Part shown: one piece after another, positions 1 to 55,904 of the stretch
How positions within the stretch are numbered: the stretch's first letter is position 1
Layout: the number at the start of each line of letters is the position of its first letter
Source: Alphaproteobacteria bacterium
GTDB lineage: Bacteria; Pseudomonadota; Alphaproteobacteria; Sphingomonadales; Sphingomonadaceae
Direction of reading: 5' to 3'
Assembly (NCBI GenBank): GCA_019232625.1
Contig: JAFANP010000041.1
Span: 1-55,904, forward strand
DNA length: 55,904 nt
Position numbers and translations under genes: made by a program
Notes under the pieces: model-generated
Databases searched by the model: none
What the model was told of the DNA's origin: nothing
Seen by the model: only the letters and a program-made list of their open reading frames with translations

Positions 1-739
1 CGAGTGCCTGAACGCGCTTGTGGTGATCGACCGCGAGACGCTGAATCCGCCGCGCGACCGCCGAGCTCCCGACGAACGAGACCGCTTTCGTCTCGGGGTG
101 CGCGATCAATCGCTCGACGCAATCGCTCTCGCCGTGAACGATCTGCAGAACGTCCTCCGGAAACCCGCAGGCGGCGAGCAGCGCCCGCAGCCGCTCGCTC
201 GAGAGCGGCGTCTGCGGTGAAGGTTTGAGAACGAACGTGTTTCCCGCGGCGAGGGCGATCGGAAACATCCAAAGCGGGATCATCGCCGGGAAGTTGAACG
301 GCGTGATCCCGGCGACGATCCCGAGCGGCTGGCGCATCGAGTAGACGTCGATGCCGGGGCCCGCGCCCTGGGTATACTCGCCCTTGAGGGCGTGCGGGAT
401 CCCGCAGGCGAACTCGATCACCTCGAGGCCGCGCTGCACGTCCCCCTTGGCGTCGGCGATGACCTTGCCGTGCTCGGAGGCGAGCAGCAAAGCGAGGTCG
501 TCCATGTTCCGCTCGACCAGCGCCTTGAAGTTGAACATGACTCGGGCGCGGCGCTGCGGGTTGGTCGCCGCCCAGGCCGGGAAGGCCTCACGCGCCGCGC
601 CGACCGCCTTCTCAAGGTCGGCGGCGGTGCCGAGCCGCACCTTCGCCTGGACGTTGCCGCGGTTGGGATCGAAGACGTCGCCCTGCCGCTCGCCGGACGC
701 GAAGGCGCCGCCGCCGATGAAATGGTCGATGTTACGCAT
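1..739 (-). CDS. mmsA: CoA-acylating methylmalonate-semialdehyde dehydrogenase, N-terminal part
   Basis: The first 246 codons of an aldehyde dehydrogenase, cut by the window start. The family oxidises methylmalonate (or malonate) semialdehyde to propionyl-CoA (or acetyl-CoA) with NAD+ and CoA, in valine and inositol breakdown in the cytosol. The protein begins MRNIDHFIGGGAF and contains GITPFNFPAMIPLWMFP, followed by the nucleotide-binding stretch LKPSPQTPLSSERL and AVSFVGSS, all typical of MmsA. It ends at HKRVQAL, just before the catalytic Cys region, so the active-site residue is outside the window. ATG start at 739. The next gene is divergent, with a palindromic repeat between them. Class assignment is secure; substrate rests on family resemblance. 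Confidence 0.9.
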   Translation of the reverse strand, partial: MRNIDHFIGGGAFASGERQGDVFDPNRGNVQAKVRLGTAADLEKAVGAAREAFPAWAATNPQRRARVMFNFKALVERNMDDLALLLASEHGKVIADAKGDVQRGLEVIEFACGIPHALKGEYTQGAGPGIDVYSMRQPLGIVAGITPFNFPAMIPLWMFPIALAAGNTFVLKPSPQTPLSSERLRALLAACGFPEDVLQIVHGESDCVERLIAHPETKAVSFVGSSAVARRIQRLAVDHHKRVQAL

Positions 740-816
740 GGATCTTCTCGGATGAATCTGGGGTGAGATGGGGAGCCACTAGCCAACACCTGCCGCAAAT
801 GCCAGTTGCCAATCCG

Positions 817-926
817 CCCCGGAACGGGGAGGGGACCGCCGCCGAAGGCGGGGGTGGAGGGGCTGGCACCATGGCCCGGCGGCCCCTCCGCCGGGCTGCG
901 GCCGGTCCCCTCCCCGTCCCGGGGAG
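817..926. repeat. CCCTCC-type palindromic repeat (family B), intergenic copy
   Basis: A GC-rich imperfect palindrome between divergent mmsA and the FAH-family gene. It opens with CCCCGGAACGGGGAGGGGACC, a nested short hairpin, and closes with GGTCCCCTCCCCGTCCCGGGG. The middle holds GGAGGGGCTGG and the matching GGCCCCTCC arm. Related copies lie at 4731-4843, 24181-24310 and 54351-54463. Confidence 0.8.
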
Positions 927-941
927 GAGCAAGGAGGACGC

Positions 942-1952
942 ATGAAACTTGGATCTCTCCCGGGAAGCGGCCGCGACGGGCGGCTGGTGGTGGTGAGCCG
1001 GGACCTCGCCTGGTGCGCGGACGCCGGCCACGTGGCGCCGACGCTGCAGGCGGCGCTCGACGACTGGGACCGGCTCGCGCCGCAGCTCGAGCTCCTCGCC
1101 ATGGACCTCGAGCACGGGGTCATTCCGCGGGACCGCTTCCACGAGCGCGAGGCGCTGGCGCCGCTGCCGCGGGCCTACCAGTGGGCGGACGGCTCCGCCT
1201 ACGTGAACCACGTCCAGCTCGTCCGCCGGGCGCGGGGGGCCGAGATGCCCGAGAGCTTCTGGACCGATCCGCTCATGTACCAGGGCGCCAGCGACGAGAT
1301 GCTGCCGCCGCGCGGCGCGATCCCGCTCGCGGACGAGGCGTGGGGCTGCGACTGCGAGGCGGAAATCGTCGTCGTGACCGGGGACGTGCCCCGCGGCGCG
1401 TCCCGTGAGGAGGCGCTGGACAGGATATTGCTCGTCGGCCTCGTGAACGACGTTTCGCTGCGCAACCTCATCCCGGCCGAGCTCGGAAAGGGCTTCGGCT
1501 TCCTCCAGTCCAAGCCGGCATCGGCCCTGTCGCCGGTCTTCGTCACCCCCGGCGAGCTGGGCGGGCGCTGGAAGGACGGCAAGCTCCACGGCGCGCTGAA
1601 GGTCGACCTCAACGGCAAGCCGTTCGGCCGCGCGGAGGCGGGCGTCGACATGACGTTCGACTTCGGCACCCTCGTCGCCCACCTCGCCAGGACTCGGAAT
1701 GTCGGCGCCGGGTCGATCGTCGGATCGGGCACCGTCTCCAACCGGGATGCCGAGGGCGGTCCCGGCAGGCCGGTGGAGCAGGGCGGGCTCGGCTATTCCT
1801 GCATCGCCGAGGTGCGGACGGTGGAGACTCTGCTCGAAGGGAAGGCGAGGACCGAATTCCTGAAACGCGGCGACACGGTGCGAATCTGGATGGACGACGA
1901 CGCCGGCCACCCGATCTTCGGGGTGATCGAGCAGACCGTCGCGCCGGCCTGA
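942..1952 (+). CDS. Fumarylacetoacetate hydrolase family protein
   Basis: A 336-residue cytosolic protein of the FAH superfamily, which hydrolyses or decarboxylates acyl-pyruvate type substrates using a divalent metal. The metal-site pattern is visible as CDCEAEIVVVTGDV (acidic cluster near residue 140) followed by GLVNDVSLRNLIP. The C-terminal part has GSGTVSNRD and a GDTVRIWMDD strand pair typical of the fold. It resembles the bacterial fumarylacetoacetase-like enzymes of tyrosine breakdown, but no other homogentisate-pathway gene is nearby, so the substrate is open. A good AAGGAGG ribosome site sits 6 bases before the ATG and directly after the repeat at 817-926. Confidence 0.88.
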   Translation: MKLGSLPGSGRDGRLVVVSRDLAWCADAGHVAPTLQAALDDWDRLAPQLELLAMDLEHGVIPRDRFHEREALAPLPRAYQWADGSAYVNHVQLVRRARGAEMPESFWTDPLMYQGASDEMLPPRGAIPLADEAWGCDCEAEIVVVTGDVPRGASREEALDRILLVGLVNDVSLRNLIPAELGKGFGFLQSKPASALSPVFVTPGELGGRWKDGKLHGALKVDLNGKPFGRAEAGVDMTFDFGTLVAHLARTRNVGAGSIVGSGTVSNRDAEGGPGRPVEQGGLGYSCIAEVRTVETLLEGKARTEFLKRGDTVRIWMDDDAGHPIFGVIEQTVAPA

Positions 1953-2024
1953 ACGATGGCGGGAGCGGCGGGGGACCGCCCGGCCGCCCTTGCGACTCTC
2001 GCGCGGCGGGCGCAGAGGCGCCTC

Positions 2025-3461
2025 ATGAGATATCTCGCCTTCCTGCTCGCCGCCGCTGCGTCGGCGGCGCCCGCCGTCCCGCGGCCCGCGCCCGCTCCCC
2101 CGCCGGCCGCCACGCCCCGCCAGATCGCGAACGAGGTCCGCCAGGAGCGCCTCCGTGCTCTGGTCGAGAGGCTGGTGAGCTTCGGCACCCGCCATACCCT
2201 CTCGTCCCAGACGGATCCGAAGCGGGGTATCGGCGCCGCCCTCAACTGGACGGCGGACGAGTTCGGCCGCTATTCGAAGGCGTGCGGCGACTGCCTCACC
2301 GTCGTTCGCCCGTCGGACGTGGTGAGCGGGCGTCGCGTGCCGACGCCGACCAGGGTCACCGACGTCCTCGCGATCCAGCGCGGCAGCGTCGATCCCAACC
2401 GGGTGGTCATCATCTCCGGCCATATCGACAGCCGTGTGACGGACGTGATGAACGCCACCGCCGATGCCCCCGGCGCCAATGACGACGGCTCCGGCACCGC
2501 CGCGGTGATCGAGGCGGCGCGGGTCCTCTCCCGCCACAAATTCCCCTATACGATCGTCTATGCGGCGCTGATGGGAGAGGAGCAGGGGCTGCTCGGCGGC
2601 AAGGTCCTCGCCGATTATGCCAAGGCCCAGGGCTGGGAGGTGATCGCCCAGCTCAACAACGACATCATCGGCAACAGCTGCGGCTCGGACGGGGTCTGCG
2701 ACGACGCGCACGTCCGGGTCATTTCCGAAGGCCCTCGCTGGCAGGGCCATGAAGACCTCGCCGCCCGCCAGCGCAGCCTTGGCGGGGAGAATGACGCGCC
2801 GTCGCGCAACATATCGCGCTGGATGGACGGCCTCGCGGCCGATCTCGGCCTCGGCCTCGACGTCCGGCAGATCTGGCGCAGCGACCGCTACGGGCGCGGG
2901 GGAGACCATCTGCCGCTGCTCGACGCGGGCTATCCCGCCGTCCGCCTCACCGTCGCCATCGAGAATTACAACTGGCAGCACCAGGACCTGCGGACGGAGA
3001 ACGGCGTCCAATATGGCGACACGATCGACAAGATGGACTTCCCCTACCTGACCAAGGTGGTGAAGCTGAACGTCGCCGCCCTCGCCGCGCTGGCGCGTGC
3101 GCCGCAGCCGCCGGAACCGGCGGTCGAGGGCGCGGTCTCCACCGACACGACCCTCGCCTGGACCCCGGTCAAGGGAGCCGTCGCCTATGTCGTGCGCTGG
3201 CGGCCCACCGACGCGACGAACTGGACGCGGAGCCTGCGCCTGGACGAATGGGTCGTCGTCACCGACTGCCGCGTGCCGGGCGACAGCGTCTGCGCCAGGC
3301 GGGTGGGGAAGGTCGTGGCGACCCTGCCCCATGTCCGGGTCGACGACTGGGTGTTCGGAGTCTCCTCCGTCTCCGCCGACGGCTATGAAAGCCCGGTCGC
3401 CTCCGCCGTGCCGGGCGGCGCCTTCCGTCCCTACGCGCCGCCCCCGCCGGCGCAGCCTTAG
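2025..3461 (+). CDS. Secreted M28-family zinc peptidase with C-terminal Fn3-like domain
   Basis: A 478-residue exported metallopeptidase, probably an aminopeptidase acting in the periplasm or outside. I chose the ATG at 2025 because it gives a clear signal peptide ([17 protein letters not shown]); an ATG at 1956 would put 23 polar residues in front of it. M28 zinc ligands are recognisable: SGHIDSR (His), GANDDGSG (bridging Asp), MGEEQGLLG (catalytic Glu pair), NNDIIGN (Asp) and GGDHLPLLD (His). After about residue 350 a beta-rich domain (VEGAVSTDTTLAWTPVKG) with two Cys resembles fibronectin type III. The stop is 2 bases before the rnr start. Confidence 0.88.
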   Translation: MRYLAFLLAAAASAAPAVPRPAPAPPPAATPRQIANEVRQERLRALVERLVSFGTRHTLSSQTDPKRGIGAALNWTADEFGRYSKACGDCLTVVRPSDVVSGRRVPTPTRVTDVLAIQRGSVDPNRVVIISGHIDSRVTDVMNATADAPGANDDGSGTAAVIEAARVLSRHKFPYTIVYAALMGEEQGLLGGKVLADYAKAQGWEVIAQLNNDIIGNSCGSDGVCDDAHVRVISEGPRWQGHEDLAARQRSLGGENDAPSRNISRWMDGLAADLGLGLDVRQIWRSDRYGRGGDHLPLLDAGYPAVRLTVAIENYNWQHQDLRTENGVQYGDTIDKMDFPYLTKVVKLNVAALAALARAPQPPEPAVEGAVSTDTTLAWTPVKGAVAYVVRWRPTDATNWTRSLRLDEWVVVTDCRVPGDSVCARRVGKVVATLPHVRVDDWVFGVSSVSADGYESPVASAVPGGAFRPYAPPPPAQP

Positions 3462-3463
3462 GA

Positions 3464-6010
3464 ATGGCCAGGCGACCTTCCCGCCCGGGCCTTCCGACCC
3501 GCGAGCAGATACTCGACTTCATCGCCTCGTCGGACCAGCCCGCCGGCAAGCGCGAGATCGGCCGCGCGTTCGGCCTTTCCGGGCAGGACAAGATCGCGCT
3601 CAAGAGCCTGCTGCGCGACATGGCCGACGAGGGGCTGATCGAGGGCGCCCCCGGCCGGGCCTTTCACCAGGCGGGCGGCGTCCCAAAGGTGACCGTGCTG
3701 CGAGTCACGGATGTCGATGAGGAGGGGACGGCGTGGGCCGTACCGGAGCGCTGGGAATCGCAGGCTCCCGAGCCGCGCCTCCGCGTCCTCGAACGGAAGG
3801 GCAGGGGCTCCGCCCTTGCCGTCGGCGACCGCATCCTCGCCCGCACGGAGCAGCGGGGGAAGGGCTATGCCGCGCACCCGATGAAGAAGCTGATGAAGGG
3901 CAGCGAGCTCGTCCTCGGCGTCGTCCACCAGGAAGCGCACGGCTTCTGGCTCCGCCCGGTCGAGAAGAAGGAGCGGCGCGAGCTGCCCATCTCCGACGTC
4001 GGGCCCGCCGAGGCGGGCGACCTCGTCCTGGCGGAGAAGGTCGGCAGGCCGCCGCGCCTCAGCGCGCGGGTCTCCGAAGTGCTCGGCGACCCGTTCGCGC
4101 CCCGCAGCTTCAGCCTCATCGCCATTCACAAGCACGGAATCCCCCACGAGTTTCCCGAAACGGTGCTCGCCGAGGCGGAGCGCGTCGCCGCGCAGCCGCT
4201 GGAATCGGCCTCCTCCGCTCGCCCCGAGCCTCTCGAAGGACTCCCTTCTCCTTCCGGGCGGGGAAAAGGGGAGGGAAGGGCTTCGACAAGCTCAGCCCGG
4301 GAAACCGGACGACGGGAGGATTTGACCCACATCCCGATCGTCGCCATCGATCCCGCCGACGCCCGCGACCATGACGACGCGGTCTGGGCGGCGGCGGACG
4401 AGGATCCGTCCAACGCCGGCGGCTGGCGCGCCATCGTCGCCATCGCCGACGTGAGCTTCTACGTCCGCCCCGGCTCCGCGCTCGACAAGGAGGCGCGCAA
4501 GCGCGGCAACAGCGTCTACTTCCCGGACCGGGTGGTGCCGATGCTGCCCGAGACGCTCAGCGCGGACGTCTGCTCGCTGAAGGAGGGGGAGGACCGCGCC
4601 GCACTCGTCTGCCACCTCCAAGTGACGAAGGACGGGCAGCTCAAGTCCTGGCGGTTCAGCCGCGCCCGAGTCCGCATCGCCGCCAATATCGCCTATGAGG
4701 ACGCGCAGGCGGCGATCGACGCGGCGGAATTCCTCCCCGAAGCGGGGAGGGGGACCAGCGAAGCTGGTGGAGGGGCTGGCACGCAGGCCGAGGCGGCCCC
4801 TCCACCACCCGCTGGCGCGGGCGGTCCCCCTCCCGGTTCCGGGGCGGAGCGTGTCAAGGTCTATTCCTCGCCCTGCACGATGCCGGAGATCGAGGCGGAC
4901 GACCCGCCCGTCCCTCCCGAGCTGGTGGAAACCACCCTCAAGCCCCTCTGGGCCTGCTGGCAGGCCCTCTACCGGGCCCGGGAGAAGAGGGCGCCGCTGG
5001 AGCTGGACCTTCCCGAACGGCAGGTGGTGCTCGACGAGAAGGGCCGCATCGCTTCCGTTGCGCCGCGCGAGCGGCTCGACGCGCACAAGCTGATCGAGGA
5101 TTATATGATCGCCGCCAACGTCGCCGCGGCCAAGGCGCTGGAGGCGAAGAAGGCGCCGGTCATGTACCGCGACCACGAGCCGCCGGGCCGCGAGAAGCTG
5201 GTCGCGCTGAAGGATTATCTCGCTACCTTCGGGCTGGAATTCGCCCTCGGCCAGGTGGTGCGGCCGGGGACCTTCAACCGCATCATCGACCGGCTCGGCG
5301 ACGAGGACTACCGGCCGCAGGTCATGGAGCAGATCCTGCGGACCCAGACGCAGGCTTATTACGCGCCGCGCAATGCCGGCCATTTCGGCCTCGCCCTCGG
5401 TTCCTACGCGCATTTCACCAGCCCGATCCGTCGCTATGCCGATCTCATCGTCCATCGTTCCCTAGTCCGCGCCTACGGGCTCGGGGAGGGCGGCCTCAGC
5501 GACACCGAGAGCGAGGCGATGGAGGTGACGGGCGAGCTCATCTCGCAGCTCGAGCGGCGCGCCATGGAGGCGGAGCGGGAGACGCTCGACCGCTATGTCG
5601 CGGCCTATCTTTCCGAGCGGGTGGGGGACCTGGTCGACTGCCGGATCACGGGCGTCCAGCCGTTCGGCTTCTTCGCCACCGTTGAAGGGCTGGGCGGCGA
5701 CGGCCTGGTGCCCGTCTCCACCCTGGGAACCGAATATTTCCGCTACGAGGAGGCGAGCCAGAGCCTCGTCGGGGAAGAGAGCGGGGAGCGCTTCACGCCC
5801 GGCCGCCGGCTCAAGCTCAGGCTGGTCGAGGCCAACCCGGTCTCCGGCGGCCTCCGGTTCGAGCTGGCGGATGCGCAGGGGGGCGCTCCTCCGGCTCGCC
5901 GTCCGGCCCGCCGCGACGGCCGTCGCGGCGCGGACGGCGGCGGAGGCGGCGCGCCGCGCCAGGGCCGCCGCGGCCGCCCCGCCAACATTCGCCACCAGGG
6001 ACGACGGTGA
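3464..6010 (+). CDS. rnr: Ribonuclease R with two in-frame repeat insertions
   Basis: An 848-residue 3'-to-5' exoribonuclease of the RNB family that degrades structured RNA in the cytosol. Domains in order: N-terminal winged helix (about 10-65), cold-shock/OB region (about 75-230), RNB catalytic domain starting near 287 with the metal-binding Asp cluster DPADARDHDD, the conserved SPIRRYADLIVHR near the end of RNB, an S1 domain (about 705-800) and a basic Gly/Arg tail. Two stretches do not belong to the family: residues about 249-282 (SARPEPLEG...STSSARE) and about 423-460 (LPEAGRGTSEAGGG...PPPPAGAGG). Both are translated palindromic repeats lying at domain junctions or loops, and the frame is intact. 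The ATG is 2 bases after the upstream gene, so the two are probably cotranscribed. Confidence 0.95.
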   Translation: MARRPSRPGLPTREQILDFIASSDQPAGKREIGRAFGLSGQDKIALKSLLRDMADEGLIEGAPGRAFHQAGGVPKVTVLRVTDVDEEGTAWAVPERWESQAPEPRLRVLERKGRGSALAVGDRILARTEQRGKGYAAHPMKKLMKGSELVLGVVHQEAHGFWLRPVEKKERRELPISDVGPAEAGDLVLAEKVGRPPRLSARVSEVLGDPFAPRSFSLIAIHKHGIPHEFPETVLAEAERVAAQPLESASSARPEPLEGLPSPSGRGKGEGRASTSSARETGRREDLTHIPIVAIDPADARDHDDAVWAAADEDPSNAGGWRAIVAIADVSFYVRPGSALDKEARKRGNSVYFPDRVVPMLPETLSADVCSLKEGEDRAALVCHLQVTKDGQLKSWRFSRARVRIAANIAYEDAQAAIDAAEFLPEAGRGTSEAGGGAGTQAEAAPPPPAGAGGPPPGSGAERVKVYSSPCTMPEIEADDPPVPPELVETTLKPLWACWQALYRAREKRAPLELDLPERQVVLDEKGRIASVAPRERLDAHKLIEDYMIAANVAAAKALEAKKAPVMYRDHEPPGREKLVALKDYLATFGLEFALGQVVRPGTFNRIIDRLGDEDYRPQVMEQILRTQTQAYYAPRNAGHFGLALGSYAHFTSPIRRYADLIVHRSLVRAYGLGEGGLSDTESEAMEVTGELISQLERRAMEAERETLDRYVAAYLSERVGDLVDCRITGVQPFGFFATVEGLGGDGLVPVSTLGTEYFRYEEASQSLVGEESGERFTPGRRLKLRLVEANPVSGGLRFELADAQGGAPPARRPARRDGRRGADGGGGGAPRQGRRGRPANIRHQGRR
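4214..4303. repeat. GAGCCTCTCGAAGG/CTTCGACAAGCTCAG palindromic element inside rnr
   Basis: A roughly 90-bp palindrome-like element lying in frame in rnr between the OB region and the RNB domain. The left arm carries GAGCCTCTCGAAGG and the right arm GGCTTCGACAAGCTCAG, with an inner CCTTCTCC/GGGGAGGGAAGG stem. Similar arms occur near 42160-42255. It encodes a low-complexity linker. Confidence 0.75.
4731..4843. repeat. CCCTCC-type palindromic repeat (family B) inside rnr
   Basis: A copy of the 817-926 repeat placed in frame within the rnr RNB domain. Arms are TCCTCCCCGAAGCGGGGAGG and GGTCCCCCTCCCGGTTCCGG, with the inner pair GGTGGAGGGGCTGG and GCCCCTCCACCACC. It encodes a Gly/Ala/Pro-rich loop and contains no stop in the rnr frame. 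Confidence 0.8.
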
Positions 6011-6022
6011 AGGCGTCTCTCC

Positions 6023-7204
6023 TCAGGCGCCGGCGAGCCGATAGACGCCGATCACCGCGTCGAGGATGTCGGACCAATTGTAGGCGAGCGCCGCCGCCGC
6101 GGCCGCCGAGGCGATCCGTCGCCGCCGGGCGGGAGCGGCGATGAGCGCCTCGACCGCATCCGCATAGGCTTCGGGCAGCGGCGGCACGAGCAGGCCGGAG
6201 CGATCGTCTTCGATCAGGGCCCGGGCGCTGCCCACGTCCGCGCTGACCACGGACAGGCCGGCCGCCATCGCCTCGAGATTGACGTTTCCGAAGGCTTCGG
6301 TGACGCTCGGGTTGAGGAGAATGTCGGCGCTGGCCACGGCTCGGCCGAGCGCCTCCCCCTCGAGATGACCGGTGAACCGCGCCTCGGGGAGGCGCGCCTG
6401 CAGCCAGGCGCGCTCGGGGCCGTCGCCGACGATCAGCGGGCGGACGGGACATCCCCGCTGCCTTAGTGCCGCGATCGCGGCGGCGAACATGTCCAACCCC
6501 TTCTCGCGGACGAGGCGGCCGAAGAAGAGGATCACGGGATCGTTGCCCGCATAGCCTTGCCCGCGCCGCCACGCCTCGCTGCGCAGGGCGGGGCTGAACT
6601 GCCGCGGATCGACGCCGCGTCCCCAGAGCCGGATCCGGTGGGGCGCGATCCCGTCCCCGCGGAGCCGCTCCGCCAGGGCCGCGTTCGGCGCCAGCACGTA
6701 GTCGCTTCGGGCGTAGAAGGATTTCAGCCACCGATCGACCGCGGGAGCGAGGAAGCCGAGGCCGTAATAAGCCGGGTACGTCTCGAAGCGGGTATGGAGG
6801 CTGGCGATGGTCGGGACGCCGCGGGCGCGGGCGGCGGCTTGCGCCTGCCGTCCGAGCAGATCGGGGCAGGAAAGGTGGACATGGGTGGGGGCGAAGGAGT
6901 CGAGGTCGCGCCGCGCCGCTCGAGGGAGCCCAGTGGCGAGACGGTATTCGCTGCGGCCCGGAATGCCGATCGAGCGGATCGGAACGAGATCGCCCGCCGG
7001 CGCGAAGGCGGGCTCCCGCGTCGCCGGCGAGTAGACGCGCACCGCCGCCCCGCGGTCGATCAGATGGGCGACGAGGCGGTTGAGAGCGCGGTTCGCGCCG
7101 TCGCGCACGCAATTGTAGTTTCCGCTGAACAGGGCGATGCGCAGCCCCTCGGCAGACACTGCCTCGCCGGGAAGAGGTCGCGGGCGTAAAGCGGGCGCAT
7201 TCAT
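6023..7204 (-). CDS. GT4-type glycosyltransferase
   Basis: A 393-residue GT-B fold retaining glycosyltransferase, probably transferring a sugar from a nucleotide donor to a lipid at the inner face of the membrane. The N-terminal domain has GNYNCVRDGANRALNRL, the usual glycine-containing acceptor loop. The C-terminal domain has FFGRLVREKGLDMFAAA and the E-x7-E donor-binding motif in VTEAFGNVNLEAMAAG. The sequence resembles the mannosyltransferase or glucuronosyltransferase group that builds glycolipids and phosphatidyl-inositol-like mannosides, but the acceptor cannot be told. ATG at 7204. It converges with rnr, only 12 bases between the stops. Confidence 0.85.
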   Translation of the reverse strand: MNAPALRPRPLPGEAVSAEGLRIALFSGNYNCVRDGANRALNRLVAHLIDRGAAVRVYSPATREPAFAPAGDLVPIRSIGIPGRSEYRLATGLPRAARRDLDSFAPTHVHLSCPDLLGRQAQAAARARGVPTIASLHTRFETYPAYYGLGFLAPAVDRWLKSFYARSDYVLAPNAALAERLRGDGIAPHRIRLWGRGVDPRQFSPALRSEAWRRGQGYAGNDPVILFFGRLVREKGLDMFAAAIAALRQRGCPVRPLIVGDGPERAWLQARLPEARFTGHLEGEALGRAVASADILLNPSVTEAFGNVNLEAMAAGLSVVSADVGSARALIEDDRSGLLVPPLPEAYADAVEALIAAPARRRRIASAAAAAALAYNWSDILDAVIGVYRLAGA

Positions 7205-7449
7205 CCTCCGATAACCGGGTTCCAGGCGTGAACCGAAAATGAACCTCGCGCCGAATCGGCGAAGCTTGCCGCGAATTCACGCGGTCGAAAGATGTCGGCA
7301 AGGTTCGGCCGATCCCGTTCCTGTCGAAACGTCGGGCCGGCCTTTTCGACCAACCGTCACCCCGCGTCTGCAAGCGACACGCGGGGGGATTCCGCCTGTT
7401 TTCAACGCGCTTTAACTTGGTCTCACCCTCTTGGAGAAGGAAAGAGACC

Positions 7450-7689
7450 ATGAAGAAAGCCTTTGCCGCCCTCGCCGCCATTGCCGTCGTCGCCGCCGCG
7501 GCCCCCGCCGCCGCCGCCGTCAAGTCGGAAGGCCAGTCCGCCACCGAGACCGGCAGCCAGGCCGTCCGGTCCAAGGACGATCACAAGATCTGCCGGCGTT
7601 TCGACAACAGCGCCCGCCGGACGACGGCGGTCAAGCTCTGCCTGACCGCGTCCGAGTGGAAGAAGTTCGAGCAGCAGCGGGACGATTGA
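7450..7689 (+). CDS. Small secreted protein with a Cys pair, function unknown
   Basis: A 79-residue exported protein: signal peptide MKKAFAALAAIAVVAAAAPAAAA followed by a 56-residue mature part. The mature part contains KICRRFDNSARRTTAVKLCLTASEWKKFEQQ, in which two Cys 15 residues apart could form a disulfide. I recognise this as a short conserved sphingomonad-type periplasmic protein without known role. I chose the ATG at 7450 rather than the one at 7417 because GGAGAAGGAAAGAG lies just before it and the signal peptide starts there. Confidence 0.75.
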   Translation: MKKAFAALAAIAVVAAAAPAAAAVKSEGQSATETGSQAVRSKDDHKICRRFDNSARRTTAVKLCLTASEWKKFEQQRDD

Positions 7690-7764
7690 CGGGGCGCCGG
7701 CGGCGCCCGCGGCATATGGGCGCCGCCGGCCGGAACTTGTGGGACCTCCCCCGGTTGAGCCGGC

Positions 7765-8325
7765 ATGCCACGCAGCCGCAACGTCGCTCTGATCGTCGGC
7801 AGCCTCCGCGAGGGCTCGCTCAACCGCCGCGCCGCGCAGGTCATGATCGGCATGGCGCCCACGCACCTCGCCTTCGACTTCGTGCCGATCGGCGATTTGC
7901 CGCTCTACAACGAGGACGTCGAGGCCAGCCCGCCGCCCGCCTGGCAGGCCTTCCGCGACCGCGTAGGCCCGGCCGACGCCGTGCTGTTCGTCACCCCCGA
8001 ATATAACCGCTCGGTCCCGGGCGGCCTCAAGAACGCGATCGACGTCGGGTCGCGGCCTTACGGGAAAAGCGTCTGGGCCGGAAAGCCGGCGGCGGTCGCC
8101 ACCGTCTCCCCCGGCGGCATAGGCGGGTTCGGCGCCAACCATCACCTGCGCCAGAGCCTCGTCTTCCTCGACATGCCGGTGATGCAGCAGCCCGAAGCCT
8201 ATTTCGGCGGCGCGGGCGGCTGGTTCGACAAGGAGGGCGCCCTTGCCAGCCAGGCGACGGAGAAGGTGATGCGCACCTTCATCGAGGCCTTCGCGCGGTG
8301 GATCGAGCGGGTCTCCGAGGATTAG
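7765..8325 (+). CDS. NADPH-dependent FMN reductase family oxidoreductase
   Basis: A 186-residue flavodoxin-like flavoprotein that reduces quinones, azo dyes, chromate or free FMN with NAD(P)H, depending on the member. The FMN phosphate loop [11 protein letters not shown] is at residues 12-22, and the family signature [17 protein letters not shown] lies near residue 80. The length matches the ArsH/ChrR/YieF group. Its stop overlaps that of convergent dcd by 4 bases. No regulator or partner gene is nearby, so the physiological substrate is unknown. Confidence 0.88.
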
Positions 8326-8876
8326 AGCTTGGGCAAGGTGACGCCGCGCTGGCCCATATATTTGCCGGCGCGGTCCGCGTAGCTCGTCTCGCACGGCTCG
8401 TTGCCCTGAAGGAAGAGGAACTGGCACGCCCCCTCGTTCGCGTAGACTCGGGCGGGCAGGGGGGTGGTGTTCGAGAATTCGAGCGTCACATGGCCTTCCC
8501 AGCCGGGCTCCAGCGGCGTCACGTTCACGATGATCCCGCAGCGCGCATAGGTGGACTTGCCGAGGCAGATGACGAGGACGTCCCTCGGCACTCGGAAATA
8601 TTCCACCGTGCGGGCGAGGGCGAAGCTGTTCGGCGGGATGATGCAGCAGTCGGTCTTGCGATCGACGAAGCTGTTGGACGCGAAGTCCTTGGGGTCGACG
8701 ATCGCATTGTCGACGTTGGTGAAGATCTTGAACTCGTCGGCGACCCGCGCATCGTAGCCGTAGCTCGACAGGCCGTAGCTGATCGTCCCCTCGCGCCGCT
8801 GCCCGTCCTCGAAGGGCTCGATCATCCCGTCCTGCAGCGCCCGCTCGCGAATCCACCTGTCCGACATGATGCTCAT
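8322..8876 (-). CDS. dcd: dCTP deaminase
   Basis: A 184-residue enzyme that deaminates dCTP to dUTP, feeding dTMP synthesis, and forms a homotrimer. Family blocks are clear: [19 protein letters not shown] at the start, [49 protein letters not shown] with the catalytic Glu and nucleotide-binding Ser/Arg, and the C-terminal [14 protein letters not shown]. Start chosen at MSIMSDRW because alphaproteobacterial Dcd proteins begin this way; the open frame extends further upstream without homology. Confidence 0.95.
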
Positions 8877-8944
8877 GAAGGGCGTGGATGCGGGCCGCCG
8901 AAGCCGCAAGTCAAGGCCCCCGCCCGGGGGGCGAGGGGCCTGGC

Positions 8945-9409
8945 TCACTTGATGTGCAGGACGCAGATCAGGGTGAAGAGGCGCCGCGCCGTGTCGAAAT
9001 CCGTCTCGACCTTCCCCGCCAGGCATTCCTGAAGGAGCTCGGCGGCTTCGTTGTGGAGGGCGCGCCGGGCCATGTCGATCGCCTCCAATCCCTTGGGAGA
9101 GTCGCTGCGCACCGCTTTGAAATAGCTCTCGCAAATGGCGAAATAGTCGCGCACCGGCCGCTTGAAGCGCGCCAGGCCGAGCCGGATCGTGTCGAGCGGG
9201 GCGCCCGACTCGTCCTTGAGCTCGATCGCCAGCCGTCCCTCCTCGATCCTGAGGCGGATCCGGAACGGTCCCTCGTAACCGACTGGGGCGAAGCGGTTCT
9301 TCTCGAGCAGGTCGAAGATCGCGACCCTCTTCTCCTGCTCGATCTCGTCGCTGCGGCGGATGATGGTCCGCTCGTCGAGCTCGACGTCGATGATCCGAGG
9401 GTCGGCCAT
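8945..9409 (-). CDS. UPF0262 family protein
   Basis: A 154-residue cytosolic protein of uncharacterised family UPF0262, which is largely restricted to alphaproteobacteria. It has an N-terminal strand-rich part ([16 protein letters not shown]) with the conserved [15 protein letters not shown], then a helical C-terminal half with [19 protein letters not shown] and [15 protein letters not shown]. The ATG at 9409 gives the family's usual length; the open frame runs 16 codons further upstream without likely coding content. It lies upstream of dcd on the same strand and is divergent from dnaB. Function unknown. Confidence 0.85.
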
Positions 9410-9514
9410 GCCGGGCCTGTTAGCGGTCTTTTCCACATCGCGTCCACACAAGCGCACCCGGAAAAAGTCACGCCGCCCCTACCGGTTTCGGGGTGGCGGG
9501 CGTAGGCTGGCGCC

Positions 9515-11008
9515 ATGGCCGACAACATTATCCGACTTGCCGATGCCGCGGCGCCCGAAGCCTCGACTCTTCCGCACAACGTCGAGGCGGAGGCCGCCCT
9601 GCTCGGCGCGCTGATGATCGACAACCGCCTCGCCGAGGACATCCAGCTCAAGCTCAGGCCCGACCATTTCTTCGAGCCGCTGCACGGCCGCGTCTACGAG
9701 CAGATCTTGAAGGTCATCGATCGCAACATGATCGCCTCGCCGGTGACGCTGCGGCCGTTGTTCGAGCATGACGAGGAGATGAAGGAGGTGGGCGGCCCCG
9801 CCTATCTCGCTCAGCTCACCGGCTCGGGCGCCGCCATCATCGGCGCGCGCGACTTCGCCGAGCAGATCTACGAGCTCGCCTTGCTCCGGGCCCTGATCGG
9901 CGTCGGCCGCGAGATGGTCGAGAACGCGCTCGACACCTCGGAGGAGGTCGATCCCAAGGCCCAGATCGAGCAGGCCGAATCCGCGCTCTACCGCGTCGCC
10001 GAGGAGGGCGGCGGCGAGGGCACGGTGAAGAGCTTCGCCGACGCGACCCGCCTCGCCGTGCAGATGGCCGAGAAGGCGCTCAACACGGGGGGCGGCCTGT
10101 CCGGCCTCACCACCGGCCTCGATTCGATCAACGCCAAGACCGGCGGCCTTCACCACAGCGATCTCGTCATCCTCGCCGGGCGTCCCGGCATGGGCAAGAC
10201 GGCGCTGGCCACCAACATCGCCTTCAACACCGCCCAGCGCTTCATCCGCGACACCGTCCTCGACGGCCTGCCCTCGGAGAAGTCGGCGGGGGCGCCGGTC
10301 GCCTTCTTCAGCCTCGAAATGTCGGCCGACCAGCTCGCCACCCGTATCCTCGCCGAGCAATCGGGGATCAGCTCCGAGAGCCTGCGCATGGGCAAGATCA
10401 GCCAGCAGGACTTCCGCAACCTCGCCCGGGCGGCGGCGGAGCTGGAGAATCTGCCGCTCTACATCGACGACACCGCCGGCCTCACCATCGCCGCCTTGCG
10501 GACCCGCGCCCGCCGGCTGAAGCGCCAGCGCGGCATCGGCATGGTGGTGGTCGACTATCTCCAGCTGCTCCAGGGCAGCGGCAAGAACAGCAACGACAAC
10601 CGCGTCAACGAGATTTCGGAGATTTCCCGCGGCCTCAAGACTCTCGCGAAGGAGCTTAACGTGCCGGTGATCGCGCTGTCGCAGCTCAGCCGCGCCGTCG
10701 AGCAGCGGGAGGACAAGAGGCCGCAGCTCGCCGACCTCAGGGAGTCCGGCTCGATCGAGCAGGACGCCGACATGGTCTGGTTCGTCTATCGCGAGGAATA
10801 TTATCTCGCCGCCAAGCAGCCGGCGGACGACCATCCCGGCTTCCAGGAATGGCAGGAGGAGATGAACCGCGCCTACGGCCTCGCCGAGCTGATCATCGCC
10901 AAGCAGCGCCACGGCGCGACCGGGAAGGTCAGGATGAAGTTCGAGGCCAAGATCACCCGCTTCTCCGATTCGGTGGACGAAACCTACCTTCCCGAGGTGC
11001 GCGGCTGA
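9515..11008 (+). CDS. dnaB: Replicative DNA helicase DnaB
   Basis: A 497-residue hexameric helicase that unwinds DNA at the replication fork with ATP. The N-terminal primase-interacting domain starts at LPHNVEAEAALLGALMID. The RecA-like domain has Walker A GRPGMGKTA, the FFSLEMSADQLATR motif, VVVDYLQLLQGS as Walker B, and LSQLSRAVEQREDKRPQLADLRESGSIEQDAD as motif H4 with the arginine finger region. There is no intein or truncation. The ATG at 9515 follows a short GC-rich hairpin. The downstream 93-aa gene has its own stress-type promoter. Confidence 0.97.
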   Translation: MADNIIRLADAAAPEASTLPHNVEAEAALLGALMIDNRLAEDIQLKLRPDHFFEPLHGRVYEQILKVIDRNMIASPVTLRPLFEHDEEMKEVGGPAYLAQLTGSGAAIIGARDFAEQIYELALLRALIGVGREMVENALDTSEEVDPKAQIEQAESALYRVAEEGGGEGTVKSFADATRLAVQMAEKALNTGGGLSGLTTGLDSINAKTGGLHHSDLVILAGRPGMGKTALATNIAFNTAQRFIRDTVLDGLPSEKSAGAPVAFFSLEMSADQLATRILAEQSGISSESLRMGKISQQDFRNLARAAAELENLPLYIDDTAGLTIAALRTRARRLKRQRGIGMVVVDYLQLLQGSGKNSNDNRVNEISEISRGLKTLAKELNVPVIALSQLSRAVEQREDKRPQLADLRESGSIEQDADMVWFVYREEYYLAAKQPADDHPGFQEWQEEMNRAYGLAELIIAKQRHGATGKVRMKFEAKITRFSDSVDETYLPEVRG

Positions 11009-11010
11009 GC

Positions 11011-11035
11011 GGAACCCGGCGCCTCGCCGCCCATT
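11011..11035 (+). promoter_or_regulatory. EcfG-like promoter, near-consensus
   Basis: GGAAC at 11011-11015 and CATT at 11032-11035, spaced 16 bases, ahead of the 93-aa Gly-rich gene. The sphingomonad general-stress sigma factor EcfG recognises GGAAC-N16/17-CGTT, so the -10 differs at one base. Assignment is inferred from sequence only. Confidence 0.45.
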
Positions 11036-11065
11036 GACGGAGGACGAGACAGGCGGAGACCGGCG

Positions 11066-11347
11066 ATGAGCAGCGCAGACGAAGGCAAGCCCAACCTCGG
11101 CGGCCGCGAGGGAGGGGGCGATTCCGGGGGAGGGGCCTATCCCAACCCGCATAGAGGCAAGGAAGGAGAGGCGGGCCGCGAGGGCTGGATGGGCCATGGC
11201 GGCCAGAGCGAGATGCCCTATCACGGCCACGGGCAGCTCGGCGCCGAGAAGACCGGCGGCAACGCCAACGCCCCGACGCGGGAAAGCGGCGCGGGCGACG
11301 AGCGCGCGCCGGGCGACGCCAAGACGTCAGGGGCCGGGAACCCGTAG
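11066..11347 (+). CDS. Hydrophilic Gly-rich small protein, unknown
   Basis: A 93-residue, strongly hydrophilic protein without signal peptide or hydrophobic segment. It is rich in Gly, Glu, Lys and His (GGREGGGDSGGGAYPNPHRG, HGGQSEMPYHGHGQLG) and is probably disordered. The composition recalls stress-induced hydrophilins of the KGG/Stm type, though no KGG repeat is complete. A GGAGGACGAGACAGGCGGAG tract precedes the ATG. The likely stress-type promoter at 11011 supports a role in stress survival, which is an inference. Confidence 0.6.
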   Translation: MSSADEGKPNLGGREGGGDSGGGAYPNPHRGKEGEAGREGWMGHGGQSEMPYHGHGQLGAEKTGGNANAPTRESGAGDERAPGDAKTSGAGNP

Positions 11348-11472
11348 GTCCCCGGCCCCTCCCTCACTACGCGACACGAGGGGTCACCCCCAGGGATGAC
11401 GGGGGAGCTTATGCCCTGATTCGGTTGAGAAAAGGCTGAACGGCACCGTCAGCCGGCGTTCACCTCCCGAGG

Positions 11473-11636
11473 CTAGAGCATTGAGGAATTAGGTTGACGC
11501 ACTGCTTCCGCTCATCCTGAGGAGCCGGTGAGCTTGTCGAACCGGGGTCTCGAAGGACGGTCCTTCGACACGGGCCTTCGCCAAGCTCAGTCCCTACTCA
11601 GGATGAGCGGGTCAACCTGAACCCAGCTTACTCTAG
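11473..11636. repeat. Long palindromic repeat, family A, copy 1
   Basis: About 164 bp bounded by CTAGAG and CTCTAG. Inside are AGGTTGACGC / GGTCAACCT arms, then CGCTCATCCTGA / TCAGGATGAGCG, then TGAGCTTGTCGAA / CTTCGCCAAGCTCA, and a central TCGAAGGACGGTCCTTCGA. It lies between convergent genes, and the right CTCTAG contributes the stop codon of the leftward gene at 11633. Copies: 39093-39239 and 46513-46660. Confidence 0.9.
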
Positions 11637-11968
11637 TCGGCGGCCTTGTTGCCGTCGCCCGAGCCCTTCGTCCTGACGTCGACGTCGGGCAGCTCGACCT
11701 TCGAGGGCAGGTTCACGTCCGGCAGGTTGACGTTGATGTCGGGGGTCTCGACGGTCGGCAGGCTGACGTTGACGCCGACCTCCTTCGAGGTGTCCTTCAC
11801 GCCGCCGCGGAAGACGAAGAAGAAGATGGCGAGGAGCCCGATCAGCAGCACGGCGACGACGATGCCGATGCTGCGCCGGTCGCCGCCCCCGCCGCCCGCG
11901 TCGATCACCGTCGTCCGCTCGGTCTCGCGCACCGGCTCGGGCCGGGGCTCGCGGTCGTGGTCGCTCAT
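11633..11968 (-). CDS. Small single-pass membrane protein (MSDHDRE family), paralogue 1
   Basis: A 111-residue protein starting [33 protein letters not shown], then one transmembrane segment (IGIVVAVLLIGLLAIFFFVF, about residues 34-53), then a strand-like tail with repeated Val/Asp/Pro motifs (VNVSLPTVETPDINVNLPDVNLPS). The 67-aa gene at 15125-15328 has the same start, Thr-Val-Ile-Gly-rich linker and membrane segment, with a shorter tail, so the two are paralogues flanking the histidine kinase. It lies 18 bases after the kinase stop but also has its own stress-type promoter. Function unknown. Confidence 0.75.
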   Translation of the reverse strand: MSDHDREPRPEPVRETERTTVIDAGGGGGDRRSIGIVVAVLLIGLLAIFFFVFRGGVKDTSKEVGVNVSLPTVETPDINVNLPDVNLPSKVELPDVDVRTKGSGDGNKAAD

Positions 11969-11986
11969 CTCGTCTCTCCCTCTCGC

Positions 11987-14900
11987 TCAACGCGCCGGGG
12001 CGGGCGCGGTTCTCAGGATCCGCGTCAGGCTCTCGACCGAATAGGGCTTGTGCAGCAGCTCGAACCCGTGGCGGCCCTCCTGCGCCAGGACGTGGCTGTA
12101 GCCGCTGGTCAGGACGACGCGCAGGCCGGGGCGCCGCCGCCGCAGCTCCTGGCCGAGCTCGATGCCGGTCATGCCCGGCATGACCACGTCCGAGAAGACG
12201 AGGTCGAACGCCTCCTTCTCCTCCTCGATCATGCGCAGCGCTTCCTCGCCGTTGGCGGCGAGCCGCGTGTCGTGGCCGAGCTCGGCGAGGAGCTGGGTCG
12301 CGAAGGCGCCGACGTCCGGATTGTCCTCGACCACCAGGATGCGGCTGCTCGCCATCGGCCCCTCGGCGCGGCGGCCGCGCGCCGGCGCGTCGTCGGCGCC
12401 GGGCTTGGCGATGCGGGGGAGGTAGAGGGTGAAGCGGGTGCCGCGGCCGACCTCGCTCGCCACCAGAACGTCGCCGCCCGATTGCTTGGCGAAGCCGTAG
12501 ACCTGGCTGAGGCCGAGGCCGGTGCCCTTGCCCACCTCCTTGGTGGTGAAGAAGGGCTCGAATATCTGCGCCATCAGCTCGGGTGGGATGCCGCGGCCGG
12601 TATCGCCGATCGAGATGGCGACGTGGGGCCCGTCCACCGGCTCGTGCCACGGATCGGCCGGGATGCCCTCCACCGCCCGCGCCGAGATGCTGAGCCGCCC
12701 CTCGCCGTCCATCGCGTCGCGGGCGTTCACGGCGATGTTGATCAGCGCCGTCTCGAACTGGGCGATGTCGGCTTCGATGAAGCAGTCGTCGCATTGTATG
12801 TCGAACTCGATGCGGATGCGCGACCCGACGACGGTGCGGATCATGTCGCACACGATCTTCACCCGCTCCGGCGCGTCGAACACTTCGGGCTTCAGCGCCT
12901 GGCGCCGGGCGAAGGCGAGGAGCTGCGCGGTCAGCTTCGCCGCTCGGTCCGCCGTGTCCGAGATGGCGTCGATGTAGCGGCGCTTGCGGTCCTCGGCGAT
13001 GTCGCGCCGGCGCAGCAGGTCCACCGAGGAGCGGATGATCGTCAGCAGGTTGTTGAAGTCGTGGGCGACTCCGCCGGTGAGCTGGCCGATCGCCTCCATC
13101 TTCTGCGCCTGACGGAGCTGGTCCTGCGCGCTCAGAAGCTCGCGCGTCCGCTCCTCCACCCTCTGCTCGAGAGTCTCGTTCAGCTCGCGCAGCGCCGCCT
13201 CGGCCCGCCGCCGCTCGCCAAGCTCCTCCTGCGCCTCCTGGAACAGCCGGCTGTTGTCGATGGCGATCGCCGCCTGCGCCGCCAGGCCTTCCATGATGCG
13301 CTCGGAGCGCTCGCTGAAGACGCCTGCCTCCGAATGGCCGAAGAAAAGGCCGCCGGTCACGTCGCCGGTCCGCGAGAAGACCGGCACGGCGAGGTAGGAG
13401 CGGACGGGAAGGTGGCCCTCCGGCATCCCCCTGTTCGGAGTGTTGCGGCCGTAGCGGGGGTCCGCGAGGATGTCGTCGGACCGGATCACGCCCTCGCCCT
13501 TGAAGGTCGGCGCGAACACCTCGGTGGCGCGCGGCATGCCGAAATTGTCGAACTGCGACCGCTCCGCGCCGGACAGGCTGTAGAGCATGTAGCTGCCGCC
13601 GTCGCGGCTGTAGACATTGTAGAAGAAGGCGCCGAACTGGGCGCCGCTGAGCTCGCGGCCGGCATCTGTGACCATCTGGACGATACGGTCGAGATCCAGC
13701 TCCGCGGCGAGCGCCGCGCCGGTCCGGTTGAGGATTTCCAGCGCCTCGCGCTCGTCCGCGAGCGCCGCCTCCGCCTGCTTGCGCTCGCGTATGTCGCGCA
13801 TGACGACCAGCTCGCCGAGCAGCTCGCCGTTCGGCCCGGCGAGCTGGCTGCCGACGACGTGGACGTCGATCGGCGTTCCGTCGCGGGCGAGCCGCACCGT
13901 CTCCAGGTCGACGCTCCCGCCCCCCATGATGTGGTGGAAGATGGAGGTCGGGGCCTGCTCCCTGGGAAGGGGATCGGTCGGGGCGAGGAGGCCGATCGGC
14001 CGGCCGAGCACTTCGTCGGCCCGCCATCCGAACAGGCGCTCGGCGCCCCTGTTCCAGCTGGTGAGCCGCCCCTCGAGATCGCAGCTCAGCATCGCGTCGG
14101 GAGAGGAGGAGGCGATCGCCGCCAGCCGCGCCGCCGTCTCAACCCGCCGCCGCTCGTCCGAGGTCGCCGCCAGCAGGAGGATCGTCAGCGAGATGACGGC
14201 GATGAACTGCTGGGTGCTGAGGATTGGGTCGAAGCCGGGATAGACGAGCGGCCCGAAGCCGAGGCTCGCGCCCCACAAGGCGAAGCCGGAAATGATGACG
14301 AGGGCGAGCGAGGCGCCGCGCACGAAGAAGGCGAGCGCCGCCCAGATCAGCACCGGGAAGAGGTGCCAGCTGCGCAGCCACGGGAAGACGAAGGGGTCGA
14401 ACACCACCCAGGCGAGCGCCGCCGTGCTCGCCATGCACAGGACGAAATGGCCCCAGGCGCGCCGGCCGGCGCCGATCGGCTCTCCGCCCCACCAGCTGAG
14501 GACGAGCGGCGTCAGGGTGAGCCCGGCGACGAGGTTGCCGAGGCACCAGCCGGTCCAGACGTGGAATATGCCGGGGGGCGAGAGGCCGGCCGCGATCCCC
14601 AGCACCGCCGCGCCGAGGGTCGCCGAGACTGCGGCGGAGAGGCCGACGCCGCCGGCCAGCCAGAGCACGTCGCGGCGGGTGCGCAGCTTCAGATCGAGCC
14701 GTGCGACCCGCACCAGGATCAGGGCGCCGAGGAGGTCCGCGCCCGCATTGATGGCGGCGATGGCGAGCTCGGCCCAGAGCGGCTGGTGCAGCCCCAGGGT
14801 CAGGCTGGCGGCGAAGCGGCCTAGGAAGATCGCAGGCCACAGCCGCGTCCCGCCGATGACGAGGCCCGCGATCGACAGCCCGAAGGCCGGCCACACGCCC

Positions 14901-14998
14901 GATCCCGGGCCGCCGACCCTCGCCCATTGCAGCCCGACGACGGCGAGGGCCCAGTAGACGACGAAGAGCAGGAAGCCGTTGACCGGAAGCCGCTTCAA
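11987..14998 (-). CDS. Hybrid sensor histidine kinase, MASE1-PAS-GAF-HisKA-HATPase-REC
   Basis: About 1003 residues. The N-terminal third is a MASE1 membrane sensor ([40 protein letters not shown]). A PAS domain follows ([21 protein letters not shown]) near 300-420, then GAF ([23 protein letters not shown]) near 440-580, a coiled coil ([22 protein letters not shown]), HisKA with phospho-His in [17 protein letters not shown], HATPase ([35 protein letters not shown]) and a receiver with Asp in [11 protein letters not shown]. The signal is unknown. I prefer the TTG at 14998 because GAAGGA precedes it at 6 bases; a GTG at 15040 adds 14 residues but has no clear ribosome site. The internal receiver suggests phosphorelay or self-control. 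Confidence 0.93.
11989..12013 (-). promoter_or_regulatory. EcfG-like promoter inside the kinase 3' end
   Basis: Read on the minus strand: AGAAC at 12013-12009, 16-base spacer, CGTT at 11992-11989, 20 bases before the start of the 111-aa gene. It differs from GGAAC-N16-CGTT at one position. The paralogous gene at 15328 has an exact match in the equivalent place. Confidence 0.55.
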
Positions 14999-15124
14999 AT
15001 GCCGTCCTTCATCTCGGCCGATGGCTCGGCCGGCCCCCACCCGCGCCCGGCGCGCCCGGGCCGCATCTCATGCGGTCCGGGCGCTGGCGCTCCAGGCATT
15101 CAAAGCACGCGACGGAGCGGCAGA

Positions 15125-15328
15125 TCAACCCGTCTTGCCGGCCGCCGGCGTGTCGACGTTGACCTTGATGTCGGTTTTCTTGCTGCCCATCAGCTGCCCG
15201 CCGAACATGTAGAAGAGCAGTGCGAGCACCGCGATCAGCAGGACCACGGCGATGACCGTGCCTCCGCCGCCGCCGCCGCTGTCGGTATGGATCACCGTCG
15301 TTTCCCGCTCCCGGTCGTGATCGCTCAT
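15125..15328 (-). CDS. Small single-pass membrane protein (MSDHDRE family), paralogue 2
   Basis: A 67-residue protein: MSDHDRERETTVIHTDSGGGGGG, then a transmembrane segment (TVIAVVLLIAVLALLFYMFG), then a short polar tail (GSKKTDIKVNVDTPAAGKTG). It is a shorter paralogue of the gene at 11633-11968. It lies 126 bases upstream of the histidine kinase on the same strand and has an exact GGAAC-N16-CGTT promoter 30 bases upstream of its ATG. Sphingomonads carry such small stress-associated membrane proteins, but no role is established. Confidence 0.75.
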   Translation of the reverse strand: MSDHDRERETTVIHTDSGGGGGGTVIAVVLLIAVLALLFYMFGGQLMGSKKTDIKVNVDTPAAGKTG

Positions 15329-15358
15329 GACTGATACTCCGCTTTGTTTCGGAGGCTC

Positions 15359-15383
15359 AACGCTATCCCCTCGCGGCGGTTCC
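15359..15383 (-). promoter_or_regulatory. EcfG-type general stress promoter, exact consensus
   Basis: On the minus strand GGAAC at 15383-15379, 16-base spacer, CGTT at 15362-15359; the -10 is 30 bases before the ATG of the 67-aa gene. It matches the GGAAC-N16/17-CGTT motif known for alphaproteobacterial EcfG sigma factors. Confidence 0.7.
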
Positions 15384-15449
15384 GGAGCGGCACGACCGTC
15401 AGCGGCAGGATCTCGGCATCCGGAAACCCCTAGGTCCTTCCGCCGCGCG

Positions 15450-15494
15450 AATGGGGACACGGACCTTTTCGCGAAAAAGTACGTGTCCCTTTTT
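15450..15494. repeat. GGGGACAC hairpin (family C-like)
   Basis: A 45-bp inverted repeat, ATGGGGACACGGACCTTTT then GCG and AAAAAGTACGTGTCCC, ending 1 base past the cysK stop. Read on the cysK strand it could serve as a terminator hairpin. It is related in design to the GGGGACAG repeats at 25691, 40050 and 40544. Confidence 0.7.
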
Positions 15495-15495
15495 C

Positions 15496-16419
15496 TCAGC
15501 CCTGCTCGGGCAGGAAGTCCGGCACCGACAGGTAGCGCTCGCCGGTGTCGTAGTTGAAGGTGAGGATGCGCTTGCCCGGGCCGATCTCCTCGAGCTTCTG
15601 GCGCACCGCGGCCAGGCTGGCGCCGGAGCTGATGCCGACCAGCACCCCTTCCTCGCGCGCCGCCCGCCGCGCCATCTCCTTGGCGTCGTTGGGGTCGACC
15701 AGGATCGTGCCGTCGATCGCGTCGGTGTGGAGATTGGCGGGGATGAAGCCGGCGCCGATCCCCTGGATCGGGTGCGGGCCGGGCGCGCCGCCGGAGATGA
15801 CCGGCGAAAGCGTGGGCTCCACCGCGAACACCTGGAGATGCGGCCATTCCTTCTTCAGCACCTCGGCGCAGGCGGTGATGTGGCCGCCCGTGCCGACGCC
15901 GGTGATGATCACGTCGATCGGAGAATCGCGGAAGTCCTCGAGTATCTCGCGCGCCGTGGTGCGGGTGTGGACCTCGAGGTTGGCGGGGTTCTCGAACTGC
16001 TGCGGGATCCAGGCGCCCTCGGTCTGTGAGGCGAGCTCCTGGGCGCGGGCGATCGCCGCCTTCATGCCCCCCTCCTTCGGGGTCAGGTCGAACCGGGCGC
16101 CGTAGGCCAGCATCAGCCGGCGGCGCTCCAGGCTCATGCTCTCCGGCATGACGAGGATCAGCTTGTAGCCCTTGACCGCCGCGACCATGGCGAGGCCGAC
16201 GCCGGTATTGCCCGAGGTCGGCTCGATGATCGTGCCGCCCGGCCTCAGCGCGCCCGAGCGCTCGGCGTCCTCGATCATTGCCAGCGCGATCCGGTCCTTG
16301 ATCGAGCCGCCGGGATTGGCCCGCTCGGACTTCACCCACACTTCGGCGTCGCCGAACAGGCGGTTGATGCGGATGTGCGGCGTGCCGCCGATGGTCTCCA
16401 GGATGCTGCCCGCTCTCAT
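15496..16419 (-). CDS. cysK: Cysteine synthase (O-acetylserine sulfhydrylase)
   Basis: A 307-residue PLP enzyme making L-cysteine from O-acetylserine and sulfide in the cytosol. PLP-binding Lys41 is in [12 protein letters not shown]. The substrate loop is PTSGNTG (69-73), the phosphate-binding loop GVGTGGHI, and LVGISSGAS closes the active site. The length matches CysK/CysM. The sequence does not separate CysK (serine acetyltransferase partner) from CysM with certainty. The ATG overlaps the stop of the upstream MFS gene by 4 bases (ATGA), so they are translationally coupled. Confidence 0.92.
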
Positions 16420-17693
16420 GTCGTCGTCTCCATGACTTTGGCTGTACTGCCCAGATTGGGCGGATCGAAGCTTCGTGCAAGCCGTAATTCTGGGAACCAC
16501 TTGGCCCAGAGCAAGGTGACGAGCACCGCGCCTATGCCGCCGCCCACCACGGCGGCGACCGGCCCGATCGCGGCGGCGAGGAAGCCCGATTCCGCCTCCC
16601 CCAGCTCGTTCGAGGCCGAGATGAAGAGCGACGAGACGGCGCCGACCCGTCCGCGCATCTCGTTGGGCGTATGGAGCTGGATCAGCGACTGGCGGACGTA
16701 GACCGAGAACATGTCGGCGGCGCCGAGCAGGGCCAGGCAGGCGAGCGACAGCGGCATGAAGCGGGAGAAGCCGAAGATGATCGTCGCCGCGCCGAACACG
16801 CCCACCGCGGCGAGCATCTTCACTCCGACGTCGTGCTTCAGCGGCTTCCAGGCGAACCAGAGCGCGGTCAGCGTCGCGCCGACGGCGGGGGCGGCGCGAA
16901 GGTGGCCGAGCCCCTCCGGCCCGGCGTGGAGGATGTCGCGGGCGAAGATCGGCAGCATCGCCGTCGCGCCGCCGAGGAGCACCGCGAACAGGTCGAGCGA
17001 GATGGCACCGAGGACGAGCCGGTTCTCGCGGACGTAGTGAAGGCCGTCGACCATCTGCCGCCACGGGTTGCGCGAGCCGCCGATCGCCGTCCGCTCGACC
17101 GGGCGGATCATGAACATGCAGAAGAGCGACAGCGAGAAGAGCGCGGCCGCCACCGTGTAGGGCATGTGGGCGTGGACGGCATAGAGATAGCCGCCGATCG
17201 GCGGCCCGGCGATCGCCCCCGCCTGCCAGGCGATGGTGCTGGTGGCGATCGCCCGCGGCAGGATCTCGCGCGGGACGAGGTTGGGCGACAAGGCGGAGAG
17301 GGCCGGCATTGCGAAGGCGCGGGCGACGCCGAGCAGGGCTGCGACCCCGAACAGGGCGGGAAGGGTGGTGATGCCCCGCCACGACAGCCAGGCGAGAGTC
17401 GCGGCGCAGAAGATCTCGAGGCTGATCGTCGCCCGCGCGATCCATCGCCGGTCCAGCCGGTCGGCGGTCCAGCCGGTGACGAGGGTGAGGACGAAGAGCG
17501 GCAGGAACTGGACCACGCCGACCAGTCCGAGCTGAAGCGCCGCCTCGTGCTGGTCCATCGTCCGGCGGGCGATGTCGTAGACCTGCCAGCCGATGACGAT
17601 CACCATCGCCATCTGCGCGATCGTCGAGGAGAGCCGCGCGGTCCAGTAGAAGCGGAAGTCGCGGAAGGCGAAGGGGTGGGGTCCGGCGGTCAT
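16416..17693 (-). CDS. MFS transporter, enterobactin-exporter-like
   Basis: A 425-residue inner-membrane protein with about 12 hydrophobic segments, resembling the MFS_3 (EntS-like) exporters. The N-terminus [34 protein letters not shown] is characteristic, and the cytoplasmic loop [13 protein letters not shown] carries the MFS motif A remnant. The second half repeats ending near SFDPPNLG. The substrate cannot be told; coupling to cysK (4-base overlap) hints at a sulfur or thiol compound but may be chance. I chose ATG at 17693; an ATG at 17732 would add 13 residues of Pro/Ala-rich sequence. Confidence 0.87.
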
Positions 17694-17839
17694 CGCGAGA
17701 GGCGCCTTAGGGGCGGCCGCGGCGGGCGGCAATGGCCCGCGGGGCGGGGCGAGGGCGCGGCAGGAGCCAGCCGCCCCGCGCCCGACGGGGTCGCTGGAGG
17801 CTTTTGCGCCGGCCCGATGTTCGCTACCTGTTCCTGGAC

Positions 17840-18169
17840 ATGAAGTCGGACGAGTCGGAACTGAAACAGGCCGTGAAGCGGCTCGAGGCGGCGATGGTCG
17901 AAGGGGTCGACCACAGCTTCCCCTTCGGCACCTGCCAGGTGAGGATCGGCGACGTCCAGCTCCTTTTCCAGGCGATCAAGCGCGCCGGCGGACGCCGCGA
18001 CTGGAGCCCGGAGGAGAAGAACGTCGCCGATCTGCCCGGGCCCGTGCGGCGCTACATCCGAAGCCTTCAGAACGAGGTCGCGCGCTACCAGCGTCGATTG
18101 ATCGAGCTCGACGGGCAGTTGCGCAAGATCGAGCAGAGCCTCGCCCGGATCGAGCGCCCGCCACGGTAG
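17840..18169 (+). CDS. Hypothetical coiled-coil protein
   Basis: A 109-residue soluble protein, not recognised. The N-terminal half holds a compact core (GVDHSFPFGTCQVRIGDVQLLFQAIKRAGG), the C-terminal half a long helix (VRRYIRSLQNEVARYQRRLIELDGQLRKIEQSLARI) likely to form a coiled coil. It is divergent from the MFS gene with about 145 bases between. I used the ATG at 17840; the open frame runs 36 codons upstream but those are Arg/Gly-rich and look non-coding. No function is suggested by the neighbours. Confidence 0.6.
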   Translation: MKSDESELKQAVKRLEAAMVEGVDHSFPFGTCQVRIGDVQLLFQAIKRAGGRRDWSPEEKNVADLPGPVRRYIRSLQNEVARYQRRLIELDGQLRKIEQSLARIERPPR

Positions 18170-18314
18170 CGGCCGTCCACCGCTCCAGCCGCCGTACCTC
18201 CCTCATGCCGGACCTCCGAGGCCGCTTCGGCGCCGCGTCGCTTGGGGGCCGGAGACGCCCGTGGAAGTACGCTCCGGCCCCCGCCTCCGTCCGGGGAGAC
18301 GGAGGCAACCGAGC
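18170..18314. other. Intergenic, two back-to-back GC-rich hairpins
   Basis: Between convergent genes. GCCGGAGACG...CGCTCCGGC and CCTCCGTC...GACGGAGG can each fold into a stem. They may end transcription from both sides; neither has a T-run. Confidence 0.4.
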
Positions 18315-18452
18315 CTAGCGAGGCGGGGCGGAGCCGGTCTTGAAGGCGACCGCCAGAGTGAGCAGGACCAGCCCATAGGCCAGCGCCAGCAGCATGCGCT
18401 CTTCGCAACTGGTCTTGGGTTTGGTGGCGAGCTCTTCAGCCTCGTCAGTCAT
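18315..18452 (-). CDS. Small single-pass membrane protein, hypothetical
   Basis: A possible 45-residue protein, MTDEAEELATKPKTSCEER followed by the hydrophobic segment MLLALAYGLVLLTLAVAF and a short basic end (KTGSAPPR). The acidic N-terminus and single membrane helix look like a real small membrane protein. GGGAAGCC precedes the ATG at about the right spacing. Not recognised; the main support is composition. Confidence 0.45.
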   Translation of the reverse strand: MTDEAEELATKPKTSCEERMLLALAYGLVLLTLAVAFKTGSAPPR

Positions 18453-19116
18453 GCGGCTTCCCCTGTGACGCACCGCTCCATCCGGCCCCGAGCCGGGTGG
18501 TTCGTCGCGCGTGGACACAGGGAACCGCGCCCTGCTTATTTCCCCTGACGGGTATTGTATTCGGCAGGCCACCCGACCGAAGCCGGTGCCTGTGTCCACA
18601 CGCCCGAAAGCGGACGCTCCCTCACGACGAAGATCGGGAGCGCGGGGGTTTCGTTACGCCTATTCTTGCGCCTCAGCAAGCGAGCCTTCAGCGCGTCGCC
18701 TCGCGTTCGACCGCCCGGGCCGCGGAGCCGGCGCGCGCGCCGGCCTACGCTCCGACGCAGCCTCGGCGCGCGCAGCCGTCCTCGCTTCTGATTGAGCGCC
18801 TGCCTCGCCAGGGTCCGGACCCTGGGGAGATCTGCCCGGCATGAGCCTGTCGGCCTCATTCCGGGCACCGCCTGCGCCGCACCTGCCTTCGCAAGCCGCC
18901 GCAGCCGGAACATCACGCTACCGCCTCGGGTGACTCATGTTTTTCCGGACACGAGCATCGAGTCGCCCAACCTTATGAGCCTCGCCGCGGAGGAAAGGAA
19001 GTTCTTTTTTTGTTCTCATTTCGGCATCGAACGAAATAGGTCCGGCAACCGTCGCCTTCGGCGCCCGCGGGGCATGGAGCGCGTGCGTCTTCCCGTGGGT
19101 GAGACGGGCGGACGGT
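18453..19116. other. 664-bp stretch with no convincing gene
   Basis: Open frames exist on both strands, but all are Arg/Pro/Ala-rich, overlap each other and match no family I know. It contains an 11-bp inverted repeat (GTGGACACAGG at 18511-18521, CCTGTGTCCAC at 18589-18599) around a 67-base loop, and a LexA-type box at 19001-19015 within a locally AT-rich patch. It may hold a non-coding RNA or gene remains. Confidence 0.6.
19001..19015 (+). promoter_or_regulatory. LexA-type box, no adjacent target gene
   Basis: GTTC-TTTTTTT-GTTC, an exact match to the alphaproteobacterial SOS box GTTC-N7-GTTC. No coding sequence starts close by on either strand. Confidence 0.5.
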
Positions 19117-20049
19117 CTATCGCGGCGCCCCCGTCCCGACGAGCGCGCGCGCCTGAAGCCATGCCTCCAGCGCCTGCGGCCAGCGGTCGACCGGCCGGCC
19201 GCGCGGGCGAAAGCCGAAGCCGTGCCCGCCCGTCTCGTAGAGGTGGAGCTCGGCCGGGCGGCCGGCCCGGGTCCAGCGCTCGAATATCTCGGCGCTCTTC
19301 AGCGAAGGCGCCTGCGGATCGTCCCGGGCGGCGACGATGAACAGGGGCGGGGCGTCCGCCCCCGGCCGGCGCGCGTCCGGCATCGCGCCGTAGGCGGCGA
19401 CCGCGAAGTTGGGGCGGACCGCCGCGTCGGTCGCCAGCGCCGTGCCGATCGCGGTCATCGCCCCGGCGGAGAAGCCGATCACTCCGACCCGGTCCGGCCT
19501 GACCCCGTAGGCGGCGGCGTCGCGGCGGATGAGGCGCAGCGCCCGGCCGGCATCGGCGATGGCGACAGCGCGCGCCGGCTGCGTGCGCAGCGCGAAGGCG
19601 TCGAACGTCTCAGGGCCCGCGGGCGCCGTGTCGCCGGGCGGCCGGACGCGGTATTTCAGCACGAAGGCGGTGACGCCGCGCGCCGCCAGCCAGCGCGCCG
19701 GCTCGATCCCGTCCAGGTCCCAGGCCAGCGCCCGGAACGCCCCGCCCGGCACGACCAGCATCGCCGTGCCGTTCGCCTTCCCCGCAGGCGGGCGGAAGAC
19801 GGTGAGGGTCGGGACGGTGACGTTGGTGACGATGTGCACCCTGCCGCTCCCCGGCAGGTCGGCGTCGACCTCGACCTCCTCGCCGGTCCAGCTCTCCGTG
19901 CCCGGTGCGGCGCCCGGCCAGAGCCGCACGACCTGAGGCGCCGGCCGCGCCGGCGCAGGCTGCGCCGGCCCGCAGGCGGGGGCGAGAAGGGCAAGGGCGG
20001 CCGCGACCGCCGCCCACGGACCCCGGGCTCCAAACCGAAGATGGATCAC
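19117..20049 (-). CDS. Exported alpha/beta hydrolase (esterase)
   Basis: A 310-residue alpha/beta hydrolase with an N-terminal signal sequence (PWAAVAAALALLAPACG; the Cys could mark a lipoprotein although the lipobox is weak). The oxyanion region VVPGGAFRALAWDLDG corresponds to the HGGG area of acetyl-esterases. The nucleophile is in VIGFSAGAM (G-F-S-A-G), an Asp is in FIVAARDDPQAP, and the catalytic His in ETGGHGFGF. It resembles carbohydrate acetyl-esterases of the COG0657/BD-FAE type. I chose the GTG at 20049, which has GGGAG upstream; another GTG lies at 20112. Substrate not determined. Confidence 0.82.
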   Translation of the reverse strand: MIHLRFGARGPWAAVAAALALLAPACGPAQPAPARPAPQVVRLWPGAAPGTESWTGEEVEVDADLPGSGRVHIVTNVTVPTLTVFRPPAGKANGTAMLVVPGGAFRALAWDLDGIEPARWLAARGVTAFVLKYRVRPPGDTAPAGPETFDAFALRTQPARAVAIADAGRALRLIRRDAAAYGVRPDRVGVIGFSAGAMTAIGTALATDAAVRPNFAVAAYGAMPDARRPGADAPPLFIVAARDDPQAPSLKSAEIFERWTRAGRPAELHLYETGGHGFGFRPRGRPVDRWPQALEAWLQARALVGTGAPR

Positions 20050-20231
20050 TGCACGCTCGCTCCCATCGCGCTGTTGGACCGGACGCGGCGCCTGTAGAAA
20101 CGCGTCCTGCACCCATTCTTGTTAATAGCCGGAAGCAACGCTGTCGCGCATCCCGCTTCTCAAAGCTTCGTTCTGGCCCTATATCTGGAAAGGTCACGGC
20201 CGGGCCAGCGTGATCGTGTGATGGTGACAGA

Positions 20232-20405
20232 GTGGCGAAGAATACCGACGAGGGTTATCGCAGGGGCGCTGTTAAAGACCGTGTTCAAGCCCTGAACCCG
20301 GTTACAAAGAGATATGTAAAGATAGATACGAAGAGCGGCAGAATTATCGAGCACAAGAAGACTGCTGGACCCTATAAAGGGGTACGGGAAGTCACGAAGA
20401 GATAA
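20232..20405 (+). CDS. Small basic protein of low-GC island, unknown
   Basis: A 57-residue basic protein starting at GTG 20232: MAKNTDEGYRRGAVKDRVQ, then LNPVTKRYVKIDTKSGRI and KKTAGPYKGVREVTKR to a TAA at 20403. It belongs to a recognisable kind of short protein with a GAVxDRxQ-NPxTxxYVKxDxxSGR-KKxxGPxKGVR pattern that I have seen only as hypothetical. GC content is near 48% against about 70% around it, so it was probably acquired recently. The next gene starts 2 bases after its stop, implying a transcription and translation unit. The pattern of conserved Lys/Arg suggests nucleic-acid contact, which is inference. Confidence 0.75.
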   Translation: MAKNTDEGYRRGAVKDRVQALNPVTKRYVKIDTKSGRIIEHKKTAGPYKGVREVTKR

Positions 20406-20407
20406 AA

Positions 20408-21133
20408 TTGTCTCTTATCTTTTCTCCACTTTCCGAGGAGCTGATCGACCTACCTCCCCAGAAGCTGTTCCCCAGGCACGCATTCCTGATGCGGCAGTTG
20501 GGAAATCCCCCAGATATAGATCTGGTCATGCTGAGAGCAGTTCAGAAGGTTTGCTCATCTCGAGGCTTCAGCACCAAGGACGCGGCGTCCTCCACCGGCA
20601 GCAAAGACTTCCTGGAGCGGATACTGGGCCTCATTCGCGGCACTGGTTTGACGATTGCCATATTTTCGCACGCGACGCGTGGTACCGCCATGGCGAACAT
20701 ATCGCTCGAGCTGGGGTTCGCAGCGATGTGCGGAAAACCCCTGATCATCGTGAAGTCGCGCGAGGCGTCCGCGCCTTCCGACCTGACCCGGACCGACTGG
20801 ATAGAGTTCACGCTGGGCGAGGAGCCGGCATTCGAGGAAAAGCTCGGCCAGGCGCTGGACCAGGTCGACGAGATCGCCAGCTATCAGGAGATGCTGTTCC
20901 ACATCGCATTGGAGGCACCCCAGATGGACTCGGCGGTGGCGCTCGAGCGGGCAACGAAGGCCTTTCTGCTCAGCGGCAACCAAGCTGTCGTCGAAGCGAT
21001 CGCGACGATCGAGGAGCGGCTCCGCCTGGCGGCGGAGGGCGTGGGCTTCGACGATATGAAGCGCATCTATCGGGAAGTGGCGACGTTCGTTCGGCAGGGA
21101 AGGCAACTCGGGAAGCCGGTGTCGAACGGTTGA
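20408..21133 (+). CDS. Nucleoside 2-deoxyribosyltransferase/TIR-like domain protein
   Basis: A 241-residue soluble protein. Residues 20-125 look like a flavodoxin-like nucleoside-hydrolase fold: a helix-rich start (HAFLMRQLGNPPDIDLVM), a beta strand with LIRGTGLTIAIFSH, then N97-ISLELGFAAMCGKPLIIVKS, the N-x-x-x-E-L-G-x-A-x-x-x-x-K-P signature shared by nucleoside deoxyribosyltransferases, related hydrolases and some TIR-like effectors. Glu101 would be the catalytic residue. The rest is helical. TTG start at 20408, 2 bases after the small basic gene. Composition is lower in GC at its start and rises toward the end. A role in nucleotide- or NAD-based defence is a hypothesis; salvage is the alternative. 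Confidence 0.65.
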   Translation: MSLIFSPLSEELIDLPPQKLFPRHAFLMRQLGNPPDIDLVMLRAVQKVCSSRGFSTKDAASSTGSKDFLERILGLIRGTGLTIAIFSHATRGTAMANISLELGFAAMCGKPLIIVKSREASAPSDLTRTDWIEFTLGEEPAFEEKLGQALDQVDEIASYQEMLFHIALEAPQMDSAVALERATKAFLLSGNQAVVEAIATIEERLRLAAEGVGFDDMKRIYREVATFVRQGRQLGKPVSNG

Positions 21134-21167
21134 CCCGCGCGGGGCCCCCTGCCGCGGCTGCCGGGCC

Positions 21168-23441
21168 TCACGCCTTGTCGACGAAGCTGTCCAGCACCCT
21201 CTTTCGTCCCGCATGCTCGAAGTCGATCTCGAGCTTGTTGCCTTCCACCTCGGCGACCGTTCCGTAGCCGAACTTCGAGTGGAAGACGCGCTGGCCGGCG
21301 GCGATGTCGCCGCGTCCGGGGTTGCCGAGGCTGACGGCGGAGGCCTTGACCTCCATCACCCGTGGCGGACTGCGCTCGAAGCCGCCGGTCACCGCCCGCC
21401 GCCAGCCCGGGCCCCGGCCGGTGCCCCGCGCCACGTCGGCGAAGGGGTCGGCCCGCTCTGACCAATTGGCGCGCCACAGGCTCTCGCCGCCGCTCATCGT
21501 CTGCTCCTGGTCGACATGGTCGGCGGGCAGCTCGGCGATGAAGCGGCTTGGGAGGCTCGACGTCCACTGGCCGTAGATGCGGCGGTTGGCCGCGTGGAAG
21601 ATGAAGCAGTGGCGCCGCGCCCGCGTGATCGCGACATAGGCGAGGCGGCGCTCCTCCTCGAGGCTGGCCTGGCCGCCTTCGTCGAGCGCGCGCTGCGAGG
21701 GGAAGACGCCTTCCTCCCAGCCGGCGAGGAAGACGGTGCCATATTCCAGCCCCTTGGCGGCGTGGATGGTCATGATCGTGACCTTCGCCTGCTCCTCGCT
21801 GCCGTCATTCTCCATGACCAGGCTGACATGCTCGAGGAAGGCGCCGAGGGTCTCATATTCCTCCATCGCCCGGGTCAGCTCGGCGAGGTTCTCGAGCCGG
21901 CCGGCGCTCTCCGCCGACCGGTCCGCCTGGAGCATTGCGGTATAGCCCGATTCGTCGAGGACGAGGCGCGCCAGCTCGGCATGGGGCAGCTCGCCGAGCC
22001 GCATCCGCCAGCGGGCGACGTCGCCGACGAGGTTGCCGAGCGCGCGCCGCGCCTGGGGGGTGAGCTCGTCCGTGTCGAGGATCTGGGCGGCGGCGGCGAG
22101 GAGGGGCAGGCCCGCGGCGCGGGAGAGCGCATGGATCTTCGCCACCGCCTTGTCGCCTAGGCCGCGCTTGGGCGTGTTGATGATTCGCTCGAAGGCGAGG
22201 TCGTCGGCCGGCTGGGCGATGACCCGCAGATAGGCGAGCGCGTCGCGTATCTCGGCGCGCTCGTAGAACCGGAAGCCGCCGACGATGCGGTAGGGGAGGC
22301 CGATGGCGATGAACCGGTCCTCGAACTCGCGGGTCTGGAACTGGGCCCGTACCAGGATCGCGCAATCGTCGGCGCGGGTGCCCCGCCGCCCGGCCGCCTC
22401 GATCTCCTCGCCGACGCGCCGCGCCTCCTCGGGCCCGTCCCAGACGCCGACCACCTTCACCTTGTCGCCGCCGTCATGCTCGGTCCACAGCGTCTTGCCG
22501 AGCCGGCCGCCATTATGGGCGATGAGGCCCGAAGCGGCGCCGAGGATATGCGGGGTGGAGCGGTAATTCTGCTCGAGGCGGATGGTCTTCGCGCCGGGGA
22601 AGTCCTTCTCGAAGCGCAGGATGTTGGCGATTTCGGCGCCGCGCCAGGAATAGATGCTCTGGTCGTCGTCGCCGACGCAGCAGATGTTCTTGCGCTCCTG
22701 GGCGAGGAGGCGGAGCCAGAGATACTGGCTCTGGTTGGTGTCCTGATATTCGTCGACGAGGATGTACTTGAAGCGCTGCTGGTAGAGGTCGAGCACGTCG
22801 CGATGCGTCTTCAGGATCACCAGCATGTGGAGGAGGAGGTCGCCGAAGTCGCAGGCGTTGAGCGCCTTCAGCCGCTCCTGGTAGCGAAGGTAGAGCTCGG
22901 CGCCGCGGCCGTTCGCATAGGCCTCGCTCTCCGCGGCGTCGATCTGCGCCGGGGTCCAGCCGCGATTCTTCCAGCGGTCGATCAGCCCGGCGAGCAGCCG
23001 CGCCGGCCAGCGTTTCTCGTCCAGGTCGGCGGCGAGGATGAGCTGCTTGAGGAGCCGCAGCTGGTCGTCCGTGTCGAGGATGGTGAAGTTGGACTGGAGG
23101 CCGACCAGCTCGGCGTGGCGGCGCAGCATGCGGGCCGCGACCGAGTGGAAGGTGCCGAGCCACGGCATACCCTCCACCGCCTCGCCGACGATTCGGCCGA
23201 CCCTCTCCTTCATCTCGCGCGCCGCCTTGTTGGTGAAGGTGACGGCGAGGATCTCGCTCGGCCAGGCGCGGCGGGTGGCGATGAGGTGGGCGAGCCGGGC
23301 GGTCAGCGCCGCCGTCTTGCCGGTGCCGGCGCCGGCGAGGACGAGCACCGGACCTTCCGCCGTCAGCACCGCCTCGCGCTGCGGCGGGTTTAGGCCGCGG
23401 AGATAGCCGGGCTCGGGGGTTTGAACGACGGGCTGGGTCAC
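21168..23441 (-). CDS. uvrD: ATP-dependent DNA helicase UvrD/PcrA
   Basis: A 757-residue superfamily 1A 3'-to-5' helicase for nucleotide excision repair, mismatch repair and removal of stalled complexes. Motifs: LNPPQREAV (Q motif), AGAGTGKTA (Walker A), TFTNKAAREMKERV (Ia), VDEYQDTN (II), VGDDDQSIYSWRGA (III), LEQNYRS (IV), TIHAAKGLEY (V), AITRARR (VI). The C-terminal FHSKFGYGTVAEVEGNKLEIDF is the Tudor-like module of PcrA/UvrD that binds RNA polymerase. The GTG at 23441 starts the protein as VTQPVV; the open frame further upstream is unrelated. A LexA-type box lies 4 bases before the start. Confidence 0.95.
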   Translation of the reverse strand: MTQPVVQTPEPGYLRGLNPPQREAVLTAEGPVLVLAGAGTGKTAALTARLAHLIATRRAWPSEILAVTFTNKAAREMKERVGRIVGEAVEGMPWLGTFHSVAARMLRRHAELVGLQSNFTILDTDDQLRLLKQLILAADLDEKRWPARLLAGLIDRWKNRGWTPAQIDAAESEAYANGRGAELYLRYQERLKALNACDFGDLLLHMLVILKTHRDVLDLYQQRFKYILVDEYQDTNQSQYLWLRLLAQERKNICCVGDDDQSIYSWRGAEIANILRFEKDFPGAKTIRLEQNYRSTPHILGAASGLIAHNGGRLGKTLWTEHDGGDKVKVVGVWDGPEEARRVGEEIEAAGRRGTRADDCAILVRAQFQTREFEDRFIAIGLPYRIVGGFRFYERAEIRDALAYLRVIAQPADDLAFERIINTPKRGLGDKAVAKIHALSRAAGLPLLAAAAQILDTDELTPQARRALGNLVGDVARWRMRLGELPHAELARLVLDESGYTAMLQADRSAESAGRLENLAELTRAMEEYETLGAFLEHVSLVMENDGSEEQAKVTIMTIHAAKGLEYGTVFLAGWEEGVFPSQRALDEGGQASLEEERRLAYVAITRARRHCFIFHAANRRIYGQWTSSLPSRFIAELPADHVDQEQTMSGGESLWRANWSERADPFADVARGTGRGPGWRRAVTGGFERSPPRVMEVKASAVSLGNPGRGDIAAGQRVFHSKFGYGTVAEVEGNKLEIDFEHAGRKRVLDSFVDKA

Positions 23442-23445
23442 GCCT

Positions 23446-23460
23446 GAACAGCTAGGGAAC
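23446..23460 (-). promoter_or_regulatory. LexA-type SOS box of uvrD
   Basis: On the minus strand GTTC-CCTAGCT-GTTC, matching GTTC-N7-GTTC of alphaproteobacteria. It ends 4 bases before the uvrD GTG, so it covers the place of the ribosome site; no purine-rich Shine-Dalgarno is visible. uvrD is a known SOS gene in many bacteria. Confidence 0.7.
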
Positions 23461-23528
23461 GGGAGGGGCCGCGGCAACCTCTTGTCTCGCCGGCGCGCGT
23501 TCTGCGGCGGGGAGGGAGCCGCGCTGCC

Positions 23529-23642
23529 CTTCCCCCCTCCCTGAATACAGGGAGGGGCCGGGGGTGGGTCGGTCTCCGCCCGCGATGCATTTTCCGGATG
23601 CGCACCCACCCCCGACCCCTCCCTGCGTGCAGGGAGGGGGGC
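23529..23642. repeat. CTCCCTG/CAGGGAGG palindrome (family E)
   Basis: A 114-bp palindrome between rsmD and uvrD: CCCCTCCCTGAATACAGGGAGG, GGGGGTGGGTCGG, a loop, then CACCCACCCCCGACCCC and TCCCTGCGTGCAGGGAGGGG. The outer segments are themselves small hairpins. Half-copies resembling one arm occur at 44199-44225. Confidence 0.75.
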
Positions 23643-23650
23643 GGCACGTC

Positions 23651-24172
23651 CTAGAGCTTGCGCAGCAGGGTGATCTTGGCCTTGCCGTGGATGCGCGTCG
23701 CCTCCTCTTCGAACCCCTCCGCTCCGATCGTCTCGTCGCGTGCCGTCTCGACGCTGGCGAGCCCGCCCGGAGCGAGCGGCAGGCGGGCGAGGGCGGCGGG
23801 GGCGAGGCCGCTGCGATAGGGCGGGTCGAGGAAGGCGAGGTGGAGCTCGCCGGCGATCCGGGCATGCTCGGCCGGGGTGGCGAGGATATCGGCTTCGGCG
23901 CCCAGCGCGGCCACGTTGCGGCGGATCGCCTCGACGGCGGCCCGCTCCTTCTCGACGAAGGTGCAATGCGCCGCGCCCCTCGACAGCGCCTCGAGGCCGA
24001 GCGCGCCGGAGCCGGCGAAGAGGTCGGCGACCCGCAGCCCCTCGAAGCTGCCGAGCCGGCTCGCCAGCATCGAGAAGAGCGCCTCGCGTGTGCGGTCGGA
24101 GGTGGGGCGGGTGGCCTGGCCGGCCGGGGCGACGATCGGCCGCCCGCGCCAGCGGCCGGAGATGATCCTCAC
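23651..24172 (-). CDS. rsmD: 16S rRNA guanine(966)-N2-methyltransferase
   Basis: A 173-residue SAM-dependent methyltransferase that modifies G966 of 16S rRNA. The start RIISGRWRGRPIVAP is the family signature, followed by TRPTSDRTREALFSML, SAM motif I VADLFAGSGALGLEALSRG and the catalytic motif IV FLDPPYRSG. The GTG at 24172 overlaps the rluB stop by 4 bases (GTGA), so translation is coupled to rluB even though a repeat forms the end of rluB. Confidence 0.93.
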   Translation of the reverse strand: MRIISGRWRGRPIVAPAGQATRPTSDRTREALFSMLASRLGSFEGLRVADLFAGSGALGLEALSRGAAHCTFVEKERAAVEAIRRNVAALGAEADILATPAEHARIAGELHLAFLDPPYRSGLAPAALARLPLAPGGLASVETARDETIGAEGFEEEATRIHGKAKITLLRKL

Positions 24173-25227
24173 TTCCTCGATCCTCCCCGGGACGGGGAGG
24201 GGGACCGCGCGGAGCGCGGTGGAGGGGGCCCGTCGCTCCGCGGCTTCGGCGCTGGGGCCCCTCCACCACCCTTCGGGTGGTCCCCCTCCCCGCGAAAGCG
24301 CGGGGAGGGACTTCCTTTGAGCCCCTTGCGGAACGCCACCAGGTCGTGCTGCCTCACCTCGTCGACCGCGCCGCCGGGCAGGTCGGCGAGGACGAAAGGC
24401 CCGTAGGCGACGCGGATAAGGCGAGAGACCTGGAGGCCGAGATGCTCGAGCACGCGCCGCACCTCGCGATTCTTGCCCTCGGTGAGGCGCATCTCGATCC
24501 ACGCGTTGCGGCCGGTGCGGCGCTCCAGGTTCGCGTCGATCGGGCCGTAGCGTATGCCGTCTATCTCGATCCCCTGGATGAGGGCTTCGAGCCGCTCCTG
24601 GCTGATCTCGCCGAAGGCGCGGGCGCGGTAGGTGCGCTCGACGCCGGACGAGGGGAGCTCGAGCTGGCGCTTTAGCTCGCCGTCGGTGGTGAGGAGCAGC
24701 AGGCCCTCGGTGTTGAGGTCGAGCCGGCCGACCGGCATCACCCTCGGCAGGCCCTTGGGCAGGCGGTCGTAGATGGTCGGCCGCCCCTTCGGGTCGCGCT
24801 CGGTGGTGAGCAGCCCGGCGGGCTTGTGGTAGCGGAACAGCCGTGCCGGGGCCGGGGCCTTGACCGGCACGCCGTCGACGGTGACGCCGTGGAGCGAGGT
24901 GAGCAGGGTCGCAGGCGTTTCGACGGCGACGCCGCCGATCGCGATCCGCCGCTCCTCGATCATCCGCTCGATCTCGCGGCGCGACGCGATGCCGGCGCGG
25001 GCGAGCAGCTTGGCGATGCGCTGGCCGTCCTTGGGGCCATCCTTGGGGCCGTCCCTGGCCCCGTCCCGGGGCGCGCGTGCGGGGCCGTTCCTGGGGCCGT
25101 GCTTGGGGAAATTGGGCGGGGGCAGGGGGCGTTCTCCAGTCGTCGCCGCCGGACGGGCGGAATTTTGCGCCCAGCCGAGGATATGGCCGGGGCCCGGCGG
25201 CCCCCGTCGCTCGTTACGCTTCGACAA
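24169..25227 (-). CDS. rluB: rRNA pseudouridine synthase RluB/RsuA family, with repeat-derived C-terminus
   Basis: A 352-residue RsuA/RluB-type pseudouridine synthase modifying rRNA. A low-complexity N-terminal tail (HGPRNGPARAPRD, GPKDGPKDGQR) precedes an S4 domain (RIAKLLARAGIASRREIERMI). The catalytic Asp is in VGRLDLNTEGLLLL; LTEGKNREVRRVLEHLGL is the family's late motif. The expected end is near VAFRKGLK; the last 45 residues or so (SPSPRFRGEGDHPKGGGG...SPSPSRGGSRK) are translated family B repeat. The TTG at 25227 is the only start that keeps the tail and is uncertain. Stop overlaps rsmD. Confidence 0.9.
   Translation of the reverse strand: MSKRNERRGPPGPGHILGWAQNSARPAATTGERPLPPPNFPKHGPRNGPARAPRDGARDGPKDGPKDGQRIAKLLARAGIASRREIERMIEERRIAIGGVAVETPATLLTSLHGVTVDGVPVKAPAPARLFRYHKPAGLLTTERDPKGRPTIYDRLPKGLPRVMPVGRLDLNTEGLLLLTTDGELKRQLELPSSGVERTYRARAFGEISQERLEALIQGIEIDGIRYGPIDANLERRTGRNAWIEMRLTEGKNREVRRVLEHLGLQVSRLIRVAYGPFVLADLPGGAVDEVRQHDLVAFRKGLKGSPSPRFRGEGDHPKGGGGAPAPKPRSDGPPPPRSARSPSPSRGGSRK
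24181..24310. repeat. CCCTCC-type palindromic repeat (family B) forming the rluB 3' end
   Basis: Arms TCCTCCCCGGGACGGGGAGG and CCCCGCGAAAGCGCGGGG, inner pair GGTGGAGGGGGCC / GGGCCCCTCCACC. Related to 817-926, 4731-4843 and 54351-54463. It is read through by rluB and ends about 10 bases before the rsmD start. Confidence 0.8.
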
Positions 25228-25233
25228 GGATCA

Positions 25234-25683
25234 ATGGGGGCGCGACGCGTCTATATGCTGTTCGGGAAGCGGGAAAGGGCGATCAGCCGCATCGTCATCG
25301 TCGAGGACGAGCCGCTCGTCGCTTTCGACAACGAGCATCTGCTGCGCGAGAGCGGCTACGAGGTCGTGGCGACGGTCGACACTCTGGCCGACGCGGTGCG
25401 GGTGCTCGGCGAGGCGCCGGTCGACCTCATCCTCAGCGACATCAAGCTGAACGGCGACGGCGACGGCATGGACGTCGCCCGCGCGGCGGCGGCGCGCGGC
25501 GTGCCGGTGCTGTTCGTCACCGCCAACTGCCCGATCGAGGCGCGCAGCCTCGGCATAGGCTGCCTCGCCAAGCCCTATTCGGACAAGATGCTCAAGAACG
25601 CGCTCGATGCGCTGGAGAAGAAGCTCCAGGGCAAGCCGGTGAAGCGCCTCCCCGCCGGCCTCAGCCTCTACGAAGCGGCGTAA
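25234..25683 (+). CDS. Single-domain response regulator
   Basis: A 149-residue receiver-only protein with no output domain. Acidic pair in IVIVEDEP, phospho-acceptor Asp69 in LILSDIKLNG, Thr96 in LFVTAN and Lys113 in LAKPYS make a complete active site. Sphingomonads use such stand-alone receivers in phosphorelays, including the general stress response, but the FATGUY motif of those proteins is absent here. The ATG at 25234 lies only 6 bases from the divergent rluB start; an ATG at 25255 (MLFGKRERAISRIVIVEDE) is also possible and would leave more room for a promoter. No kinase is adjacent. Confidence 0.88.
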   Translation: MGARRVYMLFGKRERAISRIVIVEDEPLVAFDNEHLLRESGYEVVATVDTLADAVRVLGEAPVDLILSDIKLNGDGDGMDVARAAAARGVPVLFVTANCPIEARSLGIGCLAKPYSDKMLKNALDALEKKLQGKPVKRLPAGLSLYEAA

Positions 25684-25690
25684 GGAGGAA

Positions 25691-25762
25691 ATGGGGACAG
25701 TTACTTCGCTCTCCAGCCTGCGCGGGTTCTCGCCGGCCTAGGGGCGAAGTAACTGTCCCCAT
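25691..25762. repeat. GGGGACAGTTAC inverted repeat (family C)
   Basis: A perfect 18-bp inverted repeat, ATGGGGACAGTTACTTCG at 25691-25708 and its complement at 25745-25762, around a 36-base loop. It sits between the convergent ends of the response regulator and the Rieske gene. Similar elements: 40050-40117 and 40544-40660. Confidence 0.85.
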
Positions 25763-25777
25763 TCCACTCGCCCCCGC

Positions 25778-26917
25778 CTAGCCGAGCGCCTTCTCCACCT
25801 GGTCGTGGAAATATTTGATGCCGCTCTCGAGCGTGCCCAGGGTCAGAGTCTCGAGCGCTCCGGACGAAAGGCCCTGCTGGCCGAGGGCGGCGGCGCGATA
25901 GTCCTCCGCGCCGAACACGCCCTCGTCGAGCAGAGTCCAGCTGCGCGCCCAATGATCCTCCTCCTCGGGCGTGGAGGGAGGCTCGGGGATCAGCATGAAG
26001 TCCTCGACCAGGGTGCGGCCCACCGCCTGCGGCATCAGCACCATGACGTTCACATAGTCCGGGCTCATGATCATGATCGTCCCGGGGAAGAGCTGGTAGG
26101 CGAAGGTGATGACGGCCCTCAGCGCCGTCCAGTCCGTGGGGTCGATGTCGGCGAGATGGTCGGTGCGGCCGACCGCCGAGCGCTGGTGGATGCCGACCGC
26201 GTCCATCGCCGTCACGCCGTCGGCGAAGAAGCGGGCGATGGTCGGCGCGTGCAGGCGCTGGACGTGGTAGCTCTCCTGGAAGGCGTCCATGATCAGCTTC
26301 CAGTTGGCGGCGACGTCGTGCACCCGGCGGCGGTAGAGGTGGTGGCCGGCAAGGCCGAAGGCGTCGAACTCCGGCGCAAGCATCGCCGCGTCGGCGAAGT
26401 CCGCGGCCGGGTCGCGCGCCACCCAGATCAGCCCGCCCGCCTCGTGCGAGGGGAGCTCGGCGAGGCGATAGCCGGCGCGGTCGAGGCCCGGGAAGGTGTC
26501 GGGCCGCGGCAGGCCGGCCAGGGCGCCGTCCATCGAATAGGCCCAGGCGTGGTAGGGGCAGACCAGCCGCGGCGCGCAGACCGGCGCGTCGCCCTCGACG
26601 AGCCGCGTTCCGCGGTGGCGGCAGACGTTGTGGAAGACGTGCGCCTTGCCGCTCTTGTCGCGGGCGAGGAGCAGCGGCAGGCCGAGCGCGTCGTGCGGCA
26701 CCGCCATGTTGAGGCGGGGCAGCAGCGCCGAGGGGGCGATCACCTGCGGCGCCCGGCGGAAGATCCGCGCCTGCTCCGCCTCGAAGCGGGCGGGGTCCGT
26801 GTAGACGCGGGCCGGCACCGTCTCGATGCCGGCGCCGTGGCTCGCCTCCCCCTTCGCGATCAAGGCGGCGAGCGCGAGCTGGCCCTCGGTGGGGCGTTGG
26901 CGGGCGGGCATGTCCAT
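25778..26917 (-). CDS. Aromatic ring-hydroxylating oxygenase alpha subunit (Rieske non-heme iron)
   Basis: A 379-residue oxygenase component. The Rieske [2Fe-2S] ligands are C99-R-H101 and C120-PY-H123 ([21 protein letters not shown]). The mononuclear iron site has H218 and H223 in [13 protein letters not shown], with a C-terminal Asp near DQVEKALG less certain. Such enzymes need a reductase or ferredoxin, and none is encoded here. It resembles carnitine/choline-type or phenylpropionate-type oxygenases; the substrate is not inferable. It is divergent from the AmpG-like gene, with about 85 bases between. Confidence 0.88.
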
Positions 26918-27003
26918 GGCGCGGGAGAGTGCGTTCCTCCGCCGCCCAAGGCAAGCCTCATCGCGGGTCTGGCGGAGCGGGCGCGAGCCGCTACAAGGGC
27001 GTG

Positions 27004-28368
27004 ATGACCATTGCGAGCACGACCGCGCCTGCCGACTGGCGCCGCCACCTTCCCGAGAGCGTCAGACCTTATACCGAGCCCGCCCCGCTCGCCGCACTCT
27101 TCGTCGGAATCTCGTCCGGCTTCCCCTACGCGATGATCGGCGCGACCTTGACCACCCGCCTCGCCCAGGACGGGATCGACAAGAAGAGCGTCACCGCCTT
27201 CAGCCTCGCCTTCCTCGTCTACAATTTGAAATGGCTGTGGGCGTGGATGGTCGACGGGGTGCGGCTTCCTCTGCTCGGCCGGCTCGGGCAGCGCGTCTCC
27301 TGGATGCTGCTGGCCGGCGCGCTCGTCATCGCCGCGGTCGTCAACCTCGCCTTGGTCCATCCGTCGGCGAGCCTCGCCTACACCGCTTATGCCGCCGTCC
27401 TGGTCGGAGTCGCCGGGGCGACCTTCGACATCGTCATCGACGCCTACCGGATCGAGCTCCTCGAGCCGAGGCAGCTCGGCGTCGGCGCCGGCATGTCGCA
27501 ATATGGCTGGCGGATCGGCTCGACCGCGGCGGGCGCGCTCGCGCTCGTCGTCGCAGGCCGCTTCGGCTGGAACGTCGGCTACATGGCCTGCGCCGCCTTC
27601 GCCTTGCCGGCGATGCTCACCGCCCTCGTCATGGGCGAGCCGGCGCGGCACCACGATCCCAAGCAGCGCCGCGGCGTGATGGAGACGGTCCGCGCCGTCT
27701 ACGGCCCCTTCGCCGAATTCTTCCGGCGGCGCGGCGCCTTCCTCGTCCTTCTCTTCATCCTTCTCCACAAGATCGGCGACACGCTGGGGCAGCTGACGCT
27801 GCGGCTCCTGCTCGACGACCTCAACTTCTCCAACGACGAGATCGCCATCTTCGACGTCGGCTTTGGCTTCTGGGCCTATCTGATCGGCATCTTCCTGGGC
27901 GGGATCCTCTATTCGAGGCTGGGCCTGAAGAGGTCGGTGCTGATCAGCCTCATCCTGATGGGGGTCTCGAACTTCACCTTCGCGCTCCTCGCCCAGGCCG
28001 GGCACAGCAATTGGGGCCTGGCCGGCTGCATGGGCTTCGAGAATTTGGCGAGCGGGATCGGCGGAGTCACCGTCGTCGCCTATTTCTCGGCGCTGTGCGA
28101 CCTGCGCTTCACGGCCGCCCAATATGCCCTCATCTCCGCCGCAGCGAGCATCGTCGGGCGCTTCCTCACCGGAACGACGGCGGGGGCGATGGTGGAGGCG
28201 TTCGGCTATTTCAACTTCTACGTCTTCACCACCGTCGTCGCCTTGCCGGGGATCCTCCTCTTCTGGGCGATGATGCGGATGGGCCTGGTCGATTCCTCGA
28301 TCGGGACGGCCGGGACGGAGGGCGAGGGCGACGCCCGGGCGGACGAGGCGCAGGGGGAGGCGGTCTAG
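27004..28368 (+). CDS. ampG: AmpG-like muropeptide permease (MFS)
   Basis: A 454-residue inner-membrane protein with about 12 hydrophobic segments. The start [41 protein letters not shown] matches the AmpG family, which imports anhydro-muropeptides from cell-wall turnover for recycling. [23 protein letters not shown] and [17 protein letters not shown] are further family blocks. I used the ATG at 27004; the frame opens at 26929 without coding character. The following TPR gene starts 2 bases after the stop. No beta-lactamase regulator is adjacent, so the assignment rests on sequence alone. Confidence 0.82.
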
Positions 28369-28370
28369 CC

Positions 28371-29114
28371 TTGCCCCTGATCGGCCTCTCGATCCTGGTC
28401 CAGATCCTCTGCGCCATCCACTGCATCCGCAACGGCCGCAACGGCCTGTGGCTGATGGTGATCATCTTCTTCTCGGTGATCGGCTGTCTCGCCTACGCCT
28501 TCTTCGAGATCCTGCCGCAATATGCGGGCCGGCGCGAGGTGCGGGCGGCGAAGGCGGCGGCGGTCAGGCGGCTCGATCCGGAGCGAGCGCTGCGCGCGGC
28601 TCGGGACGCTCTGGACCTCGCTGACACGGCGGCGAACCGGATCGCGCTGGCCGACGCGCTGGCGGAGAGCGGGGCGTGGCGGGAAGCCGCCGACCATTAC
28701 CGGCGCGCGCTCGCCAAGACGCCCGGGCCGGAGCGGGCGACGCGGTTGAAGCTCGGCCGCGCCCTGCTCGAGGGCGGCGACGCCGCCGGCGCCCGGCGCG
28801 AGCTCGAGGCGCTGCCCCCTTCCGCTTCGCAGACCGAGAACGACCGCGGCGCGCTGCTCCTCGCCCGCAGCCTTGAGGAATGCGGCCAGACCGAGCGGGC
28901 GCTGGAGCTGTACGGCGAGGTCGGCCCGCGGTTGGCCGGGGGCGAGGCGCTGTGCCGCCACGCCGCCTTGCTGATCAAGGCCGGCCGCGAAGCCGAGGCG
29001 GTCCCCCTCCTCGCGGAGGTGGAGGCGCGGGCGAAGCGGCTCGACCGGATGGAGCGCGCCCGCGACGCGGCGATGTACGATTGGGCGGCCCGCACCCTGG
29101 CGGAGCTGCGCTAG
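28371..29114 (+). CDS. Membrane-anchored TPR protein
   Basis: A 247-residue protein with two N-terminal membrane segments (LPLIGLSILVQILCAIHCI and GLWLMVIIFFSVIGCLAYAFFEILP), resembling the PLDc_N module, followed by tetratricopeptide-like helical repeats (ALADALAESGAWREAADHYRRAL, LLLARSLEECGQTERALELY). It probably scaffolds proteins at the inner membrane. TTG start at 28371, preceded by GGGGGAGG inside the end of ampG, so translation is coupled. The partner is unknown. Confidence 0.75.
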   Translation: MPLIGLSILVQILCAIHCIRNGRNGLWLMVIIFFSVIGCLAYAFFEILPQYAGRREVRAAKAAAVRRLDPERALRAARDALDLADTAANRIALADALAESGAWREAADHYRRALAKTPGPERATRLKLGRALLEGGDAAGARRELEALPPSASQTENDRGALLLARSLEECGQTERALELYGEVGPRLAGGEALCRHAALLIKAGREAEAVPLLAEVEARAKRLDRMERARDAAMYDWAARTLAELR

Positions 29115-29134
29115 AGTCGATCCTGTTCACGTAG

Positions 29135-29220
29135 AATCGTCACCCCGGACTTGATCCGGGGTCCCTCTTCCTTTGTAGCTCATTGAGAAGAAGGTGGATG
29201 CCGGATCAAGTCCGGCACGA
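29135..29220. repeat. CCGGACTTGATCCGG palindrome (family D)
   Basis: CGTCACCCCGGACTTGATCCGGGG at the left and GGATGCCGGATCAAGTCCGGCACGA at the right, ending at the folC stop. It lies between the convergent TPR gene and folC. This motif is widespread in alphaproteobacterial genomes. Confidence 0.7.
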
Positions 29221-30546
29221 TCAGTCCGGCGGCTGCCGGTTGGCGCGCAGCACTTCCCCGGCGAGATAGAGCGACCCGAGGATAAGGACGACCGGCGGCG
29301 CCTCGCCGGCGGCGTCGGCCGCGATCCCGGCGAGGGCGGACTCCACGTCCCCGGCGACGCGGCCGCCGAGGCCCCGGGTCCGCGCGAGGGCGAGGAGCGC
29401 CTCGGGGGGGTGGTGGTCGTGGCCGGGAATGGCGACGGTGTGGATCTCCGGCGCCTGCGCCGCGAACGGCTCCAGCACGCCGGCCGCGTCCTTGGCGGCG
29501 AGCAGCCCGAAGACGAGGTGGAACGGCCGTCCGGCGGCGAGGCGGGCGCTCAGGAAGTCGGCGACCGCGCCCGCCGCGGCCGGATTGTGCCCGCCGTCGA
29601 GCCACAGCTCCGAGCCCGGGGGGAGCCGGTCGTGAAGCGGGCCCGGGCCGAGGCGCTGCAGGCGCGCCGGCCATTGCGCCCGCCCCATCGCCTCCTCCAG
29701 CGCTGCGTCCGGCACGTCCACCGCCCGCTGGTGCCGCAGCATCGCCACGGCGAGCGCCGCATTGTCGGCCTGATGCCTGCCGCTCAGCCGGGGGAGGGGC
29801 AGGTCGAGGGCGCCCCGCCCGTCGCGATAGTGGAGCCGTCCCGAGGCGGGCGAGGCGTCCCAGCCGGCCCCGCGCGGAAGCCACCGCGCCCCGGCCGCCG
29901 CAGCCGCCTCGCCGATCCGCTCGGCGAGGAGCGGGATATAACCTTGGGTGAGAAGCGGCACGCCCCGCTTGGCGATGCCCGCTTTCTCCGCCGCGACGTC
30001 CTCGATCCGGTCGCCGAGGAACTGCTGGTGGTCGAGGCCGAGCTGGGCGATTCCGCACGCCGCGGGCGCTTCGAGGACGTTGGTCGCGTCGAGCCGCCCG
30101 CCCAGGCCGACCTCGACGATGCAGGCGTCGGCGGGAATGCGGGAGAAGGCCAGGAAGGCGGCCGCCGTCGTCACCTCGAAGAAGCTCGCCGCCATCCCGT
30201 CGCCCGCGTCGAGCACCTCGGCGAGGAGCTCGGCGAGCAGGGCGTCCTCGATGAGCCTGCCGGCGATCCGGATCCGCTCGTTGAAGCGGACGAGGTGGGG
30301 ACTGGTGTAGACGTGCGCCGAGAGCCCCGCCGCCTCGATCGCCGCGCGCAGGAACGCGCAGGTCGAGCCCTTTCCGTTGGTGCCGGCGACATGGAAGACC
30401 GGCGGCAGCCGCCGGTGCGGGTCGCCGAGGCGGGCGAGCAGCGCGGAGATCCGCTCCAGCCCCAATATGTCGGCGCCCGGCGAGAGCGTGCCGAGCCGGT
30501 CGAGCTGGCGCTGGACGGCGGGATCGTCGGAGGCGGCGCGGTCCAC
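29221..30546 (-). CDS. folC: Bifunctional dihydrofolate/folylpolyglutamate synthase
   Basis: A 441-residue Mur-ligase-like enzyme that adds glutamate to dihydropteroate and to folates, in the cytosol. ATP loop VAGTNGKGSTCAFL near residue 53, folate-site region SPHLVRFNERIRI, catalytic loop EVGLGGRLDATNVL, LGLDHQQFLGDRIEDVAAEKAGI, and WLDGGHNPAAA in the C-terminal domain. GTG start at 30546 with GGGAAGGGGCCA just upstream. It follows accD on the same strand, 32 bases apart, the usual accD-folC order in proteobacteria. Confidence 0.95.
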   Translation of the reverse strand: MDRAASDDPAVQRQLDRLGTLSPGADILGLERISALLARLGDPHRRLPPVFHVAGTNGKGSTCAFLRAAIEAAGLSAHVYTSPHLVRFNERIRIAGRLIEDALLAELLAEVLDAGDGMAASFFEVTTAAAFLAFSRIPADACIVEVGLGGRLDATNVLEAPAACGIAQLGLDHQQFLGDRIEDVAAEKAGIAKRGVPLLTQGYIPLLAERIGEAAAAAGARWLPRGAGWDASPASGRLHYRDGRGALDLPLPRLSGRHQADNAALAVAMLRHQRAVDVPDAALEEAMGRAQWPARLQRLGPGPLHDRLPPGSELWLDGGHNPAAAGAVADFLSARLAAGRPFHLVFGLLAAKDAAGVLEPFAAQAPEIHTVAIPGHDHHPPEALLALARTRGLGGRVAGDVESALAGIAADAAGEAPPVVLILGSLYLAGEVLRANRQPPD

Positions 30547-30578
30547 TGGCCCCTTCCCTGGAGGGGAGGGGTGGGCGT

Positions 30579-31430
30579 TCAAGCCGCTTTCTCCTCCGGC
30601 ACCAGATAATCCGCCACCTGCGCCAGCCGGCCGGCCAGGTCCTTGCGGTGCACCACCATGTCGATCATGCCGTGGGCCAGGAGATATTCCGCGCGCTGGA
30701 AGCCCTCGGGAAGCTTCTCGCGGATGGTCGATTCGATCACCCTGGCGCCGGCGAAGCCGATCAGCGCGCCCGGCTCGGCGATCTGGATGTCGCCGAGCAT
30801 GGCGTAGGACGCGGTGACGCCGCCCGTGGTCGGGTCGGTGAGGACAACGATGTAGGGTAGGCCCGCCTCGCGCAGCTCGGCGATGGCGACGGTGGTGCGC
30901 GGCATCTGCATGAGCGACAATATGCCTTCCTGCATCCTCGCCCCGCCCGCGGCGGTGAAGATGATGTAGGGCGCGCGGTCCGCGATCGCCGCTCGGACTC
31001 CGTCGACGAAGGCCGCCCCGACCGCGAGGCCCATGGACCCGCCCATGAAGGCGAAGTCCTGGACTCCGACGACGGCGCGGCGCCCGCCCACCGTCCCGCG
31101 CGCATTCATCAGCGCGTCGGTTTCGCCGGTCGAGGCGCGGGCGGCCTTGATGCGGTCGCTGTAGCGCTTGGAATCGCGGAACTTCAGCGGATCCTCGCGC
31201 ACCTGCGGCGGCGGCAGGATGGTGTAGCCGGGATCGAATATCTGCGCGAAGCGGATGCGCGGGCCGATACGGTCGTGATGGTCGCAGCGCGGGCAGACGT
31301 AGAGATTCTCCTCCCATTCGCGGGTGAAGATCATCGCGTTGCACTGGCGGCACTTGTGCCAGAGATTGTCGGGCGTCTCGCGCTTGGGAAGGAACGGGAT
31401 GCTGTTGCGCACCCGGTTGAGCCAGCTCAT
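30579..31430 (-). CDS. accD: Acetyl-CoA carboxylase carboxyltransferase beta subunit
   Basis: A 283-residue subunit that, with AccA, transfers the carboxyl group from biotin to acetyl-CoA to give malonyl-CoA, the first step of fatty-acid synthesis. A four-Cys zinc ribbon is at the start (KCRQC and VCPRC). The carboxyltransferase core has [15 protein letters not shown] and [18 protein letters not shown]. The ATG at 31430 starts [11 protein letters not shown], the normal beginning; upstream frame is extra. Its partner gene accA lies at 51221. Confidence 0.96.
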
Positions 31431-31494
31431 CTGAATCTCCTCGGCCGAGCGCCGATAGAGCGGCGCGGCGGCGCTGTCCACGGCGGCACGTGGC

Positions 31495-32169
31495 CTACAG
31501 CGTCGCCTCGATGGCGCGGGCGGCGCGATCCGGGTCGGCGGCCTGGGTGATCGGCCGCCCGACGACGAGGATGGAGGCGCCGGCGTCGAGCGCGGCGCGC
31601 GGGGTGACGACCCGCTTCTGGTCGCCGGCCGGCCCCTCGGCGGGACGCACGCCGGGAACGACGAAGAAGCCTTCCGGCCAGATCTTCTTGGCCGCGGCGA
31701 CCTCGGCGCCCGAGCAGACGACGCCGTCCAGCCCCGCCTCGCAGGCGAGAGCGGTCAGCCGCTCGACCTGGCGATGGGGATCGCCGGCCACGCCCATGGC
31801 GCCGAGGTCCTCCCCGTCGAGGCTGGTGAGGACGGTGACCCCGACCACCCGGGTTCCGGCCGGCGCCGCGGCCTTGGCGTCCTCCATCATCGCCCGGCCG
31901 CCGCCGACATGGACGGTGAGGATGGCCGGCTCGAGCGGCCGCAGCGCCTGGATCGCCTTGCCGACCGTGTTGGGGATGTCGTGGAGCTTGAGGTCGAGGA
32001 AGATGGGGAGGCCGAGCTCGAACATGTCGCGCACGCCCTGGCGGCCGTTGGCGCAGAAGAATTCGAGGCCGAGCTTGATCCCCCCCACATGGTTCCTGAC
32101 CCGCGTCGCGATCGACCGCGCCCGCTCGAAGTCGGGGGTGTCGATGGCGACGAAGATCGGGCTCCTCAT
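31495..32169 (-). CDS. pyrF: Orotidine 5'-phosphate decarboxylase
   Basis: A 224-residue enzyme that converts OMP to UMP, the last step of pyrimidine synthesis. The catalytic Asp-Lys-Asp array is in [26 protein letters not shown] starts the barrel, and VVPGVRP and [11 protein letters not shown] bind the phosphate. The ATG overlaps the end of the upstream LapA gene by 4 bases (ATGA). Confidence 0.95.
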
Positions 32170-32495
32170 GCCGTCGGCCAGGCCTTGCTGTCGGTCGCCA
32201 CCCGATCCCCGGCATTGTTGCTGACGGTGACCGGCGCCGGAACCGCCGCCGGCGCGGCGACCGAGCGGCGCTCCGCCGGCTCCAGCCGCCGCCGCAGCGA
32301 CCAGAGCCGCGCCCGGTAGACGGCGAAGGGCGGGATGAAGCCGGCGAGGAAGGCGAAGAGGATGAGGATGGGGAGCTTCACGTCCGCCTCGAGGCCGCCC
32401 CACAGGCGCAAGGTGACGTTCGCCCAATTGGCTTTCGCCCAGAGGACGAGGATCACCGTCAGCACAACCCAGAACAGGGTCTTCAGAAACTGCAT
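32166..32495 (-). CDS. lapA: LapA-domain membrane protein
   Basis: A 109-residue inner-membrane protein with two hydrophobic segments (TLFWVVLTVILVLWAKAN and LPILILFAFLAGFIPPFAVYRA), the LapA/YciS arrangement. In E. coli LapA works with LapB in lipopolysaccharide assembly; no lapB is in this window. A cytoplasmic Pro/Ala-rich tail follows. The stop overlaps the start of pyrF by 4 bases; lapA-pyrF linkage is common in gammaproteobacteria too. Confidence 0.8.
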   Translation of the reverse strand: MQFLKTLFWVVLTVILVLWAKANWANVTLRLWGGLEADVKLPILILFAFLAGFIPPFAVYRARLWSLRRRLEPAERRSVAAPAAVPAPVTVSNNAGDRVATDSKAWPTA

Positions 32496-32548
32496 CGCGT
32501 GCCTCCCGTCCCTCGAAGCTTATGGCCGCCGGGCGGCCTGCGCAACCG

Positions 32549-34828
32549 TCACCCGATCTCCCGGTAAAGCTCTTCGAACAGGTGGGGGATGGCGGTGAGC
32601 CGCGGGCGCTCCTCGGCGAGGATGGCGCGGAAGGCGTCGCGCTTCAGGCCGGCGATCGTCTCGGCGGCCAACTCGAGCCCCTCGGGAGCGGCCGAGGCGG
32701 CGATGTCGATCAGCCGGTCGGCGCCGTGGAGGCGGCCCCAGAGATAATCGTTCTCGCGATAGGCGCGGGAGAAGAAGGCGCCGAAGCTGTTGAACTGCAC
32801 CCCCTTGAGCGTGGCCTCGGCGCCGCCCTGGCGGATCGCCCTCGCATCCTCGGGCGAGATCCGGTCGACCTTGACCGGATCGAACTCGTCCAGCCCCTCG
32901 CCCTGGAGGAGGGGGAAGGTGGCGATGTCGTAGAAGGCGAAGCCCAGATAGGCGAGGATAAGCGACCGCCGCTCGGGCTTGGGGAGCGCGGCCAGCACGC
33001 CCGCGAGCCGGGTATCGGCATAATCGTCGCGCGCCCGGAGCGCGAGCCGCTCGGCAAGCGCCGCCATCGCCGCGTCGGCATCGCCGGGGGCGGCGGCCGG
33101 CGCCGGATCGCGGGCCTCCTCGTAGCGGGCGAGCAGGTCGTAGATCGCCTCGCGGGCCGGCCCGATCGCCTCGCGGGCGGCCTCCGATCCTCCTTCCAGC
33201 GCGGTCACCCGCCGGGCGAGGAAGCGCAGCCGGCGGATGCGGAAGGAAAGGTCGAACGTCCGCAGGAACAGGACGAAGGCGTCGCGGGCGCCGGTGGCCG
33301 TGACGCTGCCGGGGTCGGCGAGGCCCTTCGCGCGCACGGCGCCCCACACCGCCTCACGGACGGCTTCGCGGACGCCCCGGTCGGCGCCCTCGCCGCCGGA
33401 CAGCGCCTCGGCCACCTCCTCGACCACGGCGGAGAGCTTGAGCTGGGCGTAGGCGGCATAGGCGAAGCCGGCCGCGCGCGCCGCCACCGTCTGTGCCTTG
33501 GCCCGCCATCCCGCGAGCCGCCCGGGAGTCGGGCGCAGAAGCAGCAGCGTCGAGCCGAACGCCGCCTCGATCGCCGCCTCCACCTCCGGCCTCATCGCCT
33601 CGACGATCCGGCTGAGGCGCCGGATCCGCGCCGAGCGGCCCTCTATCGCCTCGAGATTGTCGCGGATCGGCTGTTCGCGCGGAATGTCCGACAGCGCGCC
33701 GAAGATGGTGGCGAAGAAGCCGGGCAGAGCGTCGCCGCCGGCGCCGGTGAAGCGGACGGCGCGGCCGCCCGGTTTCGGGTCGATGTAGACGAACCGGCGG
33801 TCGACCTCGCGCCGCGCCGGGCGGCTCCGCAACGCCCGTATGGCGGGCCGGAAGGGCGCGTTGGCGAGCACCGAGCCGTCGATCAGAACCGCCGTCTCGG
33901 CCTCGCCCGCCGCCGCCTGGCGCGGCAGCGCCCGGTTCACGAAGGCCTCGCGCCCCGGCCAGGAGCGCCCACGCTTCGCGAGCGCCTCGTCCAGCTCGCC
34001 GATCCGGAAGGGCGGAAAGGCCCCGGGGAAGCTCGCCGTCGCGCGGGCGGCGAAGGCGAGCTCGGCGCTGTCGGCGAGGCGGCACTGCGTTCCCGCTTCC
34101 TTGCGGAAGGAAAGGGTGAGGCGATGCTCCCGCTCCGTCGCCTCCCGCGGGGAGTGGAGGCGCAGCCGCTCGGGATGGCCATGGAAGTCGGTCACCGTGA
34201 CGAAGAGGTCGAGCGGCTGGTAGTCGGGGAGGAGGGGCGGTCCCGCTCCCGCGGCCGCCATGGCGTCGAAGGCGTCGAGCAGCAGGTCGGTGAAGGCGGC
34301 GCCACTGAACGGCGGTGCGAACCAGCGGGCGCGCACGAAGTTGGAGAGCTTGGACCGCACCTCGGCGCGATGGCCGGCCTCGACCGTCCTTTCCACCGTG
34401 CCGCCGCGCTTGTTGGAAAGGGCCCAAGCGAAGGGCACGGCCGCCGCCTTGGCGAGTCGCGAGACGGTGCTCACCTCCGGATCGAGCAGGCGGTCGACGT
34501 CGGCGGCCTCCAGCCACAGGCCGGTCAGCGGGTCCAGCGATCGTCCGGCGGCGATCGCCTCGGCGAGGAAGATGGCGTTGATGCCGCCCGCGCTCGCGCC
34601 CGTCAGTATGTCGACGAGGATCCTGAGCTCGAACCCCCGCTCGTCGGCCATCAACCGCAGCAGGCGCCCGTAAACGCCTTCGCTGCCGTCGTTTTCCGGC
34701 TCGTTCGAATGGAAGCTCCGGCTTGCGCGGGCGACGTGCCAGACCTCCTTGGAGATGCCGTGCATGTAGACGGCAAGGCTGATCCCGCCGTAGCAGACCA
34801 GGGCCAGACGCAACTCTTTTTCCCGCAT
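32549..34828 (-). CDS. Patatin-like phospholipase family protein
   Basis: A 759-residue large patatin-like protein (DUF3376-type). The N-terminal oxyanion stretch CYGGISLAVYMHG, nucleophile Ser79 in GASAGG and catalytic Asp317 in IDGSVLAN form the Ser-Asp dyad of patatin lipases. The C-terminal half is helical with unknown folds (RRFVYIDPKPGG, FSFRIRRLRFLARRVTALEGG). It probably hydrolyses acyl chains of phospholipids, in the cytosol or at the membrane; no secretion signal is seen. It is divergent from rlpA with about 165 bases between and has no partner genes. Confidence 0.83.
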   Translation of the reverse strand: MREKELRLALVCYGGISLAVYMHGISKEVWHVARASRSFHSNEPENDGSEGVYGRLLRLMADERGFELRILVDILTGASAGGINAIFLAEAIAAGRSLDPLTGLWLEAADVDRLLDPEVSTVSRLAKAAAVPFAWALSNKRGGTVERTVEAGHRAEVRSKLSNFVRARWFAPPFSGAAFTDLLLDAFDAMAAAGAGPPLLPDYQPLDLFVTVTDFHGHPERLRLHSPREATEREHRLTLSFRKEAGTQCRLADSAELAFAARATASFPGAFPPFRIGELDEALAKRGRSWPGREAFVNRALPRQAAAGEAETAVLIDGSVLANAPFRPAIRALRSRPARREVDRRFVYIDPKPGGRAVRFTGAGGDALPGFFATIFGALSDIPREQPIRDNLEAIEGRSARIRRLSRIVEAMRPEVEAAIEAAFGSTLLLLRPTPGRLAGWRAKAQTVAARAAGFAYAAYAQLKLSAVVEEVAEALSGGEGADRGVREAVREAVWGAVRAKGLADPGSVTATGARDAFVLFLRTFDLSFRIRRLRFLARRVTALEGGSEAAREAIGPAREAIYDLLARYEEARDPAPAAAPGDADAAMAALAERLALRARDDYADTRLAGVLAALPKPERRSLILAYLGFAFYDIATFPLLQGEGLDEFDPVKVDRISPEDARAIRQGGAEATLKGVQFNSFGAFFSRAYRENDYLWGRLHGADRLIDIAASAAPEGLELAAETIAGLKRDAFRAILAEERPRLTAIPHLFEELYREIG

Positions 34829-34995
34829 TGCGGGCGAGCGTGGCAGGCCGGAATCGGCTTGTCGAGGCGGGAAAAGGTTCCTGGAGGCCCGGCTCGATTC
34901 GTCCCGCGAGTCTAACGCGTCGCCGTAACGAACGGGACTCGTCAGGATTTGCGGGTTAGCCCCACCCTCGAAACGAACGCTGAGGGGCTTCGAAC

Positions 34996-35508
34996 ATGAC
35001 CATCACCCGCTTGCGCCGCAAGGCGACGCCGCGTGCCGTCCTGCTCGCCGTCGCGGCGGTAATGACCGCGGCGCCCGGCCCGGCCGTCGCCGCGGAGCCC
35101 GTGCCGACCGTCCGCCTGCAGAGCCTCGAAGCCGCCGTCGCCGCGCTGCCGGAGACGGATGACGTGTCGATGTCCGCGAAGGTCGAGGCGGTGGAGCAGG
35201 CGTTCGAGAGCGCCGGCCAGGGCGAGGCGAGCTATTACGGCCGCGAGCTCGAAGGCAATCGGACCGCCAGCGGCGAGCGGTTCAGCGCCGCCGGCTTCAC
35301 CGCCGCCCACCGCACCCTGCCGCTCGGCACGCGGCTGCGGGTCACGAACCTGGCCAACGGCCGCAGCGTCATCGTCCGGGTCAACGATCGCGGCCCCTTC
35401 GTCCACAGCCGCCTGATCGACGTGTCGCTCGCCGCGGCCCGCGAGATCAACATGGTCCGCAGCGGCAAGGCGCAGGTGAAGCTCGAGATCGTCCGCTCCG
35501 TCGCCTGA
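34996..35508 (+). CDS. RlpA-family septal ring lytic transglycosylase
   Basis: A 170-residue exported protein: signal peptide up to about residue 33 (AVLLAVAAVMTAAPGPAVAA), a linker, then a double-psi beta-barrel (EASYYGRELEGNRTASGERF, HRTLPLGTRLRVTNLANGRSVIVRVNDRGPF, RLIDVSLAAAREI). RlpA proteins cleave or bind denuded glycan strands at the septum; the conserved catalytic Asp is in VNDRGPF. There is no lipobox and no SPOR domain, so it is a short form. Its own promoter must lie in the 34829-34995 gap. Confidence 0.88.
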   Translation: MTITRLRRKATPRAVLLAVAAVMTAAPGPAVAAEPVPTVRLQSLEAAVAALPETDDVSMSAKVEAVEQAFESAGQGEASYYGRELEGNRTASGERFSAAGFTAAHRTLPLGTRLRVTNLANGRSVIVRVNDRGPFVHSRLIDVSLAAAREINMVRSGKAQVKLEIVRSVA

Positions 35509-35617
35509 GCGCGTCCCGGCCGACGCCCCGCGTTCGCCTGCAGCAAATCCCTTTCCATAAACCCGGCCGCGCGTTATGGCCCCGCGCATCGTCTTTCCGG
35601 GTGGGGAATTCATCATC

Positions 35618-37663
35618 ATGATCAAGAAGTTAGTGCTTTACGGCGCGGCCACGCTCGCGCTCGCCGCCGGGGCGGTGCCGGCCGTTCACGCCGCGCCGCG
35701 GCCGGCCGCCGCCAAGCCCCAGCTCGGCGATTGGGGCGTCGACCTCGCGGGCATGGACACCAGCGTCAACCCGGGCGACAGCTTCTTCGACTATGTGAAC
35801 GGCCGCTGGGCGAAGTCGACGGAGATCCCCGCCGACAAGTCCGTCTGGGGCGGCTTCTCCGTCCTCGACGAGCTCTCGACCCAGCGCACCCGCGAGATCA
35901 TCGAGGAGGCCGCCCGCGCCGGCGGCCCCGCCGGCTCGAACCAGCGCAAGGTCGGCGATTTCTACGCCAGCTTCATGGACGAGGCCGGGATCGAGGCAAA
36001 GGGCAACGCGCCGCTCAAGCCGTGGCTCGCCCGAATCTCCGCCCTCTCGTCCAAATCCGACCTCGCCCGCACCTTCGGCGAGCTCGGACAGTACGGAATC
36101 GGCAGCCCCGTCGGCGCTCAGGTGGAGCAGGACCTCAGGGACAATAGCCGCTACGCCGTCTATCTCGGCCAGGGCGGCCTCGGCCTTCCCGACCGCGATT
36201 ATTACAGCGCCGCGAATTTCGCCGACGCCCGCGCCAAGTACAAGGCGCACGTCGCCACCATGCTGACTCTGGCCGGCATCGCCGATGCCGAGGCGAAGGC
36301 GCAGCGCATCTTCGACCTCGAGACGAAGATCGCCGCCTCCCACTGGACCCGCACCGAGCGGCGCCAGCTCGACAAGCTCTACAATCCGATGACGGCGTCG
36401 CAGCTCGCCGCCGACCTGCCGGGCTTCGACTGGCCCGCCTATCTCCAGGCCGCCGGCATCGCCGGGCAGGACCGCTACATCGTCGCCCAGCCGAGCGCGC
36501 TCAAGGGCGCCGCGGCGCTCGTCCAGTCGGAGCCGCTGGAGACCTGGAAGGACTATCTGACCTACCGGACCGTGGCCGCCGCCGCGCCGATGATGGGCAA
36601 GGCCCTGGTCGCGGAGGATTTCGCCTTCAACGGCAAGGTCCTCGCCGGCACGCCGCAGCTGCGCGAGCGCTGGAAGCGCGGCGCCGATCTGGTCGGCGAC
36701 GGCCTCGGCGAGGCGATCGGTCAGCTCTACGTCGCCCGCTACTTCCCGCCCCAGGCCAAGGCCAAGGCGGACGAGCTGGTCGGCAACCTCATCCGGGCGA
36801 TGGACATGCACCTCGCCAACCTCGCCTGGATGACGCCCGAGACGAAGGCCAAGGCGCGCACCAAGCTCGCCTCGTTCACGCCGAAGATCGGCTATCCCGA
36901 CAAGTGGCGCGATTATTCCGCGCTGGAGATCCGGCGCGACGACCTGCTGGGCAACGCCATGCGGGCGGGCCAGTTCGAATATCGCCGCAACCTCGCCAAG
37001 CTCGGCAAGCCGATCGACCGAAGCGAGTGGGGCATGTCGCCGCAGACGGTCAACGCCTACGCCAATCCGCTGAGGAACGAAGTGGTCTTCCCGGCGGCGA
37101 TCCTCCAGCCGCCCTTCTTCGATCCCAACGCCGACGATGCCGTCAATTACGGCGCGATCGGCGCAGTGATCGGCCACGAGATCAGCCATCATTTCGACGA
37201 CCAGGGCCGCAAGTTCGACCCGACCGGCAGGATGGCGGACTGGTGGACCCCGGCGGACGTCGCGGCCTTCAAGGCGCTCACCGACAGCCTCGTCGCGCAA
37301 TATGGGGCGTACGAGCCGCTTCCGGGCAAGAAGCTCAACGGAGAGCTGACGCTCGGCGAGAACATCGCCGACATAGCCGGCCTCGCCATCGCCTACGACG
37401 CCTATCACATGTCGCTCAAGGGCAAGCCGGCGCCGGTGATCGGCGGCTACACCGGCGACCAGCGCTTCTTCCTCGGCTACGGCCAGGTGTGGCGGACGAA
37501 GTATCGCGACGCGATCCTGGGGCAGCTGCTCACCGTCGACGTCCATTCGCCGGGCACGATCCGCCCGCTCGTCGTGCGCAACTTCGACGCCTGGTACAAG
37601 GCGTTCAACGTTCGCGACGGAAAGCTCTACCTCCCCCCTGAACGGCGGATCAGGATTTGGTAA
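35618..37663 (+). CDS. M13-family zinc metallopeptidase (PepO-like)
   Basis: A 681-residue exported peptidase of the neprilysin family, probably periplasmic. Signal peptide MIKKLVLYGAATLALAAGAVPAVHA. The zinc site is H520-E-I-S-H524 in VIGHEISHHFDDQG, with third ligand E581 in LGENIADIAG; NAYANP is the substrate-binding motif. The last residues are RRIRIW instead of the usual C-x-V/I-W ending, so the terminal Cys is replaced. The ATG at 35618 gives the signal peptide directly. The next gene begins at TTG inside its last codons. Confidence 0.93.
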   Translation: MIKKLVLYGAATLALAAGAVPAVHAAPRPAAAKPQLGDWGVDLAGMDTSVNPGDSFFDYVNGRWAKSTEIPADKSVWGGFSVLDELSTQRTREIIEEAARAGGPAGSNQRKVGDFYASFMDEAGIEAKGNAPLKPWLARISALSSKSDLARTFGELGQYGIGSPVGAQVEQDLRDNSRYAVYLGQGGLGLPDRDYYSAANFADARAKYKAHVATMLTLAGIADAEAKAQRIFDLETKIAASHWTRTERRQLDKLYNPMTASQLAADLPGFDWPAYLQAAGIAGQDRYIVAQPSALKGAAALVQSEPLETWKDYLTYRTVAAAAPMMGKALVAEDFAFNGKVLAGTPQLRERWKRGADLVGDGLGEAIGQLYVARYFPPQAKAKADELVGNLIRAMDMHLANLAWMTPETKAKARTKLASFTPKIGYPDKWRDYSALEIRRDDLLGNAMRAGQFEYRRNLAKLGKPIDRSEWGMSPQTVNAYANPLRNEVVFPAAILQPPFFDPNADDAVNYGAIGAVIGHEISHHFDDQGRKFDPTGRMADWWTPADVAAFKALTDSLVAQYGAYEPLPGKKLNGELTLGENIADIAGLAIAYDAYHMSLKGKPAPVIGGYTGDQRFFLGYGQVWRTKYRDAILGQLLTVDVHSPGTIRPLVVRNFDAWYKAFNVRDGKLYLPPERRIRIW

Positions 37664-39045
37664 GCCGTAAGCGAACCCGGGCCGGCGGTTCCTCCCGCCG
37701 GCCCGGTTCCCGTAGGAAGCCGCGTTCTGGGAGTCGGTCGCTGAAGAGAAGCTTCGTTTACGCGGCCGGCCTCGCCCTGTTGCTGATCTTCGCCCTCTGG
37801 GCCGCGACCCATCTTCGTTTCGGCAAGGCCGAGCCCGCCCCGCGCATCGGCATCACCGACGCCGAGCTGTCGCGAATCGCCGACCGCCAGAAGGTGAAGG
37901 GGAATGCGGTCGATTACGGGCGGATCGACCATCGCCTGCAGGCGCTGATGAAGGCGCCCAACATGATCGGCCTCGCCGTCGGAATCGTCGAAGGGGGCCA
38001 GATCCGTTTCCTCAAGGGCTATGGCGAGACCGTCGCGGGCAGCGGCGATCCGGTGACTCCGAACACCCTCTTCCGCTGGGCGTCCGTCTCGAAGGGCGTC
38101 GCCGCGGACATGGTGTCGGTGCTCGCCGCCGACGGGAAGGTGTCGCTCTCGGCGCCGATCGCCCGCTACCAGACGACCTTGCGCCTTCCCGCCGGGGACG
38201 AATATCGCGCCACCGTCGCCGACCTCCTCTCCCACCGCCTCGGCCTCTTCAGCCACGCCAACGACTCCAAGCTCGAGGACGGCGTCGATCCGCACATGCT
38301 GCGCGCGTCGATGGCGCAGCTCAATGCGATCTGCTCGCCGGGCACCTGCTGGGCCTATCAGAACGTCGCCTACGACACGGCGTCCGAGATCGTCGCGAAG
38401 GCGACCGGCAAGAGCTACGAGGAGTCGGTGAAGGAACGGCTCTTCCTGCCGCTCGGCATGCGGACGGCGTCGATGAACCGCGACGCGCTGCTGACGGCGC
38501 CGAGCTGGGCTCGCCCCTATGCCGGCACCAAGGCCTCCAAGCCGGTCGAGGTGACGGATTCCTACTACCGGGTCCCCGCCGCGGGCGGGGTGAACAGCTC
38601 GATCAAGGATCTCGCGATCTGGATGCAGGCGCAGATGGGGCTGTCGCCGGCGGTGATCCCGCAACGCGCGCTGGACGCGGTGCAGACCGCGCTGGTGCCG
38701 ACCGCGCAGGAGCTGGGGCGGATGCGCAAGTTCCGCGAGCGGGTGCGCACCGCCAGCTACGGCCTGGGCTGGCGGATCTACGATTATGCCGGCCACCGCG
38801 TCATCGCCCACCGCGGCGGCGTGCGCGGCTACCGCTCGCTCATCATGTTCGATCCGGCGCTCAAGAGCGGCGTCGTCGCCTTGTGGAACAGCTCGACCAA
38901 CCAGCCCGGCGGGCTCGAGTTCGAGGTGATGGACATGATCTATCACCTCGAGCCGCACGACTGGCTGGGCGTCGATGCACGGGCGACGCCGGAGCAGCCC
39001 GAGCCGGAGGGAAGCGGGAACAGCAGCGTCGACGCCGGGGGCTGA
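37657..39045 (+). CDS. Class C beta-lactamase-like serine hydrolase, membrane-anchored
   Basis: A 462-residue protein of the AmpC/esterase EstB fold. A basic N-terminal tail is followed by a membrane anchor (SFVYAAGLALLLIFALWAA, residues 32-50), so the enzyme faces the periplasm. Catalytic S143-V-S-K146 (WASVSKG), Y234-Q-N236 and the HRGG in the K-T-G position (VIAHRGGVRG) are present. Members include DD-peptidases and esterases as well as beta-lactamases; activity cannot be told. TTG start at 37657 overlaps the M13 stop by 7 bases, so the two are coupled. Confidence 0.85.
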   Translation: MVSRKRTRAGGSSRRPGSRRKPRSGSRSLKRSFVYAAGLALLLIFALWAATHLRFGKAEPAPRIGITDAELSRIADRQKVKGNAVDYGRIDHRLQALMKAPNMIGLAVGIVEGGQIRFLKGYGETVAGSGDPVTPNTLFRWASVSKGVAADMVSVLAADGKVSLSAPIARYQTTLRLPAGDEYRATVADLLSHRLGLFSHANDSKLEDGVDPHMLRASMAQLNAICSPGTCWAYQNVAYDTASEIVAKATGKSYEESVKERLFLPLGMRTASMNRDALLTAPSWARPYAGTKASKPVEVTDSYYRVPAAGGVNSSIKDLAIWMQAQMGLSPAVIPQRALDAVQTALVPTAQELGRMRKFRERVRTASYGLGWRIYDYAGHRVIAHRGGVRGYRSLIMFDPALKSGVVALWNSSTNQPGGLEFEVMDMIYHLEPHDWLGVDARATPEQPEPEGSGNSSVDAGG

Positions 39046-39092
39046 CGCGGTCCTGCCGAAATGGCCCCGCGCCGCCGCTATTTCCCTCCCTT

Positions 39093-39239
39093 CTAGAGCA
39101 CTGAAGAATTAGGTTGACGCCTTGCTTCCGCTCATCCTGAGTAGCCGGTGAGCCCGTCGAACCGGCGTATCGAAGGACGGTCCTTCGATACGGGACTTCG
39201 CCAGGCTCAGTCCCTACTCAGGATGAGCGGATCAACCTG
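39093..39239. repeat. Long palindromic repeat, family A, copy 2
   Basis: A 147-bp copy of 11473-11636 in the same orientation: CTAGAGCACTGAAGAATT, AGGTTGACGC, CGCTCATCCTGA, TATCGAAGGACGGTCCTTCG, TCAGGATGAGCGG, ATCAACCT. It lies between the convergent serine hydrolase and EEP genes. The right CTCTAG end is missing. Confidence 0.9.
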
Positions 39240-39336
39240 TTGAGGCTCCACATCGAGGGGGGCGGCATGTGCGGATAGTCTCGCGCGGGCGAGCCCCCTC
39301 ACCCCGCCGGGAGAGGGGGAAGGGGCGGCAAGGTGC

Positions 39337-40032
39337 CTATGCCCCCTCCAGGACCGCCCAGACCGGATAATGGTCGGAGGCCTTGCGCGCCGCGGCGCTC
39401 TGGTGGACGCCGCATTCGGCGATCGAGAGCTCGCGGGTCACCATGATCCGGTCGAGCTGAACGACGGGGCGGCGGGTGTGGAAGCTCCGGCCGCACTGGG
39501 CGAAGGCGAGGCGGTGGGCGAAATCCCTGAGGCAGCCGCCATGCGTGCTCCATTCGTTGAGGTCGCCCATCAGCACCGTCGGCAAGGCGGTTTCGCGGGT
39601 CTCGATGTGGTGAAGAACGGTCTTGGCCTGGCGCCGCCGCCACAGGCCGGAAAGGTCGAGATGCATGCCGACCACCCGAAGCGCCTCGCCGTTCAGCCGC
39701 AAGTCCGCCATCACCGCACCGCGCGGCTCCAGCGAGGGGAGGTGGACCAGCTCGCGGCGGACGATCTCCACCTCCTTCTTCACCAGCAGCGCGTTGCCGT
39801 GCCAGCCGAGGCTGCCGTCGCGCGCGTCGAACGGCACCGGCTTGTAGCCGCTATGCTCCTCGATCATGTGGAGCGGGATGGCGCTTGCACGCGTGCCGAA
39901 GCGGCGGTCGGCCTCCTGAAGGGCGATGACGTCCGCGTCGAGCTCGCGCAGCACTTCTAGCGTCCGCTCCGGCCGCCTGCGCCGGTCGGTGCCGATCGCC
40001 TTGCGCATGTTGTAGCTGGCGACTCGGATCAT
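39337..40032 (-). CDS. Endonuclease/exonuclease/phosphatase family hydrolase
   Basis: A 231-residue cytosolic protein of the EEP superfamily, related to exonuclease III and sphingomyelinases. VASYNMRKAIG holds the metal-binding Asn, DVIALQEADRRFG the metal-binding Glu, MGDLNEW the catalytic Asp-Asn pair and ASDHYPVWAVL the catalytic Asp-His. The length fits the small phosphodiesterase group; the target may be DNA, RNA or a phospholipid. The frame extends no further than the ATG. It converges with the serine hydrolase gene across a family A repeat. Confidence 0.87.
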   Translation of the reverse strand: MIRVASYNMRKAIGTDRRRRPERTLEVLRELDADVIALQEADRRFGTRASAIPLHMIEEHSGYKPVPFDARDGSLGWHGNALLVKKEVEIVRRELVHLPSLEPRGAVMADLRLNGEALRVVGMHLDLSGLWRRRQAKTVLHHIETRETALPTVLMGDLNEWSTHGGCLRDFAHRLAFAQCGRSFHTRRPVVQLDRIMVTRELSIAECGVHQSAAARKASDHYPVWAVLEGA

Positions 40033-40049
40033 CGGCGGGGGACAGCCTT

Positions 40050-40117
40050 GGGGACGGTTACTTTCATCACGACGGCGCCTCTGTAGTCGCCGCCGCGGGT
40101 GAAAGTAACCGTCCCCA
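40050..40117. repeat. GGGGACGGTTACTTTC inverted repeat (family C)
   Basis: GGGGACGGTTACTTTCATCAC at the left and GTGAAAGTAACCGTCCCC at the right, a 16-18 bp inverted repeat around a GC-rich loop, between the EEP and HPF-like genes. It is the family seen at 25691 and 40544. Confidence 0.8.
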
Positions 40118-40153
40118 TTTCGCGCGCCGCGTCTCGCGAGCCCAGCCCCGGGT

Positions 40154-40477
40154 TCAGCGCCGGTCGCTCAATTTGCCGAGCTGGTGGTCGAGGGCGCGCA
40201 CCGCCTTCTTGGCCGCGCCGATGACGGCGCGGTCGACGTCGTTTCCTTCCTCGATGACGGCGACCGGCGGGATGCCGTTGACCCTCGCCTCGAGCGTGCA
40301 TCGCAGGTCCGCATTGCCGCCGCGCGGGCCGTTGACGTCCGAGACATGGACCTCGACGTCGGTGATCCGTCCCTCGAAGCGGGCGAGGCGCTGGCGGATC
40401 TGCTCCTCGAGCCGGCTGTCGCGTTCATTGTCGCTGGGGACCTGGTTGTCGGCATGAATCTGGATGAACAAGCTCAC
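40154..40477 (-). CDS. HPF/RaiA-like ribosome-associated protein
   Basis: A 107-residue protein of the ribosome hibernation type, binding the small subunit during starvation. The sequence has the alternating HPF core: SLFIQIHADNQVPSDNERD, RITDVEVHVSDVNGPRGGNADLRCTLEARVNG, then AVIGAAKKAVRALDHQLGKL. It is the short form without the C-terminal dimer domain. GTG start at 40477, with GGGAGA 5 bases before it. A GGAAC-N16-CATT stress-type promoter at 40504-40528 lies 26 bases upstream. Confidence 0.78.
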   Translation of the reverse strand: MSLFIQIHADNQVPSDNERDSRLEEQIRQRLARFEGRITDVEVHVSDVNGPRGGNADLRCTLEARVNGIPPVAVIEEGNDVDRAVIGAAKKAVRALDHQLGKLSDRR

Positions 40478-40503
40478 TCTCCCGATTGGGCTGGCGGGGA
40501 GTG

Positions 40504-40528
40504 AATGCGGGGGGAGGGAGGCTGTTCC
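40504..40528 (-). promoter_or_regulatory. EcfG-like promoter of the HPF-like gene
   Basis: On the minus strand GGAAC at 40528-40524, 16-base spacer, CATT at 40507-40504. It differs from GGAAC-N16-CGTT at one base, the same variant seen at 11011-11035. Confidence 0.45.
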
Positions 40529-40543
40529 CCCGGTGCGGCCTGG

Positions 40544-40660
40544 AATGGGGACAGTAACTATTTTTCGTCCCGCGGGATAAATGGGGACAGTAACTATTTT
40601 TCGTCCCGCGCGGCGGCCTGGGCGAGGCGCAGCGCAAAAAATAGTTACTGTCCCCATTTT
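40544..40660. repeat. Triple GGGGACAGTAACTATTTTT repeat (family C)
   Basis: Two direct copies of ATGGGGACAGTAACTATTTT (40544-40563 and 40580-40599) followed by one inverted copy (40638-40657, AAATAGTTACTGTCCCCAT). The region lies between the HPF-like gene and radA. The arrangement allows two alternative hairpins. Confidence 0.85.
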
Positions 40661-40719
40661 CGGGAGCCGGGCCCGTGAGGCCCCTTCCCGGGCCGCCCTT
40701 CGCGCGCTAGGTCTGCGGC

Positions 40720-42090
40720 ATGGCCAAACCGAGAACACGCTACGTCTGCCAGAGCTGCGGCTCGGTCTCGAGCCGCTGGCAGGGGCAGTGCGGCGACTGC
40801 GAGGAATGGAACACCCTGGTCGAGGACGCCGGCGCCGTCGTGACGCCGTTCGCGGCGCGCCACAACCTGCGCGGCGGCGGCCGGGCCATAGAGCTGGTCG
40901 GCCTCGATCGCGAGGTGCCTCTGCCCGAGCGGATGTCGACCGGGATAAGCGAGTTCGACCGCGCCCTGGGCGGCGGGATCGTCGCCGGGTCGGCGACCCT
41001 GATCGGCGGCGATCCCGGCATCGGCAAGTCGACCCTGCTCCTGCAGGCGGCCGCGAAGGTCGCAGGCCGCGGGCTCGCGGTCGCCTACGTCTCCGGCGAG
41101 GAGGCGACCGACCAGGTGCGGCTGCGCGCCCGCCGCCTCGGCCTCGGCGACGCGCCGGTGAAGCTCGCCGCCGCCACCTCGGTCCGCGACATCCTCACGA
41201 CTCTGTCCGAGGGCGCCGCGCCGGCGCTCCTCGTCATCGATTCGATCCAGACGATGCACTCGGACCTGATCGAGGGGGCTCCCGGCACGGTCAGCCAGGT
41301 CCGCGCGTCCGCCGGGGAGCTCATCCGCTACGCCAAGGAGAGCGGCTGCGCGGTCGTCCTCGTCGGGCACGTCACCAAGGACGGGGCGATCGCCGGGCCG
41401 CGGGTGCTCGAGCATATGGTCGACACCGTCTTGGCCTTCGAGGGCGAGCGCAGCCACCAGTACAGGATCCTGCGCGCCGCCAAGAACCGCTTCGGCGGCA
41501 CCGACGAGATCGGCGTGTTCGCGATGGGAGAGAGCGGGCTGGGCGAGGTCGGCAACCCCTCGGCGCTGTTCCTCACCCACCGCGGCGAAGCGGTGTCGGG
41601 CGCGGTCGTGTTCCCCGCGCTGGAGGGGACGCGGCCCGTGCTGGTCGAGATCCAGGCGCTGACCGTCCGCCTCGCCAGCGGCGCCACTCCGCGCCGGGCC
41701 GTGGTCGGCTGGGATTCGGGACGGCTGGCGATGATCCTCGCCGTGCTCGAGGCGCGCTGCGGCCTCAGCTTCTCCACCGCCGAAGTCTATCTGAACGTCG
41801 CCGGCGGCTATCGGCTGAGCGACCCGGCGGCCGATCTGGCCGTCGCGGCGGCTTTGGTGTCCGCTCTGTCGGAGCGGCCGGTGGCGGCCGAGGCGGTGGC
41901 GTTCGGCGAAGTGGCGCTGTCGGGCGAGCTGAGGCCGGTGGCGCACGGCGCCCTCAGGCTCAAGGAGTCGGCCAAGCTCGGCTTCGAGCGGGCGATGGTG
42001 CCCGCGTCGCTGGCGGCGGAGAAAGCGGGCCTTTCGCTGACCGGGTTCAGGACCCTCGGGGACCTCGTCGACCACCTGCTTGGCCGGTGA
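40720..42090 (+). CDS. radA: DNA repair protein RadA
   Basis: A 456-residue RecA-like branch-migration ATPase in recombination repair. N-terminal zinc finger with Cys pairs in YVCQSCGSVSSRW and GQCGDCEEWN, Walker A GGDPGIGKST, Walker B LLVIDSIQTM, the RadA-specific KNRFG motif, and a C-terminal Lon-like domain with GGYRLSDPAADLAVA. Length and motifs are normal. ATG at 40720. Confidence 0.96.
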   Translation: MAKPRTRYVCQSCGSVSSRWQGQCGDCEEWNTLVEDAGAVVTPFAARHNLRGGGRAIELVGLDREVPLPERMSTGISEFDRALGGGIVAGSATLIGGDPGIGKSTLLLQAAAKVAGRGLAVAYVSGEEATDQVRLRARRLGLGDAPVKLAAATSVRDILTTLSEGAAPALLVIDSIQTMHSDLIEGAPGTVSQVRASAGELIRYAKESGCAVVLVGHVTKDGAIAGPRVLEHMVDTVLAFEGERSHQYRILRAAKNRFGGTDEIGVFAMGESGLGEVGNPSALFLTHRGEAVSGAVVFPALEGTRPVLVEIQALTVRLASGATPRRAVVGWDSGRLAMILAVLEARCGLSFSTAEVYLNVAGGYRLSDPAADLAVAAALVSALSERPVAAEAVAFGEVALSGELRPVAHGALRLKESAKLGFERAMVPASLAAEKAGLSLTGFRTLGDLVDHLLGR

Positions 42091-42139
42091 ATATCCTCCC
42101 CTTGGAGGGGAGGATTTCTGGAGCGGTGGGCGCTTGGAT

Positions 42140-42292
42140 GGACGCGATTTCCGTTCGGGCTGAGCCTGTCGAAGCCCTCCCTTCCTCTCGAAAGGCAAGA
42201 AGACGAGCCGCCTGCGGCGTCGCTCTCGACAGGCTTCGACAAGCTACGGGCGAACGGTGGAAGCGATTCAACCTGATCCCCCAACGCTCTAG
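42140..42292. repeat. Diverged palindromic element downstream of radA
   Basis: GGGCTGAGCCTGTCGAAGCC and the complement-like GGCTTCGACAAGCTACGGGC enclose a loop with AGACGAGCCGCC; the end GATTCAACCTGATCCCCCAACGCTCTAG resembles the inverted end of family A. It may be a decayed or hybrid copy of family A and the element inside rnr. Confidence 0.6.
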
Positions 42293-42329
42293 CTTCCCTC
42301 CCAGTCCAACCTCCGTTAGCAACCGCAAC

Positions 42330-42884
42330 ATGACCGCGCTCGACATCATCGTCCTCCTGCTCGTCGGCGGCGGCCTCGTCACCGGCTGGTTCAAGGGCTT
42401 CGTCGGCGAGGTGCTGAGCCTTGCCGCGTGGATCGTCGCGATCGTCTTCCTGAAGCTCTTCCACACGCCGGCGACCGCTTTGCTCGAAGGGCCGGTCGGG
42501 ACTCGCGCGGGCGCCGCGGTGCTGGCCTTCGCCTTGGTCTTCGGCATCGTCTTCGGAATCGGCAAGCTGGTCGCGCGGCGGGTCGGCGGCGGGGTCAAGA
42601 GGTCGATGATCGGCCCGGTCGACCGGGTGCTCGGCGCCGGGTTCGGCGCCATCAAGGGCCTGATCGGCGCCACCTTGCTCTATCTGGGCGCCAACCTCGT
42701 CTACGACACGATCCACGGCGCCGAGGCGCCGCGGCCCGCCTGGATGGCGGGCTCGCGCACCTATCCCCTGCTCTATGCCAGCGGCCGGGCGATCGTCGAT
42801 TTCGTCGAGTGGCGGCGCGGCGCGCCCAAGGACCCCGTCTACCGCCAACCCGCCGCCCCTCCGGAACCCGCGAACGCCGCATGA
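42330..42884 (+). CDS. cvpA: CvpA family inner-membrane protein
   Basis: A 184-residue membrane protein with four hydrophobic segments ([75 protein letters not shown]). CvpA proteins affect colicin V production and envelope homeostasis; exact role unclear. The tail is Pro-rich. The cysS ATG overlaps its stop by 4 bases. ATG at 42330 without a strong ribosome site. Confidence 0.87.
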
Positions 42885-44197
42885 CCGAAATCCGCCTCCA
42901 CGACACGATGGCCCGCGACAAGCGCGCCTTCGCCCCGGCCGATCCGGAGCGGGTGACGATGTATGTCTGCGGCCCCACCGTCTACAACCGGGCCCATATC
43001 GGCAATGCCCGGCCCGCCGTGGTGTTCGACGTCCTCTCGCGGCTGCTCCGCCACGTCTACGGCGCGGACAAGGTGGTCTATGCCCGCAACGTCACCGACG
43101 TCGACGACAAGATCATCGACGCCGCCCGCGCCGAGGGGGTCGAGCCGGCGGCGATCACCCGGCGCTACGAGGATTTCTATCTGGCCGACATGGGCGCGCT
43201 CGGGGTCCGGCCTCCCGACGTGGCGCCGAAGGCGACCGAGACCGTCGTGGAGATGGTCTCGATGATCGCCCGCCTGATCGAGGCGGGCCACGCCTACGAG
43301 GCCGACGGCCACGTGCTTTTCCACGTCCCGTCGGATCCGGACTACGGCGCTCTGGGGCGGCGCGACCGCGAGGCGATGATCGCCGGCGCCCGGGTGGAGG
43401 TCGCCTCGTACAAGAAGGATCCCGCCGATTTCGTGCTCTGGAAGCCCTCCGCGCAAGGCGTGATCGGCTGGGACAGCCCCTGGGGCCGCGGCCGCCCCGG
43501 CTGGCACATCGAGTGCTCGGCGATGATCGAGCGCCATCTCGGCCGCACCATCGACATCCATGGCGGCGGCCTCGATCTCATTTTCCCGCATCACGAGAAC
43601 GAGCTCGCCCAGAGCCGCTGCGCGCACCAGGGCACGCCGCTGGCCCGCTACTGGGTCCATAACGGCTTTCTCTCCATGGCCGGCTCGGAGAAGATGTCGA
43701 AGAGCCTCGGCAACGTGGTCACGGTCGGCGAGCTTCTCGAGCAGGGGCACAAGGGCGAAACCCTGCGTCTGGCGCTTCTTTCCGCCCATTACCGGCAGCC
43801 GCTCGAATGGTCGGACCAGCTCGTCGCGCAGTCGAAGGCGACTCTCGACCGCCTCTATCGCGCGGCCGGAGACGCTGAAGGCGGCGATGTCGATGTCGGC
43901 GTCCTGTCGGCGCTGTGCGACGATCTCAACACGCCGCTCGCCTTGTCGCGGCTTTCCGCGGTCGAGGATCCGGCCGTGCTGAGGGCCAGCGGCCGGTTGC
44001 TGGGGCTCCTCGCGACCTCGTCGTCCGGCTGGTTCCAGGGCGAGGGCGACGGCCGCATCGACGCTCTCGTTGCGGCGCGCGCGGAGGCGAAGAGGGATCG
44101 CGACTTCGCCGAGGCCGATCGCATCCGCGCGGAGCTCGCGGGGGAAGGCATAGTCCTCGAGGACGGGCCGCAGGGCACCACTTGGCGCCGAGCCTGA
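42881..44197 (+). CDS. cysS: Cysteinyl-tRNA synthetase
   Basis: A 438-residue class I aminoacyl-tRNA synthetase charging tRNA-Cys. The zinc-binding Cys is in [13 protein letters not shown] is the HIGH motif, [19 protein letters not shown] the substrate site and KMSKSLGN the KMSKS loop. It is shorter than the E. coli enzyme (461 residues), the difference lying in the C-terminal anticodon region. Start overlaps cvpA (ATGA). Confidence 0.96.
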
Positions 44198-44262
44198 CCC
44201 CCCTCCCTGCACGCGGGGGGAGGGATGTGGCGCTCGCCTTAACCTCAATCTATAGGCGTCCG

Positions 44263-44703
44263 GTGCCCACCGCCCTCTACAATCGCGACATCCTGCGCCT
44301 GGCATCCTCGATCCCGCATCTCGGCCGGCTCGACTCGGCGCAGGGCAGCGCCGAGAAGCGCTCGCCCGTCTGCGGCAGCCGGATCGCGGTCGATGTGGTC
44401 CTCGACGAACGGGGTCGCGTCGCTGCGCTCGGCCAGGAGGTCAAGGCCTGCGCGCTCGGCCAGGCGTCGGCCGCGCTGATGGGCGCGAACGTTCTCGGCC
44501 GGACCGGCGCCGAGCTGGCGTCGGCGCGCGACTCGCTTCGCGCCTTCCTCGCCGGCGAGCGTGACGATCCGGGCCCGTGGCCGGGCCTCGCGCTCCTCGC
44601 CCATGCCCGGCCGTTCAGCGCCCGCCACGCCTCGATCCTGCTCGCGTTCGAGGCCGCCGCGGAGGCGGCCGCGTCCGCCGAGGCGGGGCGGGCCGCCGCC
44701 TGA
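44263..44703 (+). CDS. NifU/IscU-like Fe-S scaffold protein
   Basis: A 146-residue protein similar to the N-terminal scaffold domain of NifU/IscU. It starts MPTALYNRDILRLASSIPHLGRL and has Cys in RSPVCGSR and VKACALGQ, plus a His (ARHAS) in the place of the third ligand Cys. The usual IscU has three Cys, so the cluster site is altered or the protein has another role. GTG at 44263; an in-frame GTG at 44227 has a strong GGGGGGAGG just before it and may be the true start. The stop overlaps the start of the antiporter gene by 1 base (TGATG). Confidence 0.72.
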   Translation: MPTALYNRDILRLASSIPHLGRLDSAQGSAEKRSPVCGSRIAVDVVLDERGRVAALGQEVKACALGQASAALMGANVLGRTGAELASARDSLRAFLAGERDDPGPWPGLALLAHARPFSARHASILLAFEAAAEAAASAEAGRAAA

Positions 44704-46490
44704 TGCACGACGAGGCCGCCGCCGCCGCGAGCCTCGTCCTCAGGGACGGGGTGATCATGCTCGGCGCGGCGATGCTGTTCGTCATGCTGTTCCGCCGCCT
44801 CGGCCTCGGCGCCGTCCTCGGTTATCTCGTCGCGGGCGCGCTCGTCGGGCCGCACGGCCTCGCCTTCGTCGCCCAGCCCGACGAGATGCTCCACGTCGCG
44901 GATTTCGGCATCGTCCTCCTCCTCTTCCTGGTCGGGCTGGAGCTCCATCCCGCCCGCCTCTGGCGCCTGCGCGCCGACATATTCGGCCTCGGCCTCCTCC
45001 AGGTAACCCTCGCCGGCCTCGCCATCGCCGGGCTCGTCTTCGTCGCCACCGGCTTCAGCGTCGCCGCCTCGCTGGCGATCGGGCTGCCGCTCGCTCTGTC
45101 GTCCACCGCGCAGGTCCTGCCGAGCCTGCGCGCCGACGGCTCGATCAACACGCCCTCGGGCGAGCGCGCCTTTTCGATCCTGCTGTTCCAGGACCTGTCG
45201 ATCGTGCCGCTGATCACGATCATCGCGGCGCTGTCGCGCGCGCCCGCCGATCCGCTGGCCCCGCCCGGCTGGCAGCTCGGCCTCTACACGATCGGCGCCA
45301 TCGGCGGCCTCGTCCTTGCCGGGCGCTTCCTCATCAACCCGCTCTTCCGCCTCGTCGGCCGGATCAGCGAGCGCGAATTGTTCGTCGTCGCCGGCCTGTT
45401 CATCGTCCTCGCCGCCGCGGCGGTGATGCAGGCCCTGCACCTCTCGACGGCGCTCGGCGCCTTCGTCGCGGGCGTGATGCTGGCCGACTCGCCCTATCGC
45501 CACGAGCTGGAGGCGGACATCGACCCGTTCCGGTCGATCCTCCTCGGCCTCTTCTTCGTCGCCGTCGGGATGATGCTCGATCTGGGGGCGATCGCCGCCC
45601 GCCCGGCCTTCGTCATCGGCATGGCGGTCGCGCTCGTCCTCCTCAAGGCGGCGATCCTGTTCGGCCTCGCCAAGGCGTTCGGGATGGACACGCGCCGCGC
45701 CCTCAAGCTCGGCCTTCTGCTGAGCCAGGGCGGCGAGTTCGCCTTCGTCCTGTTCGCCGCGGCCCAGGGCGCCTTGCTCATCCGGCCGGAGGCGGCGAGC
45801 CTCTTCGGCGCCATCGTCACCCTGTCGATGGCGACCACCCCGTTCCTGATGATGCTCAACGACTGGCTCGATCGCCGCAGCACCCGAAGCGACGGCGCGG
45901 GCCTCGACGGACCCGAGCTGTCGCCGACGACCAGCGCCATCGTCGTGGGCTACGGCCGCTTCGGCCAGACCGTCGCCCAGATGCTGATGGCGAAAGGGGT
46001 GTCGGTGACCCTGATCGACTCGAAGCCGAGCCAGATCGAGCTGTCCGGCGATTTCGGGATGAAGGTCTATTACGGCGACGGCACCCGGCTCGACCTCCTC
46101 CGCCTCGCCGGCGCGGGAGACGCCAAGGCGCTGCTCTTCTGCCTCGACGGCCAGATCCAGCCCCGCCGACTCCAGCCGGTCCTCGACGCCTTTCCGCAGG
46201 CGGCCGTCTTCGTCCGCGCCTTCGACCGCCGCCACCTGATGGAGCTCGCGCCGCTCGATCTCGAATGCACGATCCGCGAGGTCTTCGAATCCGCCGTCGC
46301 GATGGGGCGGGAGGCGCTCGCCTTGTTCTGCGTCGACGCCGAGGAGGCGGCCCGGGTGGAGGCGGAATATCGCGACCGCGACCGCCAGAGGCTCGACAGC
46401 CAGACCGCGGCGAACGACCTCCACGCGATGAAGGACCTCATGTTCCGGCCCGACAACCCGATCGAAAAAGCGGCCGGCGCAGGCGATTGA
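44703..46490 (+). CDS. CPA2 monovalent cation:proton antiporter (KefB/KefC-like)
   Basis: A 595-residue inner-membrane protein with about 12 membrane segments and a C-terminal TrkA-N domain. GYLVAGALVGPHGLAF and FLVGLELHPARLW are CPA2 landmarks; the cytosolic part has the Rossmann motif VVGYGRFGQTVAQML at about 415 and RAFDRRHLMELAPLDLECTIREVFESA. It exchanges K+ or Na+ for H+ and may be gated by NAD(H) or glutathione, as for KefB/C. No ancillary KefF-type oxidoreductase is adjacent, so the ligand is open. ATG at 44703 overlaps the NifU-like stop. Confidence 0.88.
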   Translation: MHDEAAAAASLVLRDGVIMLGAAMLFVMLFRRLGLGAVLGYLVAGALVGPHGLAFVAQPDEMLHVADFGIVLLLFLVGLELHPARLWRLRADIFGLGLLQVTLAGLAIAGLVFVATGFSVAASLAIGLPLALSSTAQVLPSLRADGSINTPSGERAFSILLFQDLSIVPLITIIAALSRAPADPLAPPGWQLGLYTIGAIGGLVLAGRFLINPLFRLVGRISERELFVVAGLFIVLAAAAVMQALHLSTALGAFVAGVMLADSPYRHELEADIDPFRSILLGLFFVAVGMMLDLGAIAARPAFVIGMAVALVLLKAAILFGLAKAFGMDTRRALKLGLLLSQGGEFAFVLFAAAQGALLIRPEAASLFGAIVTLSMATTPFLMMLNDWLDRRSTRSDGAGLDGPELSPTTSAIVVGYGRFGQTVAQMLMAKGVSVTLIDSKPSQIELSGDFGMKVYYGDGTRLDLLRLAGAGDAKALLFCLDGQIQPRRLQPVLDAFPQAAVFVRAFDRRHLMELAPLDLECTIREVFESAVAMGREALALFCVDAEEAARVEAEYRDRDRQRLDSQTAANDLHAMKDLMFRPDNPIEKAAGAGD

Positions 46491-46512
46491 GGCCCCGCTC
46501 CGCGAACAGGGT

Positions 46513-46660
46513 CCAGAGCATTGAGGAACGAGGTTGACGCACTGCTTCCGCTCATCCTGAGGAGCCGGTGAGCTTGTCGAACCGGCGTCTCGAAGGACGG
46601 TCCTTCGATACGGGACTTCGCCAGGCTCAGTCCCTACTCAGGATGAGCGGATCAACCTAA
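46513..46660. repeat. Long palindromic repeat, family A, copy 3
   Basis: Same orientation as copies 1 and 2, with about 95% identity to copy 1 by eye over the inner 130 bases. AGGTTGACGC at the left and GGATCAACCT at the right; the first bases are CCAGAG instead of CTAGAG. It lies between the convergent antiporter and aroB genes. Confidence 0.9.
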
Positions 46661-46670
46661 ACCCAGCGTG

Positions 46671-47744
46671 CTAAGGCGCCAGCTCCCCGGCCAGGAACGC
46701 CGCCACCTCCGCAAGCGCAACCGACTCGTCGACGAACGCGCCGCCGATGCCGCGGGCGAGGATGAAGGGCACGCGCCCGCCGCTCGCCTTCTTGTCCGCC
46801 GCCATGTGCCCGACCAGCCGCTCCGGCGTCCCGACCGCCAGCCGGGTCGGCAGTCCCGCCGCCGCCAGGTGCGCCTCAACCCGACGGGCGTCGCCCGGGG
46901 CGCACAGCCCCCGCGCCGCCGAGAACCGGAAGGCGAGGGTCATGCCCAGTGCGACGGCCTCGCCGTGAAGCATGGCGAAGCCGGTTTCCGCCTCGATGGC
47001 GTGGCCGAACGTGTGGCCGAGGTTGAGGAGGGCGCGCCGGCCTTTCGTCTCGCGCTCGTCCTCCCCGACGATGGCCGCCTTCATGCGCACGCACGTCTCG
47101 ATCGCGTGGAGCCGCGCCTCGACGTCGTCGCCCAGCAGCGCCGCGCCGTTCGCCTCGCACCAGGCGAAGAAGGCCGGGTCGGCGATGAGCCCGTATTTGA
47201 CCGCCTCCGCATAGCCGGCGCGCAGCTCGCGCGGCGGCAAGGTCTCAAGCACCAGCGGGTCGATGAACACCGCCGCCGGCTGGTGGAAGGCGCCGACCAG
47301 GTTCTTGCCGGCGCCCGCGTTGATCGCGGTCTTGCCGCCGACGGAGGAATCGACCTGGGCGAGGAGGGTGGTCGGCACCTGGACATAGCCGCAGCCGCGC
47401 TTGACGATCGCCGCGGCGAATCCGGCGAGGTCGCCCACCATGCCGCCGCCGAAGGCGACGATATGGTCGCCGCGCTCGACGCCGAGCGCGAGCATCCGTT
47501 CGACCAGCCGCTCGAGCTCGGCCCAGCTCTTGCTGGCCTCGCCGGGCGGGACGATCGCCGCCTCCACGCGGAACGGCCCGGCGAGGCGGGCGCCGTGCGC
47601 GGCCCAGACATTTTCGTCGCTGACGACGATGAGCCGCCCGCCGCGGGCGAACGGCGCGAGCGTCTCGCCCGCCTGCTCGAGCAGCCCCCGCTCGATCCGG
47701 ATCGTATAGGCGCGCTCGCCCAGCTTGACGTCGACGCGGCTCAC
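46671..47744 (-). CDS. aroB: 3-dehydroquinate synthase
   Basis: A 357-residue NAD- and zinc-dependent enzyme of the shikimate pathway converting DAHP to 3-dehydroquinate. NAD site [34 protein letters not shown], and zinc ligands in [22 protein letters not shown] and [14 protein letters not shown] start at 47744 overlaps the aroK stop by 4 bases (GTGA), so aroK-aroB is one unit. Confidence 0.96.
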
Positions 47745-48283
47745 CTTTCCTGCTCCCGCTCCGCAAGGGCGGCGACGATCGCCTCCACCGCCGCCTCGTG
47801 CGGCACCCGTTCGCTCCTGACGTGGAGGTGGGCGAGCGCGTAGACCGGGTTCCTCGCCGCCGCCAGCGCCTCGAGGCGCGGCACTGGGTCTATGCCTCTG
47901 AGCAGCGGCCTGGTGTCGCGCCGGGCGACCCTTTCGGCCAGGGTCGGGACCTCGGCGTCGAGCCAGACCACGGTTGCCACCTCGAGCAGCAGCGCGCGCG
48001 TGCCTTCGTCCATGAAGGCGCCGCCGCCCGTCGCGATCACCTTGGGCGGGCCGCCGATCAGCCGCCTGATCACCCGGCGCTCGCCGTCGCGGAAGCTCGT
48101 CTCCCCGAACCGGTCGAAAATCTCGGCGATGCTGTGGTCGGCCGCCCGCTCTATCTCGTCGTCGCTGTCGACGAAGGGCAGGCCCAGGCGCCGGGCCAGC
48201 CGCCGGCCGACGGTCGACTTTCCCGCCCCCATCAGGCCGACGAGCACGATGCAGCGGTCGGGGCGGGGAAGCGTCGCGGCCAT
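47741..48283 (-). CDS. aroK: Shikimate kinase
   Basis: A 180-residue P-loop kinase phosphorylating shikimate. Walker [12 protein letters not shown], shikimate site [30 protein letters not shown] and the lid [13 protein letters not shown] at 48283; the frame opens further upstream but [16 protein letters not shown] is the natural start. It is divergent from the 55-aa gene at 48333, with 49 bases between, which must hold both promoters. Confidence 0.95.
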
Positions 48284-48332
48284 GGCGGCGGGGGCTATAC
48301 AGCGGCCCGTCTCGTGGGGCAAAAGGCGCCGC

Positions 48333-48500
48333 ATGCGTATCTCCCCGCCCCCCAGGCGCCGCAAGTCGCCGCTGCCGATCCTGCTCGCCGTCGTCGCCGT
48401 CCTGCTGATCGCCCTGCTGGTCTGGCTCGGCACCCGCAGCCGCGAGGTGCCGACCCAGCGCATCGAGCAGGATGTGACGAATGAAGCGCTGGCGCACTAG
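48333..48500 (+). CDS. Small single-pass membrane protein
   Basis: A 55-residue protein: [19 protein letters not shown], one membrane helix ([20 protein letters not shown]), then a polar tail ([22 protein letters not shown]) predicted to face the periplasm. It overlaps the next gene by 20 bases, so the pair is coupled. It is too short for many gene finders but the composition and overlap support it. The function is unknown. Confidence 0.72.
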
Positions 48501-50289
48501 TCTTCTGCTGCTCGGCGGAGGGGCGGCGCTCGCCTTCGCCATTCCCGCCGCCGGCCAGCGCGACGCGCCGCCCGAATCCCTGCTTCCGCCGGGCTTCGGC
48601 GAGCAGCCGCAAGCGCCGCCGCCGCGGCCCGAGGAGCCGCCCGCGAACGGCGCCGATACCGCCGCCCCGCCGGTCGCGCCGGGCGCCGACCAGCCGGTCG
48701 CCGCCACCGGGCCGGCGGAAGCCGGAATCGCCGCGGTCGCCACCGCCGAGGCCCTGCCGCCGGAAACGCCGGTCGAGACTCGGCCGGCAATCGAGATTCC
48801 CGAGGCGTCCCGCCGCCCCACCGACGTCGTCGGGCCGCTGCGCCCCGGCAATTGGGGCCTGGGCTATGGCGAGTTCGGCGGCGCCAACGGCGTCTTCCTC
48901 GCCTCGCTGATGCGCCGCCTCGACGCGCCGCTCCCGTCGCGCTGGACGTCGATCCTGCTCCGCCGGGCGCTGCTCTCCGAGATACCCGCCCCCGCGCAGG
49001 TGAACGACGTGGACTGGATCGCCGAGCGGGCCTGGCTGCTCTTGCGGATGGGCGAGGCGGACGGCGCCCGGATGCTCGTCCAGGCGGTGGACGTCGATCG
49101 CTACACGCCGCGCATGTTCACCGTCGCGGTGCAGGTGGCGCTGGCGACCGCCGATCCCGCCGCCCTCTGCCCGCTGGTCGGCCCCGGCCGTTCCGTCTCG
49201 GACGAGGCCGTGTGGCCGCTCGCCGACGCGATGTGCGCCGCGCTCCAGGGCGATTCCGCCCGCGCCAGCCAGCTCATCGAGCAGGCGCGGCGCGGCAGCG
49301 GCGCCGGGGGCATCGACCTGCTGCTCGCCGAGAAGGTCATCGGCGCGGGCCTCAACACCCGCCGCGCCGTCACCGTCCAGTGGGACGGCGTCGATTCCGT
49401 CAACAGCTGGCGCTTCGGCCTCGCCGCGGCCACCGGCCTCGCCATTCCGGACACGCTGATGAACGGGGCGGGGCCGCAGGTATGGGCGTGGGAGGCGCGC
49501 GCGGCGATGATCCCCCTCGACCAGCGCCTGGCCGCCGCCGAGACCGCCGCCCGCCTCGGCGTCTTCTCCCACGATTCGCTGGTGGAGATTTACAGCCTGA
49601 TCGCCGACCAGACCGATCCTTCCGACATCGAGGGGACGGTCGGCGGCCGGCTCCGCCGCGCTTACACGGCGGGCAGCGTCGAGGATCGAGTCAAGGCGAT
49701 GACCGGGCTGTGGGACGACAAGGACGTCGTCGCCGGCCGCTACGCGCGGCTGATCCTCACCGCCGCCGCCGCCGCCCGAGTGCCGCCGTCGGCGGACCGC
49801 GAGAGCCAGGCCGGCGATCTCGTCGCCTCGATGGCGTCGGGCGGGCTCGACGTCGCGGCGGCCCGCTGGGCCGGGGTCGTCGGCGGCATGGGCAATGACG
49901 GCGACCGGGCCTGGTCCATCCTCGCCGTCGCCGCGCCCCGGCCGGCCGTCGACACCGCCCCCCGCCGCGTGCAGGCGTTCGTCGATCGCGCCGGCGGCCA
50001 GCGCGGGAAATTGCTGGTGGCGGCGCTGGCCGGCCTCGGCCGTCTCGACGATCCCGCCGCGCTGGGCGTCGATCCGGCGCCGCGCAGCCGGTGGAGCCAC
50101 ATGATCCAGGCCGCGGCGCGCACCGGGCAGCCCGGCACCGTCGCGCTCCTCGCCGCGGTCGGAATGCAGACGTCGGACTGGCGGGGAGTGCCGCCCGAGC
50201 ATCTCTACCAGATCGTCGCCGCCCTGCGCCGCGTCGGCCTCGACTACGAAGCGCGGATGATCGCGGCCGAGGCGATGAGCCGGCTGTGA
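48481..50289 (+). CDS. Exported protein with helical repeats, unknown
   Basis: A 602-residue protein with signal peptide ([26 protein letters not shown]), a Pro/Ala-rich disordered stretch up to about 105, then a mostly helical domain ([49 protein letters not shown]) with spaced repeats reminiscent of TPR or Sel1 helices. No catalytic motif is seen. The start is embedded in the 55-aa membrane gene, and the stop overlaps the xerD start by 4 bases. I recognise it only as a conserved sphingomonad protein. Periplasmic scaffold is a guess. Confidence 0.75.
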
Positions 50290-51206
50290 CGGCCGCCGCC
50301 GAGGACCGGCAGACGATCCCCGCCTTCCTCGAGATGATGGCCGCGGAGGCCGGCGCGGCCCGCAACACCCTGCTCGCCTACGAGCGCGACCTGCGCGGCG
50401 CGTCGGAGCTGCTCGGCGGCCGCCTCTCCGGCGCGACGGAGGAGGCGCTGAAGACTCTCTCGGCCGCCTGGCTCCCGCTCAAGCGCGCCACCGTCGCCCG
50501 CAAGGCGGCGGCGCTGCGGCGCTTCTTCGCCTTCCTCCACGACGAGGGGATGCGCGGCGACGATCCTTCCGCGGCGCTGCCCCGTCCGGCCGGCGGTCGC
50601 CCGCTCCCCAAGGTGCTGGATCACGGCGCGGTCGACGCCCTGTTCGCCGAGATCGAGCGGCAGGGGCGCGAGACGCCCGGTCCCGGGCCGCTGCGCCTCG
50701 CCGCGCTGATCGAGCTGCTCTACGGCTCCGGGCTGCGCGCGACCGAGCTGGTTTCGCTTCCCCGCCATGCGCTGCGGGCGGACCAGCCCTTCCTCATCCT
50801 GCGCGGCAAGGGCGGCAAGGAGCGCTTGGTGCCCATCTCCGATCGCGCCCGCGCCGCCGTCGCCTCATGGTCGGCGCTGGTGCCCCGCGACAGCCTCTGG
50901 CTCTTTCCCTCCGGCAAGTCCCACCTCTCGCGCGTCCGCCTGTTCCAGCTGGTGCGCGATCTCGCCGCCGCCGCCGGGATCCCGCCCGAGCGGGTCAGCC
51001 CCCACGTGCTTCGCCACGCCTTCGCGACCCACCTGCTGGAGGGGGGCGCCGACCTGCGCGCCCTCCAGCTCCTCCTCGGCCATGCCGACATAGCGACGAC
51101 CCAGATCTACACGCACGTCGACAGCCGCCGCCTGGTCGAGCTGGTCAATTCCCGCCACCCCCTCGCCGACAGCGGCCGCGTTGACGCGCTGCGCTGCCGG
51201 CCCTAA
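50286..51206 (+). CDS. xerD: Tyrosine recombinase XerD
   Basis: A 306-residue site-specific recombinase that resolves chromosome dimers at dif with XerC. Catalytic set: R151 (GSGLRATEL), K175 ([11 protein letters not shown]), H240-x-x-R243 ([14 protein letters not shown]), H266 ([11 protein letters not shown]) and Y275 (IYTHV). GTG start at 50286 overlaps the upstream stop (GTGA). Synteny with accA downstream and divergent aroK fits XerD rather than XerC in this group. The only recombinase in the window, and clearly the housekeeping one. Confidence 0.92.
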
Positions 51207-51220
51207 CCCCCCGCGCAACC

Positions 51221-52162
51221 ATGCCGAGCTATCTCGACTTCGAAAAAGGCCTCTCCGAGCTTGCCGTGCGGATCGAGGAGCTGCGCGACACCGCCGAGGG
51301 GTCGGACCTCAACATCGATGCCGAGATCGACAAGCTCGAGGCCAAGTCGGAGCGCATGCTGCGCGACACCTACGCCCGGCTCACGCCCTGGCAGAAGACG
51401 CAGGTCGCGCGTCACCCCGACCGGCCCCATTTCAAGGATTATGTCGAGGCGCTGACCGAGGAGTTCGTCCCCCTCGCCGGCGACCGAAATTTCGGCGAGG
51501 ACGCGGCGATCCTCGGCGGCTTCGCGCGGCTCGGCGGCCGGCGGGTGATGCTGATCGGTCACGAGAAGGGCGACGATACGGCCAGCCGCCTTCGCCACAA
51601 TTTCGGCATGGCCAAGCCCGAGGGCTATCGCAAGGCGGTGCGGCTGATGCAGCTCGCGGACCGCTTCGGCCTTCCGGTCGTCACGCTCGTCGACACCGCC
51701 GGCGCCTTCCCCGGCGTGCAGGCCGAGGAGCGTGGCCAGGCCGAGGCGATCGCCCGCTCGACCGAGGAATGCCTCTCGCTCAAGGTGCCGATGGTGGCCG
51801 CGGTGGTCGGCGAGGGGGGCTCCGGCGGCGCCATCGCCATCGCCGCCGCCAACCGCGTGCTGATGCTGGAGCACAGCGTCTATGCCGTCATCTCTCCGGA
51901 AGGCTGCGCCTCGATCCTCTGGCGAACGGCGGAGAAGGCCGCCGATGCCGCCGAGGCGATGCGGGTGACGGCGCAGGACCTGAAGCAGCTCGGCGTCGTC
52001 GACCGCATCGTCCCGGAGCCGGTCGGCGGCGCGCATCGCAACCCGGCCGAGGCCATCGCCACCCTTCGCGTCGCGCTGGAGGAGGAGCTCGATGCGCTGT
52101 CGGGCGAGAGCGGGGAGGCCCTCAGGGCCGCTCGGCGGGCAAAATATCTGTCGATAGGCTGA
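51221..52162 (+). CDS. accA: Acetyl-CoA carboxylase carboxyltransferase alpha subunit
   Basis: A 313-residue subunit forming the carboxyltransferase with AccD. It starts with [21 protein letters not shown] and carries [67 protein letters not shown] and [13 protein letters not shown], all family-typical. It starts 14 bases after the xerD stop. Its last 41 bases overlap the end of the convergent membrane-protein gene. Confidence 0.96.
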
Positions 52163-53690
52163 CCGGCTGGGTCCGATCCACGATCCGGAACAGGACGCTG
52201 CGCCCGTTGGTCCAGACCGGCGCCATTCCCGCCGTCAGCCTCTTGTCCCAGGCCGGCGGATTGACCAGCCACAGATAATCGAAGGCGCCGCGCGGGAACT
52301 GGCGTAGCGACATGTCGAGCGTCGGCCAGCGATTGACCGGGCAGTCGTGGAGGCGGACGATCTGCGAAGGGTCCCGCCCGAACCGCCCCGCCGGCGCATA
52401 GGCCACCCGGTTCAGCTGGGCGCCCGCCACCGACCATTGGTCGTTCGAGAAGGCCTCCCGCCTTACCGCGGCGAGGCCGGGCAGGTGGTCCAGCCGCGCC
52501 ATCGTCCATTCGCCCCGGCAGGGCGTGCCGACGAACGAGACGAGCCTCGCGCCGCGCGGGACGTGGTCGAGCGCGACGAGCTCGCTGCGCCAGGAACGGT
52601 CGTAGAGCGCGAAGCTCGCCGTCTCCGCCGCCGTCCTGAGGCCGATGAAGGCGAGTCCCGCCAGCGCCAGCCAGCGCGCCGCCTGCGCCGGCGGCTTCAG
52701 CGCCAGGAGCGCGACGGCGAGCGCGAAGGGCATGATCCGCATGTCGGCGTAGGAGGAGCCGAAGATCTTCTGCGGCAGCAGCAGATAGAGGAGGAGGAGG
52801 AAGGCCGCCGCGCCGGCGAGCGCCGGCGCCTTCGCGAAGCGGCGGCTCGTCCATCCCCAGGCGACGAGCGCCAGGACGGCGAGGATGGCCGGAATGTCCA
52901 CCCACGCCCAGCGATCGCGCAGCGCGTAGAGGATGTAGTTGACCTTCGGCACGACCGCGAGCCAGCCCCGCGTTTCCCCCGCCACGTCTCCCGAGCGCCA
53001 CACCAGCATCAGCAGCACCGGCACGGCGAGCGGCAGGCAGGCGAGCGCCGCTTTGGCCGGCGCCTCGGCGCCCCGCGCCCCGCCCTCATGGGCCCGCCGC
53101 CACTCGGCCGCGAAGGCGAGGACGCCGAGCGTCCCCCAGCCGAAGGTGTGGGCGAGCCAGACGAGGACGGAGAGCGGAACGAACAGCGCCGCCCGAAGCC
53201 GGGTGCGGGCGAGGCGCCCCAGCCTCAGCCACAGGGCGAAGGCCAGGAAGCAGGCGCCCATGGACAGGGTGAAGTTGAGGAAGCCGAAGACGAAGGGGTA
53301 GCTGTAGGCGAGCGGCACCGCGAACAGCGCCGTGGCCGGCGCCCGACCGTGCACCTCGCGCGCCGTCCACAGGAAACCCGCCGCGATCATCGGCGGGATG
53401 GCGAGGACGATCAGCTTCACCGCCCGCTCCAGCCCGACCAGCTTCTCGAGGGGGACGACCAGCAGGTTGACGCCGAGATTGCCGATCGGCGCCCAGTGGA
53501 GGCTGTAATATTGCTGCAGCCAGAGCGAGCGGCCGCGGTCGATCTCGACCTTGTAGGCGACCATGTGGCCGGGCAGGTCGAGCAGCGGCGGGAGCGCCGG
53601 CCAGACGAGCGGCGCCGCGCACAGGAGGGCGATGGCGGCCATGCCCCACCATGTCTGCCACCAGGCGAGGGGGGAGGGCGCGGCGCTCAT
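52122..53690 (-). CDS. Polytopic membrane protein, unknown
   Basis: A 522-residue inner-membrane protein with about 10 hydrophobic segments ([84 protein letters not shown]) followed by a soluble C-terminal part ([27 protein letters not shown]). The early acidic loop [17 protein letters not shown] and the overall layout recall GT-C type glycosyltransferases, which transfer sugars from polyprenyl-phosphate, but no clear motif proves it. The 3' end overlaps convergent accA by 41 bases. Confidence 0.7.
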
Positions 53691-53843
53691 CGGCGCTCCT
53701 GACTAGCTCCCTGTGCCGCGAACGCAACAACCCGCGGGTGCCGAGCCCGTTAACCCTCTTCGCTCATCCTTCGCCAAGCTGGGGGTGGGAGCCTCGCTGG
53801 CTCGGGCGCCCGCCCCGGGCGCCCCTGTGAAGTGGGGTGGACG

Positions 53844-54341
53844 ATGGACAAGCTCATGTTGAAAGGCGCGCTCGGCCTTGCGGCCGCGGCGCTGGTCGCG
53901 GCCCAGCCGGCCGAGGCGGCGATGGGATGCTGGAACGGCGAGAGCGCCGCAGCGGCGAAGGTGCGCGACCTGCAGTCGCGGCTGATGGTGGCGACCTTGC
54001 GGTGCCGCGCCATCGGCGTCGACCTCCTGACCGACTACAACCAGTTCGTGCGCGACAACCGCTCGACTCTGCAGGCGGCGAACGGCGTGATCAAGGCGCA
54101 GTTCGCGAGCGGCTACGGGCCGGCGGGCGAGACCGCCTATGACAGCTTCACCACCGCGCTCGCCAACGCCTATGGCGGCGACGCGACCTCCGGCGAGATT
54201 TGCGAGACGACCGCCGGCGCCGCCCGTGAAGCCGCCGCGGCGGCGGGCGACGTGGGCAAGCTCCTCGCCATCGCCGAGCGCTTCGGGCCTTCGCCCGATC
54301 TGCCCGGCGGCGAGTGCCCGATCACCTTCTCCCAAAGGTAA
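53844..54341 (+). CDS. Small exported protein upstream of ahcY
   Basis: A 165-residue secreted protein: signal peptide MDKLMLKGALGLAAAALVAAQPAEA, then a helical mature part (AAAAKVRDLQSRLMVATLRCRAIGVDLLTDYNQFVRDNRSTLQAANGVI) with four Cys (GCWN, LRCRA, EICETT, GECPI), likely two disulfides. Homologues next to ahcY are often labelled S-adenosyl-homocysteine hydrolase by proximity; nothing here supports that. The ATG at 53844 was preferred to 53832 because it gives the signal peptide directly. Confidence 0.75.
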   Translation: MDKLMLKGALGLAAAALVAAQPAEAAMGCWNGESAAAAKVRDLQSRLMVATLRCRAIGVDLLTDYNQFVRDNRSTLQAANGVIKAQFASGYGPAGETAYDSFTTALANAYGGDATSGEICETTAGAAREAAAAAGDVGKLLAIAERFGPSPDLPGGECPITFSQR

Positions 54342-54350
54342 GCGACCAAT

Positions 54351-54463
54351 CCTCCCCGTCCGCGAAGCGGATGGGGAGGGGGACCATGCGAAGCATGGTG
54401 GAGGGGCCTTGCACCGCGCCCAGCCCCTCCACCGGACTTCGGCGACGGGGGGGACTGCCCCTC
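54351..54463. repeat. CCCTCC-type palindromic repeat (family B) before ahcY
   Basis: CCTCCCCGTCCGCGAAGCGGATGGGGAGG at the left, then GGTGGAGGGGCC and GCCCCTCCACCGG; the right arm is less well matched. It lies 10 bases after the stop of the upstream gene and immediately before the operator-like palindrome of ahcY. Confidence 0.75.
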
Positions 54464-54472
54464 TCATCTCAC

Positions 54473-54492
54473 ATATAAAGATATCTTTATAT
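54473..54492. promoter_or_regulatory. Perfect 20-bp palindrome, candidate SahR-type operator of ahcY
   Basis: ATATAAAGATATCTTTATAT, a perfect palindrome in an otherwise 70% GC region, 83 bases before the ahcY start. ArsR-family SahR regulators of the S-adenosylhomocysteine cycle bind palindromes of this kind in Proteobacteria; assignment here is by resemblance. Confidence 0.65.
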
Positions 54493-54575
54493 TTGCATCC
54501 GAGGGCGCGCTCGCCTACAGGGTCGGGGCGCGACCGCCCCGGCGGTCTTTCTCTTTTACCGACAGGAGACCGTCC

Positions 54576-55904
54576 GTGGCGACCCAGCCCCAGACCCAGT
54601 TCGACGACTTCGTGATCCGCGACATGAGCCTGGCCGAATTCGGCCGCAAGGAGATCGAGATCGCCGAGACCGAAATGCCGGGCCTCATGGCGCTGCGCCG
54701 CGAGTTCGGCGACGCCCAGCCCCTGAAGGGCGCTCGGATCACCGGCTCGCTCCACATGACGATCCAGACCGCGGTGCTCATCGAGACTCTGACGGCGCTC
54801 GGCGCGCAGGTCCGCTGGGCCTCGTGCAACATCTTCTCGACCCAGGACCATGCCGCCGCCGCGATCGCCGCCACCGGCGTTCCCGTCTTCGCCGTCAAGG
54901 GCGAGACGCTCCAGGAATATTGGGATTATGTCGAGCGCATCTTCGACTGGGGGAATGGCGAGACCTGCAACATGATCCTCGACGACGGCGGCGACGCGAC
55001 CATGTTCGCGCTCTGGGGCGCCCGCATCGAGGCGGGGGAGGAATTCCCCGCGCCGGAGAACGAGGAGGAAGAGGTCTTCCAGGCCACCGTCCGCCGGGTC
55101 GTCGCCAAGTCGCCGGGCTTCCTCACCAGGACGGTCGAGGCGATCAAGGGCGTCTCCGAGGAGACCACCACCGGGGTCCACCGCCTCTACGAGCTGTCGA
55201 AGCAGGGCAAGCTTCCCTTCCCGGCGATCAACGTCAACGACAGCGTCACCAAGTCGAAGTTCGACAACCTCTATGGTTGCCGTGAATCGCTGGTCGACGG
55301 CATCCGCCGCGGCACCGACGTGATGATGGCGGGCAAGGTTGCGATGGTCGCGGGTTTCGGTGACGTCGGCAAAGGCTCGGCCGCTTCGCTGCGCCAAGCC
55401 GGCTGCCGCGTGATGGTGTCGGAGATCGACCCGATCTGCGCGCTACAGGCGGCGATGGAAGGTTACGAGGTCACGACGATGGAAGACGCAGCCAAGCGCG
55501 CCGACATCTTCGTCACCGCGACTGGCAACAGAGACGTCATTACGATCGACCATATGCGCGCGATGAAGGATCGCGCGATTGTTTGCAACATCGGTCACTT
55601 TGATAACGAGATTCAAGTCGCCGGCCTCAAGAATCTGAAATGGGTCAACATCAAGCCTCAGGTCGACGAAATCGAATTCCCGGACGGCCACCGCATCATC
55701 CTTCTCTCAGAAGGCCGCCTGGTGAATCTTGGTAACGCGATGGGGCACCCAAGCTTCGTGATGTCGGCTTCGTTTTCCAACCAAGTGCTGGCGCAAATCG
55801 AACTGTGGGCCAACTCGAAAGGCTATGAGAAGAAGGTCTATACGCTGCCGAAGCGCCTCGACGAGGCGGTGGCACGGCTGCATCTCGAGAAGATCGGCGT
55901 GAAG
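54576..55904 (+). CDS. ahcY: Adenosylhomocysteinase, 3' end beyond the window
   Basis: The first 443 codons of S-adenosyl-L-homocysteine hydrolase, which splits SAH into adenosine and homocysteine in the methyl cycle. Family blocks: [73 protein letters not shown] site [13 protein letters not shown] and NIGHFDNEI. Around 27 residues are missing. GTG start at 54576 with ACAGGAG upstream. From about 55270 to 55855 codon use shifts to many A/T third positions (GTT, GGT, ATT, TTT), unlike the GC3-rich first half, suggesting recombination or a join of two sources. Confidence 0.95.

Follow-up and report, generated by a model that had tools for sequence, protein, structure and literature searches.

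Protein-coding palindromes are known from Rickettsia, as the Rickettsia palindromic elements (RPE), and from Wolbachia, in which counterparts of these elements occur. The main text of Di Nocera et al. (2013, PMC3733652) cites the protein-coding palindromes of Rickettsia and describes the GTAG/CGTC REPs as short palindromes that are mostly intergenic, with some in ORFs, including ORFs of S. alaskensis and E. litoralis. The same text reports CGTC families for S. wittichii, and different REPs lie at about the same site in the recB genes of two Xanthomonas species. Going by that text, the Xanthomonas recB REPs are the nearest precedent for recurrence that we have met, and RNase, ribonuclease or exoribonuclease are not mentioned in it. 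RAYT/REP systems likewise consist of palindromic, non-autonomous repeats, and RAYT-mobilised REPs flank the RAYT gene.

The rnr gene analyzed here resembles the RPE case, as it is generally known or given in the main text of PMC3733652, in that dispersed palindromes are read in frame at tolerated positions, as RPE are in many proteins. It differs in that a single enzyme loop holds several unrelated families and that the group is GC-rich. One of these families (D) begins with CGTC (L048/L168), as the CGTC REPs do, whereas families A and B of our sequence have neither the CGTC nor the GTAG tag by inspection and are not assigned to those REPs. A reading made from the sequence alone had offered that there was no description for this group; this must be narrowed, because intragenic CGTC REPs of sphingomonads, which are another family, appear in the main text of PMC3733652. 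In a search of the main text of that paper and of mostly open-access literature, we found no description of a conserved enzyme with a loop in which five or more repeat families occur among the members of a bacterial family. Protein-coding palindromes themselves are already known, and what would be new here is their recurrence in a multi-family acceptor loop of RNase R.

The rnr gene and its two inserts

The window, i.e. the whole stretch of 55,904 nucleotides that was analyzed, belongs to a draft genome of the Sphingomonadaceae (3.6 Mb, 66 contigs). The relevant features are as follows.

3464..6010, + strand: rnr, RNase R, 848 aa, with CSD2 at residues 162-231, RNB at 284-670 and S1 at 719-789
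4208..4309, + strand: site A insert, residues about 249-282, at the CSD2/RNB junction; missing from L031 and L039; pLDDT <50
4215..4308: family A palindrome, decayed copy, in site A; half-site at 4282-4295; fold z -0.10
4732..4848: family B palindrome, intact copy, at site B, residues about 424-462, in an RNB loop; fold z -6.06
42151..42248: family A copy, intergenic
813-930: family B copy, partial
24185..24293: family B copy within the pseudouridine synthase gene of the next row, where it is read in frame as the C-terminal tail
24169..25227, - strand: S4/pseudouridine synthase gene, whose C-terminal codons are the family B element
54376..54406, + strand: family B half-site, intergenic

The product of rnr is an RNase R, with RNB and its aspartates, CSD2 and S1. 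In Pfam, RNB reached 303.6 bits and CSD2 41.7, and S1 was slightly below its cut-off of 22 with 21 bits. D296, D302, D304 and D305, which we take to be the catalytic aspartates, were invariant in the 40 RnRs compared. The NCBIfam equivalog of RNase R, TIGR02063, scored 571.7 bits, below its cut-off of 597.85, and its match was split into three stretches; the inserts plausibly lower this score. The length and annotation scores of sphingomonad RNase R should be read with caution, because they may vary through mobile DNA. The AlphaFold model (40 sequences, mean pLDDT 74) had E. coli RNase R 5xgu as its top PDB match in Foldseek, and by sequence site A lies between positions 172 and 179 of 5xgu_B and site B between 304 and 327. 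The pLDDT was <50 at residues 250-280 and 427-476, i.e. in both insert stretches, which are predicted to be disordered; further stretches below 50 were 1-5, 61-63, 641-655 and 805-848.

The sequence-only reading had claimed that two in-frame stretches alien to the RNase R family lie at a domain junction and in a loop of this protein, that neither contains a stop, and that they are palindromes of two different families with further copies in the window. This was confirmed, with one correction to copy A given below. Compared with the nearest insert-free relatives, L031 (MAG LB5_4) and L039, which lack both inserts, the window rnr has about 100 nt extra at site A and 93-111 nt extra at site B, directly after the conserved NIAYEDAQAAIDA. 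Neither insert contains an in-frame stop, no frameshift interrupts the ORF of 848 aa, and the further copies of both families are those listed above. The available relatives are too diverged to define a target-site duplication or an exact empty site for the window inserts.

The palindromic character was upheld for copy B and not, as a fold, for copy A. Copy B is composed of two hairpins of the form GAGGGGGACC-stem-loop-stem-GGTGGAGGGG in inverted order, at 4747-4775 (+) and 4797-4832 (-), and none of 200 shuffles was equally stable. In copy A, 76 of 200 shuffles folded equally well; its arms are still recognizable as family A, with an exact TTCGACAAGCTCAG at 4282. The window copy A is an old, decayed family-A palindrome. 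In Allosphingosinicella vermicomposti KCTC 22446 (L032), which is taken to belong to the same genus as the source genome, an intact family-A palindrome (z -6.08) occupies the same site A position, and site B holds a palindrome different from that of the window. From the sequences, the site A elements of the two genomes may stem either from one shared insertion or from two separate events. The centers of the two palindromes differ, and L151, the sister of L032, is without any palindrome at this site.

Outside the inserts, rnr is under purifying selection. The core dN/dS of the window rnr was 0.12-0.17 against L031, L032 and L151, although these ratios are rough because dS is 0.85-1.0. It was 0.016-0.17 in RnR pairs that differ in insert state and 0.042 in one pair of empty genes. 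The source genome is a draft of 66 contigs, and one might suspect a pseudogene, an assembly error or a mis-called frame. Such an artefact is hardly conceivable, because the same kind of insert occurs in independently sequenced type strains and because all 140 RnRs compared below have one open frame of at least 734 aa, with the low core dN/dS just given.

Recurrence at the RNB loop in relatives

We collected 130 RnR loci, which were reduced to 102 distinct ones (28 duplicates removed), and 40 farther loci, which were reduced to 38 (2 removed); in 3 of 199 Sphingomonadaceae genomes, no RnR was matched. The motifs by which repeat families were called were derived from these same RnR sequences, and the site-B counts exclude F in L046 as well as spurious solitary F motifs in L033 and L065. 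A recognized palindrome family was present at site B in 34 of the 102 near RnRs and in none of the 38 more distant ones (34/140 in total); the 102 are mostly near relatives of the insert-bearing gene, and their frequency does not stand for the family as a whole. The 34 comprised B in 6, A/C in 6, the CGTC-type D in 5, E/G in 15 and F in 2. At site A, palindromes were found in 5 of 140, namely A in L001 and L032 and B in L033, L093 and L155. The recognized site-B inserts folded with z < -3 in 30 of 34 cases, the weak four being L066, L085, L096 and L161. The same threshold was passed by 3 of 22 unrecognized site-B segments of at least 90 nt and by none of 54 windows taken from the rest of rnr. 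The tolerant site suggested from one sequence was thus borne out by recurrent inserts in relatives.

The inserts are not a simple inheritance. On trees built without the insert columns (FastTree and IQ-TREE quick alike), the site-B state required 30 changes and presence alone 26, or 26 and 23 when the weak four were unscored; these counts are approximate because 25 FastTree forks had support under 80. Shuffling of the site-B labels gave a mean of 32.5 changes and a minimum of 29 in 200 shuffles. Turnover of the site-B state is so rapid that descent is hardly reflected in it, and strict inheritance of one ancient site-B insert was rejected by the 23-30 changes, which are near the values of shuffled labels. 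Close relatives hold different families at site B (L066 with D and L075 with E, L098 with A/C and L099 with E, L050 versus L048 and L168) or differ in the presence of an insert (L072 with B and L105 with none, L103/L107, L032/L151). Active spread, the other suggestion of the sequence-only reading, fits this fast turnover of the loop, but the window's own copy A is old and decayed.

Elements of the E type at site B are read in all three frames, and the first hairpin of D in one. The first hairpin of B at site B was in one frame in 6 of 6 cases, which could be due to chance, shared ancestry or a preferred peptide. The first recognized hairpin begins about 2 to 11 codons into the site-B loop, and this variation by several codons favors tolerance and argues against one exact DNA target.

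The concentration of palindromes in rnr was measured by perfect inverted repeats of at least 15 bp. The rnr coding sequences, 235 kb in total, contained 18 of them. Site B accounted for 15 and site A for 2, and the remaining one, in L154, lay outside both sites. The last is a repeat of 16 bp at the protein's own residues about 679-737, looks like a chance occurrence and lies in ordinary conserved coding sequence. In the same loci, 1 was inside other called genes (411 kb), 2 were at gene edges and 28 were in 81 kb of intergenic sequence; the difference of 18 versus 1 per base had a Fisher p of 1.5e-7, a value that ignores the relatedness of the loci. For UvrD, SecA and PtsP, we recounted the 53 control loci (of 88) whose frame stays open over the full length of the match, in genomes mostly chosen for their rnr inserts. 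These proteins had 0 inverted repeats of at least 15 bp in 126 kb, and the RnRs of the same 29 control genomes had 15 in 68 kb. A candidate in the longest frame of the PtsP locus L253 was dropped because the repeat sits downstream of the PtsP match. A family-B motif was also seen in two UvrD loci that were not among the matched regions of the recount.

Such strong enrichment of one gene over its neighbors and over UvrD, SecA and PtsP could mean that a mover favors a DNA target at the rnr site, such as an existing hairpin or the upstream GCGATCGATGC stretch, and that tolerance is not the cause. Palindromes nested in palindromes in L047, L075 and L093 would agree with this. We nevertheless consider a target preference unlikely, because the start of the first hairpin is spread over several codons of the loop, at least five unrelated families use site B, and repeats also occupy a second site, about 175 residues upstream, with A and B occurring at both.

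Dispersed copies in the source genome and its relatives

Both window families are dispersed through the source genome. Family A gave 138 half-sites with at most one mismatch, compared to 4 for the reversed pattern. Some of the 138 come from a different, longer repeat (ATCCTGAG...); a stricter pattern gave 62 versus 0. Family B gave 100 half-sites and its reversed pattern 0. In a sample of the genome, 28 of 33 family-B half-sites had an 11-nt center, with 12 distinct arm pairs. The inner four-base stem was paired at 46 of 48 positions, as compared to 30.8 with shuffled partners, a level that none of 5000 shuffles reached. Because the stem bases vary yet stay complementary, the element appears to be kept as a hairpin and not as a sequence. 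Rfam gave no match on the window at gathering thresholds. The 20 largest of at least 60 direct-repeat families in the window contained one family-B pair (D17) and one repeat of 158 nt (D1). The other direct repeats among these 20 resemble coding similarities.

The placement of the copies was surveyed in 852,904 bases (24% of the genome), where the coding fraction is 0.82-0.92 by a simple codon-usage caller. Among 20 family-B elements, 9 were intergenic, 7 at gene edges and 4 within genes. The 17 family-A elements, several of which represent single half-sites or the longer ATCCTGAG repeat, included within genes the rnr copy and one lone half-site with one mismatch. Genes are avoided by the elements relative to their share of the genome. 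Family B nevertheless enters several unrelated coding sequences besides rnr. It is read in frame inside CcmF, between the two domains of a hydantoinase A/B fusion and, as a half-element, inside TauE, as well as in four C-terminal tails (a glycosyltransferase, a DUF969 protein, the hydantoinase and the pseudouridine synthase). The intragenic copies that survive tend to lie mostly in linkers and tails.

Dispersed kin of the inserts were counted across genomes for families A, B and E, with D and F left out of the counts. Genomes with B in rnr at either site had 6-105 B half-sites (median 64, n=7), including the rnr copies themselves, compared to 0-69 (median 14, n=25) in genomes without it (one-sided p 0.009); the lowest carrier, G201, had 6. 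For A/C, carriers had 32-78 half-sites (median 41, n=7) and non-carriers 0-152 (median 2, n=26; p 0.014). The 12 E carriers searched had 14-293 E hairpins each, and the reversed pattern gave 0-1. Some non-carriers are rich in repeats, with up to 69 B or 152 A/C half-sites.

Gain, loss and persistence of the inserts

Further changes occur after insertion. L082, which is very close to L076, L078 and L080, is without 81 nt (27 codons) that lie between two CCCTCCCG copies in L076 and retains a half-hairpin that is still in frame. Judging from these sequences, the scar would be explained most simply by a deletion between internal direct repeats. The insert of L080 is less stable than those of L076 and L078. 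In L047, L075 and L093, a further palindrome is nested within the first. The nested palindrome of L093, 62 nt in length, is single-copy in its genome, and hence some palindromes may be made locally. It would be possible to suppose that template switching or an inverted duplication produced all of them locally, without insertion of a dispersed repeat; this is very improbable, because most of the genomes concerned contain tens to hundreds of copies of A, B and E.

A different view is that the hairpins are kept in the mRNA for the regulation of rnr, for example as substrate-like feedback on the enzyme. The hairpins of 30 of the 34 inserts are very stable, and the host gene encodes an exonuclease that degrades structured, REP-containing RNA, both of which would suit such a role. 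However, 68 of the 102 near RnRs and all 38 farther ones have no recognized site-B palindrome, and the presence of an insert hardly follows the tree. The fold of the window copy A has been lost, the L080 element is less stable than those of L076 and L078, and most of the element is gone from L082. A function at the RNA level is therefore improbable. We give similarly little credence to the specific form of this idea in which RNase R gains from hairpins in its own message, any palindrome serving as an interchangeable feedback on synthesis or decay.

We consider it likely that dispersed palindromes insert at many places and are removed from most coding sites, and that they last where they keep the frame in a disordered linker. 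The sphingomonad genomes hold several unrelated families of short palindromic repeats, apparently non-autonomous and mostly intergenic, some copies of which lie within genes. A copy that shifts the frame, adds a stop or strikes folded structure would be purged, and in-frame copies in a disordered linker would persist, probably translated into the protein as a near-neutral insert of some 20-50 residues. RNase R has two such linkers, predicted to be disordered. The RNB loop after NIAYEDAQAAIDA would be an acceptor that gained, lost and regained inserts from five or more repeat families in part of the Sphingomonadaceae, and the inserts would afterwards decay or be removed by in-frame deletion between internal direct repeats. 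If so, the loop is a natural experiment on insertion tolerance in a conserved enzyme, with many repeat families and many species, and a natural record of the spread and tolerance of palindromic repeats. The many gains and losses on offer at rnr, apparently independent, would make it possible to test if peptides that come from repeats are neutral, are of use or serve as RNA-level signals.

The insertion itself presumably took place by some transposition-like process. As in RAYT/REP systems, the source genome has transposase genes of the Y1 (RAYT-like) type, two in number. Unlike RAYT-mobilised REPs, neither A nor B immediately flanks either of these genes; they are flanked by other palindromes, and mobilization of A and B by a flanking RAYT was rejected for the source genome. 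The C4 Y1 gene has a family-A copy at a distance of about 2 kb.

Family-B hairpins and their copies inside genes

Half-sites (each a single hairpin of the two-hairpin element) of family B, one of the two dispersed palindromic repeat families with an in-frame insert in the window's rnr, were collected by a genome-wide search, and in the sample inspected the flanks were constant and the inner stem was free to vary yet remained complementary, as if the hairpin itself were the thing copied or selected. Family-B sequence is also read inside other genes:

Window 24169-25227, minus strand: S4/pseudouridine synthase, C-terminal element encoding residues about 314-344 of 352
L134:2314-4377, minus strand: CcmF, in-frame
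L136:16659-20000, minus strand: hydantoinase A/B fusion, in-frame
L146:8215-9063, plus strand: TauE-type transporter, in-frame

At site B (the loop inside RNB) of a relative's rnr, L093, a 62-nt palindrome with two side hairpins is nested within a family-B element; a genome search found the palindrome only once in its own genome.

Four family-B elements lie head-to-tail in the window's genome (G000:C27:8939-9457), and more do so in Sphingomonas parva (G227:C103:58-1439).

Transposase genes and other repeats

Two RAYT-like Y1 transposase genes of the window's genome are each surrounded by a different palindrome:

G000:C4:19881-20177: L172, GGGACACTCTGGTGACAGTCAC...
G000:C38:41529-41852: L171, GGGGACAGTAACTATTTGTCCG...

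The direct-repeat listing gave a 158-nt repeat, separate from family A, whose three window copies are 85-94% identical and whose inner portion reads ATCCTGAG...CTCAGGAT with TTCGACA-like arms:

11475-11632
39095-39252
46515-46672
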